A stretch of DNA of 64,000 bases from Hahella ganghwensis DSM 17046 (lineage in GTDB: Bacteria > Pseudomonadota > Gammaproteobacteria > Pseudomonadales > Oleiphilaceae), in the NCBI RefSeq assembly GCF_000376785.1, contig NZ_AQXX01000140.1:1-64000 (forward strand), given 5' to 3'. The notes beneath the pieces were generated by a model that saw only the letters and a program-made list of their open reading frames with translations, made no database searches and was not told where the DNA came from. This document shows, piece after piece, positions 1 to 64,000 of the stretch (position 1 is the stretch's first letter; every line of letters begins with the position of its first letter). A program made the translations under genes and the position numbers.

Positions 1-123
1 ATCAAGCAGGTGTTTGGTTACGACAAAGTCCGCTATCGAGGCTTGGCCAAGAACAAGAGCCGGCTCTATCTGTTGGCGGCCTTCAGCAATCTGCTGATGG
101 CAAGGAAAGAGCTGCAGGTATAG
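1..123 (+). CDS. IS5-family transposase, C-terminal end (cut by window edge)
   Basis: The first 40 codons of frame 1 are open and stop at TAG 121-123. They encode a basic C-terminus containing the stretch KVRYRGLAKN followed by an alternating hydrophobic/basic helix (LYLLAAFSNLLMARKEL). This matches the usual end of IS5-group DDE transposases, where this block follows the catalytic Glu. The catalytic residues would lie upstream of the window, so activity cannot be judged. No matching terminal inverted repeat could be paired because the left end is missing. The call rests on a short but characteristic motif. Confidence 0.75.
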   Translation: MKQVFGYDKVRYRGLAKNKSRLYLLAAFSNLLMARKELQV

Positions 124-723
124 GGGCAGTGAGCCCAGATGACGCCCCACAGGGGGGGAAGATCCAAAATGGCCGGAAAAACACTCTGAATATTCGGCCA
201 TATATCGTCGAGAGTTTGAATTACCTCAGAACCTTGGGGTTATTCAGACTCTCCTTAGGTACAAATATTTAACATATTCTTCAAACACGCAAGTGTTCTT
301 TCATCGATATAGGCTAAGCCCCTCCCCAGACATTTATCAACCCGCAGGCTACCAAAAGTCTAATCAAACTGGGATTGATTCATATCACAACCCCGCATCT
401 CACTTGGACTATGCTCACCAGGATGCCCTAAATAAGCGCCTGCGGCTGAACTTTCTGAGATTTCATTTGACCGGGAGGCCACTATTTCCCATAAGGACAG
501 GTAAATGAAATCTCAGGAAGTTTGTCTTTAAATACTTACAAGTTAGCACTGGTTTTAGGAGACTCGGAATGATAGAAAAGTATAGATGCAACTTTGTTCT
601 TCTTTCGACATGATCTAAGGACCCTCTGAAAAACTTTGGCGAGGCCGCCCACTTTTGACGCTGCGATGGCAGCGCAGGTAGTTTTTCATAGGTTCCCCAA
701 CCAAAAATATAGGGAATTCCAAT
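124..723. other. Gene-poor 600-bp stretch after the transposase
   Basis: I see no convincing gene here; the short open frames lack ribosome binding sites and recognisable protein features. It holds the presumed right flank of the IS element, a G7 run near 152-158, and one long imperfect inverted repeat (listed separately). A segment near 618-637 (ACCCTCTGAAAAACTTTGG) looks like the start of some IS5-type ends, but I find no partner repeat, so this is only a suspicion of IS debris. The stretch ends with a GGGA-type Shine-Dalgarno sequence just before the PfkB gene. Confidence 0.5.
449..523. repeat. Long imperfect inverted repeat
   Basis: The arm at 449-472 contains CTGAGATTTCATTT and the arm at 500-523 contains its reverse complement AAATGAAATCTCAG. 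Pairing extends outward to about 22 bp with two small mismatches or bulges, around a loop of about 27 nt. There is no T-run after either arm, so it is not a typical intrinsic terminator. It could be the tip-to-tip remnant of a small non-autonomous element or a structured RNA. Confidence 0.6.
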
Positions 724-1716
724 ATGTCCTTTGATGTGGTCACCATTGGTAGTGCAACAGTCGATCACTTTGCCGACACAGACTCGGAACTTATCAAGAT
801 TGATACCCGCACCAGCCATGAAGAACTTATCGCCTTCCCCTTGGGTAGCAAGTTACTGATTAAAGAGCTGAATACGACGACAGGTGGCGGTGGCACCAAT
901 ACAGCGGTCGCCTTTTCACGCCTGGGCCTTAAAACCGGTTTTCTGGGCAAGATCGGAGCTGATGCTGCAGGGGACTTTGTGCTGGAAAAACTGGCGCGGG
1001 AACAGGTGGAGTTTATCGGGCCCCGTGGCGGGCAAACCGGTTTTTCTGTCATCCTGAACAGTATTGAGGATGACCGCTCAATACTGGCCTACAAAGGGGC
1101 TAATGACCAGCTCTACAAAGATGATGTTCCTCAACTGAATACTCAGTGGCTGTATATTTCCAGTATGCTGGAAGACAGCTTTGATACCGTGATCCATATT
1201 GTTTCCAGCAACCAGTTCAATGTGGCGTTTAATCCCAGTAACTATCAGGCTGCTTTGGGCTACGACAAGCTAAAGCCTCTGATCGACAAGGTCACCCTGC
1301 TGGTCATGAATCGGGAGGAAGCCTGTAAATTTCTGGGCCTGGACCCGACAGCACCACCCGAAATGCCAGAGCTGATGCAGGCCATGTCAAAGCTGCCCTG
1401 CCGCTATTTCGTCATTACCGACGGCTCTCGTGGTGCCTGGGTTTATGACCGGGAACATTGCTATCACGGCGTTCCCGGAAAAAACCTGAACATCTGTGAA
1501 ACCACAGGTGCCGGTGACGCCTTTGCTGCCACCTTTACGGCGGGCATTATCCGGGAATTGGATATTCAAACAGCCCTGAATCTGGCCATGACCAACTCTG
1601 AGTCTGTGTTGCAGTACAAAGGAGCAAAGGAGAAACTTCTTACCTGGGAGGAGATCAGCCAGATCACGGCCCAAAATGAACGCGAGATAGAAAGCATTCC
1701 GCTTGCTTCCTGCTGA
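724..1716 (+). CDS. PfkB-family carbohydrate/nucleoside kinase
   Basis: A 330-residue ribokinase-fold kinase that would phosphorylate a sugar or nucleoside hydroxyl with ATP in the cytoplasm. An N-terminal beta-strand (VVTIGSATVDHF) is followed by the glycine-rich substrate loop GGGGTNTAVAFSRLG at about residues 54-68, then NREEA near 196-200, typical of the second half of the fold. The C-terminal PfkB signature TTGAGDAFAATF at about 260-271 contains the catalytic Asp265 and the GAGD anion hole. Length fits the family. The start is preceded by a GGGA ribosome binding site. The long N-terminal insert (about residues 20-50) resembles adenosine-kinase/ribokinase-like enzymes of unknown substrate; I cannot name the substrate. 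It is followed at 89 nt by an unrelated unknown gene. Confidence 0.85.
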   Translation: MSFDVVTIGSATVDHFADTDSELIKIDTRTSHEELIAFPLGSKLLIKELNTTTGGGGTNTAVAFSRLGLKTGFLGKIGADAAGDFVLEKLAREQVEFIGPRGGQTGFSVILNSIEDDRSILAYKGANDQLYKDDVPQLNTQWLYISSMLEDSFDTVIHIVSSNQFNVAFNPSNYQAALGYDKLKPLIDKVTLLVMNREEACKFLGLDPTAPPEMPELMQAMSKLPCRYFVITDGSRGAWVYDREHCYHGVPGKNLNICETTGAGDAFAATFTAGIIRELDIQTALNLAMTNSESVLQYKGAKEKLLTWEEISQITAQNEREIESIPLASC

Positions 1717-1745
1717 TCAGACACTAACATGTGCAGCAGCGAGAT

Positions 1746-1767
1746 CCCGGCTTTATAGGCAGCCGGG
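1746..1767 (+). other. Hairpin between PfkB kinase and unknown gene
   Basis: CCCGGCT at 1746-1752 pairs with AGCCGGG at 1761-1767 around an 8-nt loop. It lies in the 89-nt gap downstream of the kinase and is followed by TGTATAAG rather than a T-run. It could be a weak terminator or an mRNA stability hairpin. Confidence 0.4.
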
Positions 1768-1805
1768 CTGTATAAGAAAATTCAGATTGATCCGGAGTTC
1801 AATCA

Positions 1806-2831
1806 ATGCAGACCACCGAAACCATCACCATTGAGATCCACAACGCCATTCCCAACGGTGGCATTGACGCCACAGGCAAAATCATCTCATTGTGGCAACT
1901 CGTGGACGGGTACTTCACAGACCGTAAATTTGTGGTGGAAGATCCCTATCGGGGACAACTGGGAGAGTATCGCATAAGCCTGGATGCCAAAGCCCTGATC
2001 AACCTGATGCAGACCGCCAGAGACAACAATGAAAGTTTCGATATTTACAGGCAGATGCATGCTGCAGACAGCAGCGTCGCCATCAATAGCGAACTGCACA
2101 TGACCGTCGAAGCACTGAACTCCCGCACTGAACCTTATTCGATGTATCACGCAGCCAGCGTATTCATCCAGCAATTGCTGTTGGGGATGAACCTGGCCCT
2201 ACCTGGCTCCTGCCAGTTCCTGGATACCCGATTTGCCGGCCCCCATGCACATCGGTTTGAGGCTCAGGACTTTGATTCCAAAGCCTTCTCCGATGCGATG
2301 CTCAGCGCCACAGAACATGGTTGGCCGAAACTGCACGAGCTGTCATTTGAGACTGTTTGGGGGTGGTTTGAAAGAGCCGGAACCAGCGAACGCAATACTG
2401 CGATCACCACGATCAATAAAGTTCTGATCGATATGCTTAAAATTGCCCAGCAGCGTTATCGCTATGGTGCGCGCACAGCCATGCTGGTGGGTAACCAGTT
2501 GGAAATGCTCGTCGGCACCAGTGACGATGCGGACATGCAACACCTGCGGGAAAGAGTCAGCCTGATTCTCGGCAGACCGCCGGAATCCGCCGATTGCTTC
2601 AAAGAACTTTATCGTCTTCGGGAAGCCTTGTTTAAAGGCGAGCATCCCGTCCGGCGCCCGGCATTGGTTTATCACAATGCGGATGAAGAAATCATGCAAC
2701 AACTGGCACAACATAACTCCGGCGTTGAAAAAGCACTCGCCGTGGTATTGTCTCTGTTGCAGGATCTGGTTCAAAACGATGCCGATGGCTATCAGTTCAG
2801 CGAACACATGCAGCGAAAAGGCCAGGATTGA
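1806..2831 (+). CDS. Unknown protein with HEPN-like C-terminal region
   Basis: A 341-residue soluble protein with no signal peptide or membrane helix. The start has a good GGAG ribosome binding site nine bases upstream. I do not recognise the N-terminal half. The C-terminal third is helical and includes the pattern RTAMLVGNQLEMLVG, then a long helix, then ELYRLREALFKGEH near residues 270-283. This layout resembles ApeA-like HEPN domains, which usually carry LYxLRSxxxHG with an R-x4-6-H ribonuclease motif; here Arg and His are eight residues apart, so the canonical spacing is not kept. The assignment is an analogy, not a motif match. It ends 13 nt from the convergent tonB gene. Confidence 0.55.
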   Translation: MQTTETITIEIHNAIPNGGIDATGKIISLWQLVDGYFTDRKFVVEDPYRGQLGEYRISLDAKALINLMQTARDNNESFDIYRQMHAADSSVAINSELHMTVEALNSRTEPYSMYHAASVFIQQLLLGMNLALPGSCQFLDTRFAGPHAHRFEAQDFDSKAFSDAMLSATEHGWPKLHELSFETVWGWFERAGTSERNTAITTINKVLIDMLKIAQQRYRYGARTAMLVGNQLEMLVGTSDDADMQHLRERVSLILGRPPESADCFKELYRLREALFKGEHPVRRPALVYHNADEEIMQQLAQHNSGVEKALAVVLSLLQDLVQNDADGYQFSEHMQRKGQD

Positions 2832-2843
2832 AATCCAGCCGGC

Positions 2844-3788
2844 CTAACGCAGTTCAAACCTGACCGGAACCAGAATTTCCTCGCGTGCTCTTGGGGCAGC
2901 TGACAACCGCCATTGCTTCAGCGTCTCAAGGGCTCGACGGTCAAGTATTCCATGTCCGCTGGACTCATGAATCCGGGCTTCGACCACGCTGCCGGTTTCC
3001 GCAATAGTCAGTGCAATAATCACTTCACCTTCCCAGCCCCGCTTTCTGGCAATACGAGGGTAATCCGGGTGCGGCGTTTTTGATGAGCCCATGACATAGC
3101 GTGGCTCTGATGTCTCAGCGGACTCGATGGGGCGATCCAAATCGGCCTTCGACTCAATCTCAGCACCGGGAGGCTCGGCAAACAAGTGAGGCCCGGACAC
3201 TGACGCCGCGGTCTTATTTACCACTGAAGACAGCGCTGGCGATCCCGATTCCGATGCAACTTCTGGAAGCTGTTTCTCAATCACAGGCAAAGCCGTCGGT
3301 TCCACTTCCTGCAACGGCTTTTTCTCGGGTGCTAAATTTTTTTCAGAAACTTCCGGCTTGACTGTATCAACGGCCCTGGACGGAGCCTTGAGGATAGACT
3401 TGGCGGTCATTCTTTCAGTTTTTGCCATTTTCTCAACCAATGCTTGCGACTGAACTGCAGGGATTTCCTCATCAATATCCCTTTCAGCAGGCTCTTCAGG
3501 GGGCTCTGCACGATTATCGGATTCGATTTCTGCCTTGTGATCACTTTCACTGGCAGACTTGCGATCGGCTGCAGAACGGGCAGCTTCGCTGTCAGAAAGG
3601 GGTCCGGCGCGCTGGGTAGAAGGAGAGGCAATCGCCACTTCGATCGCCGCCTGTTCACTTCCCTCTGACCTGATCGCCGGACGGGTGCTGTCCAACCAGT
3701 AGATGAACAAGGCATGTGCAGCAAAGGACAACATCAGGCAAACCACTAACGTGATCTGCCTGCTCCAGGGTTGCGACCCGGGAGTCAT
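2844..3788 (-). CDS. tonB: TonB-family energy transducer of the B12 operon
   Basis: A 314-residue inner-membrane protein that would transmit proton-motive force to outer-membrane receptors. A single N-terminal membrane segment (about residues 11-29, ITLVVCLMLSFAAHALFIYWL) is followed by a long charged, Glu/Ser/Pro-rich periplasmic linker and a C-terminal TonB domain (PDYPRIARKRGWEGEVIIALTI ... WRLSAA). The ATG at 3788 shares its A with the btuD stop codon (TAATG) and has a purine-rich site upstream; an ATG at 3803 lacks one. As the last gene of btuFCD it is probably dedicated to a B12 receptor, but no exbB, exbD or btuB lies in the window. The linker is acidic rather than the classic Pro-Lys/Pro-Glu repeat. 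Confidence 0.85.
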   Translation of the reverse strand: MTPGSQPWSRQITLVVCLMLSFAAHALFIYWLDSTRPAIRSEGSEQAAIEVAIASPSTQRAGPLSDSEAARSAADRKSASESDHKAEIESDNRAEPPEEPAERDIDEEIPAVQSQALVEKMAKTERMTAKSILKAPSRAVDTVKPEVSEKNLAPEKKPLQEVEPTALPVIEKQLPEVASESGSPALSSVVNKTAASVSGPHLFAEPPGAEIESKADLDRPIESAETSEPRYVMGSSKTPHPDYPRIARKRGWEGEVIIALTIAETGSVVEARIHESSGHGILDRRALETLKQWRLSAAPRAREEILVPVRFELR

Positions 3789-4564
3789 TAATCCACTTCC
3801 CATGGAAGAATATAGGGCTGGCCTTGGTGGTGACCGAGCAGAGAGCTGACACCAAAGGCTTTACGGACATTTTCCGCCGTTACCACCTCCGCGGTCGGGC
3901 CACTCAGTATTTGTCCTTCAGGCGTAATCAACACCGAGTCTGCACAGTACTTTAACGCCAGATTGAGATCATGCAGCACCACCAGCACTATCCGTTGATC
4001 TGCTGACCAGGCCTGCAAATGCTGCATGACGGATAGTTGATGCTGTGGATCCAGGCCTGCCACAGGCTCATCTGCCAATAACACCGGTGCATCCACCGCC
4101 AATGCCCGCGCCAGCATCACTCTGGTGCGCTCTCCTCCGGACAGTTGGGAAACCGGCCGCCCGGACATGGCTGTCACATCAGCAATCTCCATTGCCCGGG
4201 ATATCGCCTGCTGATCTTCTTCAGGTATTCGATGATGACGATAGGGAAAACGCCCCAGCTCCACGACCTTTGCGACTGGCATCGGCCAATGACAGTCTGC
4301 CTGTTGTTCAAGATAAGCGATGGTGCGGGCACGTTCCGCGTCTGCCAGTTGCAACAGATCCCTGTCTCCCAGCAAAACCCGTCCCTGCAGACAATTCGCC
4401 AGACCCAGAATGCCTTTCAACAACGTGGATTTACCCGAGCCATTACTGCCAAGAATGGCGGTAACACAACCGGGACGAAAGCGAAGGTTTGCCTCACGAA
4501 CAATCGCGGTGTCCCGGTATCCGAAACTCACCTGGTCAAGAAGGAGCGCCTGTCCAAAACTCAT
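3788..4564 (-). CDS. btuD: Cobalamin ABC transporter ATP-binding protein
   Basis: A 258-residue ATPase of the FepC/BtuD class that powers import of cobalamin through BtuC. It shows Walker A GSNGSGKST (about residues 38-46), signature LSGGERTRVMLARAL, Walker B VLLADEP and a switch His (VVLHDLN). The start at 4564 overlaps the btuC stop as ATGA; a longer upstream frame runs through btuC and is not used. Translational coupling on both sides supports one operon under the upstream riboswitch. Without that riboswitch the family alone could not separate B12 from iron or heme substrates. Confidence 0.9.
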   Translation of the reverse strand: MSFGQALLLDQVSFGYRDTAIVREANLRFRPGCVTAILGSNGSGKSTLLKGILGLANCLQGRVLLGDRDLLQLADAERARTIAYLEQQADCHWPMPVAKVVELGRFPYRHHRIPEEDQQAISRAMEIADVTAMSGRPVSQLSGGERTRVMLARALAVDAPVLLADEPVAGLDPQHQLSVMQHLQAWSADQRIVLVVLHDLNLALKYCADSVLITPEGQILSGPTAEVVTAENVRKAFGVSSLLGHHQGQPYILPWEVD

Positions 4565-5532
4565 AGCTCCACCTCCGCCCTGCGTACATGTTTCAACAAC
4601 CACAGAAAGAACGGACCACCAAGCAATGCGGTTACCACCCCGATACGCAACTCCTGACCCGGCGGTAACAGGCGAACCAGAATATCTGCCGAGACCAGCA
4701 GCAAGGCTCCAGCGATGGCACTTGGCAGTACCAGCAGCCTGGGTTGCCATTGGGTCAGCGGCCTCAGCAGATGAGGAACCACCAGTCCGGCAAAACCGAT
4801 CACACCGGCCACGGAGACACAGGCTCCGACAGCCAGGGCAGTCCCCAGCCCGATGGACCATAACATGCGCCGCTCACTGACTCCCAGGGAATGGGCGGTT
4901 TTTTCACCCAGAGCCATCACATCCAGCGCAGGTGCAACTCTGTAGAGCATGACCCCTCCCACCACAACCGGCAGTGCCACCAGCATAAGATGTTCGTGAC
5001 TGCGATGTTCAAAAGATCCCATCAGCCAGAACAGCATATCCTGAACCGCAAAAGGGTTGGGAGCCAGATTCAGCAACAATGCAGTAAACGCGGCGCTGAA
5101 AGCATTCAAAGCGGCACCTGCCAACACAATCAACAGGATGCCACTCTCGCGGCCAATCATTGTGATCAATATCCAAAACCCGAGTATTGCACCAACAATG
5201 CCGGCTACCGGTAGCATCCAACTCATGGCAAACAAACCAAAATACATGGCAATCACAGCACCCAGAGCTGCCATGGAAGATATCCCCAGCACACCTGGAT
5301 CGGCCAGAGGATTACGCAACCACCCCTGTAATACTGCCCCGGCCATTCCCAAAACCGCCCCACAGATCGCCGCCAGCAGGGTCCTGGGCAAACGAATTTC
5401 CCATAGGATCAGTTGTGTCTGCCAATCCCAGGCCGGTATCGAAATCCCCGCTCCTCTTCCGGTCAGCAGGGATACCATCACAGCCACTAACAGACCCAGC
5501 GTCAACGCTGACAACAACAGATTACGTGACAT
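4561..5532 (-). CDS. btuC: Cobalamin ABC transporter permease (FecCD/BtuC family)
   Basis: A 323-residue permease with about ten hydrophobic segments. Family hallmarks are RLPRTLLAAICGAVLGMAGAVLQGWLRNPLADPGVLGIS near residues 49-87 and GFAGLVVPHLLR late in the protein. The ATG at 5532 begins MSRNLLLSALTLGLL, a sensible first membrane segment, and overlaps the 3' end of btuF by 11 nt with a GAGAG site upstream. It forms the membrane channel for BtuD and docks BtuF. Confidence 0.9.
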   Translation of the reverse strand: MSRNLLLSALTLGLLVAVMVSLLTGRGAGISIPAWDWQTQLILWEIRLPRTLLAAICGAVLGMAGAVLQGWLRNPLADPGVLGISSMAALGAVIAMYFGLFAMSWMLPVAGIVGAILGFWILITMIGRESGILLIVLAGAALNAFSAAFTALLLNLAPNPFAVQDMLFWLMGSFEHRSHEHLMLVALPVVVGGVMLYRVAPALDVMALGEKTAHSLGVSERRMLWSIGLGTALAVGACVSVAGVIGFAGLVVPHLLRPLTQWQPRLLVLPSAIAGALLLVSADILVRLLPPGQELRIGVVTALLGGPFFLWLLKHVRRAEVEL

Positions 5533-6406
5533 TTCCGGGCTCTCTTTTCTCACTATTTCCACCACCGGCATGCTCGCGAATATGTTGCCAAATGGCTCTG
5601 GCCGCACGCAGCATTGCGGGTGTCCCACAACTTAACCATGCAGCATCCACCTTCAGGACCGGATACTGACCGGGCACTTTTTTAAGTACCGGATGGTTCA
5701 TCCACTGTGTTGCCCTGGCCTCTCCTCCATAGTGGCTTTCAGGGATGATAATCAGATCCGGCTGCCAATAGATCAGTTGCTCCAAACTAACCTGTCCCCA
5801 CCCCTGAACTCCGGCATCAATGGCAACATTATGGAGACCCATGGCGGACAGGTAGGCATCCTGGAAATTATTAGCACCAGCCACCCAGCCATTGGCATTG
5901 ACCACCACCGCCCTGATTCCCATTGGCCCAAGCTCTTGCCGAATAGATTGCAATTCCTCTTCCAGAACCCTAATCATTTGCTGCGCCTGATCCTCAGCCT
6001 GCAGCCATTCTCCGAGTTGGTTCCAGTTGCGATGAAGCGCAGGAAAATCCAAAGGTAATGGTAGCTCGTGCCAGATAAAGCCGAACTTGGTAGCCAACGC
6101 TTTCAGGCCGGGGGCACCATATTGTCCGCCAATGATCATGTCCGGCTGAAGCGCAATGACCTCCTCAATCTCCCCGTGATTTGCTGGAATGTTCTTCAAA
6201 ACGGGCGTAACTGCCAGATCATTGGATTGATGACTTAGCCAGGAAACAGAACTCAACTGTTCGGGCGCCAGATATCCCAACATCTGGTCGACGCATTGAT
6301 TAACAGACATGACGCCCGCCGCCTGAGCCGATATATAACCGGTAAGGCACCAGAGCAGAGAGGCTCTCAGGATGTATTCTGAAATGAAACGGGACATATG
6401 ACCCAC
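5522..6406 (-). CDS. btuF: Periplasmic cobalamin-binding protein
   Basis: A 294-residue substrate-binding protein with an N-terminal signal peptide (cleavage probably after AQA near residue 29) and a helical-backbone fold. The block MSVNQCVDQMLGYLAPEQL matches the first strand and helix of BtuF-like proteins, and HGEIEEVIALQPDMIIGG and LEQLIYWQPDLIIIPES mark the two lobes. It is the first gene after the cobalamin riboswitch. Start choice: a GTG at 6406 has AGGA ten bases upstream and sits beside the riboswitch's sequestering helix, so I prefer it; an ATG at 6397 is the alternative. Its neighbours btuC, btuD and tonB complete a B12 import system apart from the outer-membrane receptor. Confidence 0.88.
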   Translation of the reverse strand: MGHMSRFISEYILRASLLWCLTGYISAQAAGVMSVNQCVDQMLGYLAPEQLSSVSWLSHQSNDLAVTPVLKNIPANHGEIEEVIALQPDMIIGGQYGAPGLKALATKFGFIWHELPLPLDFPALHRNWNQLGEWLQAEDQAQQMIRVLEEELQSIRQELGPMGIRAVVVNANGWVAGANNFQDAYLSAMGLHNVAIDAGVQGWGQVSLEQLIYWQPDLIIIPESHYGGEARATQWMNHPVLKKVPGQYPVLKVDAAWLSCGTPAMLRAARAIWQHIREHAGGGNSEKREPGNVT

Positions 6407-6408
6407 GG

Positions 6409-6712
6409 GCCGACCATCCTGTAGATCAGACGGCCAACACTACCTGTTGATATTTTAATGACCCGGAAATACCCCGTTCCCGGACTCGAAGATGGGTCGG
6501 CGGCCGGTTTCCTGGCTGGCGAGTCATTACCTGGTTCAGTCTTCCCATCAATGAGAATCCTCATTACGACAGTGACCTTATCCACATGGTGTACAGGGAT
6601 AATCCAGGCAAGACCATGTGAGAAATGAACCTGATTCTTCGCATACAGTTGCGGGGACAGCTCCGGCTTTACCGGATTCCCTTCATCAGCCCTCAAAACA
6701 ACTCACCACCTC
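6409..6712 (-). promoter_or_regulatory. Cobalamin (AdoCbl) riboswitch with translational expression platform
   Basis: Read on the minus strand, the 5' leader of btuF contains the conserved core GAAGGGAATCCGGT, then GCTGTCCCCGCAACTGTA (about 6690-6645), the distal GTCACTGTC and GGGAAGACTG elements, and the B12 box AGCCAGGAAACCGGCC (about 6518-6503). These are the hallmark conserved blocks of the cobalamin riboswitch in the right order. Just after the B12 box, GCCGACC (6501-6495) can pair with GGTCGGC (6415-6409), extendable to about 10 bp with one bulge, next to the AGGA ribosome binding site of btuF. This suggests that ligand-dependent pairing hides the translation start. No strong intrinsic terminator was seen. 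Confidence 0.93.
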
Positions 6713-6906
6713 AAGGGTTTGAGTGTTTTTTGAGCGCCGAACCGACGACGCCGCCATTATCTTGAAATGTCTCAATGAAGTCCAGAATCCACCTGTGAAT
6801 CTGTTTACCCGCATGACAGTAAAGACTTCGTTAACCCAACTTGGAAACCGTATAAAAAGTTTATTTATTAGAACGTTAAGGAAGGCGTCAACGCCTGATA
6901 CCAGGA

Positions 6907-8121
6907 TCACTCCTGCTTTGGCTGCTGATACTTCTCCAGCTTGTTATAAAGCGTCTTGACACTGATGCCCAGCAGTTGAGCACATTCGGTCTTATTACCG
7001 TCAGTTTGCTCCAGTGTCTTCAGGATGGCAGTTTTCTCAATCTCTTCCAGAGGCACGCCAAAGGGAATATCCGAAGCGTTGGCATCGGTCGCAGCTTCAA
7101 GACTCAAATGCTCCGGCAACAACCTATCGTCAGCCAGAATGTACGCCCGTTCAATGGCGTGCTTTAACTCCCTGACGTTACCCGGCCAGGGGTGACGTCT
7201 GATTAATTCAAGGGCTTCGGGCGAAAGGGATTTATGTTGCTCTTCCTGAGCATTTCGATATGCCAGGAAATGATTGGCAAGACCGACGATATCATCTTCG
7301 CGGTGTCTCAAAGGGGGAATTTTCAGAGGAAAGTGGGCTAGCCGGAAATAAAGGTCCTCACGGAAAACGTCATCGGCAATGGCCTGTAATGGATTCCGAT
7401 TGGTTGCCGCAATAACACGTACATCAGCCAATTTGGTACTCGAATCTCCGACGGGCCTGAATTCCCCTGTCTCTAGAACACGCAGGAGTTTTACCTGGTG
7501 ATCCAATGGCATTTCAGTCACCTCATCAAGAAACAAAGTTCCTTCCGCAGCCTGTTCGAACACACCACGGTGATCTCTGTGCGCTCCGGTAAACGCTCCC
7601 TTACGGTGGCCGAACAGCTCACTATCAATCAATTCCGGACTCAGGGCACCACAGTTAATGGCGATAAAGGGTTTATCCGCTCTGGGTGAGGCCAGGTGAA
7701 GGGTATGAGCCGCAAGCTCCTTACCAGAGCCACTCTCTCCTTCGATAAAGATATTCGCCTCCGTCTGGGCGACACGACGGATACTACGATAAAGTTTTCG
7801 CATCGTCCCTGACGATCCAACCAATAAGCCAAATTGATCCAGATCACTGGTGACACAAGGTTCAGCATGACTTTTCGAATCAGCCATATATTCGTGGATA
7901 TCCAGCAGTGTTTCGTTCACCCGCTCTAAATCTACGGGTTGACGATAGTGATATCCCGCGCAGCGCAGCATCGTCTTATCCAGACTCGGGTTAGGTTCTC
8001 CATCGCTGATAAAAATGAAGTCAATTTCTGTTGCAAGATTGGTGTCCAACAACTTCAGATGATCACCTTCATCGAAATCAGTCACTTCGATAATGGCGAC
8101 ATCACTGGAAGCCTCGACCAA
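6907..8121 (-). CDS. Sigma-54-dependent transcriptional activator (NtrC/PilR-like), N-terminus frameshifted
   Basis: The open frame encodes 404 residues: a partial, degenerate receiver-like domain, a full AAA+ central domain and a Fis-type helix-turn-helix at the C-terminus ([37 protein letters not shown]). The AAA+ domain has Walker A GESGSGKE, the sigma-54 contact loop GAFTGA, Walker B GTLFLDEV and an arginine-finger region (REDLYFRL), so it should activate RNA polymerase-sigma54. The frame can start only at a TTG at 8121 without ribosome binding site. A much better start (ATG 8248 with AAGGA) lies upstream in another frame; one extra A in the run 8141-8138 separates them. The receiver part lacks a clear phospho-acceptor Asp. 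It is divergent from a gene with a -24/-12-like promoter. Confidence 0.85.
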
Positions 8122-8134
8122 TTGAGAGATCCAG

Positions 8135-8248
8135 TTATTTTCTACCCTGGCTGGTTCTGATACTGTATTGACTGACGCCTGTCAGGGACAGTACTGCTCT
8201 CTCCAGCTCTGGATTACACAGGCGGAGAAACAAAACGGGCTGCGCCAT
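8135..8248 (-). pseudogene. Out-of-frame N-terminal piece of the sigma-54 activator
   Basis: ATG 8248-8246 follows a strong AAGGA site seven bases upstream and opens a 37-codon frame beginning MAQPVLFLRLCNPELE, which looks like the first strand and helix of a receiver-like domain. It stops at TAA 8137-8135. Removing one A from the four-A run at 8141-8138 (minus strand) joins it directly to [19 protein letters not shown] of the long frame, restoring a full-length receiver. It may be a true frameshift mutation, a sequencing error, or slippage at a short A run; the sequence cannot decide. Confidence 0.7.
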
Positions 8249-8378
8249 AGCAGTTTCCTTGCATGCAAAAGTTTAATCTAAGACGCCGATGTAACTTTGA
8301 CAATGCCAGGGTGTAAAACTTTCTTGCCACGCATCTACCAACATTTACCATTCTTTTAAATATCATATAGTTAAATAA

Positions 8379-8393
8379 TGGCATGAGTTTTGT
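8379..8393 (+). promoter_or_regulatory. Candidate sigma-54 (-24/-12) promoter
   Basis: TGGCAT, five bases, then TTGT matches the consensus TGGCAC-N5-TTGC closely, with the GG and the G of the -12 element correctly spaced. It points toward the DUF2383-type gene at 8484, leaving a leader of roughly 80 nt. The divergent neighbour is a sigma-54 activator, which makes a regulatory pair plausible. One site found by eye; not proven. Confidence 0.5.
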
Positions 8394-8483
8394 GAATAAA
8401 GTTTTAACATCCGGAATAACATGACAAGGCACTTAACAGGTCGTTTATCAACAGCCTGTTTATAGTAATGCTAGAGAGAGAAG

Positions 8484-8990
8484 ATGAGGATGAAAGATAA
8501 AGCAACTCTCAAACAAATAGCCCTTGAGAAGATCGCTCTCGAAAATAAGATACCGAAACACGATGGAGCGATCATTCAACAACTTATCAGCCTATGTCGC
8601 AATGGTGTCGCGTTTTATCAAGACATGGCGACACGCGTTGAAGATTACAACCTCCGCAGTTTGTTCAGACTGATGGCTAACACCCGTAAGGCTATTGCTT
8701 CGGATCTGAGTGATATGACGAAGAATTCCGGGCAAGCAGTCCCAAAGAGCCAATCACCGATAGCTGAACTCTTTGAGAGTCGGTACTTTGAGGTTCGACA
8801 TATGCTCCCCGAGAGCTCGCCAGGGGAAACCATTGAACAATTGGAATCCATCGAAGAGAGTACACTGCACCTGTTCAAGACTTCGGTTAAGAAAATTCAG
8901 GATAGAGAATTGGCCAAAGATCTCTCCGTGCAGGCTGCGACGGTACAAATCACACACGATAGAATGAGGTCGGTGAGAGAGCATCGATAG
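8484..8990 (+). CDS. DUF2383/PA2169-type four-helix-bundle protein
   Basis: A 168-residue, all-helical soluble protein without signal peptide. The segment LISLCRNGVAFYQDMATRVEDYNLRSLFRLMANTR resembles the first helical hairpin of DUF2383 (ferritin-like fold) proteins; a second hairpin (ETIEQLESIEESTLHLF...) follows. I see no complete diiron E-x-x-H set, so metal binding is doubtful. Function is unknown; some relatives are stress-induced. A purine-rich AGAGAGAAG precedes the ATG. It is divergent from the sigma-54 activator and probably driven by the -24/-12-like promoter upstream. Confidence 0.65.
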   Translation: MRMKDKATLKQIALEKIALENKIPKHDGAIIQQLISLCRNGVAFYQDMATRVEDYNLRSLFRLMANTRKAIASDLSDMTKNSGQAVPKSQSPIAELFESRYFEVRHMLPESSPGETIEQLESIEESTLHLFKTSVKKIQDRELAKDLSVQAATVQITHDRMRSVREHR

Positions 8991-9135
8991 CGTAGCCAAC
9001 AGAGAACTCCGCAAGAGAACCGTCAGTCAGCGACTTTGAGCACTTGAGACCCTTCCGTCAAAATAGGGTCTGAACACCTGTGTTGTTAGGTGAATAACTG
9101 ATACTCTTTTTTCAAACAATCAAGGGATTCCTGCC

Positions 9136-9738
9136 ATGTTGCTCTATGGACCTGACTTCAAAGCCGAATCTGCCACGAAAACAGCAACCATCCTGCGCAT
9201 CCTGTTCTTTACGGGGATGTCCGTATTTCTTCTTGGTTGCCAGATGTCGGCGAAATCACCTATGCAACCTGACAGTATCCAACTGCCCCTGATTCCCGGT
9301 TGGTATGAGAACCGCAAGGTATTCTATATCACGACCGAAGCCTCAGATCAGAAAATGGCGGCCAGGATGAATGCCATTTATGCCCCCAGATTGCAGGATG
9401 CATTACCCAATTACCCCAAGCCACCGGGTTTAAAAACGGTGTTGGAGCGGGTTTATGTATTCCCGGAAACTCAATACCAAAGTGTATTCCCATCTGCCCC
9501 CTGGCCCCTGGGACCTGAGAACAAAGATCAGCATTACAGCCCTATATGGTTACTTTATGAAGTGCGCTGGAATCCTGCTGCCAAGCCCCGGCAACTTACC
9601 TCAGAAGAGGCCATCTTACAGGCAGAGGAGAAAGGTCTGGTGTCGATTACCCGAACAGACATCATCGTCAATTGCCCGATTGTCATGGATGAAACCGGGG
9701 CCAGCCTGGGCATTGAAGCATCCTCAGGTAGATATTGA
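9136..9738 (+). CDS. Putative lipoprotein of unknown function
   Basis: A 200-residue protein whose N-terminus has a charged stretch, a hydrophobic core (ILRILFFTGMSVFLLG) and the lipobox LLGC at about residues 32-35, so it is probably lipidated and placed in the envelope. The mature part begins near PLIPGWYENRKVFYITTEASD and shows no motif I can assign with confidence. Its start has AAGGGA eight bases upstream. It stands alone, 243 nt before the next gene, and the gap shows nothing obvious. Confidence 0.7.
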   Translation: MLLYGPDFKAESATKTATILRILFFTGMSVFLLGCQMSAKSPMQPDSIQLPLIPGWYENRKVFYITTEASDQKMAARMNAIYAPRLQDALPNYPKPPGLKTVLERVYVFPETQYQSVFPSAPWPLGPENKDQHYSPIWLLYEVRWNPAAKPRQLTSEEAILQAEEKGLVSITRTDIIVNCPIVMDETGASLGIEASSGRY

Positions 9739-9981
9739 CCCTGTCTTCAATAGAATTGAAGTTCTCAGAGGGCTCTCAAAAACGTCCAGACCCCAGGTTA
9801 TTGATAAATGTCGACACCATGGATTGTCTGTGTATTTTTGCTTCCTGTAGCTTTTACTGCGCTCCTTATCTGTAAATCCAATTTATGATACCAACCAAAG
9901 CCGCATTGGCTTGACGCAGGCGAACGTATAAATTTCAAAATGCACTTACCACAACGACAATAACAACGAGAACACATCATC

Positions 9982-10584
9982 ATGACTGAAGCCACTTCCC
10001 AACATGCCAACGTATTGCGCCGACTGCTGTTTCTGGTCTTTATGTACGCAGGCATTGCCTATGGACTGAGCCTTCTGGAATATACCCTGTTTAATCTTAC
10101 CGGCTGGTCACCAGTCAGTGTCGCCCGAAGCGTCCAGGTTACGACACCGGATGACATCGACCTGGAGTTCCGGCAATGCGGCTCCCCCTTATTCGCAGCC
10201 AATGCCGTGACCACAGAATCCGTTGATCAACCGATCCTGGCCCGCTGCGGACGCTTCTGGCCCTTTTACTACCACACGATCGAAATCAACGCTCACCCAC
10301 TGATTCCGGGAGCCTTCATTGAATTCAAGGATGAATCAGATGAAGCCAAAACCGCTCGCGAGGACTTTATTCTGAAGATGCAGGTCATCAACGGAGGCTT
10401 TGCCGTGGTATCCCTGTTTATTCTGGGATTATGTGGCATGGCAATTTATCGTTTTGTGGTAAAAAGGGATGAAGAAGGGGCCTACAAGACGGGCTTTCAT
10501 GCATTTATCAGCAGTTTTCTAATGCTGGCCTGCTTTACCGGTCTGATGTTTTTTGTCGACCCGACATTTGGATACGGATGGTGA
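9982..10584 (+). CDS. Integral membrane protein of unknown function
   Basis: A 200-residue protein with an N-terminal membrane helix (about residues 13-35), a polar loop of about 95 residues with two cysteines (QCGSP and ARCGRF) that could form a periplasmic disulfide, and two further helices (about 133-158 and 172-192). No family recognised. The GAGAA site precedes the ATG. It is convergent with the MocR-type regulator, whose stop codon lies 10 nt away. Confidence 0.65.
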   Translation: MTEATSQHANVLRRLLFLVFMYAGIAYGLSLLEYTLFNLTGWSPVSVARSVQVTTPDDIDLEFRQCGSPLFAANAVTTESVDQPILARCGRFWPFYYHTIEINAHPLIPGAFIEFKDESDEAKTAREDFILKMQVINGGFAVVSLFILGLCGMAIYRFVVKRDEEGAYKTGFHAFISSFLMLACFTGLMFFVDPTFGYGW

Positions 10585-10594
10585 AAGCCCTCTT

Positions 10595-12007
10595 TCATCC
10601 GGAATCTGTCTGGGCAAGGACTGCCCCAATCTGCTTTATAGCTCTATACAGGCGGTCCTGCGGTATTGCACAGTTCAGACGCAGACAGTTTCGATATTTA
10701 CCAGAAGGACTGAACAGGCTTCCCGGCGCAATGCTGATTCCGCACTGTAAAGCCTTGTAATAAAGATCATCACTATCACAATTGATGGGTAATTCCACCC
10801 ACAGAACAAAGCCTCCTGACGGATGAGTAATTCGCGTTGAAGCAGGGAAGAATTCCTGGACCCATTGCCTGGCTTTCTCCATCTGAATCTGAAATTGTCC
10901 GGTCAGTTGCCGCAAATGTCGCTTGTGATCACTGTCCGCCAGATAACTGACCAAAGCCATCTGAGGTAGAGTGGCCGTCGCCAGACTACTGGTAAATTTC
11001 AGATAATTTGCCTGTTCCAACCACTTCCCCGGGGCAACCCAGCCAACTCGCAATCCTGGTGAGACCGTCTTTGAAAAAGAAGCACAGTAAAGCACCTGGC
11101 CTTCATCATCAAAACTCTTCAGCGCCCTAGGTCGCAGCGCACTGTATCCCAATTCACCGTACACATCATTTTCGATCAGCGGTATATCCCGTTCACGACA
11201 TAATGCTGCCAGAGACATCTTGTCTTCGTCTGACATAGTGGCCCCGGTAGGGTTGCTGAAGTTTGCCATGATCAATATGGCCTTCACTGGCCACTGATCC
11301 ATCGCCAACTGCAAAGCACTGAGACTGATACCCTTCTGAGGATCAGAAGGGATTTCCAGAGCCTGCAGACCCAGGGCATTGATGAGCTGAAGTACGCCGT
11401 AATAGGTGGGAGATTCTACAGCGATCACATCACCAGCTTTTGTCACTGAGCGCAACGCCAAACGTAACGCCTCATGACAACCATCGGTAATGGTCAGTTG
11501 CTCAGGGCTCAGTGCGCACCCGGCATCTGCCATCTGCTGTATCAAGGCTTCACGCAATTCAGGGAGACCTGGTGGGAAGCTGTATTGATCCAGACGCCTG
11601 CCATGCAGTCTTAGCGCGCTGCGAAATGCCCTTTGAAGCGCTTTTCGGGGAAAATAATCTGCATCCGGAACTGCCGCCCCCAGTGCGGTAATCGAGGGTT
11701 CCTGCACTGTCTGCACCAGTTTCATCACCATCCGTTGATCAGCCACCAGGATCGGCTTTGGCGAAAACTTCTGAACATCAGGCTGCCGGGAGGCATCTGC
11801 ACGAGGACAAACGTAATATCCAGAGCGGGACCGGGCTTCCACCCACCCTTCCCGCTCCAGCAGACGCTGCGCAGACATCACCGTGGAGACACTGACTGAA
11901 AAATGCTGCACCAGGTCTCGTGTCCCGGGAATTCGCTGTCCGGCGGAATAAACCCCTTCCCGAATCAGGTCCCGTATCTGCCCCGCCACTTTTTCATACC
12001 GCTTCAA
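10595..12007 (-). CDS. MocR-type transcriptional regulator (GntR DNA-binding plus aminotransferase domain)
   Basis: Taken from the TTG at 12007 this is 470 residues, the same length as the second MocR-type protein in this window, and both begin with KRYE. Residues about 1-75 form a GntR winged helix (GQRIPGTRDLVQHFSVSVSTVMSAQRLLEREG). The rest is a fold-type I aminotransferase with the PLP lysine in SFSKTVSPGLRVGW and the SNPTG and ENDVYGEL blocks intact. The frame is open further upstream, but that part looks like non-coding promoter sequence. It is divergent from an IlvE-like aminotransferase, the usual arrangement for a MocR protein and its target, so control of that gene by a PLP-linked ligand is inferred. 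Confidence 0.87.
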   Translation of the reverse strand: MKRYEKVAGQIRDLIREGVYSAGQRIPGTRDLVQHFSVSVSTVMSAQRLLEREGWVEARSRSGYYVCPRADASRQPDVQKFSPKPILVADQRMVMKLVQTVQEPSITALGAAVPDADYFPRKALQRAFRSALRLHGRRLDQYSFPPGLPELREALIQQMADAGCALSPEQLTITDGCHEALRLALRSVTKAGDVIAVESPTYYGVLQLINALGLQALEIPSDPQKGISLSALQLAMDQWPVKAILIMANFSNPTGATMSDEDKMSLAALCRERDIPLIENDVYGELGYSALRPRALKSFDDEGQVLYCASFSKTVSPGLRVGWVAPGKWLEQANYLKFTSSLATATLPQMALVSYLADSDHKRHLRQLTGQFQIQMEKARQWVQEFFPASTRITHPSGGFVLWVELPINCDSDDLYYKALQCGISIAPGSLFSPSGKYRNCLRLNCAIPQDRLYRAIKQIGAVLAQTDSG

Positions 12008-12045
12008 ACCTGTTTCCCCTTTGTCAGATTTCAAACCCGCCCAAA

Positions 12046-12083
12046 CTGTACCGCTTTTTTTAATTTTTTCTTTATCTATACCG
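12046..12083. promoter_or_regulatory. Direct repeats in the MocR/aminotransferase divergent promoter
   Basis: CTGTACCG at 12046-12053 and CTATACCG at 12076-12083 are spaced 30 bp apart, about three helical turns, in the 167-bp divergent region. MocR-type regulators commonly bind two direct repeats. A candidate operator by position and pattern only. Confidence 0.45.
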
Positions 12084-12174
12084 AATTTTGTCCTGTCTGC
12101 ATACTTTTCACCACAATGCGATTTCGCAACAAAATACCCAAAACTCACTAACCGCATACCCGGAGAGCACAATC

Positions 12175-13044
12175 ATGACCGCGACCAGCCTGTGTTGGAT
12201 GAACCATGAAATCAAACCAACAGATGAATGTTCTATCTCTGTGCTGGATCATGGACTCCTCTATGGTGATGGCATCTTCGAAGGATTGAGGTTCTATCAC
12301 CGTCATGTTCTTCACCTTGAACAACATCTACAGCGGTTACAGAACTCTGCACATGCACTGCAACTGACTCTGCCCTTTTCCCTGGCAGAAATTGGAGCGG
12401 CCATTGAGACACTCATTAACCAATATGGTGAGCCATCGGGGTACCTCCGCTTGGTCGTGACCCGAGGTAAAGGAAACCTGGGATTGAATCCTCGCCATTG
12501 TCCCCAGGCCAACTTGTTCATCATTGTCGATCAGTTGAGCCTGGCCAGCAGCCAAGCACAACTGGGAGGATTGAAGCTTGTTACATCATCCATTCGCCGT
12601 ACCACCGGCACCGGGCTGGACGCTAGAGTGAAAAGCCTCAATTACCTGCACTCAGTCCTGGCCCGAATTGAAGCCAATGCGGCTGATGCAGATGAGGCCA
12701 TCCTACTCAATGAACGCGGTTATATTGCCGAAGGCACAGCAGAAAACCTGTTTATCGAAATTGATGGGGCACTTCAGACACCACCCTGCAGTGATGGCGC
12801 ATTAGGAGGCATCACCCGCCTGACCGTTATCAGACTGGCCAGGCAATTGGGGATTGATGTTCAGGAACGTTCGCTCACCCCATACGACGTCTATAACGCA
12901 GATGCCTGCTTTTTAACAGGCAGTGGAGCAGGCCTTCTGCCTGTAGCGGAGTTGGATGGAAGGGTCCTGGCTTCTCCCAACGGAGAGCTGTTCAAGAAGT
13001 TGAAACAGGCTTTTGAGCAGTATATTGAAGCTCAATGCCAGTGA
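12175..13044 (+). CDS. Class IV (branched-chain type) aminotransferase
   Basis: A 289-residue fold-type IV PLP enzyme. Visible blocks are YGDGIFEGLRFY (about residues 31-42), the PLP lysine in RVKSLNYLHSVLARIEA, the cofactor-binding YIAEGTAENLF, and the late GITRLTVIRLARQLG. KSLNYL favours a branched-chain amino acid aminotransferase (IlvE-like) over D-amino acid transaminase or ADC lyase, but these are hard to separate by eye. The ATG at 12175 has a GGAGA site; an upstream in-frame start would run through the divergent promoter. It is followed by a clear terminator. Its control by the divergent MocR protein is inferred, and it could supply the last step after the ilvGM pair 6 kb away. Confidence 0.85.
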   Translation: MTATSLCWMNHEIKPTDECSISVLDHGLLYGDGIFEGLRFYHRHVLHLEQHLQRLQNSAHALQLTLPFSLAEIGAAIETLINQYGEPSGYLRLVVTRGKGNLGLNPRHCPQANLFIIVDQLSLASSQAQLGGLKLVTSSIRRTTGTGLDARVKSLNYLHSVLARIEANAADADEAILLNERGYIAEGTAENLFIEIDGALQTPPCSDGALGGITRLTVIRLARQLGIDVQERSLTPYDVYNADACFLTGSGAGLLPVAELDGRVLASPNGELFKKLKQAFEQYIEAQCQ

Positions 13045-13120
13045 ATCGATGTCATCACGAAAATAGGTGTATCCGAAAATAGTAGCTCCCGCCTGGCAAG
13101 CTATCGTCAGGCTTCCCAAA

Positions 13121-13146
13121 AAAGAACCGGCTCAAGCCGGTTCTTT
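13121..13146. terminator. Bidirectional intrinsic terminator
   Basis: A perfect 12-bp stem, AAAGAACCGGCT with AGCCGGTTCTTT, around a 2-nt centre. It has A-rich sequence on the left and TTTT on the right, so it can stop both the aminotransferase gene and the convergent solute-binding-protein gene. Confidence 0.88.
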
Positions 13147-13152
13147 TCCAAG

Positions 13153-14157
13153 TTACTCGCGTCCGTCAACACATTCGGCTTTGGTCGGGTCCGCATGGCA
13201 CCGGACTTTCAGCATCAACTTTAATGCCTTGGGATTATAGATACCGTCATCTTTCAGTGATATCCGGACTTCCTTGAGCATTTTGTCAAAGCCTTCGGCA
13301 TCCTGGCGGCTGGGACGAACCCAAGTGGCATCCGGGATTTCCGCTTCAGCTTTTTTCACAATTTCCATGAACTCCCCAAAACGGCTGTGATAGTACTCAC
13401 GCATATTCTGGGCGAATTCTCTGGAGAACTTATCCGCATGAACAACGACCTGGAAAGTCATCTGGGCGAAATTGTAATGGAAGATCCCACCATCCGGTTC
13501 CAGCCCTTTATACAACTCAAGCGGCGTATAGGCGACTGCCGGTGCATAGGCAACATCAACGCTGCCGTTATTGAACTTACCGGCAAAACTGGAGGTGGTA
13601 GCACTGACTACTGAAGCGCCGACCTGACGGACCATCGTCACAGCAGCCGGATCATAGTCCAGCGTCGCAATCTTCTTGCCCTGAATTTTCTCAACCTTGT
13701 CAATATTGCGGTCTCGCAGGAAAACGTATACTGCACCAGCCGGGGCAATACCGGCGATCTCGTACTTGCCTTCCAGCATCAACTTTCCGGCTTTCACACT
13801 GGCCAATGTCTGCATGACGGTCTCCAGCTCACGATATCCGGGAATGGCCCCTACCGCCACAAGCGTACCAGTGAACTGGTTGTACTCACGCGCTCTCACG
13901 TCAGTCAGCAGAACTGCGTCACACTGCCCGGCCTTAAAATCATCAGAGGCAATTTTTTCGTCGGTGTAGGCACTCATCTCCAGGTCGTACCCCCAACCCA
14001 GCGCTTTCACTTTCGTTGCTTTGATCAGGTTGAATATGGGCCCCGTGGCCCCGAGAGGATCAAATATACAAAATGTGCGCTTTTCCGCAGCCTGCGCAGA
14101 AATTGCTGTCACACACAATGCCAGGCCCAAAAGCACACGACGGATGCCAGCTGTCAT
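13153..14157 (-). CDS. Periplasmic solute-binding protein, DUF6091/TRAP DctP-like
   Basis: A 334-residue secreted protein: signal peptide MTAGIRRVLLGLALCVTAISAQA with cleavage at about residue 23, then a two-lobe binding fold (CIFDPLGATGPIFNLIKATK ... GQCDAVLLTDVRAREYNQFTG ... IQGKKIATLDYDPAAVTMVRQVGA). It resembles the putative solute-binding proteins related to DctP. Cys residues near the ends (CIFDP, VRCHADPTKAEC) may form disulfides. The ATG has a GGAGA site seven bases upstream. No transporter membrane gene is adjacent, so the partner and ligand are unknown. Confidence 0.72.
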   Translation of the reverse strand: MTAGIRRVLLGLALCVTAISAQAAEKRTFCIFDPLGATGPIFNLIKATKVKALGWGYDLEMSAYTDEKIASDDFKAGQCDAVLLTDVRAREYNQFTGTLVAVGAIPGYRELETVMQTLASVKAGKLMLEGKYEIAGIAPAGAVYVFLRDRNIDKVEKIQGKKIATLDYDPAAVTMVRQVGASVVSATTSSFAGKFNNGSVDVAYAPAVAYTPLELYKGLEPDGGIFHYNFAQMTFQVVVHADKFSREFAQNMREYYHSRFGEFMEIVKKAEAEIPDATWVRPSRQDAEGFDKMLKEVRISLKDDGIYNPKALKLMLKVRCHADPTKAECVDGRE

Positions 14158-14503
14158 GAGAGTTCTCCAGTTATTCTTTTATCATTATGTTTTGAGGTTG
14201 TTTTATCTCGAATTTCAGCGTCTGTTCCGAAGATGGTGAAATTCAAACACCCGTTTAATATAGAGTAACCCCAGGGCTTTTAATGCCGCAAAGTGCACAT
14301 TTTGAAGCTTTCATTGGCAGGGTATGCAGGCCATTAAAGGCGTCAGAGACTTTATCCTCCGCTTCTTTCAGAGTAACATGAGCGCCTTACATCGATTTGC
14401 GCCGGCAAATACCTGAGTATTTGAGACCCCGGCATTTCATAAACCTTGAAAGGCCAGAGCGATTTTCAATTCTCGTCAATAGATTCAGAGTGTCCATTTC
14501 CCC
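14158..14503. other. 346-bp intergenic region, divergent promoters
   Basis: This stretch separates the solute-binding-protein gene (minus) and rnb (plus) and must hold both promoters. I see no gene. A small inverted repeat, CAAATA and TATTTG, lies near 14407-14424. Nothing else stands out. Confidence 0.4.
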
Positions 14504-16474
14504 ATGTTAAAATCCGACGTATTGTCACAACTCAAGCAATTCAAACAGGACCTGCGTGAAGCCAATAACCGTTTCGAAGGTGTTGTCAAAGGTAGTCCCG
14601 GCCGCTTTGGATTTGTCACTCTGGAAGACGGACGGGAAGCATTTCTCAATCCTGACGAAATGCAGAGAGTTTTCCCCGGTGATAAAGTCCTGGCAGAAAT
14701 CACCCAGGATGACAAAGGACGAGACGTCGCAAAAGTCGTCGAGTGCCTGAGCAGCGAGCTGAAATACTTCGTCGGCCGCTATCTGACCAGGGGCAATGGT
14801 CATTTTGTCGATCCGGATCTTAACGGATTGAGCCGCTGGATATTTATCCCGCCCAAAAAACGCAAGCATTCAGAAGTTGGCGACTACATACTGTGCCGGG
14901 TGATGCAGCATCCTTTCAAGGAAGGCAAACCACAGGCGGAAGTCGTCAAAATCATCGGTAAGGACGGACAGCCCGGCCTTCCTGTCGACTACATGCTGGC
15001 CAAGTTCAACCTCAACGGGAAAAATAACGCCCGCTTTGACGAAAAACAGGCCCAGAAGGTACTGGAGGAGCAAGCCAAGTCCCGTACTGACTACAGAGAA
15101 CTGCCATTTCTGACCATTGATGCAGCCACCACTCAGGACATGGATGATGCTCTGCACGCCACCGCCAAAGACAACGGCGGCTGGACACTTCAGGTGGCAA
15201 TCGCAGATCCTGCCAGCCTGATAGAAGAAGGTGGGGATATTGACAAGTACGCCCGTCGGCTGGGCGCAACTCATTATTTTCCTGATCGCATCATCCCCAT
15301 GCTGCCGCCCAAACTGGCCAATCACTATTGCTCACTGCTGGCTGGTGAAGATCGATTGGTGCTGATGTGTACCATCGAAATTTCTGCTGAAGGGCAAATT
15401 GAAAGCAGCCGCATAGAAGAAGCGGTGATGAACAGCAAAGCCAAGCTCAGCTATGAAGACGTGGCTGCCGCTTTGGACAGTCAGGACAATAGTCACGAGT
15501 TTTCTGCTCAGTTGGCGACCCTGAAGGCAGTCACTGACGCATTGCGCCAACGCCGCCAGCAGGATTGTCTGATTACTCCGGACCGTCCGGAGTATCGCTT
15601 GATTCTGGACGACAACAAGAAAATCGCTTCCATAGAACCCAAGGTCAGCAACTCCGCACACGGTGTCGTGGAAGAAGCCATGGTGGCAGCCAACCGCTGT
15701 GCCGCGGCCTATCTTGCCGAGCACTGCAAACCGGCGCTGTACATGGCTCACAGCGGTTTTCGGGCGGAACGTATCGAACAGATTCAACAAATCATGAGTG
15801 AACAATGTCCCGGCTTTGACACCAGTTCTCTGGCAGAGTGGTACGGTCTCAAAACGCTCATGCACAGCGAAGAAGTTCAACAGAGTGAGCTGCCTCTGGC
15901 GGCCATCGCCAGTCGACTCCTGGCACGTGGTACCCTTAGCCAGAAACCGGCTCCTCATGCCGGCATGGGACTGGAGTCTTATACCACTTTTACCAGCCCG
16001 ATCCGTAAATACCTCGACCTTACCGTACATCGTCTGATTAAAGCGTCGCTGAATAACGGCAAGGCTCCTGGCATCAATGACCGTATGGTAGAGCGTTTAC
16101 AGGAAGCCCAGCGCAATGGACGTCACGCAGTGAATGGTGCGGAAAGCTGGCTTAAGTGTGAATTTGCTCAAACGCTCATCGGCAAAGCACTACCAGGTAC
16201 TGTTCAACATACCAATGGCGCCGGGTTCCAGGTTCGCCTGAACGATACCGGAATCGAAGGCCTGATTAATCTGGGAGAACTGAAAGAGAAGTTCCGTTTT
16301 GACGGCACTTACTTCCAGCATATCGGTGACCAGCATCAGTATCGCCTGGAACAGCCTGTGGAAGTGGTCATTACCCAAGTGGACATGGAGAAAAAGCAGA
16401 TCACCATGGAGCTGACAGAAATGCAGTCTCCCACTGAAACTGCGTCGCCTGAAGCCACTGAGCAGAACGCTTGA
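14504..16474 (+). CDS. rnb: Exoribonuclease II
   Basis: A 656-residue 3'-to-5' exoribonuclease of the RNB family that degrades single-stranded RNA processively. Order: N-terminal cold-shock domains (FEGVVKGSPGRFGFVTLEDGREAFL), RNB catalytic domain from about residue 200, C-terminal S1 domain (GTVQHTNGAGFQVRLNDTGIEGLINLGEL). The metal-binding cluster is TIDAATTQDMDDALH with Asp206, Asp212, Asp214 and Asp215; YTTFTSPIRKYLDLTVHRL supplies the catalytic Arg. The length is close to E. coli RNase II (644) and below RNase R. The ribosome binding site is weak (GAGTG). The gene is monocistronic, with a hairpin downstream. Confidence 0.93.
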   Translation: MLKSDVLSQLKQFKQDLREANNRFEGVVKGSPGRFGFVTLEDGREAFLNPDEMQRVFPGDKVLAEITQDDKGRDVAKVVECLSSELKYFVGRYLTRGNGHFVDPDLNGLSRWIFIPPKKRKHSEVGDYILCRVMQHPFKEGKPQAEVVKIIGKDGQPGLPVDYMLAKFNLNGKNNARFDEKQAQKVLEEQAKSRTDYRELPFLTIDAATTQDMDDALHATAKDNGGWTLQVAIADPASLIEEGGDIDKYARRLGATHYFPDRIIPMLPPKLANHYCSLLAGEDRLVLMCTIEISAEGQIESSRIEEAVMNSKAKLSYEDVAAALDSQDNSHEFSAQLATLKAVTDALRQRRQQDCLITPDRPEYRLILDDNKKIASIEPKVSNSAHGVVEEAMVAANRCAAAYLAEHCKPALYMAHSGFRAERIEQIQQIMSEQCPGFDTSSLAEWYGLKTLMHSEEVQQSELPLAAIASRLLARGTLSQKPAPHAGMGLESYTTFTSPIRKYLDLTVHRLIKASLNNGKAPGINDRMVERLQEAQRNGRHAVNGAESWLKCEFAQTLIGKALPGTVQHTNGAGFQVRLNDTGIEGLINLGELKEKFRFDGTYFQHIGDQHQYRLEQPVEVVITQVDMEKKQITMELTEMQSPTETASPEATEQNA

Positions 16475-16535
16475 TTTTGTTTAAAGCGCTGTAATTGCGC
16501 TACAGAACAAATTTCCGTTCCGCCAGCAATACTCC

Positions 16536-16562
16536 CTCCCACTGGACCTGGTCCAGTGGGAG
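16536..16562 (+). terminator. Strong hairpin downstream of rnb
   Basis: CTCCCACTGGACC and GGTCCAGTGGGAG form a perfect 13-bp inverted repeat around one base, 62 nt after the rnb stop. There is no following T-run (CCTTCAAA), so it may act as a 3' stabiliser rather than a classical terminator. Confidence 0.55.
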
Positions 16563-16777
16563 CCTTCAAACTCCCGTATGATGGTCAAGCTGTAACACAT
16601 AGGCTTGCGACCCAACTAACAAAGCCAGCCATATCTCATTGTCAGAACTCACAGAGTACTGGTATGGTGCCGGATCATTGTGGAAACCTGTCGTATACCG
16701 CCCTCAGTGATTCCCTATCCCGAAGGCATTTGCCTGAGCATAACAACGAATAAATATGAAACAAGAAGAGGTGTTGG

Positions 16778-17272
16778 ATGAACATCAAGGGACAATATCA
16801 TTTTCCCTATAGTGTCGAGACCGTTTATCAGACCTACGGAAACCCAAAGCATATCGAGGAAAAACAAAGATTCCTCGGTTCCCGCAATATAGATATCCAG
16901 CAATGCCGTCAATCAGATGACCATTTTGAGCTGAAAGTCGTCAGGGAAGTTCCCGCAGAGGCTCCCGCCATGCTGAAGAAATTCATCGCTGACTGGAACT
17001 CCCTGACTCAGCTGGAAACCTGGAAAAGTAATGGTTCGGATGGTTATGACGCCAAAATGCATGTTGCCATCGAAGGCGTTCCTGTAACCATCAGCGGAGA
17101 TATCTCCCTGGTCCCCGAAGGAGATGGCTGTGTCCATCACGTTGCCCTGCATTTTGAGTGTAAAATTCCACTGGTCGGAAAAAAGCTGGCTGAATTCGTC
17201 GCAGGAAAAACCGAAGAAGCCATGGAGAACGAATTTGCCTTTGTGGCGGATTATCTCCAGGCCAATCACTGA
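16778..17272 (+). CDS. DUF2505 family protein (START/polyketide-cyclase-like fold)
   Basis: A 164-residue soluble protein that starts MNIKGQYHFPYSVETVYQTYGNPKHIEEKQRFLGS, the typical opening of DUF2505, and ends in a helix (GKTEEAMENEFAFVADYLQ). The family has the SRPBCC lipid/hydrophobic-ligand fold, with unknown function. The ribosome binding site is weak. It is convergent with the SDR gene 6 nt away. The 300 bases upstream hold the rnb hairpin and presumably a promoter. Confidence 0.75.
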   Translation: MNIKGQYHFPYSVETVYQTYGNPKHIEEKQRFLGSRNIDIQQCRQSDDHFELKVVREVPAEAPAMLKKFIADWNSLTQLETWKSNGSDGYDAKMHVAIEGVPVTISGDISLVPEGDGCVHHVALHFECKIPLVGKKLAEFVAGKTEEAMENEFAFVADYLQANH

Positions 17273-17278
17273 TTCCGA

Positions 17279-18109
17279 TCAATTTCGCTCCCGCGACATC
17301 AGAATCCTTTCCCGGCCTTTATTTCGCAATGGCCGGGAAATCAGTTTCGTCACTTGCGGAATCAGATTAGCCAGTTTGGCCAACCATCCCCTGCAGGCTG
17401 GCATGGTCACTTCCATCGGGGCATGAGTCAAAATGCGCTGATACACAGTCAGTGCAATCTGTTCCACAGACAAGGGTTCGCCACCGGAAAAAGTCAATGC
17501 AGCTTCCTCGGGGTAGTCCAATTGAAGATCATACATGGATGTCTTGATCAGGTCGGGACAGAGCACGGTGACATTGATCCCGGTCTCTGCCAGTTCCTGC
17601 GCCAGGACCAGACTGTATGCCCGAACACCAAACTTGCTGACACTGTATAGACCAAGGCCGGGAACCGGTGCAATACCAGCAAGGGAGGCGATGTTGATGA
17701 TATGACCACTATCAATCTTTAACATATGGCGCATAGCCAACTGACTTCCGTGGATCACCCCTTTCAAATTCACATCCAGATGCAAATCCAGATCGTTGCC
17801 TGAAATATCTCTGAGAAATCCCGGCTGAATCACTCCAGCGTTATTAATCAATACGTCAAGCCGGCACCAACGCTGCATCATTTGATCATAAACCCGCTGC
17901 CAATCATTTTCTGACCTGACATCCAACCGGCACAACAAGACTTTATCTTCCGGCCACATCATTTGCCCCGCTCTCATTTCCAGGGTCTTCAGATCAATAT
18001 CCGTAGCGATAATCAGGAAGTTTCGATGAAGACCTTCAGTCACCAACTGCGCCCCCACGCCATTGGCACAACCAGTAATCCAGATCACGGGCAAGTCGGA
18101 AGAAGCCAT
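17279..18109 (-). CDS. Short-chain dehydrogenase/reductase
   Basis: A 276-residue classical SDR, NAD(P)-dependent. The cofactor motif is TGCANGVG at about residues 12-19; the structural motif NNAGV (about 89-93), catalytic Ser in NIASLAG and YSVSK (YxxxK) are all present. Asp after the second strand (ATDIDLKT) favours NAD. The C-terminal extension (RGWLAKLANLIPQVTKLISRPLR) resembles the amphipathic tail of SDRs that act on lipids. The ATG has GGGGA five bases upstream. The substrate is unknown. Confidence 0.85.
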   Translation of the reverse strand: MASSDLPVIWITGCANGVGAQLVTEGLHRNFLIIATDIDLKTLEMRAGQMMWPEDKVLLCRLDVRSENDWQRVYDQMMQRWCRLDVLINNAGVIQPGFLRDISGNDLDLHLDVNLKGVIHGSQLAMRHMLKIDSGHIINIASLAGIAPVPGLGLYSVSKFGVRAYSLVLAQELAETGINVTVLCPDLIKTSMYDLQLDYPEEAALTFSGGEPLSVEQIALTVYQRILTHAPMEVTMPACRGWLAKLANLIPQVTKLISRPLRNKGRERILMSRERN

Positions 18110-18284
18110 AGTATCCCCAAATTATTATTGTTAATGGCAGAAATGTGCGAATGATGCTCAGGTCAAAATTGAGCCTCAATGACAAGCTAAGGGTAACAGC
18201 AGAATCAGGAAGAAAGGGAAAGAAAATACAAAGGATTAAACGCCAACCAGTTGCTGAATGGCGTCAAGCAGAATGGCAGTATGT

Positions 18285-18503
18285 TCAGGCGGCAGTTGTC
18301 TCTGGTACCGCTGCGGCGTAAAACATGTCTTCACGCATTGTTGTCTGCAGTGACTGGAATACGTCACGCGCGACGGTCACACACTGAGCACAATCCTTAG
18401 CCAGACCGAGTTTGTTTACCACATCTTTCAGACGGCGGGCACCGTTCTCGACTTCCCGCTGGATATCCCGGTCAGTAATACCTTTACACAGGCACACGTA
18501 CAT
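18285..18503 (-). CDS. bfd: Bacterioferritin-associated ferredoxin
   Basis: A 72-residue [2Fe-2S] protein with Cys4, Cys6 (MYVCLCKG) and Cys38, Cys41 (KDCAQC), the four BFD-type ligands. It reduces and releases iron from bacterioferritin. I start at ATG 18503, which has GAGAGGA ten bases upstream; an in-frame extension to 18536 would add an unlikely leader. A Fur-like site lies upstream, as expected for a gene induced by iron starvation. No bacterioferritin gene is adjacent. Confidence 0.9.
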   Translation of the reverse strand: MYVCLCKGITDRDIQREVENGARRLKDVVNKLGLAKDCAQCVTVARDVFQSLQTTMREDMFYAAAVPETTAA

Positions 18504-18575
18504 GAATAACAATCCTCTCAAAAGATTTATTGGCACAAATCAACCAATACCTAACCTGGAAAAAATCTTAATCTA

Positions 18576-18596
18576 AATGAGAATGTTTATCAATAA
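18576..18596. promoter_or_regulatory. Putative Fur box upstream of bfd
   Basis: AATGAGAATGTTTATCAATAA resembles the 19-bp Fur consensus (alternating GATAAT/ATTATC) with a few mismatches. It lies about 75 nt upstream of the bfd start on the minus strand. Confidence 0.6.
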
Positions 18597-18685
18597 TATT
18601 TTTGTTAGTTTATTCACGTTCTTATAACAGATCTCAGCACCCTGTACCGCCGTCACAGCTTATGAACATTTTTTACACTTTAGGG

Positions 18686-18715
18686 TTGTCAACGGCCTAA
18701 AAATGCGACTATATT
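18686..18715 (+). promoter_or_regulatory. Sigma-70 promoter of the ilv operon
   Basis: TTGTCA at 18686-18691 and TATATT at 18710-18715 are 18 bp apart, near-consensus. Transcription would start near 18722, about 36 nt before the leader peptide ATG. Confidence 0.7.
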
Positions 18716-18757
18716 TCACCCACAACTTTATTAATTTACGGAACCAACAGTTTTCAT

Positions 18758-18847
18758 ATGAAGCAAAACCTGATTCTAATCGTCAACCTAGTCGTCGTGG
18801 TGGTCGTCGTACCATTGCGGGGGTTGTCGTTGCTGAATCAAACCTAA
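18758..18847 (+). CDS. ilvL: ilv operon leader peptide (attenuation peptide)
   Basis: A 29-codon frame starting at ATG 18758 and ending at TAA 18845. It is packed with the three regulatory amino acids: Leu-Ile-Leu-Ile-Val near codons 5-9, Leu11, seven consecutive Val codons at 12-18, and several later Leu codons. It is followed directly by an attenuator and by ilvG and ilvM. Ribosome stalling at Val, Leu or Ile codons when the charged tRNAs are scarce would favour the antiterminator and let transcription continue. The gene is unlike E. coli ilvL in sequence but equivalent in position and composition. Confidence 0.9.
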   Translation: MKQNLILIVNLVVVVVVVPLRGLSLLNQT

Positions 18848-18896
18848 AGTAAGACTTCAGAAAAACCCCCGCTTCGAAAGAACCGGGGGTTTTTTT
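18817..18896 (+). terminator. Transcription attenuator of the ilv operon
   Basis: The terminator stem is AACCCCCG (from 18864) with CGGGGGTT (18884-18891), followed by a T-run to 18896. The antiterminator strand GCGGGGGTT at 18817-18825, inside the leader peptide frame, is exactly complementary to AACCCCCGC at 18864-18872, so the two structures are mutually exclusive. This is the standard amino-acid attenuation design. Confidence 0.9.
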
Positions 18897-18955
18897 ATGC
18901 CCCGGGTCAGCGGAAACGGAGATTGACGATACAACGTGAATAAGCAGGTAGACCC

Positions 18956-20749
18956 ATGAACGGCGCACAAACCATCATCAAAGCCCTGGAGGCACACGGC
19001 ACCAAAACGATATTTGGTTATCCGGGCGGTTGCATCATGCCTCTGTACGATGCCCTGATCGACTCCTCGCTCGAACATATCCTCTGCCGTCACGAACAAG
19101 CAGCGGCACTGGCGGCAGATGGCTTTGCCAGAGCTTCAGGAAAATTGGGCGTTTGCGTGGCCACTTCCGGTCCCGGCGCCACCAACCTGGTCACAGGCGT
19201 CGCCAATGCCTTTATGGACTCCATTCCTCTGCTGGTCATTACCGGCCAGGTTCCGGCTGCATTGATCGGCACTGATGCCTTCCAAGAAACCGATATTCTC
19301 GGCATGACCCTGGGAATCGTAAAACACTCCTATCTGGTGGAATCCGCAGACGAGTTGCCGGACATTATGGAACAGGCCATAGCGCTGGCAACCAGCGGGC
19401 GTCCGGGACCGGTCTGGATTGATATTCCCAAAGACGTTCTGCTGCAGACCCTGGCTGAATCTATCCTCCCGGCGCAGAATTCCTCCACCCAGGCTCCGGC
19501 TCGATCAGAGAAAATCGGCTCAATTGAGACAGCTATCGCCATGATCGCCGCCGCCAAAAAACCGTTAATCTATTCTGGCGGAGGCGTAATCGCAGCAGAT
19601 GCCATTGATGCATTTCGTGATTTTGCTGACAGGCTGCAGATCCCTCAGGTCGTTACCCTGAAAGGCATCGGCAATCCCGGTAAAGATCACCGTCTGAATA
19701 TGGGCATGCTGGGAATGCACGGCTCACGGGCCGCCAACGAAGCCGTGAATGACTGTGATCTGCTGATTGCGATTGCGATTGCGATTGCGATTGCGATTGC
19801 GATTGCGATTGCGATTGCGATTGCGATTGCGATTGCGATTGCGATTGCGATTGCGATTGGAGCAAGATTTGATGACAGAGCCACCGGTAAAGCCACCACT
19901 TTCGCCCCCAATGCACGCATTATTCACATCGACATCGATCAAAGTGAGTTCAATAAAGTCAAACGGGTCGACTGCTCGCTTCACGGTGATATGATCCCCT
20001 TACTTCAGCAACTGCAAAGCAGCTTCGGCACCACACTGCCAATAGAGGACTGGCGCCAGCACTGTCGCCGGATCAAACAGCTTAAGGGCTTCATCCCAGC
20101 TCCCGATGCGGACGAGCAAGCGCCGATCGATGGACCGGAGTTTCTCGATTTACTGTCAAAACTATCCTCCCGGGACACCATCATCGCCTGCGACGTCGGA
20201 CAACATCAGATGTGGGTAGCACAGTATGTGGACTTCGATCATCCGCGCCAGCATCTCAGCAGTGGCGGGCTGGGCACCATGGGATTCGGTCTGCCTGCCG
20301 CCATGGGGGCACAATTTGCCCAACCGGAGGCGAAGGTAATCAATATTTCAGGAGATGGATCCTTCATGATGAACCTTCAGGAAATGGCCACCATCATGCG
20401 ATACAACCTGCCAGTGAAAATTGTCATTCTGGATAATCAGAGACTGGGAATGGTTCGCCAACAACAGGAATTGTTTTATGGCCAGCGATACAGCGAAATC
20501 GATATGTCAGACAACCCTGAGTTCACGAATATCGCCAGCGCCTTCGGCCTGCACTCATTGAAAATAGAACAGCGCCATCAGATGCGCAGAGGCATAGAAA
20601 CCCTGCTCGCCTATCAGGGACCCATGCTGCTGCATGTATGCATCGAATCAAATACCAATGTCTGGCCCATCGTAAAACCCGGCGCCGGTAACCACGAGAT
20701 GATTGAACCGACCTCAACCAACCCTGGCCATAGTGCGGCCTTCAACTGA
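18956..20749 (+). CDS. ilvG: Acetolactate synthase large subunit with (Ile-Ala)n insertion
   Basis: A 597-residue thiamine diphosphate enzyme that condenses pyruvate with pyruvate or 2-ketobutyrate, the first common step of branched-chain amino acid synthesis. The N-terminal TPP-binding block (FGYPGGCIMPLYDAL, catalytic Glu in RHEQAAALAADGFAR), the central FAD region (GARFDDRATGK) and the C-terminal GDGSFMMN ... N motif are present. Between DLL and GARFDDR, where relatives carry one or two hydrophobic residues more, there is an Ile-Ala alternation over residues 271-301 encoded by a perfect hexanucleotide repeat. Without about 28 of these residues the length (569) would be normal. It heads ilvG-ilvM behind the attenuator. 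Whether the enzyme is active with this insert in a buried strand is uncertain. Confidence 0.93.
   Translation: MNGAQTIIKALEAHGTKTIFGYPGGCIMPLYDALIDSSLEHILCRHEQAAALAADGFARASGKLGVCVATSGPGATNLVTGVANAFMDSIPLLVITGQVPAALIGTDAFQETDILGMTLGIVKHSYLVESADELPDIMEQAIALATSGRPGPVWIDIPKDVLLQTLAESILPAQNSSTQAPARSEKIGSIETAIAMIAAAKKPLIYSGGGVIAADAIDAFRDFADRLQIPQVVTLKGIGNPGKDHRLNMGMLGMHGSRAANEAVNDCDLLIAIAIAIAIAIAIAIAIAIAIAIAIAIAIAIGARFDDRATGKATTFAPNARIIHIDIDQSEFNKVKRVDCSLHGDMIPLLQQLQSSFGTTLPIEDWRQHCRRIKQLKGFIPAPDADEQAPIDGPEFLDLLSKLSSRDTIIACDVGQHQMWVAQYVDFDHPRQHLSSGGLGTMGFGLPAAMGAQFAQPEAKVINISGDGSFMMNLQEMATIMRYNLPVKIVILDNQRLGMVRQQQELFYGQRYSEIDMSDNPEFTNIASAFGLHSLKIEQRHQMRRGIETLLAYQGPMLLHVCIESNTNVWPIVKPGAGNHEMIEPTSTNPGHSAAFN
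19765..19859 (+). repeat. Perfect (GATTGC)n hexanucleotide microsatellite inside ilvG
   Basis: Fifteen uninterrupted GATTGC copies occupy 19765-19854, followed by the partial copy GATTG. In frame they read as 16 ATT and 15 GCG codons alternating. The unit length of six keeps the reading frame for any copy number, so slippage would change the length of the Ile-Ala run by two residues at a time. Confidence 0.98.
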
Positions 20750-20785
20750 ATTAGCTGAGCGGAAAACAGAGAAAGGTAGCAACCA

Positions 20786-21049
20786 ATGAACAGTCAATCG
20801 AATTCCTATAATTTGCAGTGCCAGTTCAGCACCCAGACAGGCGCAATTGAACGTCTACTCCGCATGATCAGAGTCAGGGGCTTCACCGTACAGGACTTAC
20901 GTCTGGAGATGATGGACGGATATTACCAGGCAACATTCACGGTGACCGGCCAAAGATGTATTGCCAACCTGCTCAGCCAATTGGACAAGTTAATCGAAGT
21001 AGTTACTGTCAGCCAGATGCCTGAGCAGGCGCTGGAGAAGTGTGCCTGA
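20786..21049 (+). CDS. ilvM: Acetolactate synthase small (regulatory) subunit, IlvM type
   Basis: An 87-residue ACT-domain protein (LQCQFSTQTGAIERLLRMIRVRGFTVQDLRLEM), short like IlvM rather than the longer IlvN or IlvH. It binds and activates the large subunit and may carry feedback control. It lies 36 nt after ilvG with an AAAGGTAG-type site, clearly co-transcribed. No ilvE or ilvD follows, unlike the enterobacterial ilvGMEDA operon; the nearest IlvE-like gene is 8 kb upstream. Confidence 0.9.
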   Translation: MNSQSNSYNLQCQFSTQTGAIERLLRMIRVRGFTVQDLRLEMMDGYYQATFTVTGQRCIANLLSQLDKLIEVVTVSQMPEQALEKCA

Positions 21050-21069
21050 CAATCTGGTAACTTACGCCT

Positions 21070-21099
21070 GATCAGTCCCAATCCACCCAGGGGCTGATC
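21070..21099. terminator. Hairpin at the ilvM/kinase convergent junction
   Basis: GATCAGTCCC at 21070-21079 pairs with GGGGCTGATC at 21090-21099 with one mismatch around a 10-nt loop. It lies in the 48-bp gap between convergent genes. There is no strong T-run on either side, so terminator function is only likely. Confidence 0.45.
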
Positions 21100-22897
21100 A
21101 CCAGCTCAGTTTATTGTCATCACTCCCTTTGCTCCACTCCAGGTAGACCTCGGAGCCCTTTAGTTTTTCCAGGTAGGGCATGACATGTGGCTTAAGAAAG
21201 CGATAGCCATGGCCATAAGCAAACTCCTCTGCCGCCAGTGCCACGACCAGCAGCCAGAATAGCCAGACTTTCCAGCGAATGGGAGGACGTTCCCGCCGAC
21301 GAACCTCGGCAGCCGCCCTGTTAACCTTTTTTTGGATCTCCCGTGTCTGCTGTTCTGCTTTTTCTTCTTTAAGCTTTTTAACGATCCCCTTAAGGTCCGC
21401 CACCACGATATCACTGTTGGGATAGCGCTTTTCTTCCTGGGGATCGAGCAGGCGGGTAACCACTTCCTGGACTCTGGGAGATAATTCAGTGAAGCGCTTA
21501 CTGCGCACCAGTCGGTTTCCACGCACCGACGGCGGGTGCCCCGTCAGTGCGTGGTAGCAGATGGCGCCCAAGCTGTAGAGATCCTTGACCGCTCCCTTTG
21601 CCTTGGGATCTTCATACCAATTCGCTTCTTCCGAGTCGTCATAGTGTGCCTTTAAACCAAAATCTGCCAGTTGCACTCGTCGCTCATGATCAAACAGCAC
21701 ATTACTTGGACGCAGGTTGCCATGGTAGACCCGGTTACGATGAGCAAAAGCCAGGCCTTCGGAAATCTGGTACGCCCAATCCATCATTGCCAGCTCTTCT
21801 ACCGGTGATAGCATTTGTTCTGCCAGAGATCCGCCATTGAGGTACTCAGTGATCAGAGTAACCCCTTCCACACTATGTGATACGCCCAGAATCGGCACAA
21901 TAGAGGGATGAGCCAGTCGACTGAGTAGTTTATGCTCTTTCAGTCCATCGGCGTCCGGCGGTAATTTCTTAACCACCATCAATTTCTTCTTGGCCAGATC
22001 TTCGTAAAGATAAACTGAACAATATTTATCTTCTTTCAGGACATCCAGAAGGGAAAACTGTAATTCCAGCCCCTTGGAGTGAGAAGCTGCCCGCTCTTTC
22101 TGAGCGCGACTCAGGTGACCGCCCTGAGACAGGTGCAGCAGACTGTCTTTTACTTCATTTGCCGATGCCGGCCTCTCTTTGGGGTCCGCTTCCAGGCATC
22201 TCATGATAAGGTCATTAAGGCCCGGCGGTATTTCCGGTTCAAATTTGCGTGGAGGGGGAATATTGTTCTGTGGACAGACACCTGTATACAGCTCATACAT
22301 GGTGATCCCCAAAGCATAGACATCACTCGCAATTGACGCGGCTTCGGGGTTTTCGCGAATTTCCGGTGCCATGTAGGCGGTGGTTCCCACAATACTTTCA
22401 GCCTGGGTATGCAGTGCGCCACCGGACTCTGGATTGTGAAAATGCGCGATACCAAAGTCGGCCATGCGCACCTGCCACTCTTTGTCGATCAGAATATTAC
22501 CGGGTTTGATATCCCTGTGAATAACGCCGTTCTTATGGGCGTAGGCCAGTGCCTTGCATACCTGAACCAGGGTATCGATCTTACCTGCGAAATCCAGTTT
22601 GCCCCGATTGATGGCGTCTTCCAGGGACATGCCTTCCACATATTCCATAACGAAATAGGGACGACCTTTCCCTGTGACCCCCTTATCGATCACATGAATA
22701 ATATGAGGATGCGCCAACTGGGCAATGATAAGAGATTCTTTATCGAACCTCTGTTGGATTTCCGGATGATCTTTTAAATTGGCCGCCATGATCTTGATGG
22801 CCACAGGACGCTGCAGGGACTCCTGGATGGCCTTGTATACCGTGGCCATTCCGCCTTCACCCAACTTGCCGACAACCTTATACCCCTGCCAAGCCAT
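21098..22897 (-). CDS. Membrane-anchored Ser/Thr kinase with tandem pseudokinase domain
   Basis: A 599-residue Hanks-type kinase. Domain 1 (about residues 6-255) is complete: Gly loop GEGGMATVY, Lys35 in VAIK, HRDIKPGN with Asp129, DFG 147-149 and APE. Domain 2 (about 280-505) keeps DFG (412-414) and a VVKK lysine, but the catalytic loop reads HGNLRPSN, so the HRD Asp and the catalytic-loop Lys are replaced; it should be a pseudokinase. A Lys/Glu/Arg-rich linker leads to one membrane helix at about 543-560 and a short outside tail. The partner phosphatase lies 66 nt upstream on the same strand, so the two probably form an operon. Upstream regulation is not visible. Confidence 0.9.
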   Translation of the reverse strand: MAWQGYKVVGKLGEGGMATVYKAIQESLQRPVAIKIMAANLKDHPEIQQRFDKESLIIAQLAHPHIIHVIDKGVTGKGRPYFVMEYVEGMSLEDAINRGKLDFAGKIDTLVQVCKALAYAHKNGVIHRDIKPGNILIDKEWQVRMADFGIAHFHNPESGGALHTQAESIVGTTAYMAPEIRENPEAASIASDVYALGITMYELYTGVCPQNNIPPPRKFEPEIPPGLNDLIMRCLEADPKERPASANEVKDSLLHLSQGGHLSRAQKERAASHSKGLELQFSLLDVLKEDKYCSVYLYEDLAKKKLMVVKKLPPDADGLKEHKLLSRLAHPSIVPILGVSHSVEGVTLITEYLNGGSLAEQMLSPVEELAMMDWAYQISEGLAFAHRNRVYHGNLRPSNVLFDHERRVQLADFGLKAHYDDSEEANWYEDPKAKGAVKDLYSLGAICYHALTGHPPSVRGNRLVRSKRFTELSPRVQEVVTRLLDPQEEKRYPNSDIVVADLKGIVKKLKEEKAEQQTREIQKKVNRAAAEVRRRERPPIRWKVWLFWLLVVALAAEEFAYGHGYRFLKPHVMPYLEKLKGSEVYLEWSKGSDDNKLSW

Positions 22898-22963
22898 AAT
22901 CAGATATCGCCTTTCCCTAACAGTTTCAACTCATACTCCAACTGTATTTTTTAGAATCTTGAT

Positions 22964-23794
22964 TCACAGTCCCCAGATCATTGCCAGGAAGAGCAACAAT
23001 GCCAGCACACCTCCCAGTACCATGTAATGCCAGGGCCTTTGTGGAGTAGTATTTTCGCCTTCCTGGCGAGCTTGAATTGACTGTGGGCCGGTGTCGATAT
23101 TCTGTTCTCCGGCGGATTCGTCTTCCAGCACAACGACCGTCACATTGTCGTCCGCCCCATTATTGAGTGCTTTCTCTACCAATCGATCAGCGATTTCCTG
23201 CACTGTAACATCTGCGGCCATAAACTCTAACAACCCCTTATCATTGACCACTCCATGCAATCCGTCACTGCACAGGAGCCAACGGTCACCCGGCAGTCTG
23301 TCGACTTCCATGACCTCGACCTGAAGTCCACCCTCACCGGCGGCTCCCACGGCCTGCGTCAGGACATGTCGCATTCGGACACTTTCTTCCTTGGTCAGAT
23401 GATTACTTTGCTGGACGACCAGTGAGTGGTCTTCACTGAGCTGCTCAAGTTTACCATCACGCAACAGGTAGATCCTGCTGTCACCTACCCAGGCCAGGAT
23501 CAGATGCCTGCCATCCTCCTTCAATGCGACAATCGTGGAGGCAGCATAGCCTCGCTCTCCGCCGCTATGGTCCCTCATTAACTGTTCATGGCAACTGTGA
23601 ATCGCTTTATCCAGGTCATTGCCCTGCCTGACCTGTTGATACAATTGCGTACATACGGTAGCACTGGCAACCTCTCCACTGTCACCGCCTCCGACTCCAT
23701 CGGCGACAGCATATAACCCCAGCGACGGGTCCAGCAGCCCGTTATCCTGATTTTGACGACGTTGCCCCTTGTGGGTGGCAAAAGCTGACTGCAT
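22964..23794 (-). CDS. PP2C-family Ser/Thr phosphatase, C-terminally membrane-anchored
   Basis: A 276-residue phosphatase from ATG 23794 (a TTG at 23803 is possible). The metal-binding motifs are in order: RRQNQDN, YAVADGVGGGDSGEVAS, LAWVGDSRIYLLRDGKLEQLSEDHS, LCSDGLHGVV and GADDNVTVVV. A C-terminal hydrophobic segment (WHYMVLGGVLALLLFLAMIWGL) anchors it with the catalytic domain in the cytoplasm. It would reverse the action of the adjacent kinase. Relatives occur in type VI secretion loci (PppA), but no such genes are present here. Confidence 0.9.
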   Translation of the reverse strand: MQSAFATHKGQRRQNQDNGLLDPSLGLYAVADGVGGGDSGEVASATVCTQLYQQVRQGNDLDKAIHSCHEQLMRDHSGGERGYAASTIVALKEDGRHLILAWVGDSRIYLLRDGKLEQLSEDHSLVVQQSNHLTKEESVRMRHVLTQAVGAAGEGGLQVEVMEVDRLPGDRWLLCSDGLHGVVNDKGLLEFMAADVTVQEIADRLVEKALNNGADDNVTVVVLEDESAGEQNIDTGPQSIQARQEGENTTPQRPWHYMVLGGVLALLLFLAMIWGL

Positions 23795-24007
23795 TCTTTC
23801 CAAGTCCCTGATCTTGGGAATAAAAAACTAATTGATTTAAACTATAGTCGGTAAACACCAATTACTTCAGTATAGATGGGTTTTCAGATTTCGATCCTGG
23901 TCTATACTGTTTTACTGAAGGATTTATCCTGTTGTTATCAAAGTATTACCGGGATAAAGTTACTCGCCCTCCCTATATCTGGACTGGTACAAGAGGCAGA
24001 TGGCCAA

Positions 24008-24889
24008 ATGTTAAAACTTCAATTTGTTGACGGTAGCCGGGAAAGCATCTGGTTGGTCGAACCTCGTCTGCGGTTCGGCAAGCACGCCGACAATAATGTG
24101 GTCATCAATCAGCCAAACATCGAAGACTTTCATGCCGAAATTCGTCTGAAGGATGAAGAACTTTATTTACTCAATCTGAAACCGGAATTCCTGGTCGGAG
24201 TCAACGGTAAGCGGGTAAACAAAGCAGTCAAAATCAAAGAAAGTGATGTGATCCAGTTGGGCCAGACCAAGATGAAGGTAGTCCAACCTTCCGCCGATCA
24301 CAAACAAAAACCGGAAAATCAGCAGGTTCAGGAAAGCGATGAGTGGGGCCTGCAGGCAACTGCGAGTTGGGCAACACAGTCTTTTTATCCGATTGAGGAG
24401 TCCGTCATTATCGGCCGTGATGAGCAATGTGACATCACCGTGCCTGTTTCTCACTTGTCGCGGCAACACGCTCAACTGACAGTCGCCGGCAATTACCTGC
24501 TGGTGAAAGACCTGGGCTCAACCAACGGCACCTATCTCAATGGCGAGCGAATCACCCAGGGCAGAGCCAAACCCGGAGACAAACTGCGCTTCGATGTGGT
24601 GAATTTCACAGTGACCGGCCCCCCCGACGATGCAGACCTTACTATTGTCAGACCCGGTTCTGTCGGAGCGCCAGCAGCAGCGGCATCTCAACCCGCTGCG
24701 GCAAAAGCAGCCGCCAAAGCCTCATCGCGCCCCAAACCGGCAACCAAGCCAAAGCAGACCCAGACCGATCAGGAACCTTCTCCTGATGCCAGCAAAAAAA
24801 CCGGAAGTGGCGGCGGAGTGCTGCTGTACACCGTGATTGGATTCGTCGTCGTGTTTGCTGCTCTATCCGCTTTCTTTTTTCTGAAATGA
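24008..24889 (+). CDS. Double-FHA-domain protein, C-terminally membrane-anchored
   Basis: A 293-residue protein from ATG 24008 (GAGG eleven bases upstream); the open frame reaches back to 23876 but the extra part is not domain-like. The first FHA domain (about residues 5-95; FGKHADNNVVINQPNIEDFHAEI) has lost the usual Arg and Ser phosphothreonine contacts. The second (about 115-205; IIGRDEQCDITVPVSHLSRQHAQL ... LGSTNGTYLNGERI) is canonical. An Ala/Lys/Pro-rich linker leads to one membrane helix at the very C-terminus. It is divergent from the phosphatase and kinase, so all three members of the module are tethered to the inner membrane. It likely reads phosphothreonine marks made by the kinase. 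Confidence 0.88.
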   Translation: MLKLQFVDGSRESIWLVEPRLRFGKHADNNVVINQPNIEDFHAEIRLKDEELYLLNLKPEFLVGVNGKRVNKAVKIKESDVIQLGQTKMKVVQPSADHKQKPENQQVQESDEWGLQATASWATQSFYPIEESVIIGRDEQCDITVPVSHLSRQHAQLTVAGNYLLVKDLGSTNGTYLNGERITQGRAKPGDKLRFDVVNFTVTGPPDDADLTIVRPGSVGAPAAAASQPAAAKAAAKASSRPKPATKPKQTQTDQEPSPDASKKTGSGGGVLLYTVIGFVVVFAALSAFFFLK

Positions 24890-25076
24890 GCTGAAGAGTC
24901 AAATCCGGATACCGGCCAGATCACAGCGCTTTTTATGCCTGCGGTTCATTACAATAAAGACCACAGTGGTTAAGCGGGAGATTCACTATTTGCGTCCAGC
25001 ATCAACTAGCAGTATAAATTCCTGACAAAGTGCCTATAATAGGCGCCTTGATTCATCGACTTTTCTATTCATCTGA

Positions 25077-26657
25077 ATGCCTCAAACGCCCTCTTCCGAT
25101 CGCTCAGCACCTCTCGGCATGACAGAGCCGAATGATAATGCCTTTTTCCAGCCTGAGCGGAGCCAGTTCTTTCGCCCACTGACCAGCAAGTACCGTGAAA
25201 TGGCGGTTGAATGCCTGAAGCTGTTATATCTGCGCTTTTACACCAGTATGGCGGACTACGGCCACGCTTTACGCAAAGAACAGATGCTGGAACTGTTTCA
25301 AACTGCTCTAGCCAGGGCTCCAGAACTGGATTTTGAGAACGAATCAGGACTTTTCGCCGAAGATAGCGAATTTTCACCGAATTTTGACGATGGATCGCAG
25401 GCAAAAAGTCGTTTCCGCAGTGACCGTGACAAGGCTTTGTGGATACTCAACAATCTGGTTGAAAACGGCTGGCTCGAAGTTCAGGTCGACGAAGTCAGTC
25501 TCCAGGCTCGCTATCACTTTACCCGTGCCGGAAGACTTTTTACCCAGCCCTTCGTTGAGCTGAGCGGCTCCTCACTTCGCACCCGGCACCGTAACACCCG
25601 AAATACACGCAACGCTTTGCGTGCCTTCGTGGATGAAGGCGAAGTTCATGACCTGTTGGACGCTTACGAATACTCAGAGAGAATCATCAGCGATTTCACC
25701 GACATTATCACCGAACTGGAAGAGCGCAAACGTCAGTTGGTCCGGGAAATTGAAGTCACAGCCCTGATTCAGAAAGCCAGTGACGAGTTTTTCGATTTCA
25801 TGGACAAGCGCTTCCAACCGGATCTCTCGGTGCGCCTGTCGGCCGATTCCGTGGAAAAACACCGGGATGAAATCACCGGTTTGATCCAGGATATCCGCGC
25901 TCTGCCCAAGACAACCAAGGCCGAGGCTGAAGGAAAACTTCGTCAATTGCTTCCAGGACAGGTCAAACCAGGCCAGTCTCTGCTCTGGAGCCTCCTTGAT
26001 GGCATTGAAACCCGCCTCGCCAACGCCTGCGAAATCATGTTGCCGGCATTGCGTGGCGCACTGCGAAACTTTACGCGCCGAGCCGACATAATTATTCGCC
26101 AGATGAGCTATCTTGCCAGCCAGCGCCACAATGACATGGTTCAGGTGTGCCAGGATCTTTCCAGCGCCGCCCCGGAAGAACAGAATCGCCGCCTGCAGTT
26201 GGCAGGTGACATGATGGCCAATTTGCAGGTTGGCCTGATCGACCCTCGCCAGATCGTTATCCGCGAAGGCCGTCGCAAGCTGGAAGTGGACACCAGAGTC
26301 GCCGAAATGGAAGAGCTGGATCAGGGAGCCAGAAAAAGCCTGTTCATACAGAACGCTCTGGATCAGGCATTTGTTATCCATGACGACAATACCCGTGCCT
26401 ATATGCTCCGAGCACTTTCCGGAGGCCAGAGACTGCATAGCAAGCATCTCAAAATAGAGGCTGCCCCGGACCTGCTGGCGGTTACTCATGCCATCGAACT
26501 GGCATCAGTCAACGGCAACTCCAGCGACTATGAATTTATCATTGAACCGACGGGTCATACCCTGAGCAATGACTATCTACATCAGGCAGATGACTTCATT
26601 ATTGAAGTCCGTTCAAAAACCCCAGAAAACCTATCCGGCGAAAACCAGACACCATGA
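25077..26657 (+). CDS. mksF: MksF/JetA-type condensin subunit (DUF5716)
   Basis: A 526-residue kleisin-type subunit of an MksBEF (Wadjet JetABC-like) SMC complex. N-terminal winged-helix-like part ([27 protein letters not shown] ... [31 protein letters not shown]), a central helical region with coiled-coil character, and a C-terminal domain that would contact the MksB ATPase head. The best-known relatives are annotated as Wadjet JetA. The start at 25077 has no good ribosome binding site; ATG 25119 is an alternative. It overlaps mksE by ATGA, so translation is coupled. The FHA gene ends 187 nt upstream. Confidence 0.85.
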
Positions 26658-27328
26658 TTATCAGCCAAACACTTGAACAGGAACTTGACCGCCGCGGTCT
26701 GCAGCTCAGTGAATTTACCGAACTGGTATTGAGGCTACTGGATTACAGCATCATTTGCCGGGATGAAAGTCAGGTGGAGCAAGGGCTTTACGACCGCTAC
26801 CTGCGCATTGACACACTAGTGGATGACTTTCTCAGTGTCATGGCTATTCGCGTATTGCATGATCGCCAGTTTCACTATGTGAGAGCCTATCCTCCCGGTG
26901 CAGAAGTGCCAGGCCTTGGGGATGAGGTCAACCAACCGTTTAACAGCGGCTTGCGGGCACGCCTGAATCAACAGGAAGTGGCGCTCGTATTGGTTCTGCG
27001 CAGCCAGTACGACAAAGCTCTGCGAGAGGGACAGGTGGACGATGACGGCGCCGTGACACTCAGCTTTGAGACTCTGGCCATCGCCATGAAGAACCTGTTG
27101 CAGCGTAACCTGCCGGAAAACCTCACCGAGCGGCGAAATCTGCTCAAACGTATCCGTCAATTACGTCTGATTCAGTATAACCAGGAGGACAACCTGGATG
27201 CGGGAGAAGGCTGGATCAGGATTCGTCCGCAAATCGTCAATTTTGTCAGTGATGAAGCTCTGGCCGTATTGCGGGGAGAAGACCCCAACGCCCCTGAATC
27301 AGAGGAAGAACTGTCAGAGGCCGAGTAA
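26654..27328 (+). CDS. mksE: MksE/JetB-type condensin subunit (DUF4194)
   Basis: A 224-residue tandem winged-helix (KITE-like) subunit that binds the MksF kleisin. Typical blocks are [65 protein letters not shown] and [20 protein letters not shown]. The C-terminus is acidic. The start overlaps the mksF stop. In MksBEF and JetABCD loci the SMC gene normally follows directly; here ada and an oxygenase gene come first. Confidence 0.87.
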
Positions 27329-27478
27329 GCTCCACAAGCGAACGGCCCCACGAGCAGCCTACAAAACCACCATAGATGGCCGATGAACAAACTTTCTGGA
27401 ATTTAAAAGCAAGGTTCGGAGAGTCCTCATCTCTCCTTCTGCTTATTGTTTGAGGTAGTATTCAATCAGCAGGAGATC

Positions 27479-28594
27479 ATGATGAGCCCGGCCATGACAA
27501 AACAACCGAACCCAGAAGCCCCTTTTGCACAGCCTCCAAGTTGGGCAGATCAAGACCGTCGCTGGCAGGCACTATCAAGCCGCGACCCCTCTTCAGACGG
27601 TGCCTTTTTCTACGCTGTGATTACTACCGGGATTTATTGCCGCCCGACCTGCCCTTCCAGAACCCCCAAGCCAGAAAACGTTCGCTATTTCTCCACCTGT
27701 GAGGAAGCAGAACAGGCAGGCTACATTCCCTGCAAACGCTGCTGCCCCAAACAGCCATCATTAGCAGAACGACAAGCTGAAAAAATCACCCTCGCCTGCC
27801 GTCTGATCGAATCCTCGGCAACATCATTTACCCTGGCGGAACTGGCCAACCAGGTTGGCCTGAGCAAATACCACTTTCACCGGCTGTTCAGACAGAAAAC
27901 CGGCTTGACGCCCAAAGCCTACGCCATGGCAAAACGCGAGCAGCGACTGCGGGAGAGCATCCACCAACAGGGGTCCATCACAGACGCCATATACGCCGCC
28001 GGCTATAACGCCAATAGCCGTTTCTATGAGCAGTCCGGGGACATACTCGGCATGCGCCCTGAACATTACCGGCAGGGAGGCGAACAGGCGGAAATCCGTT
28101 TCGCGATCGGAGAATGTCATCTTGGGGCAATTCTGGTCGCACAAAGTCGGCAGGGGCTATGCGCCATCTTGCTGGGAGATGACCCGGAACCTCTGATACA
28201 GGAACTACAGGACCTGTTCCCCAAGGCAACACTGATCGGCGGAGACAAAAGCTTTGAAGACACCATTGCCCAGGTGATTGGCTTTGTTGAAGCCCCGGAA
28301 GTCGGGCTGGATCTGCCCTTGGATATCCGGGGCACAGCCTTTCAGAAAAAGGTTTGGCAGGCACTGCGGTCAATCCCGCCAGGAGAAACCCTGAGCTACG
28401 CCGATATCGCTCGTCATATTGGTGCTCCCAAATCTGCACGCGCGGTCGCCCAGGCTTGCGCCGCCAACAAGTTGGCAGTGGCCATTCCCTGTCATCGGGT
28501 CGTGCACCACGATGGCGCATTATCCGGCTATCGCTGGGGTGTGGAACGAAAGCAGGCACTATTGAATAAAGAGGCTGAGGGAGAAACACTCTGA
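27479..28594 (+). CDS. ada: Ada: methylated-DNA repair protein and adaptive-response activator
   Basis: A 371-residue bifunctional protein. N-terminal Ada zinc domain with the Cys ligands in YCRPTCPSRTPKPENVRYF and CKRCCPK, where one Cys takes the methyl group from methylphosphotriesters; AraC-type helix-turn-helix (LAELANQVGLSKYHFHRLFRQKTGLTPKAY); C-terminal O6-methylguanine methyltransferase with active Cys in IPCHRV. Complete family length. The start ATG 27479 follows AGGAG directly; the open frame reaches back to 27446. It shares TGATG with the following oxygenase gene. It lies 150 nt after mksE, within what should be a contiguous mks operon. Confidence 0.92.
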   Translation: MMSPAMTKQPNPEAPFAQPPSWADQDRRWQALSSRDPSSDGAFFYAVITTGIYCRPTCPSRTPKPENVRYFSTCEEAEQAGYIPCKRCCPKQPSLAERQAEKITLACRLIESSATSFTLAELANQVGLSKYHFHRLFRQKTGLTPKAYAMAKREQRLRESIHQQGSITDAIYAAGYNANSRFYEQSGDILGMRPEHYRQGGEQAEIRFAIGECHLGAILVAQSRQGLCAILLGDDPEPLIQELQDLFPKATLIGGDKSFEDTIAQVIGFVEAPEVGLDLPLDIRGTAFQKKVWQALRSIPPGETLSYADIARHIGAPKSARAVAQACAANKLAVAIPCHRVVHHDGALSGYRWGVERKQALLNKEAEGETL

Positions 28595-29334
28595 TGAACA
28601 GCTTACATGCCCAAACCAGCTTGCCTTTGATGGGCACCGAGCAAAAGACTGACACAACCTGGCACTGTATTGCCGAAGAGCTCAGTCTTCAGGGCCACAG
28701 CATCATCAAGAATCTGCTGAGCACAGAGGAGTGCCAGGGACTGAAAGATCTGTATCCTGACCAGAGTCGCTTCCGCAGCAAAGTGATCATGAAACGGCAT
28801 GGCTTCGGGTCCGGGGAGTACCAGTATTTTTCCTATCCGTTGCCCGACGTTATCAACAAATTAAGACATTTTCTGTATCCCAAGCTGGTCCCTATTGCCA
28901 ATCGCTGGAATCAGTTAATGAACCTGGAGCCATCCTATCCGCAACAACTGCCGGACTTCCTCGCCAGATGCCATGAGGCCGGCCAGTGCCGCCCCACACC
29001 TCTGCTACTGAAGTACGGGCCCGGGGACTACAACTGCCTGCATCAAGATCTTTACGGCGATCAGGTATTTCCCCTGCAGGTGGCAGTTCTGCTGTCCGAA
29101 CCAGACCGGGACTTTACTGGCGGTGAGTTTGTCATGACGGAACAACGCCCGCGAATGCAATCCCGGCCGGAAGTCGTCCCTCTGAAACAGGGAGATGCCG
29201 TCGTCTTTGCGGTGCACCAGCGGCCGGTTCAAGGCACCCGAGGCATTTACCGGGTCAATATGCGACATGGCGTCAGTCGTGTGCGATCAGGGGAGCGATA
29301 TGCCATGGGTATCATCTTTCATGACGCCAGATAG
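28594..29334 (+). CDS. 2-oxoglutarate/Fe(II)-dependent oxygenase (COG3826-like), coupled to ada
   Basis: A 246-residue dioxygenase with the iron-binding His-x-Asp in CLHQDLYGD and the distal His within VNMRHGVSRVRSGERYAMGI (an Arg of this block would bind 2-oxoglutarate), and the strand TGGEFVMTEQRP between. It is not the short AlkB proper but belongs with the uncharacterised oxygenases often found next to ada, so an alkylation-damage role is inferred. The start ATG overlaps the ada stop (TGATG), showing translational coupling. The gap of 197 nt to mksB has no obvious terminator. Confidence 0.82.
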   Translation: MNSLHAQTSLPLMGTEQKTDTTWHCIAEELSLQGHSIIKNLLSTEECQGLKDLYPDQSRFRSKVIMKRHGFGSGEYQYFSYPLPDVINKLRHFLYPKLVPIANRWNQLMNLEPSYPQQLPDFLARCHEAGQCRPTPLLLKYGPGDYNCLHQDLYGDQVFPLQVAVLLSEPDRDFTGGEFVMTEQRPRMQSRPEVVPLKQGDAVVFAVHQRPVQGTRGIYRVNMRHGVSRVRSGERYAMGIIFHDAR

Positions 29335-29531
29335 AGCCTTGAATCTACTCCCATGGGATCAATGCAAAGGGGCTCGACCTGCCAATCACAAAGGTGTAAT
29401 CCAATCACCACTTGGTCACACCCGCCAATACGACTACAATAGCGCGATGAAATTTCGACTCAGCCCGAATACCCGCAATATCGCATCGGGCCACGATTCC
29501 GTGGCATACCAATTACCTGTGAACGGTCTCT

Positions 29532-32500
29532 ATGTTTCTTAAAAAATCGATCCTCGTGAACTGGGGCAATATTCCAAACAATGAATTTGAGTTTGGCCCG
29601 GTCAATCTGCTCTCCGGTGGCAACGGCTCCGGTAAAACCACGGCGGCAGATGCCATACAGACGGCCCTGACAGCAGCACACGATTACCTCTTCACCTATA
29701 ACCCGGGTCAGGACGAGACCACCCAACGGGGACGCGGAGGTAAACAGGTACGGACACTGGCCTCATATGTTCTGGGATGCGACGACGGCAGCTATGCGCG
29801 TCTGGGTGTAACCGACGGTTATATTGCGGTTTGCTTTCATCCCACCCAAGGGGAATCGGCCTCCCCCTTCACAGCCGTGATCTGCACCCGTGCACAATTG
29901 GATAAAGCCGGCCATCAACCTGTGGCAAGGCAGATGGAACTAAGCTTCCTGATCATTCCCAACACGGAACTGAGTCTCAGCGATTTCCAGATTGAAGACG
30001 AAAACGGCAAGCTCCATGTGGTGCCTCTGGATAAAATTGTCGCCAGACTGCGTAAGAACCACGATGTGGAACAATACGACACGAAAAAAGCCTACCTGAA
30101 ACGCCTTTACGCCATTGTCCGTGGCAAACCCGGCGAAATCTCCGAGCGGGAAGCACTCAACGCAGCCAAAGCATTTTCACGGTTTATGGCCTACAAACCG
30201 GTGAAGAGCATTAATGATTTTGTTGCCCAAGAGATTCTGGAGAAAAAAGACCTTGGCGAAGCCATTCGATCCGTCTCCGATCTTCTGAAAACCATTCATG
30301 GCATGGAAAGCGAAGCCAACCGGCTGAAAAGCGCCATTCAGATACTGTCTGATGCCAATGCCTATGGACAGAGCTATATCCATACCTGGATAGACCTGAA
30401 TGTCTGGCAGTACATCACAGCCCGGCATCAATACCTGATGGATCAACAGGCCTATCTGGGGGCGAAGAAAAAGCAGAAAACCCTGGAAGACGAAAAGCAA
30501 TCCAATCTCGACGAACGGGCGACGCTGGAGGGGCGACACCAGCAGGTAGAATCCCGATTGCTGGAGCTGACCGCCACCCGCATGGGACACAAGCCTCTAC
30601 AGCAGAAGGATGAGCTGGAAAAGCTGATCAACCAGCATCATAGACAGTTACACGAACAGGCTCCACAACTGCTGGCACAAAACCACCAGTTGGACAAATC
30701 CTTCGAGGCCACCGCGCAGATCCAGGCCTTGTTGAGAGATCTGAAAATCCTCAATGAATTGCCTGCACTGGGTCAGAAAGAGCTGCAAGGCAGTGCCCAG
30801 CAGTTCATTCAAATGCGTCAAACCGCCAAGATCGATCTGGCGACTTTACTCGGCAAAGACTGGGTGGACATCGCCCCTTTGGAAAATCATCTGGATCAGG
30901 CTTATCAGATTCAGCAGAAAGCCAATCAATGGCAACGGCTATGGCATGACAGTGACCTGCGGCCAGATGGTAGCAGTTTGCGGGATCAGGTCGGCAAACT
31001 TCTGCATCGCCGGGAGAGTCTGAATCAGAAGCTGGAACAACAAAGATTGCAAAAGCAATCAGAAATCGACGGCCTGGAAACCCGCCAGGTCACCTACCCG
31101 TATCACGTCAAAATGGCACTGGAAGCCATTCGCCGCGAATGTCCGCAAGCCGACGCCTGTGTCCTTTGTGACTTTGTGGAAATCAAAGACCCGAAATGGC
31201 AGAAAGCCATTGAAGGTTACATCGGCGGAGCACGTTACTCCATCATTGTGGACCCCGACTGGGAAGCCGAAGCGATCCGTATCGTGCGTTATATGAAAGG
31301 CGGCAACAATGCGCGAGTGATCCAGGGCGAGAAAGCACGTCGCGACTGTGAGCGCATGAAGCTCGACCAGGCATCTGTCATCAACGTCATGGAATTCTCC
31401 CACGCCACCGCCAAGTACTTCCTGACCGCCAGTTACGGCAATGTGTTGCGGGTCAAATCGGAAGAGGAACTGCGCATGACCCGGCGGGGTATCACCGCCA
31501 ACGGTCTGGGCTCCGGGGCCTACAGCATGTTCCGCAGCGATATTGACGACAGCGAACTGGTCTTTGGACAGGAAGCCCGGGAACGTGCCCTCGAGGCGAA
31601 ACAACGCGAGCTTGAGCTGATTCGCGAGGAGCACCAGCAGGCAGCAGACCACTACCGTCAACTGCAACAATTGCTGGCAGCCATCGATCAGATCAAGCCT
31701 CTCAACTACGCGGATCGTCTCAAGGACATGCTCAGCCTGCACCGTGAACTGCGTGAGGCGGAAGAGCGTTTATCCCAACTGGATCTCGGTGACTTCGAAA
31801 AACTGGAAGTAGAACTGACTGACCTGCGGGCACAGGATAAAGCCTTGCGTCAAAAAATCGAAAGCCTGATCAAACGAGAAGGCGGTTTGCTGGCCGAACT
31901 CAAACAGGTCGCCGTTGAATGCCAGAAACTCAGTGACGCCAAGGAAGCGTCAGAATCCGCACAGGATGATAAAGAGGAAAACCTGCGTTCTCTGGTGGCC
32001 TTGTGGCCGGGCTTTGATTTCGAACAACGCCTGAAACAGGCTGACGAACAGGCAGAAAATATCCGTAGCGACCAGCTCCATCTGGAACTGCAGTTAACCC
32101 AGGGCAACATTGAATCATTGGCAAGGCAGTTCGAATCCAAGTTGATCGAGCACAACCAGAGCAGTCAGCTTGGTGATCAGATCGCCTATATGCCCGACTA
32201 TGACCATCTACATAACCGGGACTTCTTTACCCGCATCTGCGAAGTCTGCCGGGAAGCGGAAATGATCCGGAACCGCCTGAAAAATAATATTCTGGTGGAA
32301 AAACAGGAAAAACTGACAGCGTTGAAAGCCACCTTCAACAACACCTTTGTCACTCACCTGTGCCACGCGATCTATCAAGCCATCAACGACGGCAAAAAAA
32401 TTCTGGAGGATATGAACCGGGAGCTGGAGCATCATCGCTTTGGTGCCGACCGGGAATCCTTCAGCTTTGACTGGACCTGGGTACCGGAATTCAAAGAGTA

Positions 32501-33161
32501 TTGGGACTTCTTCAAGGAAGTCATCAGTCTGCCCAATCTGGGAGAAAGTTCGACCTTGTTTGATGCGGAGCTGACGAAAAAGGCCAGCAAGGTTCGCGAT
32601 CGCCTGATGGGCATGTTGCTTTCCGATGACGAACAAAAGGCAATGCGGGAATTGGAACGCATCTCCGATTATCGTAATTATCGCAACTATGAAATCTACA
32701 AAGAACCCGCCGGCAAACAACGTATCCCGTTATCCCAATACGGCACCGGCAGTGGCGGACAGCTGGAAACACCGGCCTACATTATTCGCTCAGCGGCCAT
32801 CACCTCGGCATTCCGCTTTGGTGAGGGAGACAGCCATCTGCGTATGGTGCTGGTGGATGAAGCATTCTCAAAAATGGATGAGTCCCGCTCCCGCGAGGTG
32901 ATCAACTACCTGACCAAAACTCTGGGGCTGCAACTGATCTTCATTATGCCAACCAGCAAATCAGGCCCTTTCATGGATCTGATCAGCAACCAGTTCGTGT
33001 TCAGCAAATGCCCGACCACTCAGCCGGTCGGCGAATTGAAGACTCGCGTGCTAGTCGATCGGCAGAAGTGCAATCAGGAAAAAATTGCGGAACTTTGGGC
33101 CAACCATCGTAATCTGGTCAGGCACCAGTTCAATCTCGACTTTATGGAAGAGTTCAACTAA
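29532..33161 (+). CDS. mksB: MksB/JetC-type SMC-like ATPase
   Basis: A 1209-residue MukB-like condensin ATPase. Walker A GGNGSGKTT at about residues 29-37 near the N-terminus; two long coiled-coil arms (about 270-530 and 660-920) flank a hinge-like region around 540-640 (YIGGARYSIIVDPDWEAEA). The C-terminal head has the signature YGTGSGGQ and Walker B LRMVLVDEAFSKMD. It would extrude or load DNA loops with MksE and MksF; Wadjet relatives recognise and cut small plasmids, but only with JetD. No JetD-type topoisomerase/nuclease gene follows: the next gene is convergent ftrD. So this may be an Mks chromosome condensin rather than a defence system, or it may use a nuclease elsewhere. Confidence 0.9.
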   Translation: MFLKKSILVNWGNIPNNEFEFGPVNLLSGGNGSGKTTAADAIQTALTAAHDYLFTYNPGQDETTQRGRGGKQVRTLASYVLGCDDGSYARLGVTDGYIAVCFHPTQGESASPFTAVICTRAQLDKAGHQPVARQMELSFLIIPNTELSLSDFQIEDENGKLHVVPLDKIVARLRKNHDVEQYDTKKAYLKRLYAIVRGKPGEISEREALNAAKAFSRFMAYKPVKSINDFVAQEILEKKDLGEAIRSVSDLLKTIHGMESEANRLKSAIQILSDANAYGQSYIHTWIDLNVWQYITARHQYLMDQQAYLGAKKKQKTLEDEKQSNLDERATLEGRHQQVESRLLELTATRMGHKPLQQKDELEKLINQHHRQLHEQAPQLLAQNHQLDKSFEATAQIQALLRDLKILNELPALGQKELQGSAQQFIQMRQTAKIDLATLLGKDWVDIAPLENHLDQAYQIQQKANQWQRLWHDSDLRPDGSSLRDQVGKLLHRRESLNQKLEQQRLQKQSEIDGLETRQVTYPYHVKMALEAIRRECPQADACVLCDFVEIKDPKWQKAIEGYIGGARYSIIVDPDWEAEAIRIVRYMKGGNNARVIQGEKARRDCERMKLDQASVINVMEFSHATAKYFLTASYGNVLRVKSEEELRMTRRGITANGLGSGAYSMFRSDIDDSELVFGQEARERALEAKQRELELIREEHQQAADHYRQLQQLLAAIDQIKPLNYADRLKDMLSLHRELREAEERLSQLDLGDFEKLEVELTDLRAQDKALRQKIESLIKREGGLLAELKQVAVECQKLSDAKEASESAQDDKEENLRSLVALWPGFDFEQRLKQADEQAENIRSDQLHLELQLTQGNIESLARQFESKLIEHNQSSQLGDQIAYMPDYDHLHNRDFFTRICEVCREAEMIRNRLKNNILVEKQEKLTALKATFNNTFVTHLCHAIYQAINDGKKILEDMNRELEHHRFGADRESFSFDWTWVPEFKEYWDFFKEVISLPNLGESSTLFDAELTKKASKVRDRLMGMLLSDDEQKAMRELERISDYRNYRNYEIYKEPAGKQRIPLSQYGTGSGGQLETPAYIIRSAAITSAFRFGEGDSHLRMVLVDEAFSKMDESRSREVINYLTKTLGLQLIFIMPTSKSGPFMDLISNQFVFSKCPTTQPVGELKTRVLVDRQKCNQEKIAELWANHRNLVRHQFNLDFMEEFN

Positions 33162-33168
33162 TCGCGCA

Positions 33169-33241
33169 GTGGTGCCTGCCCTTGAGGATGTTTGTCCTTA
33201 CCAATGGAACTGTTTTTTACCAATAGAAAAACAGGCACCAC
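33169..33241. terminator. Nested inverted repeats at the mksB/ftrD convergent junction
   Basis: Outer arms GTGGTGCCTG (33169-33178) and CAGGCACCAC (33232-33241) enclose an inner AT-rich hairpin CTGTTTTT (33210-33217) with AAAAACAG (33227-33234). The inner hairpin overlaps the last codons of ftrD. It probably contributes to termination from both sides. Confidence 0.45.
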
Positions 33242-34650
33242 CATACTCCCACTGACCAGGCCACAGCGAGTGCATACCCCAGCATCGCTGTGACCCTCTT
33301 TCTGAGCCCCGCATAGCGTTCTGTTATACGCCATCCCAACCACAGACTCCAACCTCCGGTACCTGCCAATATCAGGCCCCGGACACTCTCGGCCCAGAAC
33401 ACCGGCACTTGCTCCGCACGCAACAAACTGATCGTCAGCGCAGACAATCCCAGAAAGACACCGGCACCTGCGATGGGAATCAGGCCAAGGCTCAGATGAT
33501 ACATTCGCTGTGTGGACCAACGTCCCAGAGCTCGGCCGGAAAGTGCCAGAGTCGCACTCAGAACCAATCCGGAAACCAATGCCGTTACGGCGATATAAGC
33601 CAATAAAGCCACACCATCCACGAGGTTGAAGACATCATTTTGCTCAGGATAATAGGTCAGCAGCCACCAAGGGGCATAGGACTCCAACGGCCAGAACCAG
33701 TTGGATTCTATCAGGTTCAGCGCCAGCGCCTGTTTCAGCGTCACGAACCAGGGACTGGCACTCCAATGGAATGCTCCCACGGCCACTCCCAATAAACCAA
33801 ACACAATCAGTAGAAAATCCCAACGGGTAGCCTCCGTGGCGCCACTGGTGATTTCTGAACCGGGGGCACGGGCTTCGAGCCTGATGGCATCCCTGTGCCC
33901 GGCACAACGGCCACACATATGACAGGGACTGGCACTGTTCAATTGTTTCAGTGGCAAAAAGGTGGGGCATTGAACTTTGGGTAAACCGTGGTTCTGATAT
34001 TGACGATACTCCTGACGAAACTGTTTCCGGTAAAGCGCCCACTGGTCTGCATCCGACACAAAATGCAGCGGAGACAATTTTGCCAGGAGAGAAAACACGC
34101 CGCTGACCGGACAGAGATAGCGACACCAGACCCGCTGATTCCGCCCAAAGAAATAGCCTATTGCCATCGCCGCGATGGTAGAACCACCCAGTATCAACAA
34201 CGCCGCCTTGGGGTACTGATACACGCTGATCATCTGGCCATACACTGTCGTCATGATAAAAGCGACCAGCGGCCATCCCGGCCATCGCAGCCAGCGGGGA
34301 ATACTTCTTCCCTGCCCATGGCGGCTGGCCCACTCACTCAGGGTCCCTTCCGGGCAGAATACACCGCACCATAGCCGCCCGAACAACACCATACTGATGA
34401 GCACAAACGGCCACCAGATTCCCCAGAACAGAAACTGGGCAAACAGCGTCAGGTTATCCCACAAGTGGGCGTAGTGATCCGGTAAAGGTAGAAATGCCGG
34501 TGTCACCACCAGCCCCACATACAAAATTACAACGCCCCACTGGATTTTCTGGACCATTCCCCGGTGATCTCGTAACCATAATCCGATTCGCATCAATAAA
34601 CCGGTTTCCTGAGAGTCAAGACAGGTGACAGGAATAGGCTCCATCGTCAT
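33217..34650 (-). CDS. ftrD: FtrD-like membrane polyferredoxin (NapH family)
   Basis: A 477-residue inner-membrane iron-sulfur protein with about nine hydrophobic segments. Cys motifs CGVFCPEGTLSEW, CRYLCPVSGVF and CHMCGRCAGH resemble NapH/FixG-type ferredoxin domains, though the third lacks the full CxxCxxCxxxCP pattern. It is the last gene of an FtrABCD-type system, in which it is thought to pass electrons that support ferrous iron oxidation and uptake. ATG 34650 has GGAATGG upstream; TTG 34656 is possible. The C-terminal third adds extra membrane helices. Confidence 0.82.
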   Translation of the reverse strand: MTMEPIPVTCLDSQETGLLMRIGLWLRDHRGMVQKIQWGVVILYVGLVVTPAFLPLPDHYAHLWDNLTLFAQFLFWGIWWPFVLISMVLFGRLWCGVFCPEGTLSEWASRHGQGRSIPRWLRWPGWPLVAFIMTTVYGQMISVYQYPKAALLILGGSTIAAMAIGYFFGRNQRVWCRYLCPVSGVFSLLAKLSPLHFVSDADQWALYRKQFRQEYRQYQNHGLPKVQCPTFLPLKQLNSASPCHMCGRCAGHRDAIRLEARAPGSEITSGATEATRWDFLLIVFGLLGVAVGAFHWSASPWFVTLKQALALNLIESNWFWPLESYAPWWLLTYYPEQNDVFNLVDGVALLAYIAVTALVSGLVLSATLALSGRALGRWSTQRMYHLSLGLIPIAGAGVFLGLSALTISLLRAEQVPVFWAESVRGLILAGTGGWSLWLGWRITERYAGLRKRVTAMLGYALAVAWSVGVWWCLFFYW

Positions 34651-34681
34651 ATTCAAACCATTCCAGAGATAAACAGACCAA

Positions 34682-35494
34682 TCATGTCCGGACCAACGTA
34701 GACTCAGAGGTACGCCTCAGACGCCAGACCACCAGCAACCAGAACCCGGCAAAGACCAGCACAGTGGTCAGTGCAGGATAGGCACGATAGCCTGTCAGGG
34801 CCGACAGAATCCCACCAATGCGGCCAGTGTCGTCCAGCCAACTGGAAGTGTCCCAAAGTGGATCAATGATCGCTGGGACCAGACCCAGCCCTATCAAGCG
34901 GTCAGTCCCCGAAATCAACAATGAACCGGCTAGAAGCAACAGCAGAATTTCACTTAAACGAAAAAAGCGGCGCCAGGACAACCGAGTCCCCTGTTGCAGA
35001 AGTAGCCAGGTGATGACTGCCAGACCAATCCCCAGACCAACCGCAAACAGAAACTGCATCCAGTCCCCCAGGCTGCTCTGCATATGGCTCATGCCATAGA
35101 GGAAGATAGCGGTTTCCGCCCCTTCACGGCCTACCGCCAGACAGGCCAGCAGCGCCAATGCCCACCCGTTCCCGGCCGCCAGTGCCTGGTCATGCAGTTG
35201 ACGCCCTAACCCGGCACCGTAGCGGCGCATCCAGAACACCATATGGACGATCAATCCGGCTGCCACAAACACCATGCCGACACCAAAAAGATCCTGCCAA
35301 ATCCCGTCAACGACCTGTTGTACGCCCAGCAACAGCCCTCCCAGGACAAACGCCAGCCCTATCCCGGCAGCAACACCGGCATAAAGGTAACGCAACCCTG
35401 CCTGATGATGACGGTTAAGCCAAGCATAAAGGATTCCAATCACCAGCAACGCTTCGACACTTTCCCGCCAGACAATAAATACAGCCTGTTCCAC
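34682..35494 (-). CDS. ftrC: FTR1-family iron permease (FtrC)
   Basis: A 270-residue permease with seven hydrophobic segments and two iron-coordinating RExxE motifs, RESVE at residues 10-14 and REGAE at 123-127, both essential in Ftr1 proteins. It imports ferric iron produced by coupled oxidation of Fe(II). It lies between the cupredoxin and polyferredoxin genes, in the FtrA-B-C-D order. Confidence 0.9.
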   Translation of the reverse strand: MEQAVFIVWRESVEALLVIGILYAWLNRHHQAGLRYLYAGVAAGIGLAFVLGGLLLGVQQVVDGIWQDLFGVGMVFVAAGLIVHMVFWMRRYGAGLGRQLHDQALAAGNGWALALLACLAVGREGAETAIFLYGMSHMQSSLGDWMQFLFAVGLGIGLAVITWLLLQQGTRLSWRRFFRLSEILLLLLAGSLLISGTDRLIGLGLVPAIIDPLWDTSSWLDDTGRIGGILSALTGYRAYPALTTVLVFAGFWLLVVWRLRRTSESTLVRT

Positions 35495-35543
35495 AATCGT
35501 CTCCCGGTTTCACTCGTGTTTATGATTTCAAGACTCGCATTTA

Positions 35544-35873
35544 CTACTTGACGACAATCACACCCTTGGCATCAGGCAAATGGAACTCATCAAAAAACTC
35601 ATACTCACCCGGCTTCAAGGGATTAATGACAACAAACGAAGTCACCCCCGGCCCCAGAACTTTTTCGAGGCGAAGCCGCAGGCTCTCGAACTCCGCAGCG
35701 GACTGACCTGTATTGCGGATCACCACTTTGACGCGAGTCCGGGCCGGAACTTCCAATCGATCCGGAATCAGCTGTCCATCCCGCATTTCCAGTTCAATTT
35801 CAGGCAAGGCGGCAGATGCCTGGCCACATAAACCAGCCAACAGAATGATCAGCACCAATAGAGGGCGTATCAT
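35544..35873 (-). CDS. ftrB: Cupredoxin-like periplasmic protein (FtrB)
   Basis: A 109-residue protein with signal peptide (LLVLIILLAGLCGQASA) and a cupredoxin_1-type beta-barrel (IELEMRDGQLIPDRLEVPARTRVKVVIRNTGQSAAEFES ... LKPGEYEFFDEFHLPDAKGVIVV). The usual blue-copper His/Cys set is incomplete (one His), as in other FtrB proteins. It probably oxidises Fe(II) or helps FtrA. It lies only 5 nt downstream of ftrA. Confidence 0.85.
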   Translation of the reverse strand: MIRPLLVLIILLAGLCGQASAALPEIELEMRDGQLIPDRLEVPARTRVKVVIRNTGQSAAEFESLRLRLEKVLGPGVTSFVVINPLKPGEYEFFDEFHLPDAKGVIVVK

Positions 35874-35878
35874 GATGA

Positions 35879-36427
35879 TCAGTACCCCCCTTTCTTGCCG
35901 ATCCCCGCATAGACAAAGTCATATTCCACCTTAAAGGGTGCAAACCACTCCATCACACCGGTTTCCCGATCTATGTGCCGCATAAAACTCATTCCATGGG
36001 TCACAGGTGGCTTGATGGTGTAGGTCAGATGATACTTCCCCGGCCCGTTCAATTTTACGTTAGCACCGTAGTGGGGGCCGTCGCTGGCAACCATCGGATG
36101 GAATTCGCCAGAAATCGCCTTATCTTCACCCTGTTTACGTAGTTCGAACTCAATTTCCAGATAAGGCACCCAACTTCCAATGACCAGTCCATTGGGGTTG
36201 TCTTCCAGTGCCTGGATGTCAGCTTCAAGGTGGATATCCGCATCCTTGGCCAGTAATCCCATGGCTGGCTCCATCACCACAGGCTGCAGATAAACTGCTG
36301 CGATCTCCAGTCCATGGGCTTCCTGCGGCTCGCCGATGGGATATTCCAGCGCCGATACTGAAGGGGATAACATCAGCAAGGCAGCTGGAGTCAGGGCAAA
36401 GTAGAACCTATTCAAGTTCGAACGCAT
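35879..36427 (-). CDS. ftrA: P19-like periplasmic iron-binding protein (FtrA)
   Basis: A 182-residue protein with signal peptide and an immunoglobulin-like P19 fold (EYPIGEPQEAHGLEIAAVYLQPVVMEP, HLEADIQALEDNPNGL, YHLTYTIKPPVTHGMSFMRHIDRETGV). Conserved Met, Glu and His residues in EAHGLEIAAVYLQPVVMEP and DIHLEADI match the copper/iron sites of P19. Start ATG 36427 follows GAGAGG by eight bases. It is the first gene of the ftr operon; a Fur box lies directly upstream. Confidence 0.88.
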   Translation of the reverse strand: MRSNLNRFYFALTPAALLMLSPSVSALEYPIGEPQEAHGLEIAAVYLQPVVMEPAMGLLAKDADIHLEADIQALEDNPNGLVIGSWVPYLEIEFELRKQGEDKAISGEFHPMVASDGPHYGANVKLNGPGKYHLTYTIKPPVTHGMSFMRHIDRETGVMEWFAPFKVEYDFVYAGIGKKGGY

Positions 36428-36453
36428 GTCAGTACCTCTCATCACATTTCAAT

Positions 36454-36474
36454 TAATGAGAATCATACTTATTT
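36454..36474. promoter_or_regulatory. Fur box upstream of ftrABCD
   Basis: TAATGAGAATCATACTTATTT matches the Fur consensus in most positions, including AATGAGAATCAT. It lies about 30 nt upstream of the ftrA start and 20 nt from the 3' end region of the araC-type gene. Confidence 0.75.
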
Positions 36475-36513
36475 GCATTCTTAGGAGATTGACTTACATC
36501 AAGTGAGAGAGTT

Positions 36514-37476
36514 TCAGCTATCCTGTTTTACATACATACCGGGAGTGTGACCGTAGGCACGCTTGTAGGCCGTTACAAAATTCGAGGTGTGACGATAACC
36601 GGCAAGGAAAGCGGCCTCGCCAATGCTCAGCTCCTCCCGATTCAGGGCCGTACGAGCCAGCTCCAGTTTTCTCTGCCGCATATAATTGACGACCGTCTGG
36701 CCGTATCGCTGCTTAAACTGACGTTGCAGCGTGCTCACACTCATGCCAGCCTGGGTCGCCACATCATCAAGACTGACGATACTCTGAAGGTTCGCGTCAA
36801 TGTATTCCTTCGCACTCTCAACTCGACCGCAACCCGGCCCCCTGTATGATTGATCGACAATTTGCGCGATCGCACTCCCTAGAATATCCAGGGCACGGCT
36901 CTCCACAAACAGGTTCTGCAACAAGGGAGTGGTTGGTTGTGGATAAAGAATTTGCTCGGACAACTCTGCCAATCGCGCTGAGGCCTGCCACTGCCAGTAC
37001 CGGTGAGGTTCTGTAAACAGGCAGGAGACTTCTTTCTGTGACAATAGACAGTCTCCAAACTGTCGTTCCAACCAGCCCTGATCCACGGATATATTCACTT
37101 TGCGTAGATAACGCCCCTGACGCAGACAACGCCTGATTTGATATGGCTCTTGCGCCGCAATGGCAAAGCCGTAGGTCTTTGGCCGGGTTTCAGTGTGGAT
37201 ATACTGATGTCGAGAGTTCAACCAGAACTCAATCTCGCCTCCCAGGATGATCGAGACAGTTAACCCCGGAGGTTTCTCAAAAACCGTGTCCAGGCTGGTC
37301 AGTTCCATTACATCATTGGCGTGTACCAGCATGCCGGAGGCGTACCTCGCCATGATGTATTTCCCATCCATCATCTGACTGGTTGGGGGAAGATCCCGGG
37401 TCTGAACACTTGGGTATACGGCATTCTGTGCTGCTGAGTTTCCTGAATCACAGACAACATCAGCCCCCATCACCAT
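36514..37476 (-). CDS. AraC-family regulator (PchR-like)
   Basis: A 320-residue activator. The N-terminal 200 residues are a PchR-like sensing domain (GLTVSIILGGEIEFWLNSRH); the C-terminus holds two helix-turn-helix motifs (SLDDVATQAGMSVSTLQRQFKQRYGQTVVNYMRQRKLELA and SIGEAAFLAGYRHTSNFVTAYKRAYGHTP). It is divergent from a TonB-dependent receptor gene, a classic arrangement in which ferric siderophore induces the receptor. The start is uncertain, as no good ribosome binding site precedes ATG 37476 and later Met codons exist around residue 35. Confidence 0.85.
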   Translation of the reverse strand: MVMGADVVCDSGNSAAQNAVYPSVQTRDLPPTSQMMDGKYIMARYASGMLVHANDVMELTSLDTVFEKPPGLTVSIILGGEIEFWLNSRHQYIHTETRPKTYGFAIAAQEPYQIRRCLRQGRYLRKVNISVDQGWLERQFGDCLLSQKEVSCLFTEPHRYWQWQASARLAELSEQILYPQPTTPLLQNLFVESRALDILGSAIAQIVDQSYRGPGCGRVESAKEYIDANLQSIVSLDDVATQAGMSVSTLQRQFKQRYGQTVVNYMRQRKLELARTALNREELSIGEAAFLAGYRHTSNFVTAYKRAYGHTPGMYVKQDS

Positions 37477-37550
37477 TGGCGATCTCTCATAGCAGTTTGA
37501 CGATTTCTCATAACAGTTACTTCAGCACGAATTGTCCACTTTTTATATCA

Positions 37551-37600
37551 TAAATGTAAATCAATCTCATTAAGATTTGCCCCCCCCCTGAAAGTATCCT
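37551..37600 (+). promoter_or_regulatory. Fur-like site and C9 tract upstream of TonB-dependent receptor
   Basis: AAATGTAAATCAATCTCATTA (37551-37571) resembles a Fur box. It is followed by nine consecutive C (37580-37588) and a TATCCT (37595-37600) that could be a -10 element, with TTAAGA about 19 bp upstream of it as a weak -35. If so, the C tract lies in the promoter spacer. The promoter call is tentative; the C tract itself is certain. Confidence 0.55.
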
Positions 37601-37629
37601 TTCTTTTGCGTGTCAGTTTTGAGGCAGTT

Positions 37630-39723
37630 ATGAAACAAACGAACATGAAACGAGTTGTCAGTGCCGGCCTTCTGGGTTCTGGTATCTGTCTGGGGGTTCA
37701 GGCAGACGACACCATTACGCTTGATCCCGTGGCAGTATGGGCGACCGAAGTCCAGGCCAGTTCCGTACACCTTGATGGCGAAGCCATCGATAGCAAGCAG
37801 GCCGATCATATCAGCGATCTGCTACGGACGATTCCCGGTGTTGATGTCGGGGGAGCTCACTCATTGAATCAGCGGATTACGATCCGCAGCATGGACGATA
37901 AAGATCTTAAAATCAGCATCGACGGAGCCAACCAGAACACCTATATGTACCACCATATGGGAAATCTGCAGATCAACGCGAACATCCTTAAATCTGCAGA
38001 GATTGAGGTGGGTAACAACTCTGTTGTCAACGGAGGACTCGGCGGAACGATACGATTTGAAACCAAATCGGCAAGTGAATTGTTGCGCCCAGGGCAACAA
38101 TTTGGCGCTCATGTACAGGCGACTTACGCCACCAATGCCTCAGAAAGTTATTCCGTCACAGGTTATGGGCAAATCACAGAAAGCGTTGATGTACTTGGCT
38201 ACTACAATCTGATCCAGCGAGATAATTACAAAGTCGGGCGTGGCGAAATTCTCGATGCTGACGGCAACTCTGTCGATGGAACTGATGGAGAAGTCCGGGG
38301 ACTGGAAGGCGAGCTTGATGATGCCCTGCTAAAGTTCGGCTGGGACATCACTCCGGGACAGCGTATTACACTGGGGTACGAAACCTACAAGGACGAGGGT
38401 GATTACAGCTATCGGCCGGATATGGGCATAGCCACAGATCTCGCGATTGCCAACAGCCTGATGGTTCCACTCACCTACCCGACGGAGTTTACCCGCGACA
38501 CCCTCACGCTGAATCACGACATTGAACTCGGCGAAACCACCCTGGTGAAAACCACACTTTTCCGTAACGAAAGTTATCTGCGGCGGGATGAAACCGGGTT
38601 CTCGTCGTCTCCGGTTTTCTCAGCATTCGCAGGAATCGTGGAAGGCGAAGCCAGCAACACCGGTCTGAGTGTTCTCGCCAATACCCCGATAGAGAGTAAT
38701 AACACGCACGAGCTCACCTACGGCGTGGAATATATTCAATACGATACCGACTACTCCGCCCGATACACTAACGGCAATTCCGACGACTCCAGTGAGGAGG
38801 CCGTTAATGCCGCTGTCTTTATTGAGGACCGTATCGGTTTTGACAACAATGTCTCGGTCATACCCGGGGTTCGATACAACCATTACGACATTGATTCGAC
38901 AGTCGTCGATGATACTTTTACAAAAGTCACAGGTGCCCTGGCTATTGAATATGAACCAACACAGGAAGTGCTACTGAGAGCCAGTTCAACCCAGTTGTTC
39001 AAAGGTCCTGAAATCGGAGAGGTATTTACCGGCGCGGGACTTGGAGATACCCCAAATCCGGATATCGAGGCAGAAACAGGGTTTAACCATGAGTTATCCG
39101 CAGCCTATCAAAAGGTGGTAGGTCGTGATCGCTTTCATACCGGCATCACGTTATTCCAGACCGATATCAATGATTACATTTACGACTACGCATCCACAGC
39201 CACTTTTACTGGCAAGGACAATATTGGAGACATGCAGATCCGCGGGTTTGAGGCCTACTTCGGCTTTGACGTGAATCAGTTGAACGTCCTTTTCACCTAC
39301 TCCAGAGCCCGTAGCGATCTTTCCGCATTCGATGAATATTCATCGCTTGAAGGCGCCAGACTGGACAGACAACAAGGTGATACCATCAGCATTCTGGCAG
39401 ACTATGCCATCCCGGAATCCGGCCTGACATTGCATTGGGATATGCTAAGAGTTGCCAAAGTAGAAGCTGCCCTGGACCTGGATGGTGCGACCAAGGACAA
39501 CAGCAAGGATGCCTATATGGTTCATAATATCGCCGCACGCTGGACTCCCGCAGAAGTGGAAGGTCTTACCCTGACACTGGGAATCGACAACTTGTTTGAC
39601 GAGTACTATGCATCTCAATCTTCCAGAACCGGCTTGTCCTTCCATCCAAGGTTTGGCGACCTGTATCTCCAGGATTACGAACCCGGCCGCAATTTCAAAG
39701 TGACTGTGGGCTATCAACTTTGA
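37630..39723 (+). CDS. TonB-dependent siderophore/heme-type outer-membrane receptor
   Basis: A 697-residue outer-membrane receptor: signal peptide (MKRVVSAGLLGSGICLGVQA), TonB-box region near ITLDPVAVWATE, plug domain (SDLLRTIPGVDVGGAHSLNQRITIRSMDD ... EIEVGNNSVVNGGLGGTIRFETKSA) and a 22-strand barrel ending in a C-terminal aromatic residue pattern (NFKVTVGYQL). The ATG at 37630 has GAGG five bases upstream. It is divergent from the PchR-like regulator and followed by a FecBCD-type ABC transporter and a siderophore-interacting reductase, so a ferric siderophore is the likely cargo; the plug also resembles heme receptors. The ligand is not determinable. Confidence 0.9.
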   Translation: MKQTNMKRVVSAGLLGSGICLGVQADDTITLDPVAVWATEVQASSVHLDGEAIDSKQADHISDLLRTIPGVDVGGAHSLNQRITIRSMDDKDLKISIDGANQNTYMYHHMGNLQINANILKSAEIEVGNNSVVNGGLGGTIRFETKSASELLRPGQQFGAHVQATYATNASESYSVTGYGQITESVDVLGYYNLIQRDNYKVGRGEILDADGNSVDGTDGEVRGLEGELDDALLKFGWDITPGQRITLGYETYKDEGDYSYRPDMGIATDLAIANSLMVPLTYPTEFTRDTLTLNHDIELGETTLVKTTLFRNESYLRRDETGFSSSPVFSAFAGIVEGEASNTGLSVLANTPIESNNTHELTYGVEYIQYDTDYSARYTNGNSDDSSEEAVNAAVFIEDRIGFDNNVSVIPGVRYNHYDIDSTVVDDTFTKVTGALAIEYEPTQEVLLRASSTQLFKGPEIGEVFTGAGLGDTPNPDIEAETGFNHELSAAYQKVVGRDRFHTGITLFQTDINDYIYDYASTATFTGKDNIGDMQIRGFEAYFGFDVNQLNVLFTYSRARSDLSAFDEYSSLEGARLDRQQGDTISILADYAIPESGLTLHWDMLRVAKVEAALDLDGATKDNSKDAYMVHNIAARWTPAEVEGLTLTLGIDNLFDEYYASQSSRTGLSFHPRFGDLYLQDYEPGRNFKVTVGYQL

Positions 39724-39760
39724 GGCCCAAAAACAATTCACTATAACGAATTAATTAAAC

Positions 39761-39785
39761 GGCTCACCCTCAGGGTGAGCCTTTT
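39761..39785 (+). terminator. Intrinsic terminator after the receptor gene
   Basis: GGCTCACCCT and AGGGTGAGCC form a 10-bp stem followed by TTTT. It separates the receptor gene from the ABC transporter genes and may allow partial read-through. Confidence 0.85.
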
Positions 39786-39805
39786 GTCGTTGGAGACTCA
39801 AGCAG

Positions 39806-40921
39806 ATGTTGCTTCGTACTTTTATATTTCTGGCGGCCTGGCAATTGGCACAGCCAACACTGGCCAGCCAAGTGGATATTACTGATATCAGCGGGCGTAG
39901 TGTCACACTCGAAAAGCCGGTGGAGCGGTTCGTTGTCAGTGAAGGACGCTATGTTCTGACCTTGGGCCTGTTACTGCCGGATCATCCCATTCAGGGCCTG
40001 GTGGGAATGATGCAACCGGTTTCATGGACCTATCCGGATCTGGAGAAACAACTAAAGGCCCGATACCCGGAGTTCTCGGAAGTCGCCATTTTCGGGGGAC
40101 AGGATCAGTCTAGTGTGTCTGTGGAAAAAATCATCGACCTGAAACCTGAGGTTGCGATATTCGGCATCCAGGATCATGGTCCGGGTGCGAAAAATGCAGA
40201 ACTGCTCAACCAACTGGAAGCCGCAGGCATCAAAGTAGTTTTCATCGATTTCCGAATGGACCCTTTACAGAACACCATTCCCTCACTGGAGATTCTGGGC
40301 AAATTATTCAATGCAGAATCCCAGTTATCCGGATATCTCGAATACTACCGCCAGCAAAAAGCACTGATACAGCAACGTGTCAGCAAAGTCGAGCAGCGCC
40401 CCAGAGTCTTTATCCAGGCCCACCCCGGTCGATTTGAGTGCTGCGTGGGAATGGCTGACGGTATGCTGGGTCCTTTCGTTGAATTTGCCGGAGGGATCAA
40501 CATTGCCGATGCCGTGGCTCCGGGTCCGACGTCACGACATACCATGGAGTTCTTATTGATCGAGAACCCGGATATCTGGATCGGCACCGCCTCCGGCACA
40601 CCTGAGGATGTCAGCAGTGGCAAGAATATCGTGGCCCTGGGAGCCGGACTTTCCCGGGATCAGGCCCGGCAGAGCCTAAACCGTTTCCTGTCTGATGCCT
40701 CGTTTCAGGCGTTGGATGCCGTAAAGCAGCAACATGCCTACGCGATCTGGCATGACTTTTACAACTCCCCTCTGAATATCGTCGCTCTGCAGGCTTTTGC
40801 CAAATGGCTCCATCCCGGGGAGTTTCAGGACACAGACCCCAATCAGAGCCTGCAGTATATCTTTCAGCACTACCTTCCCTTTGAATGGAAAGGAACAGCA
40901 ATTATTGGGAACAGTCTGTAA
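39806..40921 (+). CDS. Ferric-siderophore periplasmic binding protein (FecB/FepB class)
   Basis: A 371-residue substrate-binding protein with signal peptide (cleavage after TLAS near residue 21) and the helical-backbone fold: VDITDISGRSVTLEKPVERFVVSEGRYVLTLGLLL, then EKIIDLKPEVAIFGIQDHG and ENPDIWIGTAS. GGAGA precedes the ATG. It delivers the chelate to the permease encoded 4 nt downstream. The fold is shared with BtuF and HmuT; the link to a siderophore comes from context. Confidence 0.85.
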   Translation: MLLRTFIFLAAWQLAQPTLASQVDITDISGRSVTLEKPVERFVVSEGRYVLTLGLLLPDHPIQGLVGMMQPVSWTYPDLEKQLKARYPEFSEVAIFGGQDQSSVSVEKIIDLKPEVAIFGIQDHGPGAKNAELLNQLEAAGIKVVFIDFRMDPLQNTIPSLEILGKLFNAESQLSGYLEYYRQQKALIQQRVSKVEQRPRVFIQAHPGRFECCVGMADGMLGPFVEFAGGINIADAVAPGPTSRHTMEFLLIENPDIWIGTASGTPEDVSSGKNIVALGAGLSRDQARQSLNRFLSDASFQALDAVKQQHAYAIWHDFYNSPLNIVALQAFAKWLHPGEFQDTDPNQSLQYIFQHYLPFEWKGTAIIGNSL

Positions 40922-40924
40922 ATC

Positions 40925-41968
40925 ATGCATACCGTTACTCTGCAAACCCACTATCATCATGTTTTTCGCCGGCGGGCACTGATACTGATAGCGCTGGCTG
41001 TCGCACTGGTGCTCACCCTGATGCTGGATCTTTCTGCCGGTCCGGCCAGCCTCTCAATATCGGATATCCTGAGCGGCTTGCTTAACCCTGAAAACCTTGA
41101 GCTGCGACACCGAATCATCCTGTTTGAAGTGCGTTTACCTGACGCCCTGATTGCCCTTGCCGTCGGCGCAGCACTGGGTCTGTCGGGAATTGAAACTCAG
41201 ACGGTTCTGAATAACCCTCTGGCCAGCCCTTTCACACTGGGGATATCATCCTTCGCAGCTTTTGGCGCCAGCATTGCCATCATATTCGCCCCCAGCCTGC
41301 CATGGCTCGGTCACACCGCCATGCTTCCCTTATTTGCTCTGCTTTTTGCCTTGTTATGTGGCGGGCTCGTGCTCACTTTTTCACAAATGCTGGGGGGGAA
41401 TCGAGAGAATATTGTATTAATTGGGATCGCCCTATTTTTTCTGGGTGAAGCCCTCACCTCTGCCATGCAGTATGTAGGCAACGCCGAGGCCGTCCAGGAA
41501 ATCGTCTTCTGGAGCATCGGCAACCTGACCAAAGCCGGGTGGACGGAAGTGATCGTGGTAACTCTTTGCTTTTTCCTGATCCTGCCTTTCAGTATGCGTC
41601 ATGTATGGGTGATGACGCTGTTACGCGCAGGCGAAGCACAAGCACAAAGCCTGGGCCTGAATATTCGCCGTATACGGTTCTTTGTGATCCTGCGGGTCTC
41701 TATTCTGTGCGCCTTCGCCATCTGCTTCGTTGGTGTGATCGCTTTCGTGGGACTGGTCGGACCTCATATTGCCAGGCTGTTGCTGGGTGAAGATCACCGT
41801 CTGCTGGTATCCGGCGCAGCTCTGTGCGGTGCCCTGCTACTTTCGTTGGCCAGCTTTTTGTCAAAAGCCCTGATGCCTGGTGTCATTATTCCGGTGGGCA
41901 TTCTGACAGCAATTATCGGCGTTCCGGTTTTTGTCCTGCTGATCGCTGGCAAGAGGAGACGACCATGA
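40925..41968 (+). CDS. FecCD-family iron-chelate ABC permease
   Basis: A 347-residue permease with about ten membrane segments and hallmark motifs VRLPDALIALAVGAALGLSGIETQTVLNNPLASPFTLGIS and GLVGPHIARLLLGEDHR. It forms the channel for the preceding binding protein and following ATPase. Its stop overlaps the ATPase start (ATGA). It seems to be the only permease of this system, so it should act as a homodimer. Confidence 0.9.
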   Translation: MHTVTLQTHYHHVFRRRALILIALAVALVLTLMLDLSAGPASLSISDILSGLLNPENLELRHRIILFEVRLPDALIALAVGAALGLSGIETQTVLNNPLASPFTLGISSFAAFGASIAIIFAPSLPWLGHTAMLPLFALLFALLCGGLVLTFSQMLGGNRENIVLIGIALFFLGEALTSAMQYVGNAEAVQEIVFWSIGNLTKAGWTEVIVVTLCFFLILPFSMRHVWVMTLLRAGEAQAQSLGLNIRRIRFFVILRVSILCAFAICFVGVIAFVGLVGPHIARLLLGEDHRLLVSGAALCGALLLSLASFLSKALMPGVIIPVGILTAIIGVPVFVLLIAGKRRRP

Positions 41969-42741
41969 ATCGTTTGCGCGTCAAAAATCTGAATGTCTTC
42001 TATGGCAAAACTCAGCGGCTCTTCGATGTTCAACTTCCAGACCTGGAGGATGGGGACATATTGGGCCTGCTTGGTCCTAACGCTGCTGGCAAGTCCACGT
42101 TGATGCGGGCATTGTCCGGTGTACAGAAACATCAGGGGCAAATCATTTATAAAGACAATCACCAAGGTGACATTCCCCTCTCAGACTGGCATCGGGAAGT
42201 GGCTTATATGCCACAGACTCCGCCACAGGAATCATCCTTACTCCCCTTTGAGTTGCTTTGGAGTGCTGCCAGGGCACTGAACCTGACCACATCAGATCAG
42301 AAGCTCGCAAAAAAGATAGAGCTGCTATTCAAACGACTCGGACTGGCGGAGTCCGCGATGTCACCCATGTATTCATTATCCGGTGGTAAAAGACAACTGG
42401 TGGGACTGGCACTGGCATTGATCCGCAACCCCTACATGCTATTACTGGATGAACCCACATCGGCCCTGGATCTGCATTGGCGTATGATCGTACTGGATCT
42501 TGTTCACGAAAGGGTTAACCGGCAGGACGGTATCGCAATCGCTGCGCTGCACGATCTGGAACTGGCCGCCAGATACTGTAATAAGTTGGTGCTTTTAGCT
42601 CATGGAAAAGTGGTCGCTTCCGGCCCGGTTAGCGACGTGCTCACAGCAGACAACATTGCAGCCGTCTTCAAGGTCAAGGCCAAGGTTGAGCCTGGTGAAC
42701 TGGGTTACCCGATTATCCAGGTATTGGAACCGATGCTGTGA
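41965..42741 (+). CDS. Iron-chelate ABC transporter ATP-binding protein
   Basis: A 258-residue ATPase: Walker A GPNAAGKST, signature LSGGKRQLVGLALAL, Walker B MLLLDEP, switch His in ALHDLEL. The signature has K in place of the common E or Q at SGGK. ATG 41965 overlaps the permease stop and follows AGAGGAG. It ends 78 nt before the convergent SIP gene. Confidence 0.9.
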   Translation: MNRLRVKNLNVFYGKTQRLFDVQLPDLEDGDILGLLGPNAAGKSTLMRALSGVQKHQGQIIYKDNHQGDIPLSDWHREVAYMPQTPPQESSLLPFELLWSAARALNLTTSDQKLAKKIELLFKRLGLAESAMSPMYSLSGGKRQLVGLALALIRNPYMLLLDEPTSALDLHWRMIVLDLVHERVNRQDGIAIAALHDLELAARYCNKLVLLAHGKVVASGPVSDVLTADNIAAVFKVKAKVEPGELGYPIIQVLEPML

Positions 42742-42819
42742 TCAGTTGCCACTGCAATCGATTCGGCGCAATGCCGGATCTTGCTCGGCTATCATTCGGA
42801 ACATCATGAATGATTCCCA

Positions 42820-43656
42820 TCACTTTGAATCTGGAGTGTCCATCTCGTCCATGATTCGGTGACGCTCAGCATGGTAGGCTTCTTCATCAAAAGTGTCTTT
42901 CCAGTAGGGCACAGCGTAAATCATGTGACGGGGAACCTTCTTCTGGTTAAGCGCGAAGTCACGAATCGCCACAACCTGGGAATTTTCACCCGCGAGCATG
43001 ATCGAAGGAATCCCCGGCAACCAGTCAATCTGGCTGACCGTCCGGATCAGACAATCACTCTCACCCGGAGTCATATTCCCTCTGATTAACCAATGCAGCT
43101 CGATTCCAGCAGGATGCTGAAAATCCAGAATCTCCTCCTGGTTGGCCACCTCCAGCAACGCATGCCCCCTCGCATCATCAGGCAGGTTTGCCAGCGCTGC
43201 AGCCAGGGCCGCAAAGGCACTGGGATCTGCGACAAGTAAATACCAGTCCGCACCAGACTTAACCCTGTCCGGACCACCCGGGCCGGCTAACCCTACCGTA
43301 TCTCCCGGCCTGGCACTTCTGGCCCAATCCGACCCCGGACCAGGCGCCTCGTGAATCACAAAGTCAACATCAAGCTGCCCGATATCCGCGTAATACCGGG
43401 CAACAGAATATGTGCGAACAATCGGCCTCTCACCATCGGCCGGCCACACAATCCCGTTTTCAGAGAGCGTCGGTAATACAGGTATCTTCTGGTGAGGCTG
43501 GGGAAACATCAACTTGATATGGGCCCCATCGGAATGGTCAGGAAACCCGGATAAGGCATCGCCATGAAGCGTCACCCGTTTCAGAGTAGGAGACAACATT
43601 TGAGTCGCTTTGACTTGCAATAATCTAGGGGGCGAACGACGGGGTGCAGCGGCCAT
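42820..43656 (-). CDS. Siderophore-interacting protein (ViuB/SIP-type flavin reductase)
   Basis: A 278-residue FAD-binding ferric-siderophore reductase. The FAD domain has RTYSVARYYADIGQLDVDFVIHE and GPGSDWARSARPGDTVGLAGPGG; the NAD(P)H domain has YLLVADPSAFAALAAALANLP and LAGENSQVVAIRDF. It releases iron from imported siderophores in the cytoplasm. It is transcribed convergently to the ABC genes, from a promoter carrying a very good Fur box, which supports a role in the same siderophore pathway. Confidence 0.9.
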   Translation of the reverse strand: MAAAPRRSPPRLLQVKATQMLSPTLKRVTLHGDALSGFPDHSDGAHIKLMFPQPHQKIPVLPTLSENGIVWPADGERPIVRTYSVARYYADIGQLDVDFVIHEAPGPGSDWARSARPGDTVGLAGPGGPDRVKSGADWYLLVADPSAFAALAAALANLPDDARGHALLEVANQEEILDFQHPAGIELHWLIRGNMTPGESDCLIRTVSQIDWLPGIPSIMLAGENSQVVAIRDFALNQKKVPRHMIYAVPYWKDTFDEEAYHAERHRIMDEMDTPDSK

Positions 43657-43699
43657 TTAAAATCCAGTCTTAAGTCACATAATACTGACAGGAATTATA

Positions 43700-43720
43700 A
43701 ATGATAATTATTATCAATTT
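43700..43720. promoter_or_regulatory. Fur box upstream of the siderophore-interacting protein gene
   Basis: AATGATAATTATTATCAATTT matches the Fur consensus nearly perfectly, about 45 nt upstream of the SIP start codon on the minus strand. Confidence 0.88.
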
Positions 43721-43899
43721 AATGAGAAACAACGCCGTAAAGGCATTTTCTATTGGATGCACGACTATCGATCGAGAGAAATACGATCTATCGTGAATTC
43801 TGGGAGCTATCGAGAATTCCGGGACTTGGCAAAAAAACTACACGGCAGATTTTCAGAACAGGAAAACTGCATACCTGTATTCATGCCCATCATTTATGC

Positions 43900-44091
43900 C
43901 TATCCTGCAGCGGACGTGGAAACACTCAAAACCATGAAAACCAGTAACACAGCCAACGCCGAAATTTCCGGCAGACCAGGACGAATATTCTTGCACTTAC
44001 GCAGGAATCGATTGCCATGTCTATATGATGTCGATTCCAACGGAGCAGGCCTCATCCATGTATAGTTATTCTGTTCCATTTTATATTTCAT
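43900..44091 (-). CDS. Small single-pass membrane protein, Fur-linked, unknown
   Basis: A 63-residue frame starting at ATG 44091 with AGGG six bases upstream. The N-terminal part is polar and Asn/Arg-rich (MEQNNYTWMRPAPLES); a single hydrophobic helix (ISALAVLLVFMVLSVSTSAAG) ends the protein. A strong Fur box lies about 150 nt upstream on this strand. I do not recognise a family. The opposite strand also has an open frame here, so the call depends on the ribosome binding site, the membrane helix and the Fur box. Confidence 0.5.
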   Translation of the reverse strand: MKYKMEQNNYTWMRPAPLESTSYRHGNRFLRKCKNIRPGLPEISALAVLLVFMVLSVSTSAAG

Positions 44092-44239
44092 CCTATTCCC
44101 TAAGTTTTCCTGTGAAAAAATAAAGCGGCATCCTTGCCTAGACGTCCATCCCTGCAGTTCGTCAGTCGTCCCTCTTACGTAGGTAATACCTTCTCGCACG
44201 GGTAAAAATTCTGTATCAGGGACGATGTGAATAGATCTT

Positions 44240-44260
44240 ATTGATAATCATTCTCATTTG
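44240..44260. promoter_or_regulatory. Fur box between two small ORFs (left site)
   Basis: ATTGATAATCATTCTCATTTG is a near-consensus Fur site. It is positioned to control the small minus-strand ORF ending at 43900. Confidence 0.85.
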
Positions 44261-44339
44261 CAATACTTTAAATGAAAAATATTTCTCCATTGATATAACG
44301 CAATTTCTGCCATGATCCGACCTTGACACCCACATACGC

Positions 44340-44360
44340 TAATGATAATTATTCTCAACA
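44340..44360. promoter_or_regulatory. Fur box between two small ORFs (right site)
   Basis: TAATGATAATTATTCTCAACA is a near-consensus Fur site lying 35 nt upstream of the plus-strand small gene at 44395. Confidence 0.85.
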
Positions 44361-44394
44361 AGAAAATCATCGTCGCTCACGCAGAGGAATGCTC

Positions 44395-44628
44395 ATGCCT
44401 CATAACTCGGTTACTCCTCCTCCGATAGAGGTACTTAAGATGCAGCTAAGCTTTCAGTTGCGCAGCTACCTTCGCCAGCACACCGACCTTACCGCAAGGC
44501 GTATTGTCCTATTGCTCGAATCAATACTGACCCATCCAGACAACCTGGACCCTTACCAGGAGGTCTGTGGCTATCACAAAATGTTGTTGCAGTGGAGAGC
44601 GATGGCTTGCTGCGCTTCAAATTCCTGA
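44395..44628 (+). CDS. Small Fur-linked protein of unknown function
   Basis: A 77-residue soluble protein. ATG 44395 follows GAGGA by six bases; an ATG at 44389 abuts the site and is less likely. The body is helical (MQLSFQLRSYLRQHTDLTARRIVLLLESILTHP) and ends in WRAMACCASNS with a Cys pair. It is preceded by a strong Fur box and followed by the double Fur box of the heme operon. I do not recognise it; by position it may be an accessory of heme uptake or an iron-responsive regulator. Confidence 0.62.
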   Translation: MPHNSVTPPPIEVLKMQLSFQLRSYLRQHTDLTARRIVLLLESILTHPDNLDPYQEVCGYHKMLLQWRAMACCASNS

Positions 44629-44805
44629 CCAGGGCACTGATCATACTTCTCTCCTGCTGCCAGTCTTCTCACATCCATTTTCATACTCTGGTTTTTTCCT
44701 CCATAGCTTGACTCCCTGTAGTTCCTGTATTCCCTGGCAGGCCATGAGACTTTGGCTTGCGCATTGAGGCTGATCCAGACGCACTTTGACGACTAATAAC
44801 AGACA

Positions 44806-44869
44806 TTCTCATTTGATAATGATTATTGACATCATTTAATTTTAGTTTGATGATAACGATTCTCATTTG
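44806..44869. promoter_or_regulatory. Tandem Fur boxes of the heme-uptake operon
   Basis: Two good Fur sites: ATTCTCATTTGATAATGATT (44806-44825, extending into TATTGAC) and GATGATAACGATTCTCATTT (44849-44868). They lie 40-105 nt upstream of the receptor start, an arrangement that suggests tight iron repression. Confidence 0.88.
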
Positions 44870-44910
44870 CCAACAACCTTTCTTTCGCTAATTAACCGTC
44901 GAGTGAACCC

Positions 44911-46911
44911 GTGAAGAAGCAAATCTCCTTGCTGATGTTCTCCCTGGCCACAATGACCAGCCCAGGTCTGATGGCAGATAATCTACCTACAACAGACCCT
45001 CAGGCAATGAACCCTGTGGTGGTAACTGGCACCCGATCAGAAAAACTCTTGTCTGATTCTCCAGTGAAAACAGAAGTCGTCTCACGTCAGGACATCCAGT
45101 CCAATCATGCCAGAGACGTCAAAGAAGCTCTGGAAGATGTTCCTGGTCTGCTGCTTAAGCGCATTCACCGTAAAAGCGGATACGAAGTCTGGATGCAGGG
45201 GCTGGACAGCAACCGGGTCAAAGTTCTTATTGATGGTGAACCCGTCGCCGCCAGTACAGGTTCAACCGTCGATGTGACCCAGATCAGCAGTCTGAACATA
45301 GAACGCATCGAAGTGGTGAAAGGTGCCACTTCTGCCCTGTACGGCAGCTCTGCCATGGGTGGTGTGATCAACATTATTACCCGTCCGGCAGAACAGGGAG
45401 TTCATTATGAAGCCCTGGCGGAAGCCGGAAGTTTTGGGGAAGACAATCCTGGCGAAAGATCCGCAGAGATCGCCACCGGTCGCGCCAGCGGCCGTATCAG
45501 TATCGGCAATCCTCAGTGGTATAGCGCTCTTAATATCGATGCCCGCACCAGCGAGGGATTTGATGCCACACCCGGAACCTGGACCACACAAGGGGCTGAG
45601 GGTGAACGATTCGCCTTGAAAGGAAGCTTCGGGTGGACGCCTGATCAGCAACAACGTTACGAGGTCTATGCAGATTACTACCGGGAAGATCTGACTAATC
45701 AGATCACCGCCTATACGGGCGGCAAGGCGATCTTCAAACTTAAAGAGGAAGAGGCAGATCGAATCCGGCTTGGCAGTCGTTTCAATATTGACAGCACCAG
45801 CGGTGAATGGAGTGGCAGCCTGTTCCACGAAAAGTTTGAAGACGAAACCTATCAGGATGTCATAGCCACGCCAGAGAAAGAGGATCGGCGATCAGCGGAA
45901 ATTGAAACCCAGCGCGCCACGCTGAATTGGTCGCATCAGGTATGGGAAGCACATTACCTGACCAGCGGGTTGGAATATTTTCGCGAGACACTGGAGCAAT
46001 ACAAAGAGGATACAGCCGAAGTCTCCCCGGGTACTGATCGTCAGAGCTTTGAGTGGCTTATTCAGGACGATGTTTTTCTCACCGAAAATCTGGAAATAGT
46101 GCCGGGACTACGATTACAGCATGACAGTGACTTCGGCAACTACGCAGCCCCCAAACTCAACCTGCGTCAGGAAATCTCAAAAGTGGACGAGTGGGGCCTG
46201 TTCGTACGCGGCGGTGTCGGTCGGGGGTATCGGGTCCCCAACCTTAAGGAACGACACTACACCTTCGATCACAGCCACATCGGTTATGTGGTACTGGGAA
46301 ATCCTGACCTGGAGCCGGAATCCTCCAACAGCTTCCAGTTGGGTTTCGGCGCCAATAACGGCAAGGGAGCCTACGTCGACCTCAACTTTTTCTACAACGA
46401 CATTACTGACCTGATTGAAACCGCCTTCAGTCAGGAACGAAAAGATAGCCGGGGTGACGGCGTCGCAGTATACAGCTACATCAATGTCGCTGAAGCCGAA
46501 ACCCGTGGTGTGGAGCTAAGTGCGGCCTATCCTTTCAACCCCACCTGGCGGGTTCATGGGGGCTACACCTATATGGAAAGTGAAGACAAGCGAACGGGTC
46601 TCGCACTAATCAAACGTCCGAAACACCAACTCAAAGCAGGCGTGAAATACCGCCACCAGGAATGGGGAACGGAACTTGTCCTTAATGCGGTCTACCAGAG
46701 CGAAGAGTTCACTGACGAAGCCAATACCCTGGAATCTCCTGACTGGACCACTATGGATATCAAGTTGAACCAACCCATTTATAGCCAACTCACCGTGTTC
46801 GGTGGTATCGACAATATTACCGACACACAGAGGGACTTTTCTCAGGCAGACAGGGATATGAGGCCTGAAGAGGGTCGCTTTTTCTACCTCGGCCTTCGCA
46901 TAGAAGGCTGA
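44911..46911 (+). CDS. hmuR: TonB-dependent heme/hemoprotein receptor (HmuR-like)
   Basis: A 666-residue outer-membrane receptor: signal peptide (LLMFSLATMTSPGLMA), TonB box near NPVVVTGTR, plug (DVKEALEDVPGLLLKRIHRKSGYEVWMQGLDSNRVKVLIDGEP ... ERIEVVKGATSALYGSSAMGGVINIITRP) and beta-barrel ending in FYLGLRIEG. The barrel has FRAP/NPNL-like blocks (NLKERHYTFDHSHIGYVVLGNPDLEPESS), typical of heme receptors. First gene of receptor-hmuY-hmuSTUV, behind two Fur boxes. Confidence 0.88.
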   Translation: MKKQISLLMFSLATMTSPGLMADNLPTTDPQAMNPVVVTGTRSEKLLSDSPVKTEVVSRQDIQSNHARDVKEALEDVPGLLLKRIHRKSGYEVWMQGLDSNRVKVLIDGEPVAASTGSTVDVTQISSLNIERIEVVKGATSALYGSSAMGGVINIITRPAEQGVHYEALAEAGSFGEDNPGERSAEIATGRASGRISIGNPQWYSALNIDARTSEGFDATPGTWTTQGAEGERFALKGSFGWTPDQQQRYEVYADYYREDLTNQITAYTGGKAIFKLKEEEADRIRLGSRFNIDSTSGEWSGSLFHEKFEDETYQDVIATPEKEDRRSAEIETQRATLNWSHQVWEAHYLTSGLEYFRETLEQYKEDTAEVSPGTDRQSFEWLIQDDVFLTENLEIVPGLRLQHDSDFGNYAAPKLNLRQEISKVDEWGLFVRGGVGRGYRVPNLKERHYTFDHSHIGYVVLGNPDLEPESSNSFQLGFGANNGKGAYVDLNFFYNDITDLIETAFSQERKDSRGDGVAVYSYINVAEAETRGVELSAAYPFNPTWRVHGGYTYMESEDKRTGLALIKRPKHQLKAGVKYRHQEWGTELVLNAVYQSEEFTDEANTLESPDWTTMDIKLNQPIYSQLTVFGGIDNITDTQRDFSQADRDMRPEEGRFFYLGLRIEG

Positions 46912-46961
46912 GAGATGTATCAAAAACCGCAATCAAAAAAACGAATAGAAGGTAGATAACA

Positions 46962-48182
46962 ATGGAAAACATCAATCATCGTTTTCCCTCCAAACTTACT
47001 CACTACCTGGCAGCAGGTAGTTTGGCCAGCATTATCACACTGACCGGTTGCTCCAGCGGCAATTCAACGCCACCCGAAGAGAGTCATTCTGACAGCGATC
47101 TCTACACATCAGCGGTCATTGACGCCAGCTCCAATGAAAATTACACCTACTACAACCTGGAGACAGGTCAGACAGTTGCCCTCACCGACGCTCAGGCTGC
47201 GACTTCTGATGCTTGGCATATCGCTTTCAGACGCCTATCGGTCAAACTGAATGGAGGTTCATCCGGCTCTGGAAATGTCCGTGGGGCACTGGCAGCCACA
47301 CAAGATGATTTCTATAACGATGGTGAACCGAATGCCAATGTGTTCCTGAATGCGACAACCGATTCAGAAGAAGAACATTTGCTGGCAGATGTGGACACCG
47401 GCACACTGACTTTTCAGGCGGATTCCCAGAGCAGTGCCATTGCAACTTCCGGCACTGTGAGCGGAACGACCATGGACATGGGCTGGTATAACTATAACAG
47501 AGTCACCCATGGCATCAGCGTTAACACAGATAATGCCTGGCTATTGCGATCCAATTCAGGCGACAGCTACGCACGCTTCCATGCTTCAGACCTGACTTAT
47601 ACTCCCGGTGGAAACCTGGATGTTACCTTCGACTTCGATGTCCAGAGCGACGGCGACACCACATTTAACGGTACAGCCACGTTCAATGCCTCGGTTCCAG
47701 TCAGTGGTGGCAGTGCCTGTTTTGACTTTGATACCGATACCGAGGTGGATTGCGCCACTCAAACCAGTTGGGATCTTAAACTGGAAATTGACGGACGTGA
47801 CTGGAATCTGTGGACCAACAGTGGCGTATCCGGCAACGGCAACGGTGGCGCTCTTGGTGACCCATACACCTATGCAGAACTCTTCGATGATGCCCAATAC
47901 GACAATGCGACTTCACCTACCGGCCAAGGTGGACATGATATCCGCGGATATTACAGCATTGATTCCAGCGCCGGGGTTTTTGAAGAAAATAGCTGGTACG
48001 CCTATAACCTCTCCGGTCAACACAAAATCTGGCCCAACTTCCGGGTTTACGTGATCGATACAGATGCCACAAATGAGGCCTCTTCCAAATATAAACTACA
48101 GATCACCAACTACCACTCAGAGGGTGGCGCAAGCGGACATCCCAACATCCGTTTTGTCGCCATTGAAGAGACTGAAGAGTAA
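46962..48182 (+). CDS. hmuY: HmuY-family heme-binding lipoprotein with two HmuY-like halves
   Basis: A 406-residue lipoprotein with lipobox LTGC (Cys30). The first half has YYNLETGQTVALTDAQAATSDAWHIAFRRLSVKLNGGSSGSG, the second TSWDLKLEIDGRDWNLWTNSGVSGNGNG and ends with WPNFRVYVIDTDATNEASSKYKLQITNYH. Both contain the HmuY pattern of a buried Trp strand followed by a Gly/Ser-rich N-G-S loop, so the fold seems duplicated or expanded; Bacteroidetes HmuY is about half this size. It would capture heme at the cell surface for the receptor encoded 50 nt upstream. Confidence 0.82.
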   Translation: MENINHRFPSKLTHYLAAGSLASIITLTGCSSGNSTPPEESHSDSDLYTSAVIDASSNENYTYYNLETGQTVALTDAQAATSDAWHIAFRRLSVKLNGGSSGSGNVRGALAATQDDFYNDGEPNANVFLNATTDSEEEHLLADVDTGTLTFQADSQSSAIATSGTVSGTTMDMGWYNYNRVTHGISVNTDNAWLLRSNSGDSYARFHASDLTYTPGGNLDVTFDFDVQSDGDTTFNGTATFNASVPVSGGSACFDFDTDTEVDCATQTSWDLKLEIDGRDWNLWTNSGVSGNGNGGALGDPYTYAELFDDAQYDNATSPTGQGGHDIRGYYSIDSSAGVFEENSWYAYNLSGQHKIWPNFRVYVIDTDATNEASSKYKLQITNYHSEGGASGHPNIRFVAIEETEE

Positions 48183-48197
48183 GCCGGAGAAAAGAGA

Positions 48198-49322
48198 ATG
48201 AATATGGTATTGGAACAACCAACAGACCTGAAATCCGCCTGGGCAGCCTTACGCGAGGAACAGCCCAAACTGAGAATCAGAAATGCCGCGCGGGAACTGG
48301 GTGTTTCCGAGCTGGCGTTGTTACTCACCGAACTGGAACAGGATGTCACGCCACTGACGACAGAGTTTGGCGACATGTTGATTGCGCTGGAGTCAGTGGG
48401 TCGGGTCATGGCCCTCTCCCGCAATGACCAAGTGGTCCATGAGCGCCATGGGGTGTACACAGATTTCAAGGTTGGAGGCAGTGGCGCAATGGGCCTCTGC
48501 CTGGGAGAAATTGATCTGCGGACTTTCCTCAAACACTGGCGCTATGCGGTTGCTGTAATGGACCGTCCAAAGCACCCGCTAGACAATGAAGGCAGACCCA
48601 TTGAAGGGCGGCAGAGCATTCAGTTCTTTGATTGCGAAGGTGAGGCGATTCATAAAGTCTATGCAACCAGCCATACAGATATGGCAGCCTGGAAACAATG
48701 GGTTGAGCGATTCCGGGCGCCGTCTCCAGTCAGATTTGAACCCGAAACAAGAGCACTTCCCGGGTATCCGAGTACCGGCCAGGTCAGTCAGCAAGAGATT
48801 CGCGAACCCTGGTCTGCCCTCCAGGATGTGCATCATTTCAACGCTATGCTCAACAAACTCGGTATCGATCGTCTCGAAGCTCTGTCACTGGTTGGTGAGG
48901 ATTATGCTCTGCCACTCCCCGTCAACACGATCGAACATGCATTGACACTGGCTTCAGAACAAAAGCAATCCCTCATGGTGTTCGTCGGCAATCATGGCAT
49001 TGTCCAGATTCATACCGGTCAGGTTAATCGGCTTTTAAGGACAGGCCCTTGGTTCAATGTTCTTGATCCGGATTTCAATCTGCATCTGAATACGGATGAA
49101 ATTGTCAGTTGCTGGGCGGTGCGCCGCCCCACGAGTGACGGTATCGTCACTTCCATAGAATGCTTTAACGCCGACCGCCAACTGGTACTAACCCTCTTTG
49201 GAGAACGAAAACCCGGACTGGAAGAACTGGAAACCTGGAGGCAACTCGTCGATACAGTGAGCGCAAACAACTCCCATGCACAATCAGATCAACAGTCACC
49301 CAATCAAGAGGACTCAGCATGA
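48198..49322 (+). CDS. hmuS: Cytoplasmic heme-handling protein (HemS/HmuS)
   Basis: A 374-residue protein with two repeated HemS domains: the N-terminal copy (AARELGVSELALLL ... VHERHGVYTDFKV) and the C-terminal copy (ALQDVHHFNAMLNKLG ... FVGNHGIVQIHTGQV ... FNVLDPDFNLHLNTDEI). The His in NHGIVQIHTG region and the Arg in VNRLLRTGPW match heme ligand areas. It accepts and probably degrades imported heme. GGAGAA precedes the ATG. The stop overlaps hmuT (ATGA). Confidence 0.9.
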   Translation: MNMVLEQPTDLKSAWAALREEQPKLRIRNAARELGVSELALLLTELEQDVTPLTTEFGDMLIALESVGRVMALSRNDQVVHERHGVYTDFKVGGSGAMGLCLGEIDLRTFLKHWRYAVAVMDRPKHPLDNEGRPIEGRQSIQFFDCEGEAIHKVYATSHTDMAAWKQWVERFRAPSPVRFEPETRALPGYPSTGQVSQQEIREPWSALQDVHHFNAMLNKLGIDRLEALSLVGEDYALPLPVNTIEHALTLASEQKQSLMVFVGNHGIVQIHTGQVNRLLRTGPWFNVLDPDFNLHLNTDEIVSCWAVRRPTSDGIVTSIECFNADRQLVLTLFGERKPGLEELETWRQLVDTVSANNSHAQSDQQSPNQEDSA

Positions 49323-50206
49323 TCTTGGCATTGTCGCGTGGATTAAGCCTCCTGCTGGCAACCCTCTTTCTCCTGGATACCTCCCAGAATGCTTTTGCAG
49401 CGGACGAGGAAGCATCATTGGTGAATGAAGCAGTCGCCTCCAGAGTGATCTCGATTGGCGGAGCGCTGACAGAAACGATTTACGCCCTAGGTCGTGAAGA
49501 GGTGCTGATAGCCAGTGATATTACGAGTTATTTTCCAGAAGCTGCAGCCAGTCTTCCCAAAGTAGGTTATCAAAGGGCCTTGTCCTCCGAGGGAATTCTT
49601 TCACTCAAACCGGACTTGATTCTCGCCAGTGAAGAAGCCGGTCCCTTATCCGTCGTTCAACAGATTCAGTCCACGGGAATACGCTGGGTCACGCTTCCCA
49701 CGCCTGAATCTCTGGATGATGTTTACCAGAATATTGAGCAACTCGGTGCAATATTGGGCGCCAGGAACAAGGCCAATTCCCTGGTTGAGGATATCAAAAA
49801 GCAGGCATCTGTCCTGCAACAACATATCAACCATCAGGAAGGTTCCTCTCGAATCCTCTTTGTACTCCAGCATACGGGAGGCGCTCCTATGGTCGCGGGA
49901 TCCAATACTTCAGCGCATCGAATTATAGAACTGGCGGGAGCCCGGAATGCACTGGAGGAAGTAGAAGGTTATAAACCGATGACACCGGAAGCGGTGGTCC
50001 AGGCACGTCCGGATCTGATCCTGACAACCCGGATGGGACTTGATCAGGTGGGGGGTGTTGAGGCCATGCTCGGAATTCCGGGTCTGGCGCTCACACCGGC
50101 CGGAAGACAGCAACGTGTCGTTGCCATGGACAGCCTGTTACTGCTCGGATTCGGACCCAGAACCGTATCAGCCGCTGAACAGTTGCATCAACACTGGATT
50201 AACTAA
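49319..50206 (+). CDS. hmuT: Periplasmic heme-binding protein
   Basis: A 295-residue substrate-binding protein: signal peptide (LLLATLFLLDTSQNAFA, cleavage near residue 27), then RVISIGGALTETIYALGREEVLIASDITSYFPEAA, a standard HmuT opening, and KVGYQRALSSEGILSLKPDLILAS. The Tyr in the VGYQRALSSEG block is the usual heme ligand. It passes heme to HmuU. Its stop overlaps the hmuU start (TAATG). Confidence 0.9.
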   Translation: MILALSRGLSLLLATLFLLDTSQNAFAADEEASLVNEAVASRVISIGGALTETIYALGREEVLIASDITSYFPEAAASLPKVGYQRALSSEGILSLKPDLILASEEAGPLSVVQQIQSTGIRWVTLPTPESLDDVYQNIEQLGAILGARNKANSLVEDIKKQASVLQQHINHQEGSSRILFVLQHTGGAPMVAGSNTSAHRIIELAGARNALEEVEGYKPMTPEAVVQARPDLILTTRMGLDQVGGVEAMLGIPGLALTPAGRQQRVVAMDSLLLLGFGPRTVSAAEQLHQHWIN

Positions 50207-51246
50207 TGGCGTCCACCACCCTGTCCCGGTTTTCCGCACCCCAGGTATGGTTCATCCTGCTGTTGCTTCTGCTGGTCACCGTTGTTGTCGCCGTGGGCCA
50301 GGGGGCGTATTCAATCTCCTGGCAACAGCTGCTTCCCTGGAACCTCCAGAATCATTGGGAGGCAGTAGTACAAGACGGCATTATTGTCTGGCATATACGT
50401 CTCCCCAGAATACTATTGTCAGCTTTGGTAGGAGCCGCACTGGCCATGGCCGGTTCTGCGCTGCAGGGGTTATTTCGCAATCCCCTGGCAGACCCCGGTC
50501 TGATCGGCATTTCCGGTGGGGCCGCCCTGGCAGTCAGCATGACCATTGTTCTGTTGCCCTGGAGCATGGGTTACATGGGGCTTTACGCGCTGAGTATCTC
50601 CGCTTTTATCGGTGGGCTGATGACTTGTATGGTGATTTTCAAGATCGGAAAAATAGGCTCCATGACCAGTGTCGGCCACCTGATTCTGGCAGGTGTGGCG
50701 ATCAATGCCCTGGCGATGGCCGGCGTCGGGCTGATGACATTTCTCAGCGACGACCAACAGATGCGTACTCTGAATTTCTGGATGCTTGGGAGCTTTGGCG
50801 GGGCATTGTGGCCCGCTGTACTCATGCAGCTCACAATCACCCTGCCAGCCGGTTGGCTGCTATGGCGTCAGTCCAAAGCGTTAAACCGCCTGCTCCTGGG
50901 AGAGGAGGAAGCACGCTTTCTGGGCACCGATACGGAAACCCTCAAAAACAGGGTGGTGACATTATCTGCTCTGCTGGTAGGGGCATCAGTGGCAGTATCC
51001 GGTATTATCGGATTTGTCGGGTTGGTGGTCCCTCACCTGATCAGACTGCTTTGGCGAGCCGATCACCATATCTTAATTCCAGCCTCTGCGCTGCTTGGAG
51101 CAAGCCTGATGGTGTTGGCAGATACCCTGGCACGGACTCTGGTCATCCCGGCGGAAATACCGGTTGGCATTGTTACCAGTCTGGTGGGTGGCCCCTTTTT
51201 CCTCTGGTTGTTAATGAAACCTCACACAGGGATGAGACATGATTGA
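50206..51246 (+). CDS. hmuU: Heme ABC transporter permease
   Basis: A 346-residue FecCD-family permease with about ten membrane segments; RLPRILLSALVGAALAMAGSALQGLFRNPLADPGLIGIS and GFVGLVVPHLIRLLWRADHH are diagnostic. The stop overlaps the hmuV start by 8 nt. It imports heme with HmuV. Confidence 0.92.
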   Translation: MASTTLSRFSAPQVWFILLLLLLVTVVVAVGQGAYSISWQQLLPWNLQNHWEAVVQDGIIVWHIRLPRILLSALVGAALAMAGSALQGLFRNPLADPGLIGISGGAALAVSMTIVLLPWSMGYMGLYALSISAFIGGLMTCMVIFKIGKIGSMTSVGHLILAGVAINALAMAGVGLMTFLSDDQQMRTLNFWMLGSFGGALWPAVLMQLTITLPAGWLLWRQSKALNRLLLGEEEARFLGTDTETLKNRVVTLSALLVGASVAVSGIIGFVGLVVPHLIRLLWRADHHILIPASALLGASLMVLADTLARTLVIPAEIPVGIVTSLVGGPFFLWLLMKPHTGMRHD

Positions 51247-52030
51247 AGCACATAAACTCGCGGTTAAGCGGGGGCAACAATACCTCCTGCAAAATGTAGA
51301 TTTTTCATTGGCCCCAGGCGAAGTGGTCATGCTGCTGGGCCCCAACGGTGCGGGTAAAACAACCTTGTTACGCTCAATGACCGGTCAGACTGAACCGGAT
51401 GAGGGTGAAGTGCTGTTGGATAAGCAACCTATACAACTGATTCCATTGTCTCAACTCAGCCTGCGACGTGCCGTTGTTTCCCAGTCTGTCCACCTCAGCT
51501 TTCCGTTTACCGCCCTGGAAGTCGTACTGATGGGAGTGCAGGTGCAGAACAGGACAGAAAAAACCTCCGTTTCCTTACAAGACCAGAGATCACTGGCAAC
51601 CCGTGCCCTTGTCGACATGCAGGTCGAGCATCTGGCGGACAGAATGTTCCCGGAACTCTCCGGCGGTGAACAGCAGCGCGTGCACATCGCCCGGGCTCTG
51701 GTGCAGCTGTGGACCGGAAATCAGGACCACTCCCAATTCCTGTTCCTTGATGAACCCACCTCGGCGCTGGACCTCAAGTATCAAGTTCATGTTCTGCATT
51801 ATCTACGGGAGCTTGCTCTGCAGGATGTCGGCATCTGCTGTGTTATACACGATCTGCAATTGGCCGCCCTTTACGGAGATCGTCTGGTGGTCATGAAAAG
51901 CGGCAACATTGAAGCGGAGGGTCGATCAGAGGAATTAATCAACCCTACCCTGCTCAAGAACATCTATGAGGTCAACAGCCACATCCTGCGTCATCCGGAG
52001 ACTGACAAGCCGTTGGCAATCGTCGGCTGA
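51239..52030 (+). CDS. hmuV: Heme ABC transporter ATP-binding protein
   Basis: A 263-residue ATPase: Walker A GPNGAGKTT, signature LSGGEQQRVHIARAL, Walker B FLFLDEPTSALD, switch His in VIHDLQL. The segment LVQLWTGNQDHSQFLFLDEP is the HmuV-specific insertion that separates it from other FecE-type ATPases. It is the last gene of the heme operon; no terminator hairpin is obvious in the 67 nt to the convergent acylase gene. Confidence 0.93.
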   Translation: MIEAHKLAVKRGQQYLLQNVDFSLAPGEVVMLLGPNGAGKTTLLRSMTGQTEPDEGEVLLDKQPIQLIPLSQLSLRRAVVSQSVHLSFPFTALEVVLMGVQVQNRTEKTSVSLQDQRSLATRALVDMQVEHLADRMFPELSGGEQQRVHIARALVQLWTGNQDHSQFLFLDEPTSALDLKYQVHVLHYLRELALQDVGICCVIHDLQLAALYGDRLVVMKSGNIEAEGRSEELINPTLLKNIYEVNSHILRHPETDKPLAIVG

Positions 52031-52097
52031 CATGCCCCTGGAGACTTTTTGCCAAGGTCAGTCTGTATCCCGATATTACCGAACTCTACCGGCTCGT

Positions 52098-54587
52098 TTA
52101 TCGGATATCCCTGAGAACCCATTTTTGGCTTTGCGCATGCTGCTGAATCTCATGATGTTCAAACCAGATGGGCCGCAGACTCACTTGCTCTGAGTAATGC
52201 TCTGTCTGATCAACGTAATAGGGTGATGCTGGATTGGTCGCCTGGGAAAAACTCAATAGGCCCCTGGCTTTCGGTCCCCTCCGAGTGTATTCCATTGCCA
52301 ACATCCAACTCGAGCCGTACGTAATATGATACCCCTCACCGACAGCACTTATCTGAGAGCCCTCCAAAGGAGGATAGCGGTGACGGGGGAGCAACGTACC
52401 ATCATTTTCGAGATTTGCCCTGAAGACGTTAAATCCACCTTCGATATTATTCGCACCGGCCCAAGGTAGTTTATGACCTGTCGGTGAGCCGTCCAGTTGG
52501 CTTCGTTCTACAAACTGAACTTCCCCCAAAGTTGCATCCAGAGGCAAACCGGCAGCCTCTATTTTGACCATTGCGGAAGCCAGGTGTTCCAGCACTGTCT
52601 GTCCGGCTTTCAACCCACTCGGGGTATTCACCGGGTCATCAGGATTAAACTCATTAAGCCACTGAGGCTGACGATCAAAGGCCTCGGCAAATTCCCTGAA
52701 CAAATGAGCGCCCCGGCTATCGAGGTTCATCAGCCCATCCCATTGGGCAAGGGCCTGACACCCGGAAACCAGATTGACCGCACCACTATCAATGATGACC
52801 GGCGTCGAACCCTGGCTTTCACACAGGATCAGCACGTCTTCCAATATTGCTTCACCAAGATAATTGCGATTACTGAGCAGAGCCTCTTGTTCCAGCTCTT
52901 GCAGAGAGAAACGCTGATTTTCACCGGCAGCATCCTGCAGCAGCTTTTGCCCCATACGTGAACGCAGTGTCTGAGGGTTGTTTACCTTGCCATAAAGTGT
53001 GGAATAACCCGTCAATGGTTCACTGGGATTCGTCAGCCAATAGCTGTCGTTGGAGTTCTGGACAAAATCGTTGCGCGACAGCTTGGGCACTTTTTCATAA
53101 GGAACGGATTCGTTGAAATCAAATATCGAAGAATGCCCCGGTAAAATGGTAAATCCGGCCTGCTCTCTCAGCGCAATCAAGGTAGGATCTGTTGTCAGCG
53201 CCATTTCTGCATAGTCAGATAAATGGGGTACTGCAGAGTCATCGACATAGAAGGTATTCCCGTTACGATCCACCGCCATCGTGTTATTAAATATCATCCC
53301 GTCAAAATCTATAAATGCCTGCTGAAAGTCCTCCATATCACGCGCCAGATTTAATGCCAGCCAATGCTCAAGAATATCCAGATTGTTCTTGTTCGCATCC
53401 TTGATACTGAATGCAGAAAACTGCCCAGAGGCATCAGATCCCCAGGGCAACTTGCCGGGAACAACAATAACGGGGCCGAAATCGCTGAAAAATACATCCT
53501 TGGTAAACGGTAGTACTGTTCCCGGCTCCACGGCGACATCAATGGTCAAGGATCGACGCTCTATCGTTTTATTTTCCCCATCAACCGTATAAGTCATGCC
53601 TGAAGGATCAGCCTCATCAAGGCTCAGGCGATAGACAATAAAATGCTCTGCAAACGAGAAGGTGTGAGTCCATGCCATCTCATGGGTAAAGCCGATATTG
53701 ATAATACCCGGCATACCGGTCAGGCTTGCCCCCATCACATCCATCGAACCCGGGATAGTGGAGTGAAACTGCCAGAACCGCAGATTACCTGTATGGGGAA
53801 AATGCGGGTTCGCCAATAACATCCCCTGCTGATTCTCAGTTTTATCCTTACCCAGCGCCCAACCGTTTGAACCCAACGCCATTGGATTCTTTTCGGGTAA
53901 CCCGACCTGGTCCGGGTCCAGTTTCGAAAGCTGGAACCTTTCTACAGATCCAGGGCCGGTTGCGGCCATTTCAGGACTAAAGGATTCTCCTGGTGGCGCC
54001 GCTATAAATATCGGTGCTGTAAACTGGCCTGCACCTGGCAACAAAGCCACGCCTAGTGAGTAGGTCAGCAGATCCAGCTCATCAATCGGTTTCAACCAGG
54101 CCTGACCAGCACAACGTGGATCCTGCTGCTTTGTGGGCGCTGTTTCCAGATAGTGGTTATATCCCTTGGTATATCCAGATAACATTGCCCGAACACCGTC
54201 GCTCAATGAGGGAAAACCTGCCTCAGCTTCTGAGCGTATCTCCAGTGCTTTATAAGAAAAATCATTGATCAAGTTCAGGGAGTCACCCGAACCTGGATTT
54301 TGATCCGGGCCAAAATACCGGGATCTCTGGCTGTTAAACCTGATGATCTGGTCAGCCAGCAAGCAGAGGTTATCCTCGGCATAAGCATAACCGACACCAA
54401 ATGAAAGACTTTCCAGATTGCCTGCCATAACATGTGGCACACCGAATTCCGTACGGGTAATTCGGGCCTTGAGTATGCCGTCTTCGTCAAACGCGATCGG
54501 GTCTTCATAACAACCCGCCAAAACGCACGAGCCGATGACAAGCATAACCAACGAGATTTTTCGATACAGGGAAGGAAAGAATTCCAT
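52098..54587 (-). CDS. Penicillin-acylase-family lipoprotein (Ntn hydrolase; acylase)
   Basis: An 829-residue Ntn amidohydrolase. The ATG at 54587 has AAGGA eight bases upstream. Lipobox LAGC (Cys26) predicts a lipid anchor. The alpha-part has ITRTEFGVPHVMAGNLESLSFGVGYAYAEDN, typical of the family, and self-cleavage is expected before Ser240 in LGSNGWALG, which becomes the catalytic N-terminus of the beta chain. Substrates in the family include penicillins and acyl-homoserine lactones; the closest architecture is the periplasmic AHL or aculeacin acylases, but the substrate cannot be told. A lipoprotein form is less common than the soluble one. It is convergent with hmuV. Confidence 0.87.
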   Translation of the reverse strand: MEFFPSLYRKISLVMLVIGSCVLAGCYEDPIAFDEDGILKARITRTEFGVPHVMAGNLESLSFGVGYAYAEDNLCLLADQIIRFNSQRSRYFGPDQNPGSGDSLNLINDFSYKALEIRSEAEAGFPSLSDGVRAMLSGYTKGYNHYLETAPTKQQDPRCAGQAWLKPIDELDLLTYSLGVALLPGAGQFTAPIFIAAPPGESFSPEMAATGPGSVERFQLSKLDPDQVGLPEKNPMALGSNGWALGKDKTENQQGMLLANPHFPHTGNLRFWQFHSTIPGSMDVMGASLTGMPGIINIGFTHEMAWTHTFSFAEHFIVYRLSLDEADPSGMTYTVDGENKTIERRSLTIDVAVEPGTVLPFTKDVFFSDFGPVIVVPGKLPWGSDASGQFSAFSIKDANKNNLDILEHWLALNLARDMEDFQQAFIDFDGMIFNNTMAVDRNGNTFYVDDSAVPHLSDYAEMALTTDPTLIALREQAGFTILPGHSSIFDFNESVPYEKVPKLSRNDFVQNSNDSYWLTNPSEPLTGYSTLYGKVNNPQTLRSRMGQKLLQDAAGENQRFSLQELEQEALLSNRNYLGEAILEDVLILCESQGSTPVIIDSGAVNLVSGCQALAQWDGLMNLDSRGAHLFREFAEAFDRQPQWLNEFNPDDPVNTPSGLKAGQTVLEHLASAMVKIEAAGLPLDATLGEVQFVERSQLDGSPTGHKLPWAGANNIEGGFNVFRANLENDGTLLPRHRYPPLEGSQISAVGEGYHITYGSSWMLAMEYTRRGPKARGLLSFSQATNPASPYYVDQTEHYSEQVSLRPIWFEHHEIQQHAQSQKWVLRDIR

Positions 54588-54915
54588 AGGAGCGTCCTTT
54601 TCAATTGTGTTTTCCAGCCTCAAACAGACACATCATTACTGCTCCTGTGTGTGCCAATTAAGACTACCATAAGGCCTAAACATCAGAAATGCTCATCTAT
54701 TGCCCGGCTTATTGGCAGCAAGAACACTTTGGTTGGTCTAGGGTCTGGAGACATTTCATATGAGGCCCAGTCCTGAGGGCAGGATTTGAAACGTCAACAG
54801 ACTCGAGCACCCTGTCAATTAGCGCACCAATTTATTACGACTTTCATACCTCGGTCTTTTCATGTCGCCCAATGAAGAACATAATGCAGCCTTTTTAGAC
54901 AGAGAGAGATGAATC
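54588..54915. other. 328-bp divergent intergenic region
   Basis: This stretch separates the acylase gene (minus) and the phnA-type gene (plus), so it should carry two promoters. I see no gene, Fur box or strong hairpin in it. Confidence 0.4.
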
Positions 54916-55485
54916 ATGACATCTGAAGCTGAGCTGCAGGCACGCTGCAACGGCCAATGCGAACTTTGTGGTTCCGACCACTCACTGGTAGTTTACAGTT
55001 TGCCTGATTCAGGTGATCGCTCGGATGCGGAGATCATGATCTGCTCCAACTGCCATGACCAGATTTCCAGCGGAGAGCTGGATACCAACCACTGGCACTG
55101 CCTGACTACCTGCATGTGGAGTGAGTTTCCGGCGGTTCAGGTCATGTCTTATCGCCTGCTGAAAAAACTAAGCGCCGAACCCTGGGCACAGGACCAGCTG
55201 GACATGCTGTACCTGGAAGACGACATCAAAGACTGGGCTGACGCTGGTGTGCAGTCAGATTCGGAAGATCAGGTTATTCAAAAAGACTGTCACGGCAACG
55301 TATTGCAAGCCGGTGACAATGTGACCATCGTCAAAGATCTGGATGTCAAAGGCACCAGCTTCGTGGCCAAGCGAGGAACCGTTGTGAAGGGGATTTCGTT
55401 GACCGATAACCCCGAGCACATTGAAGGGCGCGTCAATGGTACGCGCATTGTGATTCTGACCCAGTACGTAAAAAAATCCAGTTAA
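54916..55485 (+). CDS. phnA: PhnA/YjdM-domain protein
   Basis: A 189-residue protein with an N-terminal zinc-ribbon-like part (CNGQCELCGSDHSL ... MICSNCHDQI) and the C-terminal PhnA SH3-like domain (VIQKDCHGNVLQAGDNVTIVKDLDVKGTSFVAKRGTVVKGISL ... HIEGRVNGTRIVILTQYVKKS). Despite the name, the family is not needed for phosphonate breakdown and its role is unclear. The ATG follows AGAGAGAG. It is convergent with ccoG, 29 nt away. Confidence 0.9.
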   Translation: MTSEAELQARCNGQCELCGSDHSLVVYSLPDSGDRSDAEIMICSNCHDQISSGELDTNHWHCLTTCMWSEFPAVQVMSYRLLKKLSAEPWAQDQLDMLYLEDDIKDWADAGVQSDSEDQVIQKDCHGNVLQAGDNVTIVKDLDVKGTSFVAKRGTVVKGISLTDNPEHIEGRVNGTRIVILTQYVKKSS

Positions 55486-55514
55486 AGAAAGCAATGGTAG
55501 TCAGTGAACTCTGA

Positions 55515-56933
55515 CTACCATACTGGCACCGAAGGTCCGATAAAGCGGCTTTCAACGAAAGATTGATCTTCCGGATGTTCGGGGTCATATACCTGAAAGA
55601 CGATATCGTAATTTCTCTCCGACAGCATTTCGGGGCTGACCGACACAGCAACAGGTACTGACAGCATCGACTCCGGAGCCACATTCACCTTGTCATCCAC
55701 ACGTATATTCAATCCCTCAAGGCCCACGACTGATATGGAATAGGTCCGGCTCTCACGGCTTTTATTCAATACACTCAGAACGTAGTTGTTTTCTACTTCA
55801 TTTTCCTGGTTAAAGCGAAATAACGTGCGATCGCGGGCCACGTCAACTGACAGCAACGGTCTGGTCGCCACCGTCCAGGAAAAGATGCCTATCAGCGTTA
55901 TCAGAACAGCGGTATACCCCACCAGACGCGGCCGCAGAATACGAGTATTGCCACCGTTCAGAGCATTATCACTTGTATAGCGGATAAGACCGGGAGCATA
56001 ACCCATCTTGTCCATGATCGAGTCACAGGCATCAATGCATGCGGCACAACCGATGCATTGCATTTGCAGACCGTCTCGGATATCGATTCCGGTGGGACAC
56101 ACTTGTACACACATCTTGCAGTCGATGCAGTCACCCAACCCCGCTGATTGATATTCCGCATTCTTTTTACGGGGACCTCGATTCTCTCCGCGTGCGGCAT
56201 CATAGGTAATCACCAGAGAGTTGGCATCCAGCATTGACGACTGGAAGCGCCCATAGGGGCACATATGAAAGCAGACCTGCTCCCGCAGCCAACCGGCGTT
56301 AATATAGGTGGCCGCAGTGAAAAAGAATATCCAGAATGCCGCCCATCCTCCGACCTCCAGGTTGAGAAGCCCCATGAACAATTCGCGAATAGGCGTGAAA
56401 TACCCGACAAAAGTGATCGCTGTCACCAGACTGATACTGAGCCAAAGCAGGTGTTTGTATATTCTTCTGAGGGCTTTATTGGCCCCAAATGGGCTATTGT
56501 CCAGCTTGATACGCTGATTACGGTCACCCTCAGTGACTTTTTCAGCCCACATGAAGATCCAGGTCCAGACACTTTGGGGGCAGCTGTAGCCACACCATAC
56601 TCGTCCGGCAAACACCGTCAGGCAGAAGAGACCAAAGGCGGCGATCATCAGTAAGGCAGACAACAGCATAAAATCCTGGGGCCAGAATGTTGCCCCGAAT
56701 ATCGAAAACTGACGATGTGTAATATCCCACAGAACAGCCTGACGGCCACCCCAGTTAATCCAGGCCGTTCCGAAAAACAGCAGGAACAGGGCTGCTCCTC
56801 CCTGCATCCGAAGACGCCTGTATAACCCGGTAAAGCTTCGTGGGTGTATCTTTGTCCTGGATTCGTATAGATCGACGGAATCTGCCGCGGGACTTTCAGG
56901 CTCCAAACACCGGACGGGTATTAGTTCACTCAT
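55515..56933 (-). CDS. ccoG: Cytochrome c oxidase accessory protein CcoG (RdxA/FixG)
   Basis: A 472-residue membrane ferredoxin that reduces Cu(II) for cbb3 oxidase assembly. It has four to five N-terminal membrane segments, CGYSCPQSVW, two 4Fe-4S motifs (CIDCKMCVQVCPTG and CIGCAACIDACD), another helix and a C-terminal immunoglobulin-like domain (IG-like, from about residue 355). Usually encoded next to ccoNOPQ, which are absent here. Its start context is weak. Confidence 0.93.
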   Translation of the reverse strand: MSELIPVRCLEPESPAADSVDLYESRTKIHPRSFTGLYRRLRMQGGAALFLLFFGTAWINWGGRQAVLWDITHRQFSIFGATFWPQDFMLLSALLMIAAFGLFCLTVFAGRVWCGYSCPQSVWTWIFMWAEKVTEGDRNQRIKLDNSPFGANKALRRIYKHLLWLSISLVTAITFVGYFTPIRELFMGLLNLEVGGWAAFWIFFFTAATYINAGWLREQVCFHMCPYGRFQSSMLDANSLVITYDAARGENRGPRKKNAEYQSAGLGDCIDCKMCVQVCPTGIDIRDGLQMQCIGCAACIDACDSIMDKMGYAPGLIRYTSDNALNGGNTRILRPRLVGYTAVLITLIGIFSWTVATRPLLSVDVARDRTLFRFNQENEVENNYVLSVLNKSRESRTYSISVVGLEGLNIRVDDKVNVAPESMLSVPVAVSVSPEMLSERNYDIVFQVYDPEHPEDQSFVESRFIGPSVPVW

Positions 56934-57077
56934 TGGCTTTCACTGCTTCTTGTGACTCTATCCTCACGAATTATGAGGAGTTCGACCATAGCCAAACAGA
57001 TGCAGAAACAGTTTAAAAAACCATATCAGTTAGTCATTCGACGATCGATCACTACAATAACAGGCTTGTGACATCAT

Positions 57078-58490
57078 CTACTTGAGCGATGTGGCAATTC
57101 GCCCGAGCACTTCCATCGCTTTCTCAAATTCCTGCTCCCACGGATGACCATAATTGAGTCGAACATATTGCCGAAAGCCGCGTGTTGCCGAAAATATCGG
57201 ACCCGGCGCGATACTGATGCCCTGCGCCAGTGCCAGCTTGAATAACTTCAGAGAATCCACATTGCCGGGAAGCTCCAGCCATAAAAAATACCCCCCTCCT
57301 GGTTTAGTCACTCTGGTGCCGTCAGGGAAGTAACGGTTAATGGCAGCGATCATCTGGTTTTGCTGAACTTCCAAATTATGGCGAAGCTTCCTCAGATGCC
57401 GGTCATATCCACCATATTCCAGGTAGTCGGCAATAGCTGCCTGAGCGGGAATTGATGCGGATATGGTGGTCATCAGTTTGAGGCGCTCAATCTGTCTGGC
57501 GAACTGGCCGGCAGCCGCCCAACCAACCCGGTATCCGGGCGCAAGGCTTTTGGAAAACGAACAGCAATGCATGACCAGCCCCTCTTCATCAAAAGATTTT
57601 GCTGGCTTAGGAGGATGCGAGCTAAAGTAGAGTTCGTTATAGACATCGTCTTCGATCAGAGGAACCTGATGCTTTCGCAATAATGCCACCAATGATTTTT
57701 TTGAGGCGTCATCCATTGTCACACCTACCGGATTCTGAAAGTTCGACATCAACCAGCAGGCCTTGATAGGGTGGTGCTCCAGTGCCTTTCCCAATACTTC
57801 CAGATCAATACCGGTTCTTGAGTCCACCGGTATCTCAACAGCTTTCAACTTTAATCGCTCCAACACCTGCAGGCTCCCGTAGAACGCGGGGGACTCAATC
57901 GCCACCAGATCACCAGGGCTGGTCACAGCCTGCAGACACAGGTTCAAAGCCTCCATAGCCCCGCTTGTGACGACAACCTCCTCCATATTTACGGGAACAT
58001 TTTCGACAACATACCGCAACGCAATCTGACGGCGTAAATCATGATTGCCCGGCGGGAGGTCAGCAACAACAGAGCGCATATCCATCAGCCTTGTCGCCTT
58101 GGCCATGGAGCGCGCAAGCCTTTGCATGGGAAACAGTTTTGGGCTGGGAAACGCTGATCCCAGGGGAATAATGGAGGGATCTCGAACCGACCCCAGAACA
58201 GAGAACACCAGTTCACTGACATCCACAGCCGTCGATGTCACTTCCATTTGTGAGTGCTCACGGTCCGGTAATGACTGCCGGGGCTGACTGCAAACAAAAT
58301 AACCAGATCGGGGCTTCGATCGAATCAATCCCCGATTCTCCAGCAGATAATAGGCCTGAAAAACCGTCGACGCATTGACGCCATAGGTTTTACTGGCATG
58401 TCTGACCGAGGGAATGCGCTGACCGGCGACCAGTACACCCGACCTGATGGATTCGGCAATATCGTGCGCCAGTTGTTCGTAGCGTTTCAT
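57078..58490 (-). CDS. MocR-type transcriptional regulator (second copy)
   Basis: A 470-residue fusion: GntR winged helix (MKRYEQLAHDIAESIRSGVLVAGQRIPSVRHASKTYGVNASTVFQAYYLLENRGLI) and a fold-type I aminotransferase domain with SFSKSLAPGYRVGW (PLP lysine), NFQNPVG and EDDVYNEL. It is the same size and layout as the regulator ending at 10595, so the two are paralogues. It is divergent from the YHYH-domain gene with 275 bp between; the target is not evident because no PLP or amino acid gene is adjacent. Confidence 0.88.
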   Translation of the reverse strand: MKRYEQLAHDIAESIRSGVLVAGQRIPSVRHASKTYGVNASTVFQAYYLLENRGLIRSKPRSGYFVCSQPRQSLPDREHSQMEVTSTAVDVSELVFSVLGSVRDPSIIPLGSAFPSPKLFPMQRLARSMAKATRLMDMRSVVADLPPGNHDLRRQIALRYVVENVPVNMEEVVVTSGAMEALNLCLQAVTSPGDLVAIESPAFYGSLQVLERLKLKAVEIPVDSRTGIDLEVLGKALEHHPIKACWLMSNFQNPVGVTMDDASKKSLVALLRKHQVPLIEDDVYNELYFSSHPPKPAKSFDEEGLVMHCCSFSKSLAPGYRVGWAAAGQFARQIERLKLMTTISASIPAQAAIADYLEYGGYDRHLRKLRHNLEVQQNQMIAAINRYFPDGTRVTKPGGGYFLWLELPGNVDSLKLFKLALAQGISIAPGPIFSATRGFRQYVRLNYGHPWEQEFEKAMEVLGRIATSLK

Positions 58491-58765
58491 ACTCAGCTTA
58501 ACTCAGAAGCAAAAACCAATAGAATCGGAAAGTTTGCCTCTCAACTTCCCAAAGTGCAAAGCACATTGCCACACCCGATGTGATAGCTGTCATGTGGAAA
58601 GCGATATGGCCCGGCGCAAACCTGTACTATTACGCGGAAAACTCGATGCATCGATCAGATTCACTAACTGCCCTTTTTTAATCTTCCACATTTTCTCCTC
58701 ATTCCTGTGCTGTAATAACTAGTAATCCTTATGGTCCACTAGCAAACAAGAATGCGAAGAGTGAT

Positions 58766-59845
58766 ATGAGAGCAGTCGTTTCAAGCAGTATTCTGATTCT
58801 GACGGGAGCATTTCCCGCTCTGTCGATGTCTGATTCGGTAAAGAGGGACATCACCGATGTGATTTTGACCGATCGAATCGCACAGTGTGATCATTATGTC
58901 GGTTCCTATTTTTCCAATGTCAGGGACATCAAGCGAGCCAAGGGGTTCTCCGGTGACATTACCATCACCGCCGATAGCAGATATTGCTATATCCGTTCTA
59001 ACGACATCCCCAATCACGACTTTAATGACCACAGTGCACACTTCGCCACGAATGTGAGTGAGCAAAATCTGTCATTTCGAATCCCCCTGTATCCAGCAAA
59101 TGCTCACCGTCCCACAGCATTAAGCCTGGGAACAACAGAAGCCGTTTTGTTAAACGGGGTCGTTGTCGATTTGCTCGCAGCGGCATGTTACGACGTTGGC
59201 CGGGAGCCTCTGGGAAGGGAAAAAATGGGATGCACTCACCGCTATGCCGATCATCCATGGCGATATGACCCGATGTCGCCCATCAATGATTTCGGTACTG
59301 ACGCACACAATGCACACACTCAACCTAATGGAAAATATCACTACCACGGAAATCCGCTAGCCATGTTTTATACCGAGTGCAGCAAGGCAGAGAGTGCATC
59401 GCCTGTGATCGGCTATGCAGCAGATGGATTTCCTGTTTATGGAAGCTGTATCAGAGATCCTGCAACCGGCGACGTTCGCGAAGCAAAATCGAGTTATCGA
59501 CTCAAAAACGGCGGAGGCCCCCGTCAGCCGGTTTCTGGATACACAACCCCTAGAGAGGGCGTCGGTGTTGTCGCCAGCAACAACTATGACGGCCAGTTTC
59601 GTGGTGATTATGAGTTTGTTGCGGGCACGGGTGATCTGGACGAGTGCAATGGAATGACTGTGAATGGCCAATACGGCTATTACATTACGAATGCTTTTCC
59701 CTGGGTTAACAACTGCTTCAAGGGGAAAGTGGATTCATCCTTTAACGGAAGAGAACAACAACGAATGCATCGCCATCAACCGGGCAAGAGACCAGAAGAC
59801 GGCCCGAATGGGCACCGGCCCGGGCACCCTCCTCCTCTCTGGTAA
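58766..59845 (+). CDS. Secreted YHYH-domain protein
   Basis: A 359-residue exported protein with signal peptide (SSSILILTGAFPALSMS, cleavage near residue 22). The YHYH domain is marked by DFGTDAHNAHTQPNGKYHYHGNP near residues 175-197, followed by a GYAADGFPVYG block. Several Cys pairs suggest disulfides. The tail is rich in His, Arg and Pro. The family is found in secreted proteins of unknown role, and the His cluster suggests metal binding. GAAGAG precedes the ATG. Confidence 0.85.
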   Translation: MRAVVSSSILILTGAFPALSMSDSVKRDITDVILTDRIAQCDHYVGSYFSNVRDIKRAKGFSGDITITADSRYCYIRSNDIPNHDFNDHSAHFATNVSEQNLSFRIPLYPANAHRPTALSLGTTEAVLLNGVVVDLLAAACYDVGREPLGREKMGCTHRYADHPWRYDPMSPINDFGTDAHNAHTQPNGKYHYHGNPLAMFYTECSKAESASPVIGYAADGFPVYGSCIRDPATGDVREAKSSYRLKNGGGPRQPVSGYTTPREGVGVVASNNYDGQFRGDYEFVAGTGDLDECNGMTVNGQYGYYITNAFPWVNNCFKGKVDSSFNGREQQRMHRHQPGKRPEDGPNGHRPGHPPPLW

Positions 59846-59896
59846 ACCCTCACCTGTGATTTACTAACAGACACCAACTTCGCTCTAAAGCCGATC

Positions 59897-59932
59897 AGCC
59901 CCCTGAAACCTTGGTAAGGTGTCAGGGGGCTT
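59897..59932 (+). terminator. Hairpin terminator after the YHYH gene
   Basis: AGCCCCCTGA (59897-59906) pairs with TCAGGGGGCT (59922-59931), around a loop with additional ACCTT/AAGGT pairing. Only a short T pair follows, so efficiency is uncertain. Confidence 0.7.
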
Positions 59933-60227
59933 GCGACATCCAAGACACGTTTTTCAAATTGGGTCACAAACGGCTAAATCTAGCGTGTGACCGAGTAACA
60001 CCGTCATCCCAGAACCACAATCTTAAAATTCAATAGGTTAGCCATCCTTCCAGCTTACAGTTCAGGATCTACCCCCTTCATCATTGAACTATAAATTGTA
60101 GATTGATGGACAATCTACAATTTATAGTGATAGGATCAATGTTAATTGACGCTCTTACCAGCTGTCATAAGGACCCAAACCAGCACTGGAAGTCCACTAC
60201 CCACTAAAACAAAAAGAGGTGTATACA
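59933..60227 (+). other. Promoter region of the BCCT/enolase cluster
   Basis: A 295-bp stretch with no gene. It contains a GGTCACA (59962-59968) and TGTGACC (59986-59992) inverted pair and the perfect inverted repeat at 60088-60128. The leader ends with AAAGAGG eight bases before the BCCT start. Confidence 0.5.
60088..60128. promoter_or_regulatory. Perfect 18-bp inverted repeat, likely operator
   Basis: ACTATAAATTGTAGATTG (60088-60105), 5-bp spacer ATGGA, then the exact reverse complement (60111-60128). The inner TTGTAGATTG half-sites resemble GntR/FCD-type operators. It lies 100 bp upstream of the BCCT gene. No T-run follows, so a regulator binding site is more likely than a terminator; an RNA hairpin is possible. 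Confidence 0.8.
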
Positions 60228-61811
60228 ATGGGTGTTCGTACTGACTGGCCGACATTCTGCTCCACGTTAGTGGTGTTACTCGGTATCTGTGTTCCCTTGT
60301 TGGTCATGCAAGAGCAGGCCAATGATTTTATTAATGCCGCCTTTAGCGTCATGACCTCGCAGTTCGGCATTCTCTATTTATGGGGCGGCATTGCAGCCGT
60401 TGGATTACTGCTTTGGCTCTCAATGAGTCGGTTCGGGCAGGTAAAACTGGGAAGTCCAGACGATAAGCAGGAATTCTCTGCTTTCAGCTGGGCTGGAATG
60501 CTATTTTGTGCAGGTATCGGATCCGGCATTCTCTACTGGGGTACCATTGAATGGGCTTACTACTTACAAGCCCCTCCCATGGGTATCACCCCCAATTCTG
60601 ATACGGCAGCGGAGTGGGCAGCCACTTATGGCATGTTCCACTGGGGAATAACAGCCTGGGCCTTTTACGGCGTCCCGGCAATCCCTCTGGCTTACCTCTA
60701 CCACGTAAGAAAGCAACCGGAACTGAAACTCAGTGCTGCCTGTGAAGGAGTGTTGGGGAAACATGTTCACGGCCCTATTGGTAAAGTGATTGATATCCTC
60801 TTCATGTTCGGACTTTTAGGAGGTGTCGGTACCAGCCTCGGGTTGGGAACGCCAATGGTCGCCGCAGGCTTCAGCGAATTCTTCGGTATTGAGAACTCAT
60901 TTGGCTTAAGCATCTTTGTCATGCTTCTGTGCACCGCCATATTTGCTATCAGCGCATACTCCGGACTGAAAAAAGGCATCAAGGTCCTCAGTGACATAAA
61001 CGTCTGGTTGGCAGTTGCTCTACTGGTTTTTATCGTCGCAGTCGGTCCAACACTGTTTATCCTCAAAACCACGACCAACAGCATTGGCCTCATGTTCCAG
61101 AATTTTATCCACATGAATTTTTGGACTGACCCGGTCACCAACTCAGGTTTTCCTGAAGGTTGGACGATTTTTTACTGGGCGTGGTGGATCGCCTATGGAC
61201 CTTTTATGGGATTATTCGTCGCCAAGATTTCCCGAGGCCGTACCATTCGACAAGTCATTACCGGTATGCTGGTTTTCGGAAGCCTGGGATGCTGGGCCTA
61301 CTTTGGAGCCCTCGGCAACTATGCCATGCACCTGGAATTGAACGACCTTTTGTCCGTGACGACGTTACTTAATGAGAAGGACGCCCCAACAGCGATTATC
61401 GCCGTCATCAATTCACTGCCAATGTCATCGATCGTTCTGCCATTGTTTTGCATACTGGCGCTGATTTTCCTCGCCACGCAATTTGATTCTGCTGCCTACA
61501 CTATGGCCGCTGTTGCCACGGTAGAACTTAAAGAAGACGAGCATCCAGCACGCTGGCAAAGATTGTTCTGGGCATTCGCACTTGCCGCATTGCCTTTGAG
61601 CCTGATGTTTGTCGGTGGCTTGAAAGCTCTTCAGACCGCAGCCATCACGCTTGCATTGCCTCAGTTGTTTATCACGACCTTCATGGCAATTTCCCTGGTG
61701 CGTTGGTTACGCCAGGACGAAAAGAACGGCGTGCAGATCTACCATTCCACCGTTACCCAGAAAGGTGCAGCCAGTACAGAGCCAGCTGCCGCTGTAGCGC
61801 CCAGCCTATAA
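60228..61811 (+). CDS. BCCT-family betaine/carnitine/choline transporter
   Basis: A 527-residue transporter with 12 membrane segments. Family signatures: EFSAFSWAGMLFCAGIGSGILYWGTIEWAYYLQAPPMG (about residues 84-121) and FYWAWWIAYGPFMGLFVAKISRGRTIRQVI. GTIEWAYY in place of the common GxAEP resembles the carnitine/gamma-butyrobetaine branch. The Trp-box differs from glycine betaine carriers (WWIAYGPF for WWISWSPF), hinting at another substrate. ATG 60228 has AGAGG eight bases upstream. It is followed by a hairpin and two enolase-superfamily genes, so it probably imports the substrate of that pathway. The C-terminal tail is short, so osmosensing is unlikely. Confidence 0.9.
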   Translation: MGVRTDWPTFCSTLVVLLGICVPLLVMQEQANDFINAAFSVMTSQFGILYLWGGIAAVGLLLWLSMSRFGQVKLGSPDDKQEFSAFSWAGMLFCAGIGSGILYWGTIEWAYYLQAPPMGITPNSDTAAEWAATYGMFHWGITAWAFYGVPAIPLAYLYHVRKQPELKLSAACEGVLGKHVHGPIGKVIDILFMFGLLGGVGTSLGLGTPMVAAGFSEFFGIENSFGLSIFVMLLCTAIFAISAYSGLKKGIKVLSDINVWLAVALLVFIVAVGPTLFILKTTTNSIGLMFQNFIHMNFWTDPVTNSGFPEGWTIFYWAWWIAYGPFMGLFVAKISRGRTIRQVITGMLVFGSLGCWAYFGALGNYAMHLELNDLLSVTTLLNEKDAPTAIIAVINSLPMSSIVLPLFCILALIFLATQFDSAAYTMAAVATVELKEDEHPARWQRLFWAFALAALPLSLMFVGGLKALQTAAITLALPQLFITTFMAISLVRWLRQDEKNGVQIYHSTVTQKGAASTEPAAAVAPSL

Positions 61812-61816
61812 AAGCG

Positions 61817-61853
61817 CGTTCGCCGGAGACCTCCATTCCAGGTTTCCGGCGAA
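61817..61853 (+). terminator. Hairpin between BCCT and first enolase-superfamily gene
   Basis: GTTCGCCGGA (61817-61826) pairs with TCCGGCGAAC (61844-61853), extendable inward by ACC/GGT, followed by AATTGTTT. It may be a partial terminator or a processing site within one operon. Confidence 0.6.
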
Positions 61854-61886
61854 CAATTGTTTAACCCCTGTTCCCAACGAGCTTAT

Positions 61887-63008
61887 ATGATGAATGAACT
61901 AGTGATTGACAACGCTGAACTGTTTGTCGTGGGTCCGGATGTTACCCGTTACCGGTTAGCTGCCGATATGAGCGAGGTATATGAGACACTGACGATCCTG
62001 CGAATCAGTACCCGCTGCGGCCTTGAGGGAGTGGCGGGTATTACCACCTACTCCGAACACTGTTTTGACGAAGCTGTCGGAGCAGCAATCAAGCCATTGC
62101 TACCAGAACTGATTGGACGAAACGCCTGGCAATCAGATGCAATCTGGCATCAGATGATGACACGCTACAACAGTATGACGCCCAAGCCTCAGTCTGTCAT
62201 CGATATTGCCCTATGGGATCTGAAGGCAAAGTCAGTAAACCTTCCACTATATCGCCTGCTCGGTGGCAGTCGAAGTCACATCCAGTCCTACGCCAGCACC
62301 CCCTTGCTCGACAGCCCGGCAGAGTATGTAAGTTTCGTGCATGAACTTCAGAAATCTGGGTTTAACACTGTCAAATTTCACGTGTGGTGTGACCTGGAAA
62401 AAGACCTCGCATTACTGGATGCAATCGAGCAAGAGTTCGGCATGGACCTGGCCTTCATGGTTGACCTCGAAGAACGTTACTGCCAAAGGGAAGCCAAAGC
62501 GATTACAAAACGCCTGGAGAAAATGAACTGTATCTGGCTTGAGGCGCCGCTTCCTGACACTGACCTCAGAGGCTATGCCGAACTGCGACGAGGAACCACT
62601 GTACCAATCATTCCTGCCGGGAACACTCTGCTGGATCCCGGGCAAATGCTACCTGGCATTGAGCAAAATGCCTGGGACGCCTTGCGCACAGACGTCACCT
62701 ACGCTGGAGGATTTACCGCCGCTCGGACAATTGCTTCCCTGGCACAGGCCCATGGCCTTCCATTGGAGCTTCAATCCTGGGGATATACACTCACCCAGGC
62801 GGCCAACCTTCATCTGATGCTTTCCATACCGAATGCCATGTACTTTGAGCAACCCGTCCCCTACAACAGCCACGAAGCCTATTGCCGTACACCAATCCGT
62901 ACCGATAACGGCGTTGTGCATGCTCCTATGGCGCCTGGACTGGGAATCGAAATGGATTGGCAACAGGTAAAACGGCACACTCTCTGGCAATATCAGTTCA
63001 GTGGATGA
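61887..63008 (+). CDS. Enolase-superfamily (mandelate racemase/MLE type) enzyme, atypical metal site
   Basis: A 373-residue protein with the N-terminal capping domain and a TIM-barrel. IDIALWDLKAKSVNLPLYRLLGG marks the cap/barrel boundary; Lys in NTVKFHVW at the end of strand 2; metal-ligand Asp in MVDLEERY and Glu in WLEAPLP; the third ligand position reads PAGNTLL where most relatives have AGE, so Asn replaces Glu. After strand 7 it has LQSWGY instead of the usual His. The catalytic set is thus unusual, and the reaction (racemisation, dehydration or epimerisation of an alpha-carboxylate) is unknown. The start has no strong ribosome binding site; ATG 61890 is equally possible. It ends 3 nt before the second family member. 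Confidence 0.82.
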   Translation: MMNELVIDNAELFVVGPDVTRYRLAADMSEVYETLTILRISTRCGLEGVAGITTYSEHCFDEAVGAAIKPLLPELIGRNAWQSDAIWHQMMTRYNSMTPKPQSVIDIALWDLKAKSVNLPLYRLLGGSRSHIQSYASTPLLDSPAEYVSFVHELQKSGFNTVKFHVWCDLEKDLALLDAIEQEFGMDLAFMVDLEERYCQREAKAITKRLEKMNCIWLEAPLPDTDLRGYAELRRGTTVPIIPAGNTLLDPGQMLPGIEQNAWDALRTDVTYAGGFTAARTIASLAQAHGLPLELQSWGYTLTQAANLHLMLSIPNAMYFEQPVPYNSHEAYCRTPIRTDNGVVHAPMAPGLGIEMDWQQVKRHTLWQYQFSG

Positions 63009-63011
63009 GCG

Positions 63012-64000
63012 ATGAAAATCACCAATATCGAAGTCATTGAACTGCGGGTACCTGACACACGACCACTGGATCTCGATCCGACTAATAACGGCTGTCTTAT
63101 ACGGCTGCATACTGACTCAGGCCATTGTGGTATCGCTGAGGTGGATAGCCTGCCTTCTGTCATAAAGGCAATTGTCGACGCACCACCTCGCATTAATACT
63201 TTAATGGGGCTTAAGTCCATTTTGATCGGGGAAGACCCCACCAATATTCCGCAGCTGTGGAAGAAGATGCATCACCACACGAGCTATTGCGGTCGACGCG
63301 GTATCGTAATGCATGCAATCAGTGGTATCGATATCGCTTTATGGGATCTTCTCGGCAAACTGGAAAACAAACCGGTTTCCGAACTTCTTGGCACACCTAA
63401 ACGTCAATCCTTACCTGCATATACAACAGTGTACCCTCTGGGCAAAAGTGCCGATGAACTTTATCGGGCATTGGAGAATGCTCTGCGCTACCCGGTAAAA
63501 GCCCTTAAACTGGCAATTGACCCTTTCTGGCGGGATTCGCCACAGTTGGCGACAGAATTACTGCTCAAGGCGCGCGATTTTGTAGGGCCGGACATGGAGC
63601 TTATGCTGGATGCTGTCGCCAGCTTTACCCATCGCGATCAACTTAAACCTCTTTTACCAACTCTGCATGAGTGCCATATCCGTTGGCTGGAAGCTCCGTT
63701 TCCGCTTGATCACCTCGACCAGTACCGTCGCATCAAAGAGTCCGGTATTCCTATTGCAGCTGGAGATACCGGGTTGACCGCACCTGATGAATGGCTGCCT
63801 TATTTCAGAGACGCCCAAATAGACATTGCACAACCGGATATAAGCTGGGTTGGGGGCTTCACGGCGTTACAAGAGATTGCCATGATGGCACAGGAATTTG
63901 GCAGTCGCCTGATTCCCCATGGCTGGAATACCGACCTTACCCTGGCTGCCAACCTGCATTTTCTGGCGGTTCAACCCACAGCCGAGTATGCAGAATTCTC
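63012..64000 (+). CDS. Second enolase-superfamily enzyme (partial, runs off the window)
   Basis: The open frame from ATG 63012 continues to the window end (329 codons, no stop). It carries the cap domain (MKITNIEVIELRVPDTRPLDLDPTNNGCLIRLHTDSGHCGIAEVDS), IDIALWDLLGKLENKPVSELLG, Lys in VKALKLAID, metal ligands Asp (LMLDAVAS), Glu (WLEAPFP) and Asp (AAGDTGL), and IPHGWNTD with the catalytic His of the mandelate racemase group. About 30-50 residues should be missing. The two tandem, divergent paralogues next to a BCCT carrier suggest successive steps or opposite stereochemistry on one imported substrate. Confidence 0.85.
   Translation, partial: MKITNIEVIELRVPDTRPLDLDPTNNGCLIRLHTDSGHCGIAEVDSLPSVIKAIVDAPPRINTLMGLKSILIGEDPTNIPQLWKKMHHHTSYCGRRGIVMHAISGIDIALWDLLGKLENKPVSELLGTPKRQSLPAYTTVYPLGKSADELYRALENALRYPVKALKLAIDPFWRDSPQLATELLLKARDFVGPDMELMLDAVASFTHRDQLKPLLPTLHECHIRWLEAPFPLDHLDQYRRIKESGIPIAAGDTGLTAPDEWLPYFRDAQIDIAQPDISWVGGFTALQEIAMMAQEFGSRLIPHGWNTDLTLAANLHFLAVQPTAEYAEF

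Follow-up and report, generated by a model that had tools for sequence, protein, structure and literature searches.

Simple-sequence contingency loci are phase-variable genes with tracts of short repeated units, and among bacterial microsatellites those that shift the reading frame draw most attention, in-frame ones far less. Escherichia coli K-12 carries the gene order ilvL-ilvX-ilvG-ilvM, in which ilvG, the catalytic gene of acetohydroxyacid synthase (AHAS) II, is annotated as a pseudogene. This strain keeps other AHAS enzymes and is, by analogy, a precedent for life without AHAS II. In AHAS III, residues R182, L272, H292, R313 and R317 are named as important for FAD binding; the same review describes the E. 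coli AHAS II as valine-insensitive (PMC5727371). An in-frame hexanucleotide has been described in mutL of Salmonella and E. coli, where slipped-strand mispairing changes the copies of a 6-bp repeat and the function of a housekeeping protein is switched by copy number between working and defective forms, mutL and 6bp-delta-mutL (PMC2955026). Expansion is also described as dependent on strand: with CAG as lagging-strand template, and CTG as the nascent sequence, an expansion bias is reported in human-cell plasmid and yeast systems (PMC3310812). The GGGGCC repeat of C9orf72 is another expanded, hairpin-forming repeat (PMC4661408). Among the listed titles and abstract openings of open-licence PMC articles, no report was found of an acetolactate synthase with an in-frame hexanucleotide repeat. 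Here we discuss such a repeat in ilvG of Hahella ganghwensis DSM 17046, within a window that corresponds to the whole stretch of 64,000 nucleotides analysed.

The gene lies on a contig of 146,272 bases belonging to a 6.56 Mb draft genome of 144 contigs (Table 1). Its product matches the acetolactate synthase 2 catalytic subunit family NF006524 with 821.2 bits, above the curated cut-off of 738, and the order leader peptide-ilvG-ilvM is present; both agree with the name ilvG given to the gene in a first-pass annotation of the same DNA. Leader-like open reading frames, recognized as at least 7 Ile/Leu/Val per 12 residues and at most 350 bases upstream of ilvG, accompany the gene at 18 of the 20 loci examined, the present one included, and none satisfied this rule at the two others (L026 and L027). 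The segment comprising the leader peptide, which contains LILIVNLVVVVVVV, and the terminator-like hairpin ahead of ilvG constitutes an ilvL-type attenuator candidate. The stem of this hairpin is present in both the minimum free energy and the centroid structures, and by analogy to the E. coli ilvL leader it is a probable attenuator. For the ilvM-like product, the top NCBIfam match is NF008362 (acetolactate synthase 2 small subunit) at 58.1 bits, under its cut-off of 68. With leader, hairpin and ilvM-like gene all present, neither the control region nor the partner subunit is missing.

Table 1. Features of the ilvG locus (positions in the window)
Feature	Position	Strand	Details and basis
ilvL-type leader peptide	18758..18847	+	29 aa, MKQNLILIVNLVVVVVVVPLRGLSLLNQT, Leu/Ile/Val-rich; ORF
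Terminator-like hairpin followed by seven T, in the gap between leader and ilvG	18861..18896	+	RNA fold of 18750-18960
ilvG, acetolactate synthase II catalytic subunit (activity putative)	18956..20749	+	597 aa, no internal stop; NF006524; Pfam TPP_enzyme_N, M, C
Codon of His255 (GMHG motif), predicted FAD-contact position 5' of the insert	19718..19720	+	invariant in alignment A1
(GATTGC)15.8 perfect array	19765..19859	+	encodes (Ile-Ala)15-Ile; +84 bp (14 units) relative to relatives
Codons G302-A-R-F-D-D-R308	19859..19879	+	sequence; PMC5727371
ilvM-like small subunit	20786..21049	+	87 aa, ACT domain; Pfam ACT_5 57.5 bits, cut-off 27

Both direct reading and TRF find 15.8 copies of GATTGC, all of them perfect; the TRF row (period 6, 100% match, 0% indel) scores 190, and the runner-up among the 10 rows of the window scores 65. 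The first-pass annotation had announced fifteen perfect copies and a partial one in frame, expanding an Ile-Ala run, and this description is accurate: residues 271-301 of IlvG are (Ile-Ala)15-Ile, followed by G302ARFDDR308, and the reading frame is open throughout. For units of at most 12 bases, the longest perfect arrays arising by chance in five order-5 Markov simulations of 400 kb each measured 15-17 bases, and the next longest in the genome itself measure 35 and 34 bases (1,389,834 bases sampled, of which 10,743 are N). Four exact tandem copies of GATTGC occur in a single genome, the present one, out of 369 drawn from the class. Rfam matches at the tract (MIR7526, MIR2933, mir-H3 and symR) are all under their gathering scores and stem from the self-complementary repeat; a functional RNA at this position was rejected.

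The genus Hahella is not poor in perfect short-unit arrays and may even be prone to them. In 400 kb of the sister genome (G004), six perfect arrays of at least 34 bases were found, the longest of 79; three run over the 3' terminus of a long open reading frame, two lie only in doubtful frames of 61-74 codons and one is outside any frame of at least 60 codons. Perfect arrays of this genome include GGTGAGC repeated 11.3 times (L246:28-106) and TCTATCCGC repeated 6.1 times (L249:12652-12706), and an in-frame 9-base repeat (L241:9014-9050) encodes a Ser-Thr-Glu run at the C-terminus of what looks by eye like an OmpR-like response regulator. The sample of the genome under study holds two other arrays of at least 34 bases, the first with a 9-base unit extending over 35 bases inside a frame of 550 codons, the second within a frame of 192 codons whose status is doubtful. 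The 9-base unit (contig C137, L228:17529-17563) is repeated 3.9 times in frame as an RQM/RQI run, and the 550-aa product appears by eye to be terminase-like, of phage type. None of these arrays is as long as the one in ilvG, which is also alone among them in being known to occupy a strand conserved across relatives.

This conservation becomes apparent when the span from Asp268 to Arg304 is compared: it counts 37 residues in the present protein and 9 in all 80 aligned relatives, namely 15/15 in alignment A1 and 65/65 in alignment A2. The records of A2 were drawn from many phyla and 65 of 80 loci were used; L040 and L064, whose translated span contained a stop or an X, were omitted together with 13 others to keep the alignment short. 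Twenty-eight residues, or 14 units, are extra in this IlvG, as the first-pass annotation had estimated. The nearest species compared, the sister, whose protein is 82% identical, is devoid of the insert and reads Asp-Leu-Leu-Ile-Ala-Val-Gly-Ala-Arg at the site. No length change besides the present insert was seen at this site in any of the 80 relatives. A long Ile-Ala strand fixed in related species, named in the same annotation as the observation that would contradict its proposal, was looked for and is absent from all 80; the insert is thus ruled out as a fixed feature of the family. A broader motif survey of 110 loci returned standard spacing in 106, the present gene, and three others that were resolved separately: in L106 the motif was unmatched and direct reading gives the standard length, and in L024 and L025 the motif had been matched too far upstream, their spacing being standard in A1.

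The units of the tract show no synonymous difference between them. Of the 91 Ile/Ala codons that the aligned gene shares with the sister, 51 carry a synonymous difference, and among 465 codons specifying the same residue in both, 242 differ at the third base. Because the units are identical while shared codons have diverged to this extent, comparison of the two sequences indicates that the tract arose long after the two species separated, or that its purity is maintained by continual slippage; the recent slippage proposed at the outset is supported by this contrast. The rest of the gene carries no sign of decay: outside the insert, all positions invariant among the A1 relatives are retained, amino-acid changes number 25 on the own branch and 25 on the sister branch (54 being ambiguous), and the leader peptide and ilvM are retained as well. 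An old pseudogene is ruled out by the open frame and the equal branch changes. The loss of function, if real, is therefore too young to show, or absent.

The position of the insert nevertheless bears on function. Spacing to R313 suggests that His255 is the equivalent of H292 of AHAS III-A, and by spacing Arg304 and Arg308 would be the equivalents of the FAD-binding R313 and R317 (PMC5727371). The insert would then be strung between equivalents of known FAD contacts, in agreement with the first-pass placement of it just before GARFDDR and near the FAD site. The NF006524 match falls into two stretches, the best of which stops at residue 274 when the repeat has already begun, and the Pfam TPP_enzyme_M match likewise comes in two stretches. 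Measured against a standard of our own, taken from the alignments, of a continuous middle domain with an unbroken FAD-binding segment, this IlvG deviates by its 28-residue insert between His255 and Arg304. The protein, whose fold is otherwise AHAS-like, is accordingly best regarded as IlvG by descent, with a putative AHAS activity. Kyte-Doolittle hydropathy of the insert averages 3.29 over 19 residues, a mean that nowhere exceeds 1.5 in the protein of the sister.

Structure prediction by AlphaFold2 retained the overall AHAS fold with a mean pLDDT of 87.6, stability not being among what such a model measures. Strand 269-273 is formed, partly from the start of the repeat, residues 276-302 have pLDDT below 50, and the insert is modelled as an external loop, the fold being normal in other respects. 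The block 301-310 containing GARFDDR has a mean pLDDT of 62, versus 82 for the matching block of an insert-free Marinobacter control. When the predicted structure was compared to the PDB, the best 50 matches listed were all AHAS entries, with TM-scores of about 0.81-0.89 by query length. Since the insert separates the equivalents of known FAD contacts, we consider it most likely that AHAS II has lost its activity or retains little of it.

Such an impairment would be tolerable because a second AHAS is apparently intact. The genes ilvI, ilvH and ilvC are adjacent on another contig (C141), all open and each above its family cut-off. The first-pass annotation had raised the question of a second AHAS, and this cluster answers it; the same cluster weakens the description of ilvG as an essential metabolic gene, at least in the sense of an irreplaceable one. 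As in E. coli K-12, the AHAS II catalytic gene lies between an ilvL-type leader and ilvM; the difference is that the K-12 gene is annotated as a pseudogene, whereas the present frame is open and its expansion in frame.

The two strands of the tract differ in their capacity to fold. As DNA, the sense strand (95 nt) reaches -23.2 kcal/mol (z -3.64), a value equalled by none of 200 shuffles, and the antisense strand -2.8 kcal/mol (z +3.52), with all 200 shuffles at least as good; one strand pairs with itself far better than the other, as hairpin-driven expansion would demand. The self-pairing register of the sense strand consists exclusively of A-T, G-C and G-T pairs and allows a continuous hairpin, and the mRNA in context is predicted to form a stem of 43 pairs, 14 of them G-U. 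Placed among 670 hexamer classes, the sense repeat is one of 56 that are near-fully paired in DNA and has rank 53 in RNA; a strand asymmetry at least this large is found in 30 of the 670 in DNA and in 16 in RNA. By DNA folding energy its rank is 91 of 670, better folding is achieved by three other codon pairs for Ile-Ala, the best single DNA fold represents 2.4% of the ensemble and the centroid is empty. The models thus suggest a strand-asymmetric hairpin, unexceptional by energy, as a clue to the expansion. With about 1.8 seed copies no hairpin is possible, and the first duplications therefore need a different cause.

The direction of replication was approached by comparison. Six relatives assembled as a single contig have an ilvG match (G001, G002, G006, G012, G015 and G024), and in all six the distance from ilvG to dnaA is about 0.10-0.24 Mb, with ilvG directed to dnaA and hence running against the fork if the origin is near dnaA. 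On the contig under study the + strand has a negative GC skew in each of the 12 blocks, and + strand genes are C-rich at four-fold sites. From the relatives and the skew, we infer that ilvG is probably replicated head-on in this genome. The usual gene-strand bias favours the leading strand, and coding bases on the contig (71 kb on the + strand versus 45 kb on the - strand) go in the direction opposite to this reading. Head-on replication would make the foldable sense sequence the nascent lagging strand, the sense strand itself serving as leading-strand template, which would be equivalent to the CAG-template arrangement described in PMC3310812. A mismatch-repair defect was rejected as the cause, as far as sequence can tell: mutS and mutL are present, their products scoring 1206.5 bits (cut-off 641.7) and 646.5 bits (cut-off 180), both near full length.

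Taken together, a recent in-frame slippage expansion within a conserved core strand, which harms AHAS II and is tolerated through ilvIH, appears to us, with some reserve, the probable explanation. A seed of about 1.8 copies (GATTGC GATTG, coding for the Ile-Ala-Ile of the core strand) would have arisen by chance and gained 14 units; this seed is deduced from the flanks, and none of the relatives shows it. The sense strand may fold through Watson-Crick and G-T pairs and the antisense strand would not, and head-on transcription, by offering the foldable strand as nascent lagging strand, would favour the growth of hairpin repeats. The 28 hydrophobic residues pushed between a core beta-strand and the FAD-binding GARFDDR would abolish or reduce AHAS II, and the cell would survive on the acetohydroxyacid synthase supplied by ilvIH.

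Several other explanations have to be weighed against this slippage expansion. The (Ile-Ala)14 segment might simply loop out of the middle domain and leave a functional enzyme, as the AlphaFold2 model would have it with strand 269-273 and other core elements retained around a disordered insert; the AHAS entries among the best 50 PDB matches listed and the equal number of changes on the two branches point the same way. The insert is nonetheless much more hydrophobic than anything in the sister protein, so that aggregation, membrane mis-sorting or a broken fold would be likelier than a loop in water, and it joins directly to the presumed FAD-binding arginines (PMC5727371); we regard a working enzyme of this kind as unlikely. 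Alternatively, the repeat may act as a reversible in-frame switch or tuner, a population containing mixed copy numbers whose IlvG products, active or not according to length, would dial AHAS II without frameshift. A 6-bp unit indeed preserves the frame, the remainder of ilvG, its leader and ilvM have escaped decay, and a tract both perfect and hairpin-capable is expected to contract and expand frequently; the mutL precedent makes an in-frame hexanucleotide switch anything but fanciful (PMC2955026). The copy-number variation that this calls for is, however, hypothetical, our data coming from a single assembly. No aligned relative has space for 3 copies (9 residues), so the locus is not maintained across species, and with zero length change in 80/80 relatives a graded activity at intermediate lengths is unlikely. 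Such a tuner is, in our judgement, improbable. Tuning of feedback control, also entertained at first, finds no evidence here, and valine insensitivity is described for E. coli AHAS II (PMC5727371); the alternative proposed alongside it, inactivation of the gene, fits better. A more speculative and rather unlikely extension would see in ilvG a bacterial counterpart of human repeat-expansion loci, in which a strand-asymmetric, hairpin-forming repeat of a gene transcribed head-on gains and loses units in frame within the core of the enzyme. AHAS II would thereby be silenced reversibly in some cells of a population, the leader, the frame and the partner subunit remaining intact.

An assembly artefact, with a tract that is short in reality or a copy number chosen by the assembler, has to be considered for a draft of 144 contigs. 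ALLPATHS-LG uses 96-mers by default, and 95 being 96 - 1, a de Bruijn assembly with 96-mers, if the draft was made in this way, would shrink any longer tract of such phase to exactly 95 bases. Yet collapse in a de Bruijn graph makes a repeat shorter and would not create one, and the likelier error would therefore be a true tract that is longer. Many contig ends extend some 75-300 bases into repeats that they share (2,426 for one pair), which suggests that the joined reads were long enough to cross 95 bases, and no fixed overlap betraying a k-mer was found in the 39 of 288 contig ends examined. We find an artefact very improbable. The existence of the expansion is safer than the exact copy number, on account of the draft assembly and the coincidence of the 95-base length.

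Compared with the systems cited above, ilvG resembles mutL in having an in-frame hexanucleotide within a conserved protein and exceeds the three tandem units of that repeat; mutL loses or gains from 3 copies, whereas ilvG, a metabolic enzyme gene, has 15.8 against a deduced ancestral 1.8 (PMC2955026). With contingency loci it shares a long perfect short-unit array in coding sequence, expected to be unstable. Its unit is however a multiple of three and lies wholly within the open reading frame of a biosynthetic gene, so that a change in copies shifts neither frame nor promoter spacing and provides no on/off frameshift, and the repeat is retained in none of the 80 aligned relatives, all of other species. 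The likeness to CTG/CAG (PMC3310812) and GGGGCC (PMC4661408) repeats resides in strand-asymmetric self-pairing and in a replication orientation expected to favour expansion; the ilvG hairpin differs in being computed, in its G-T wobbles, in its modest length and in its location in a coding region of a bacterial chromosome.

A perfect hexanucleotide of 95 bases in a conserved enzyme core would provide a natural reporter of both expansion and contraction, selectable by growth through isoleucine/valine prototrophy where the host has no other AHAS. The strand and fork-direction rule of trinucleotides could then be tested with a six-base G-T hairpin unit on a bacterial chromosome. The locus also illustrates that a reading frame may be open and match its family without this proving that the enzyme works.

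Directly 3' of ilvM, none of ilvE, ilvD and ilvA was seen. In this region (21098-24889), genes recognized by eye as Ser/Thr kinase-like and PP2C phosphatase-like occupy the - strand and converge with ilvGM; an FHA-like gene, likewise named by eye, lies beyond them on the + strand.
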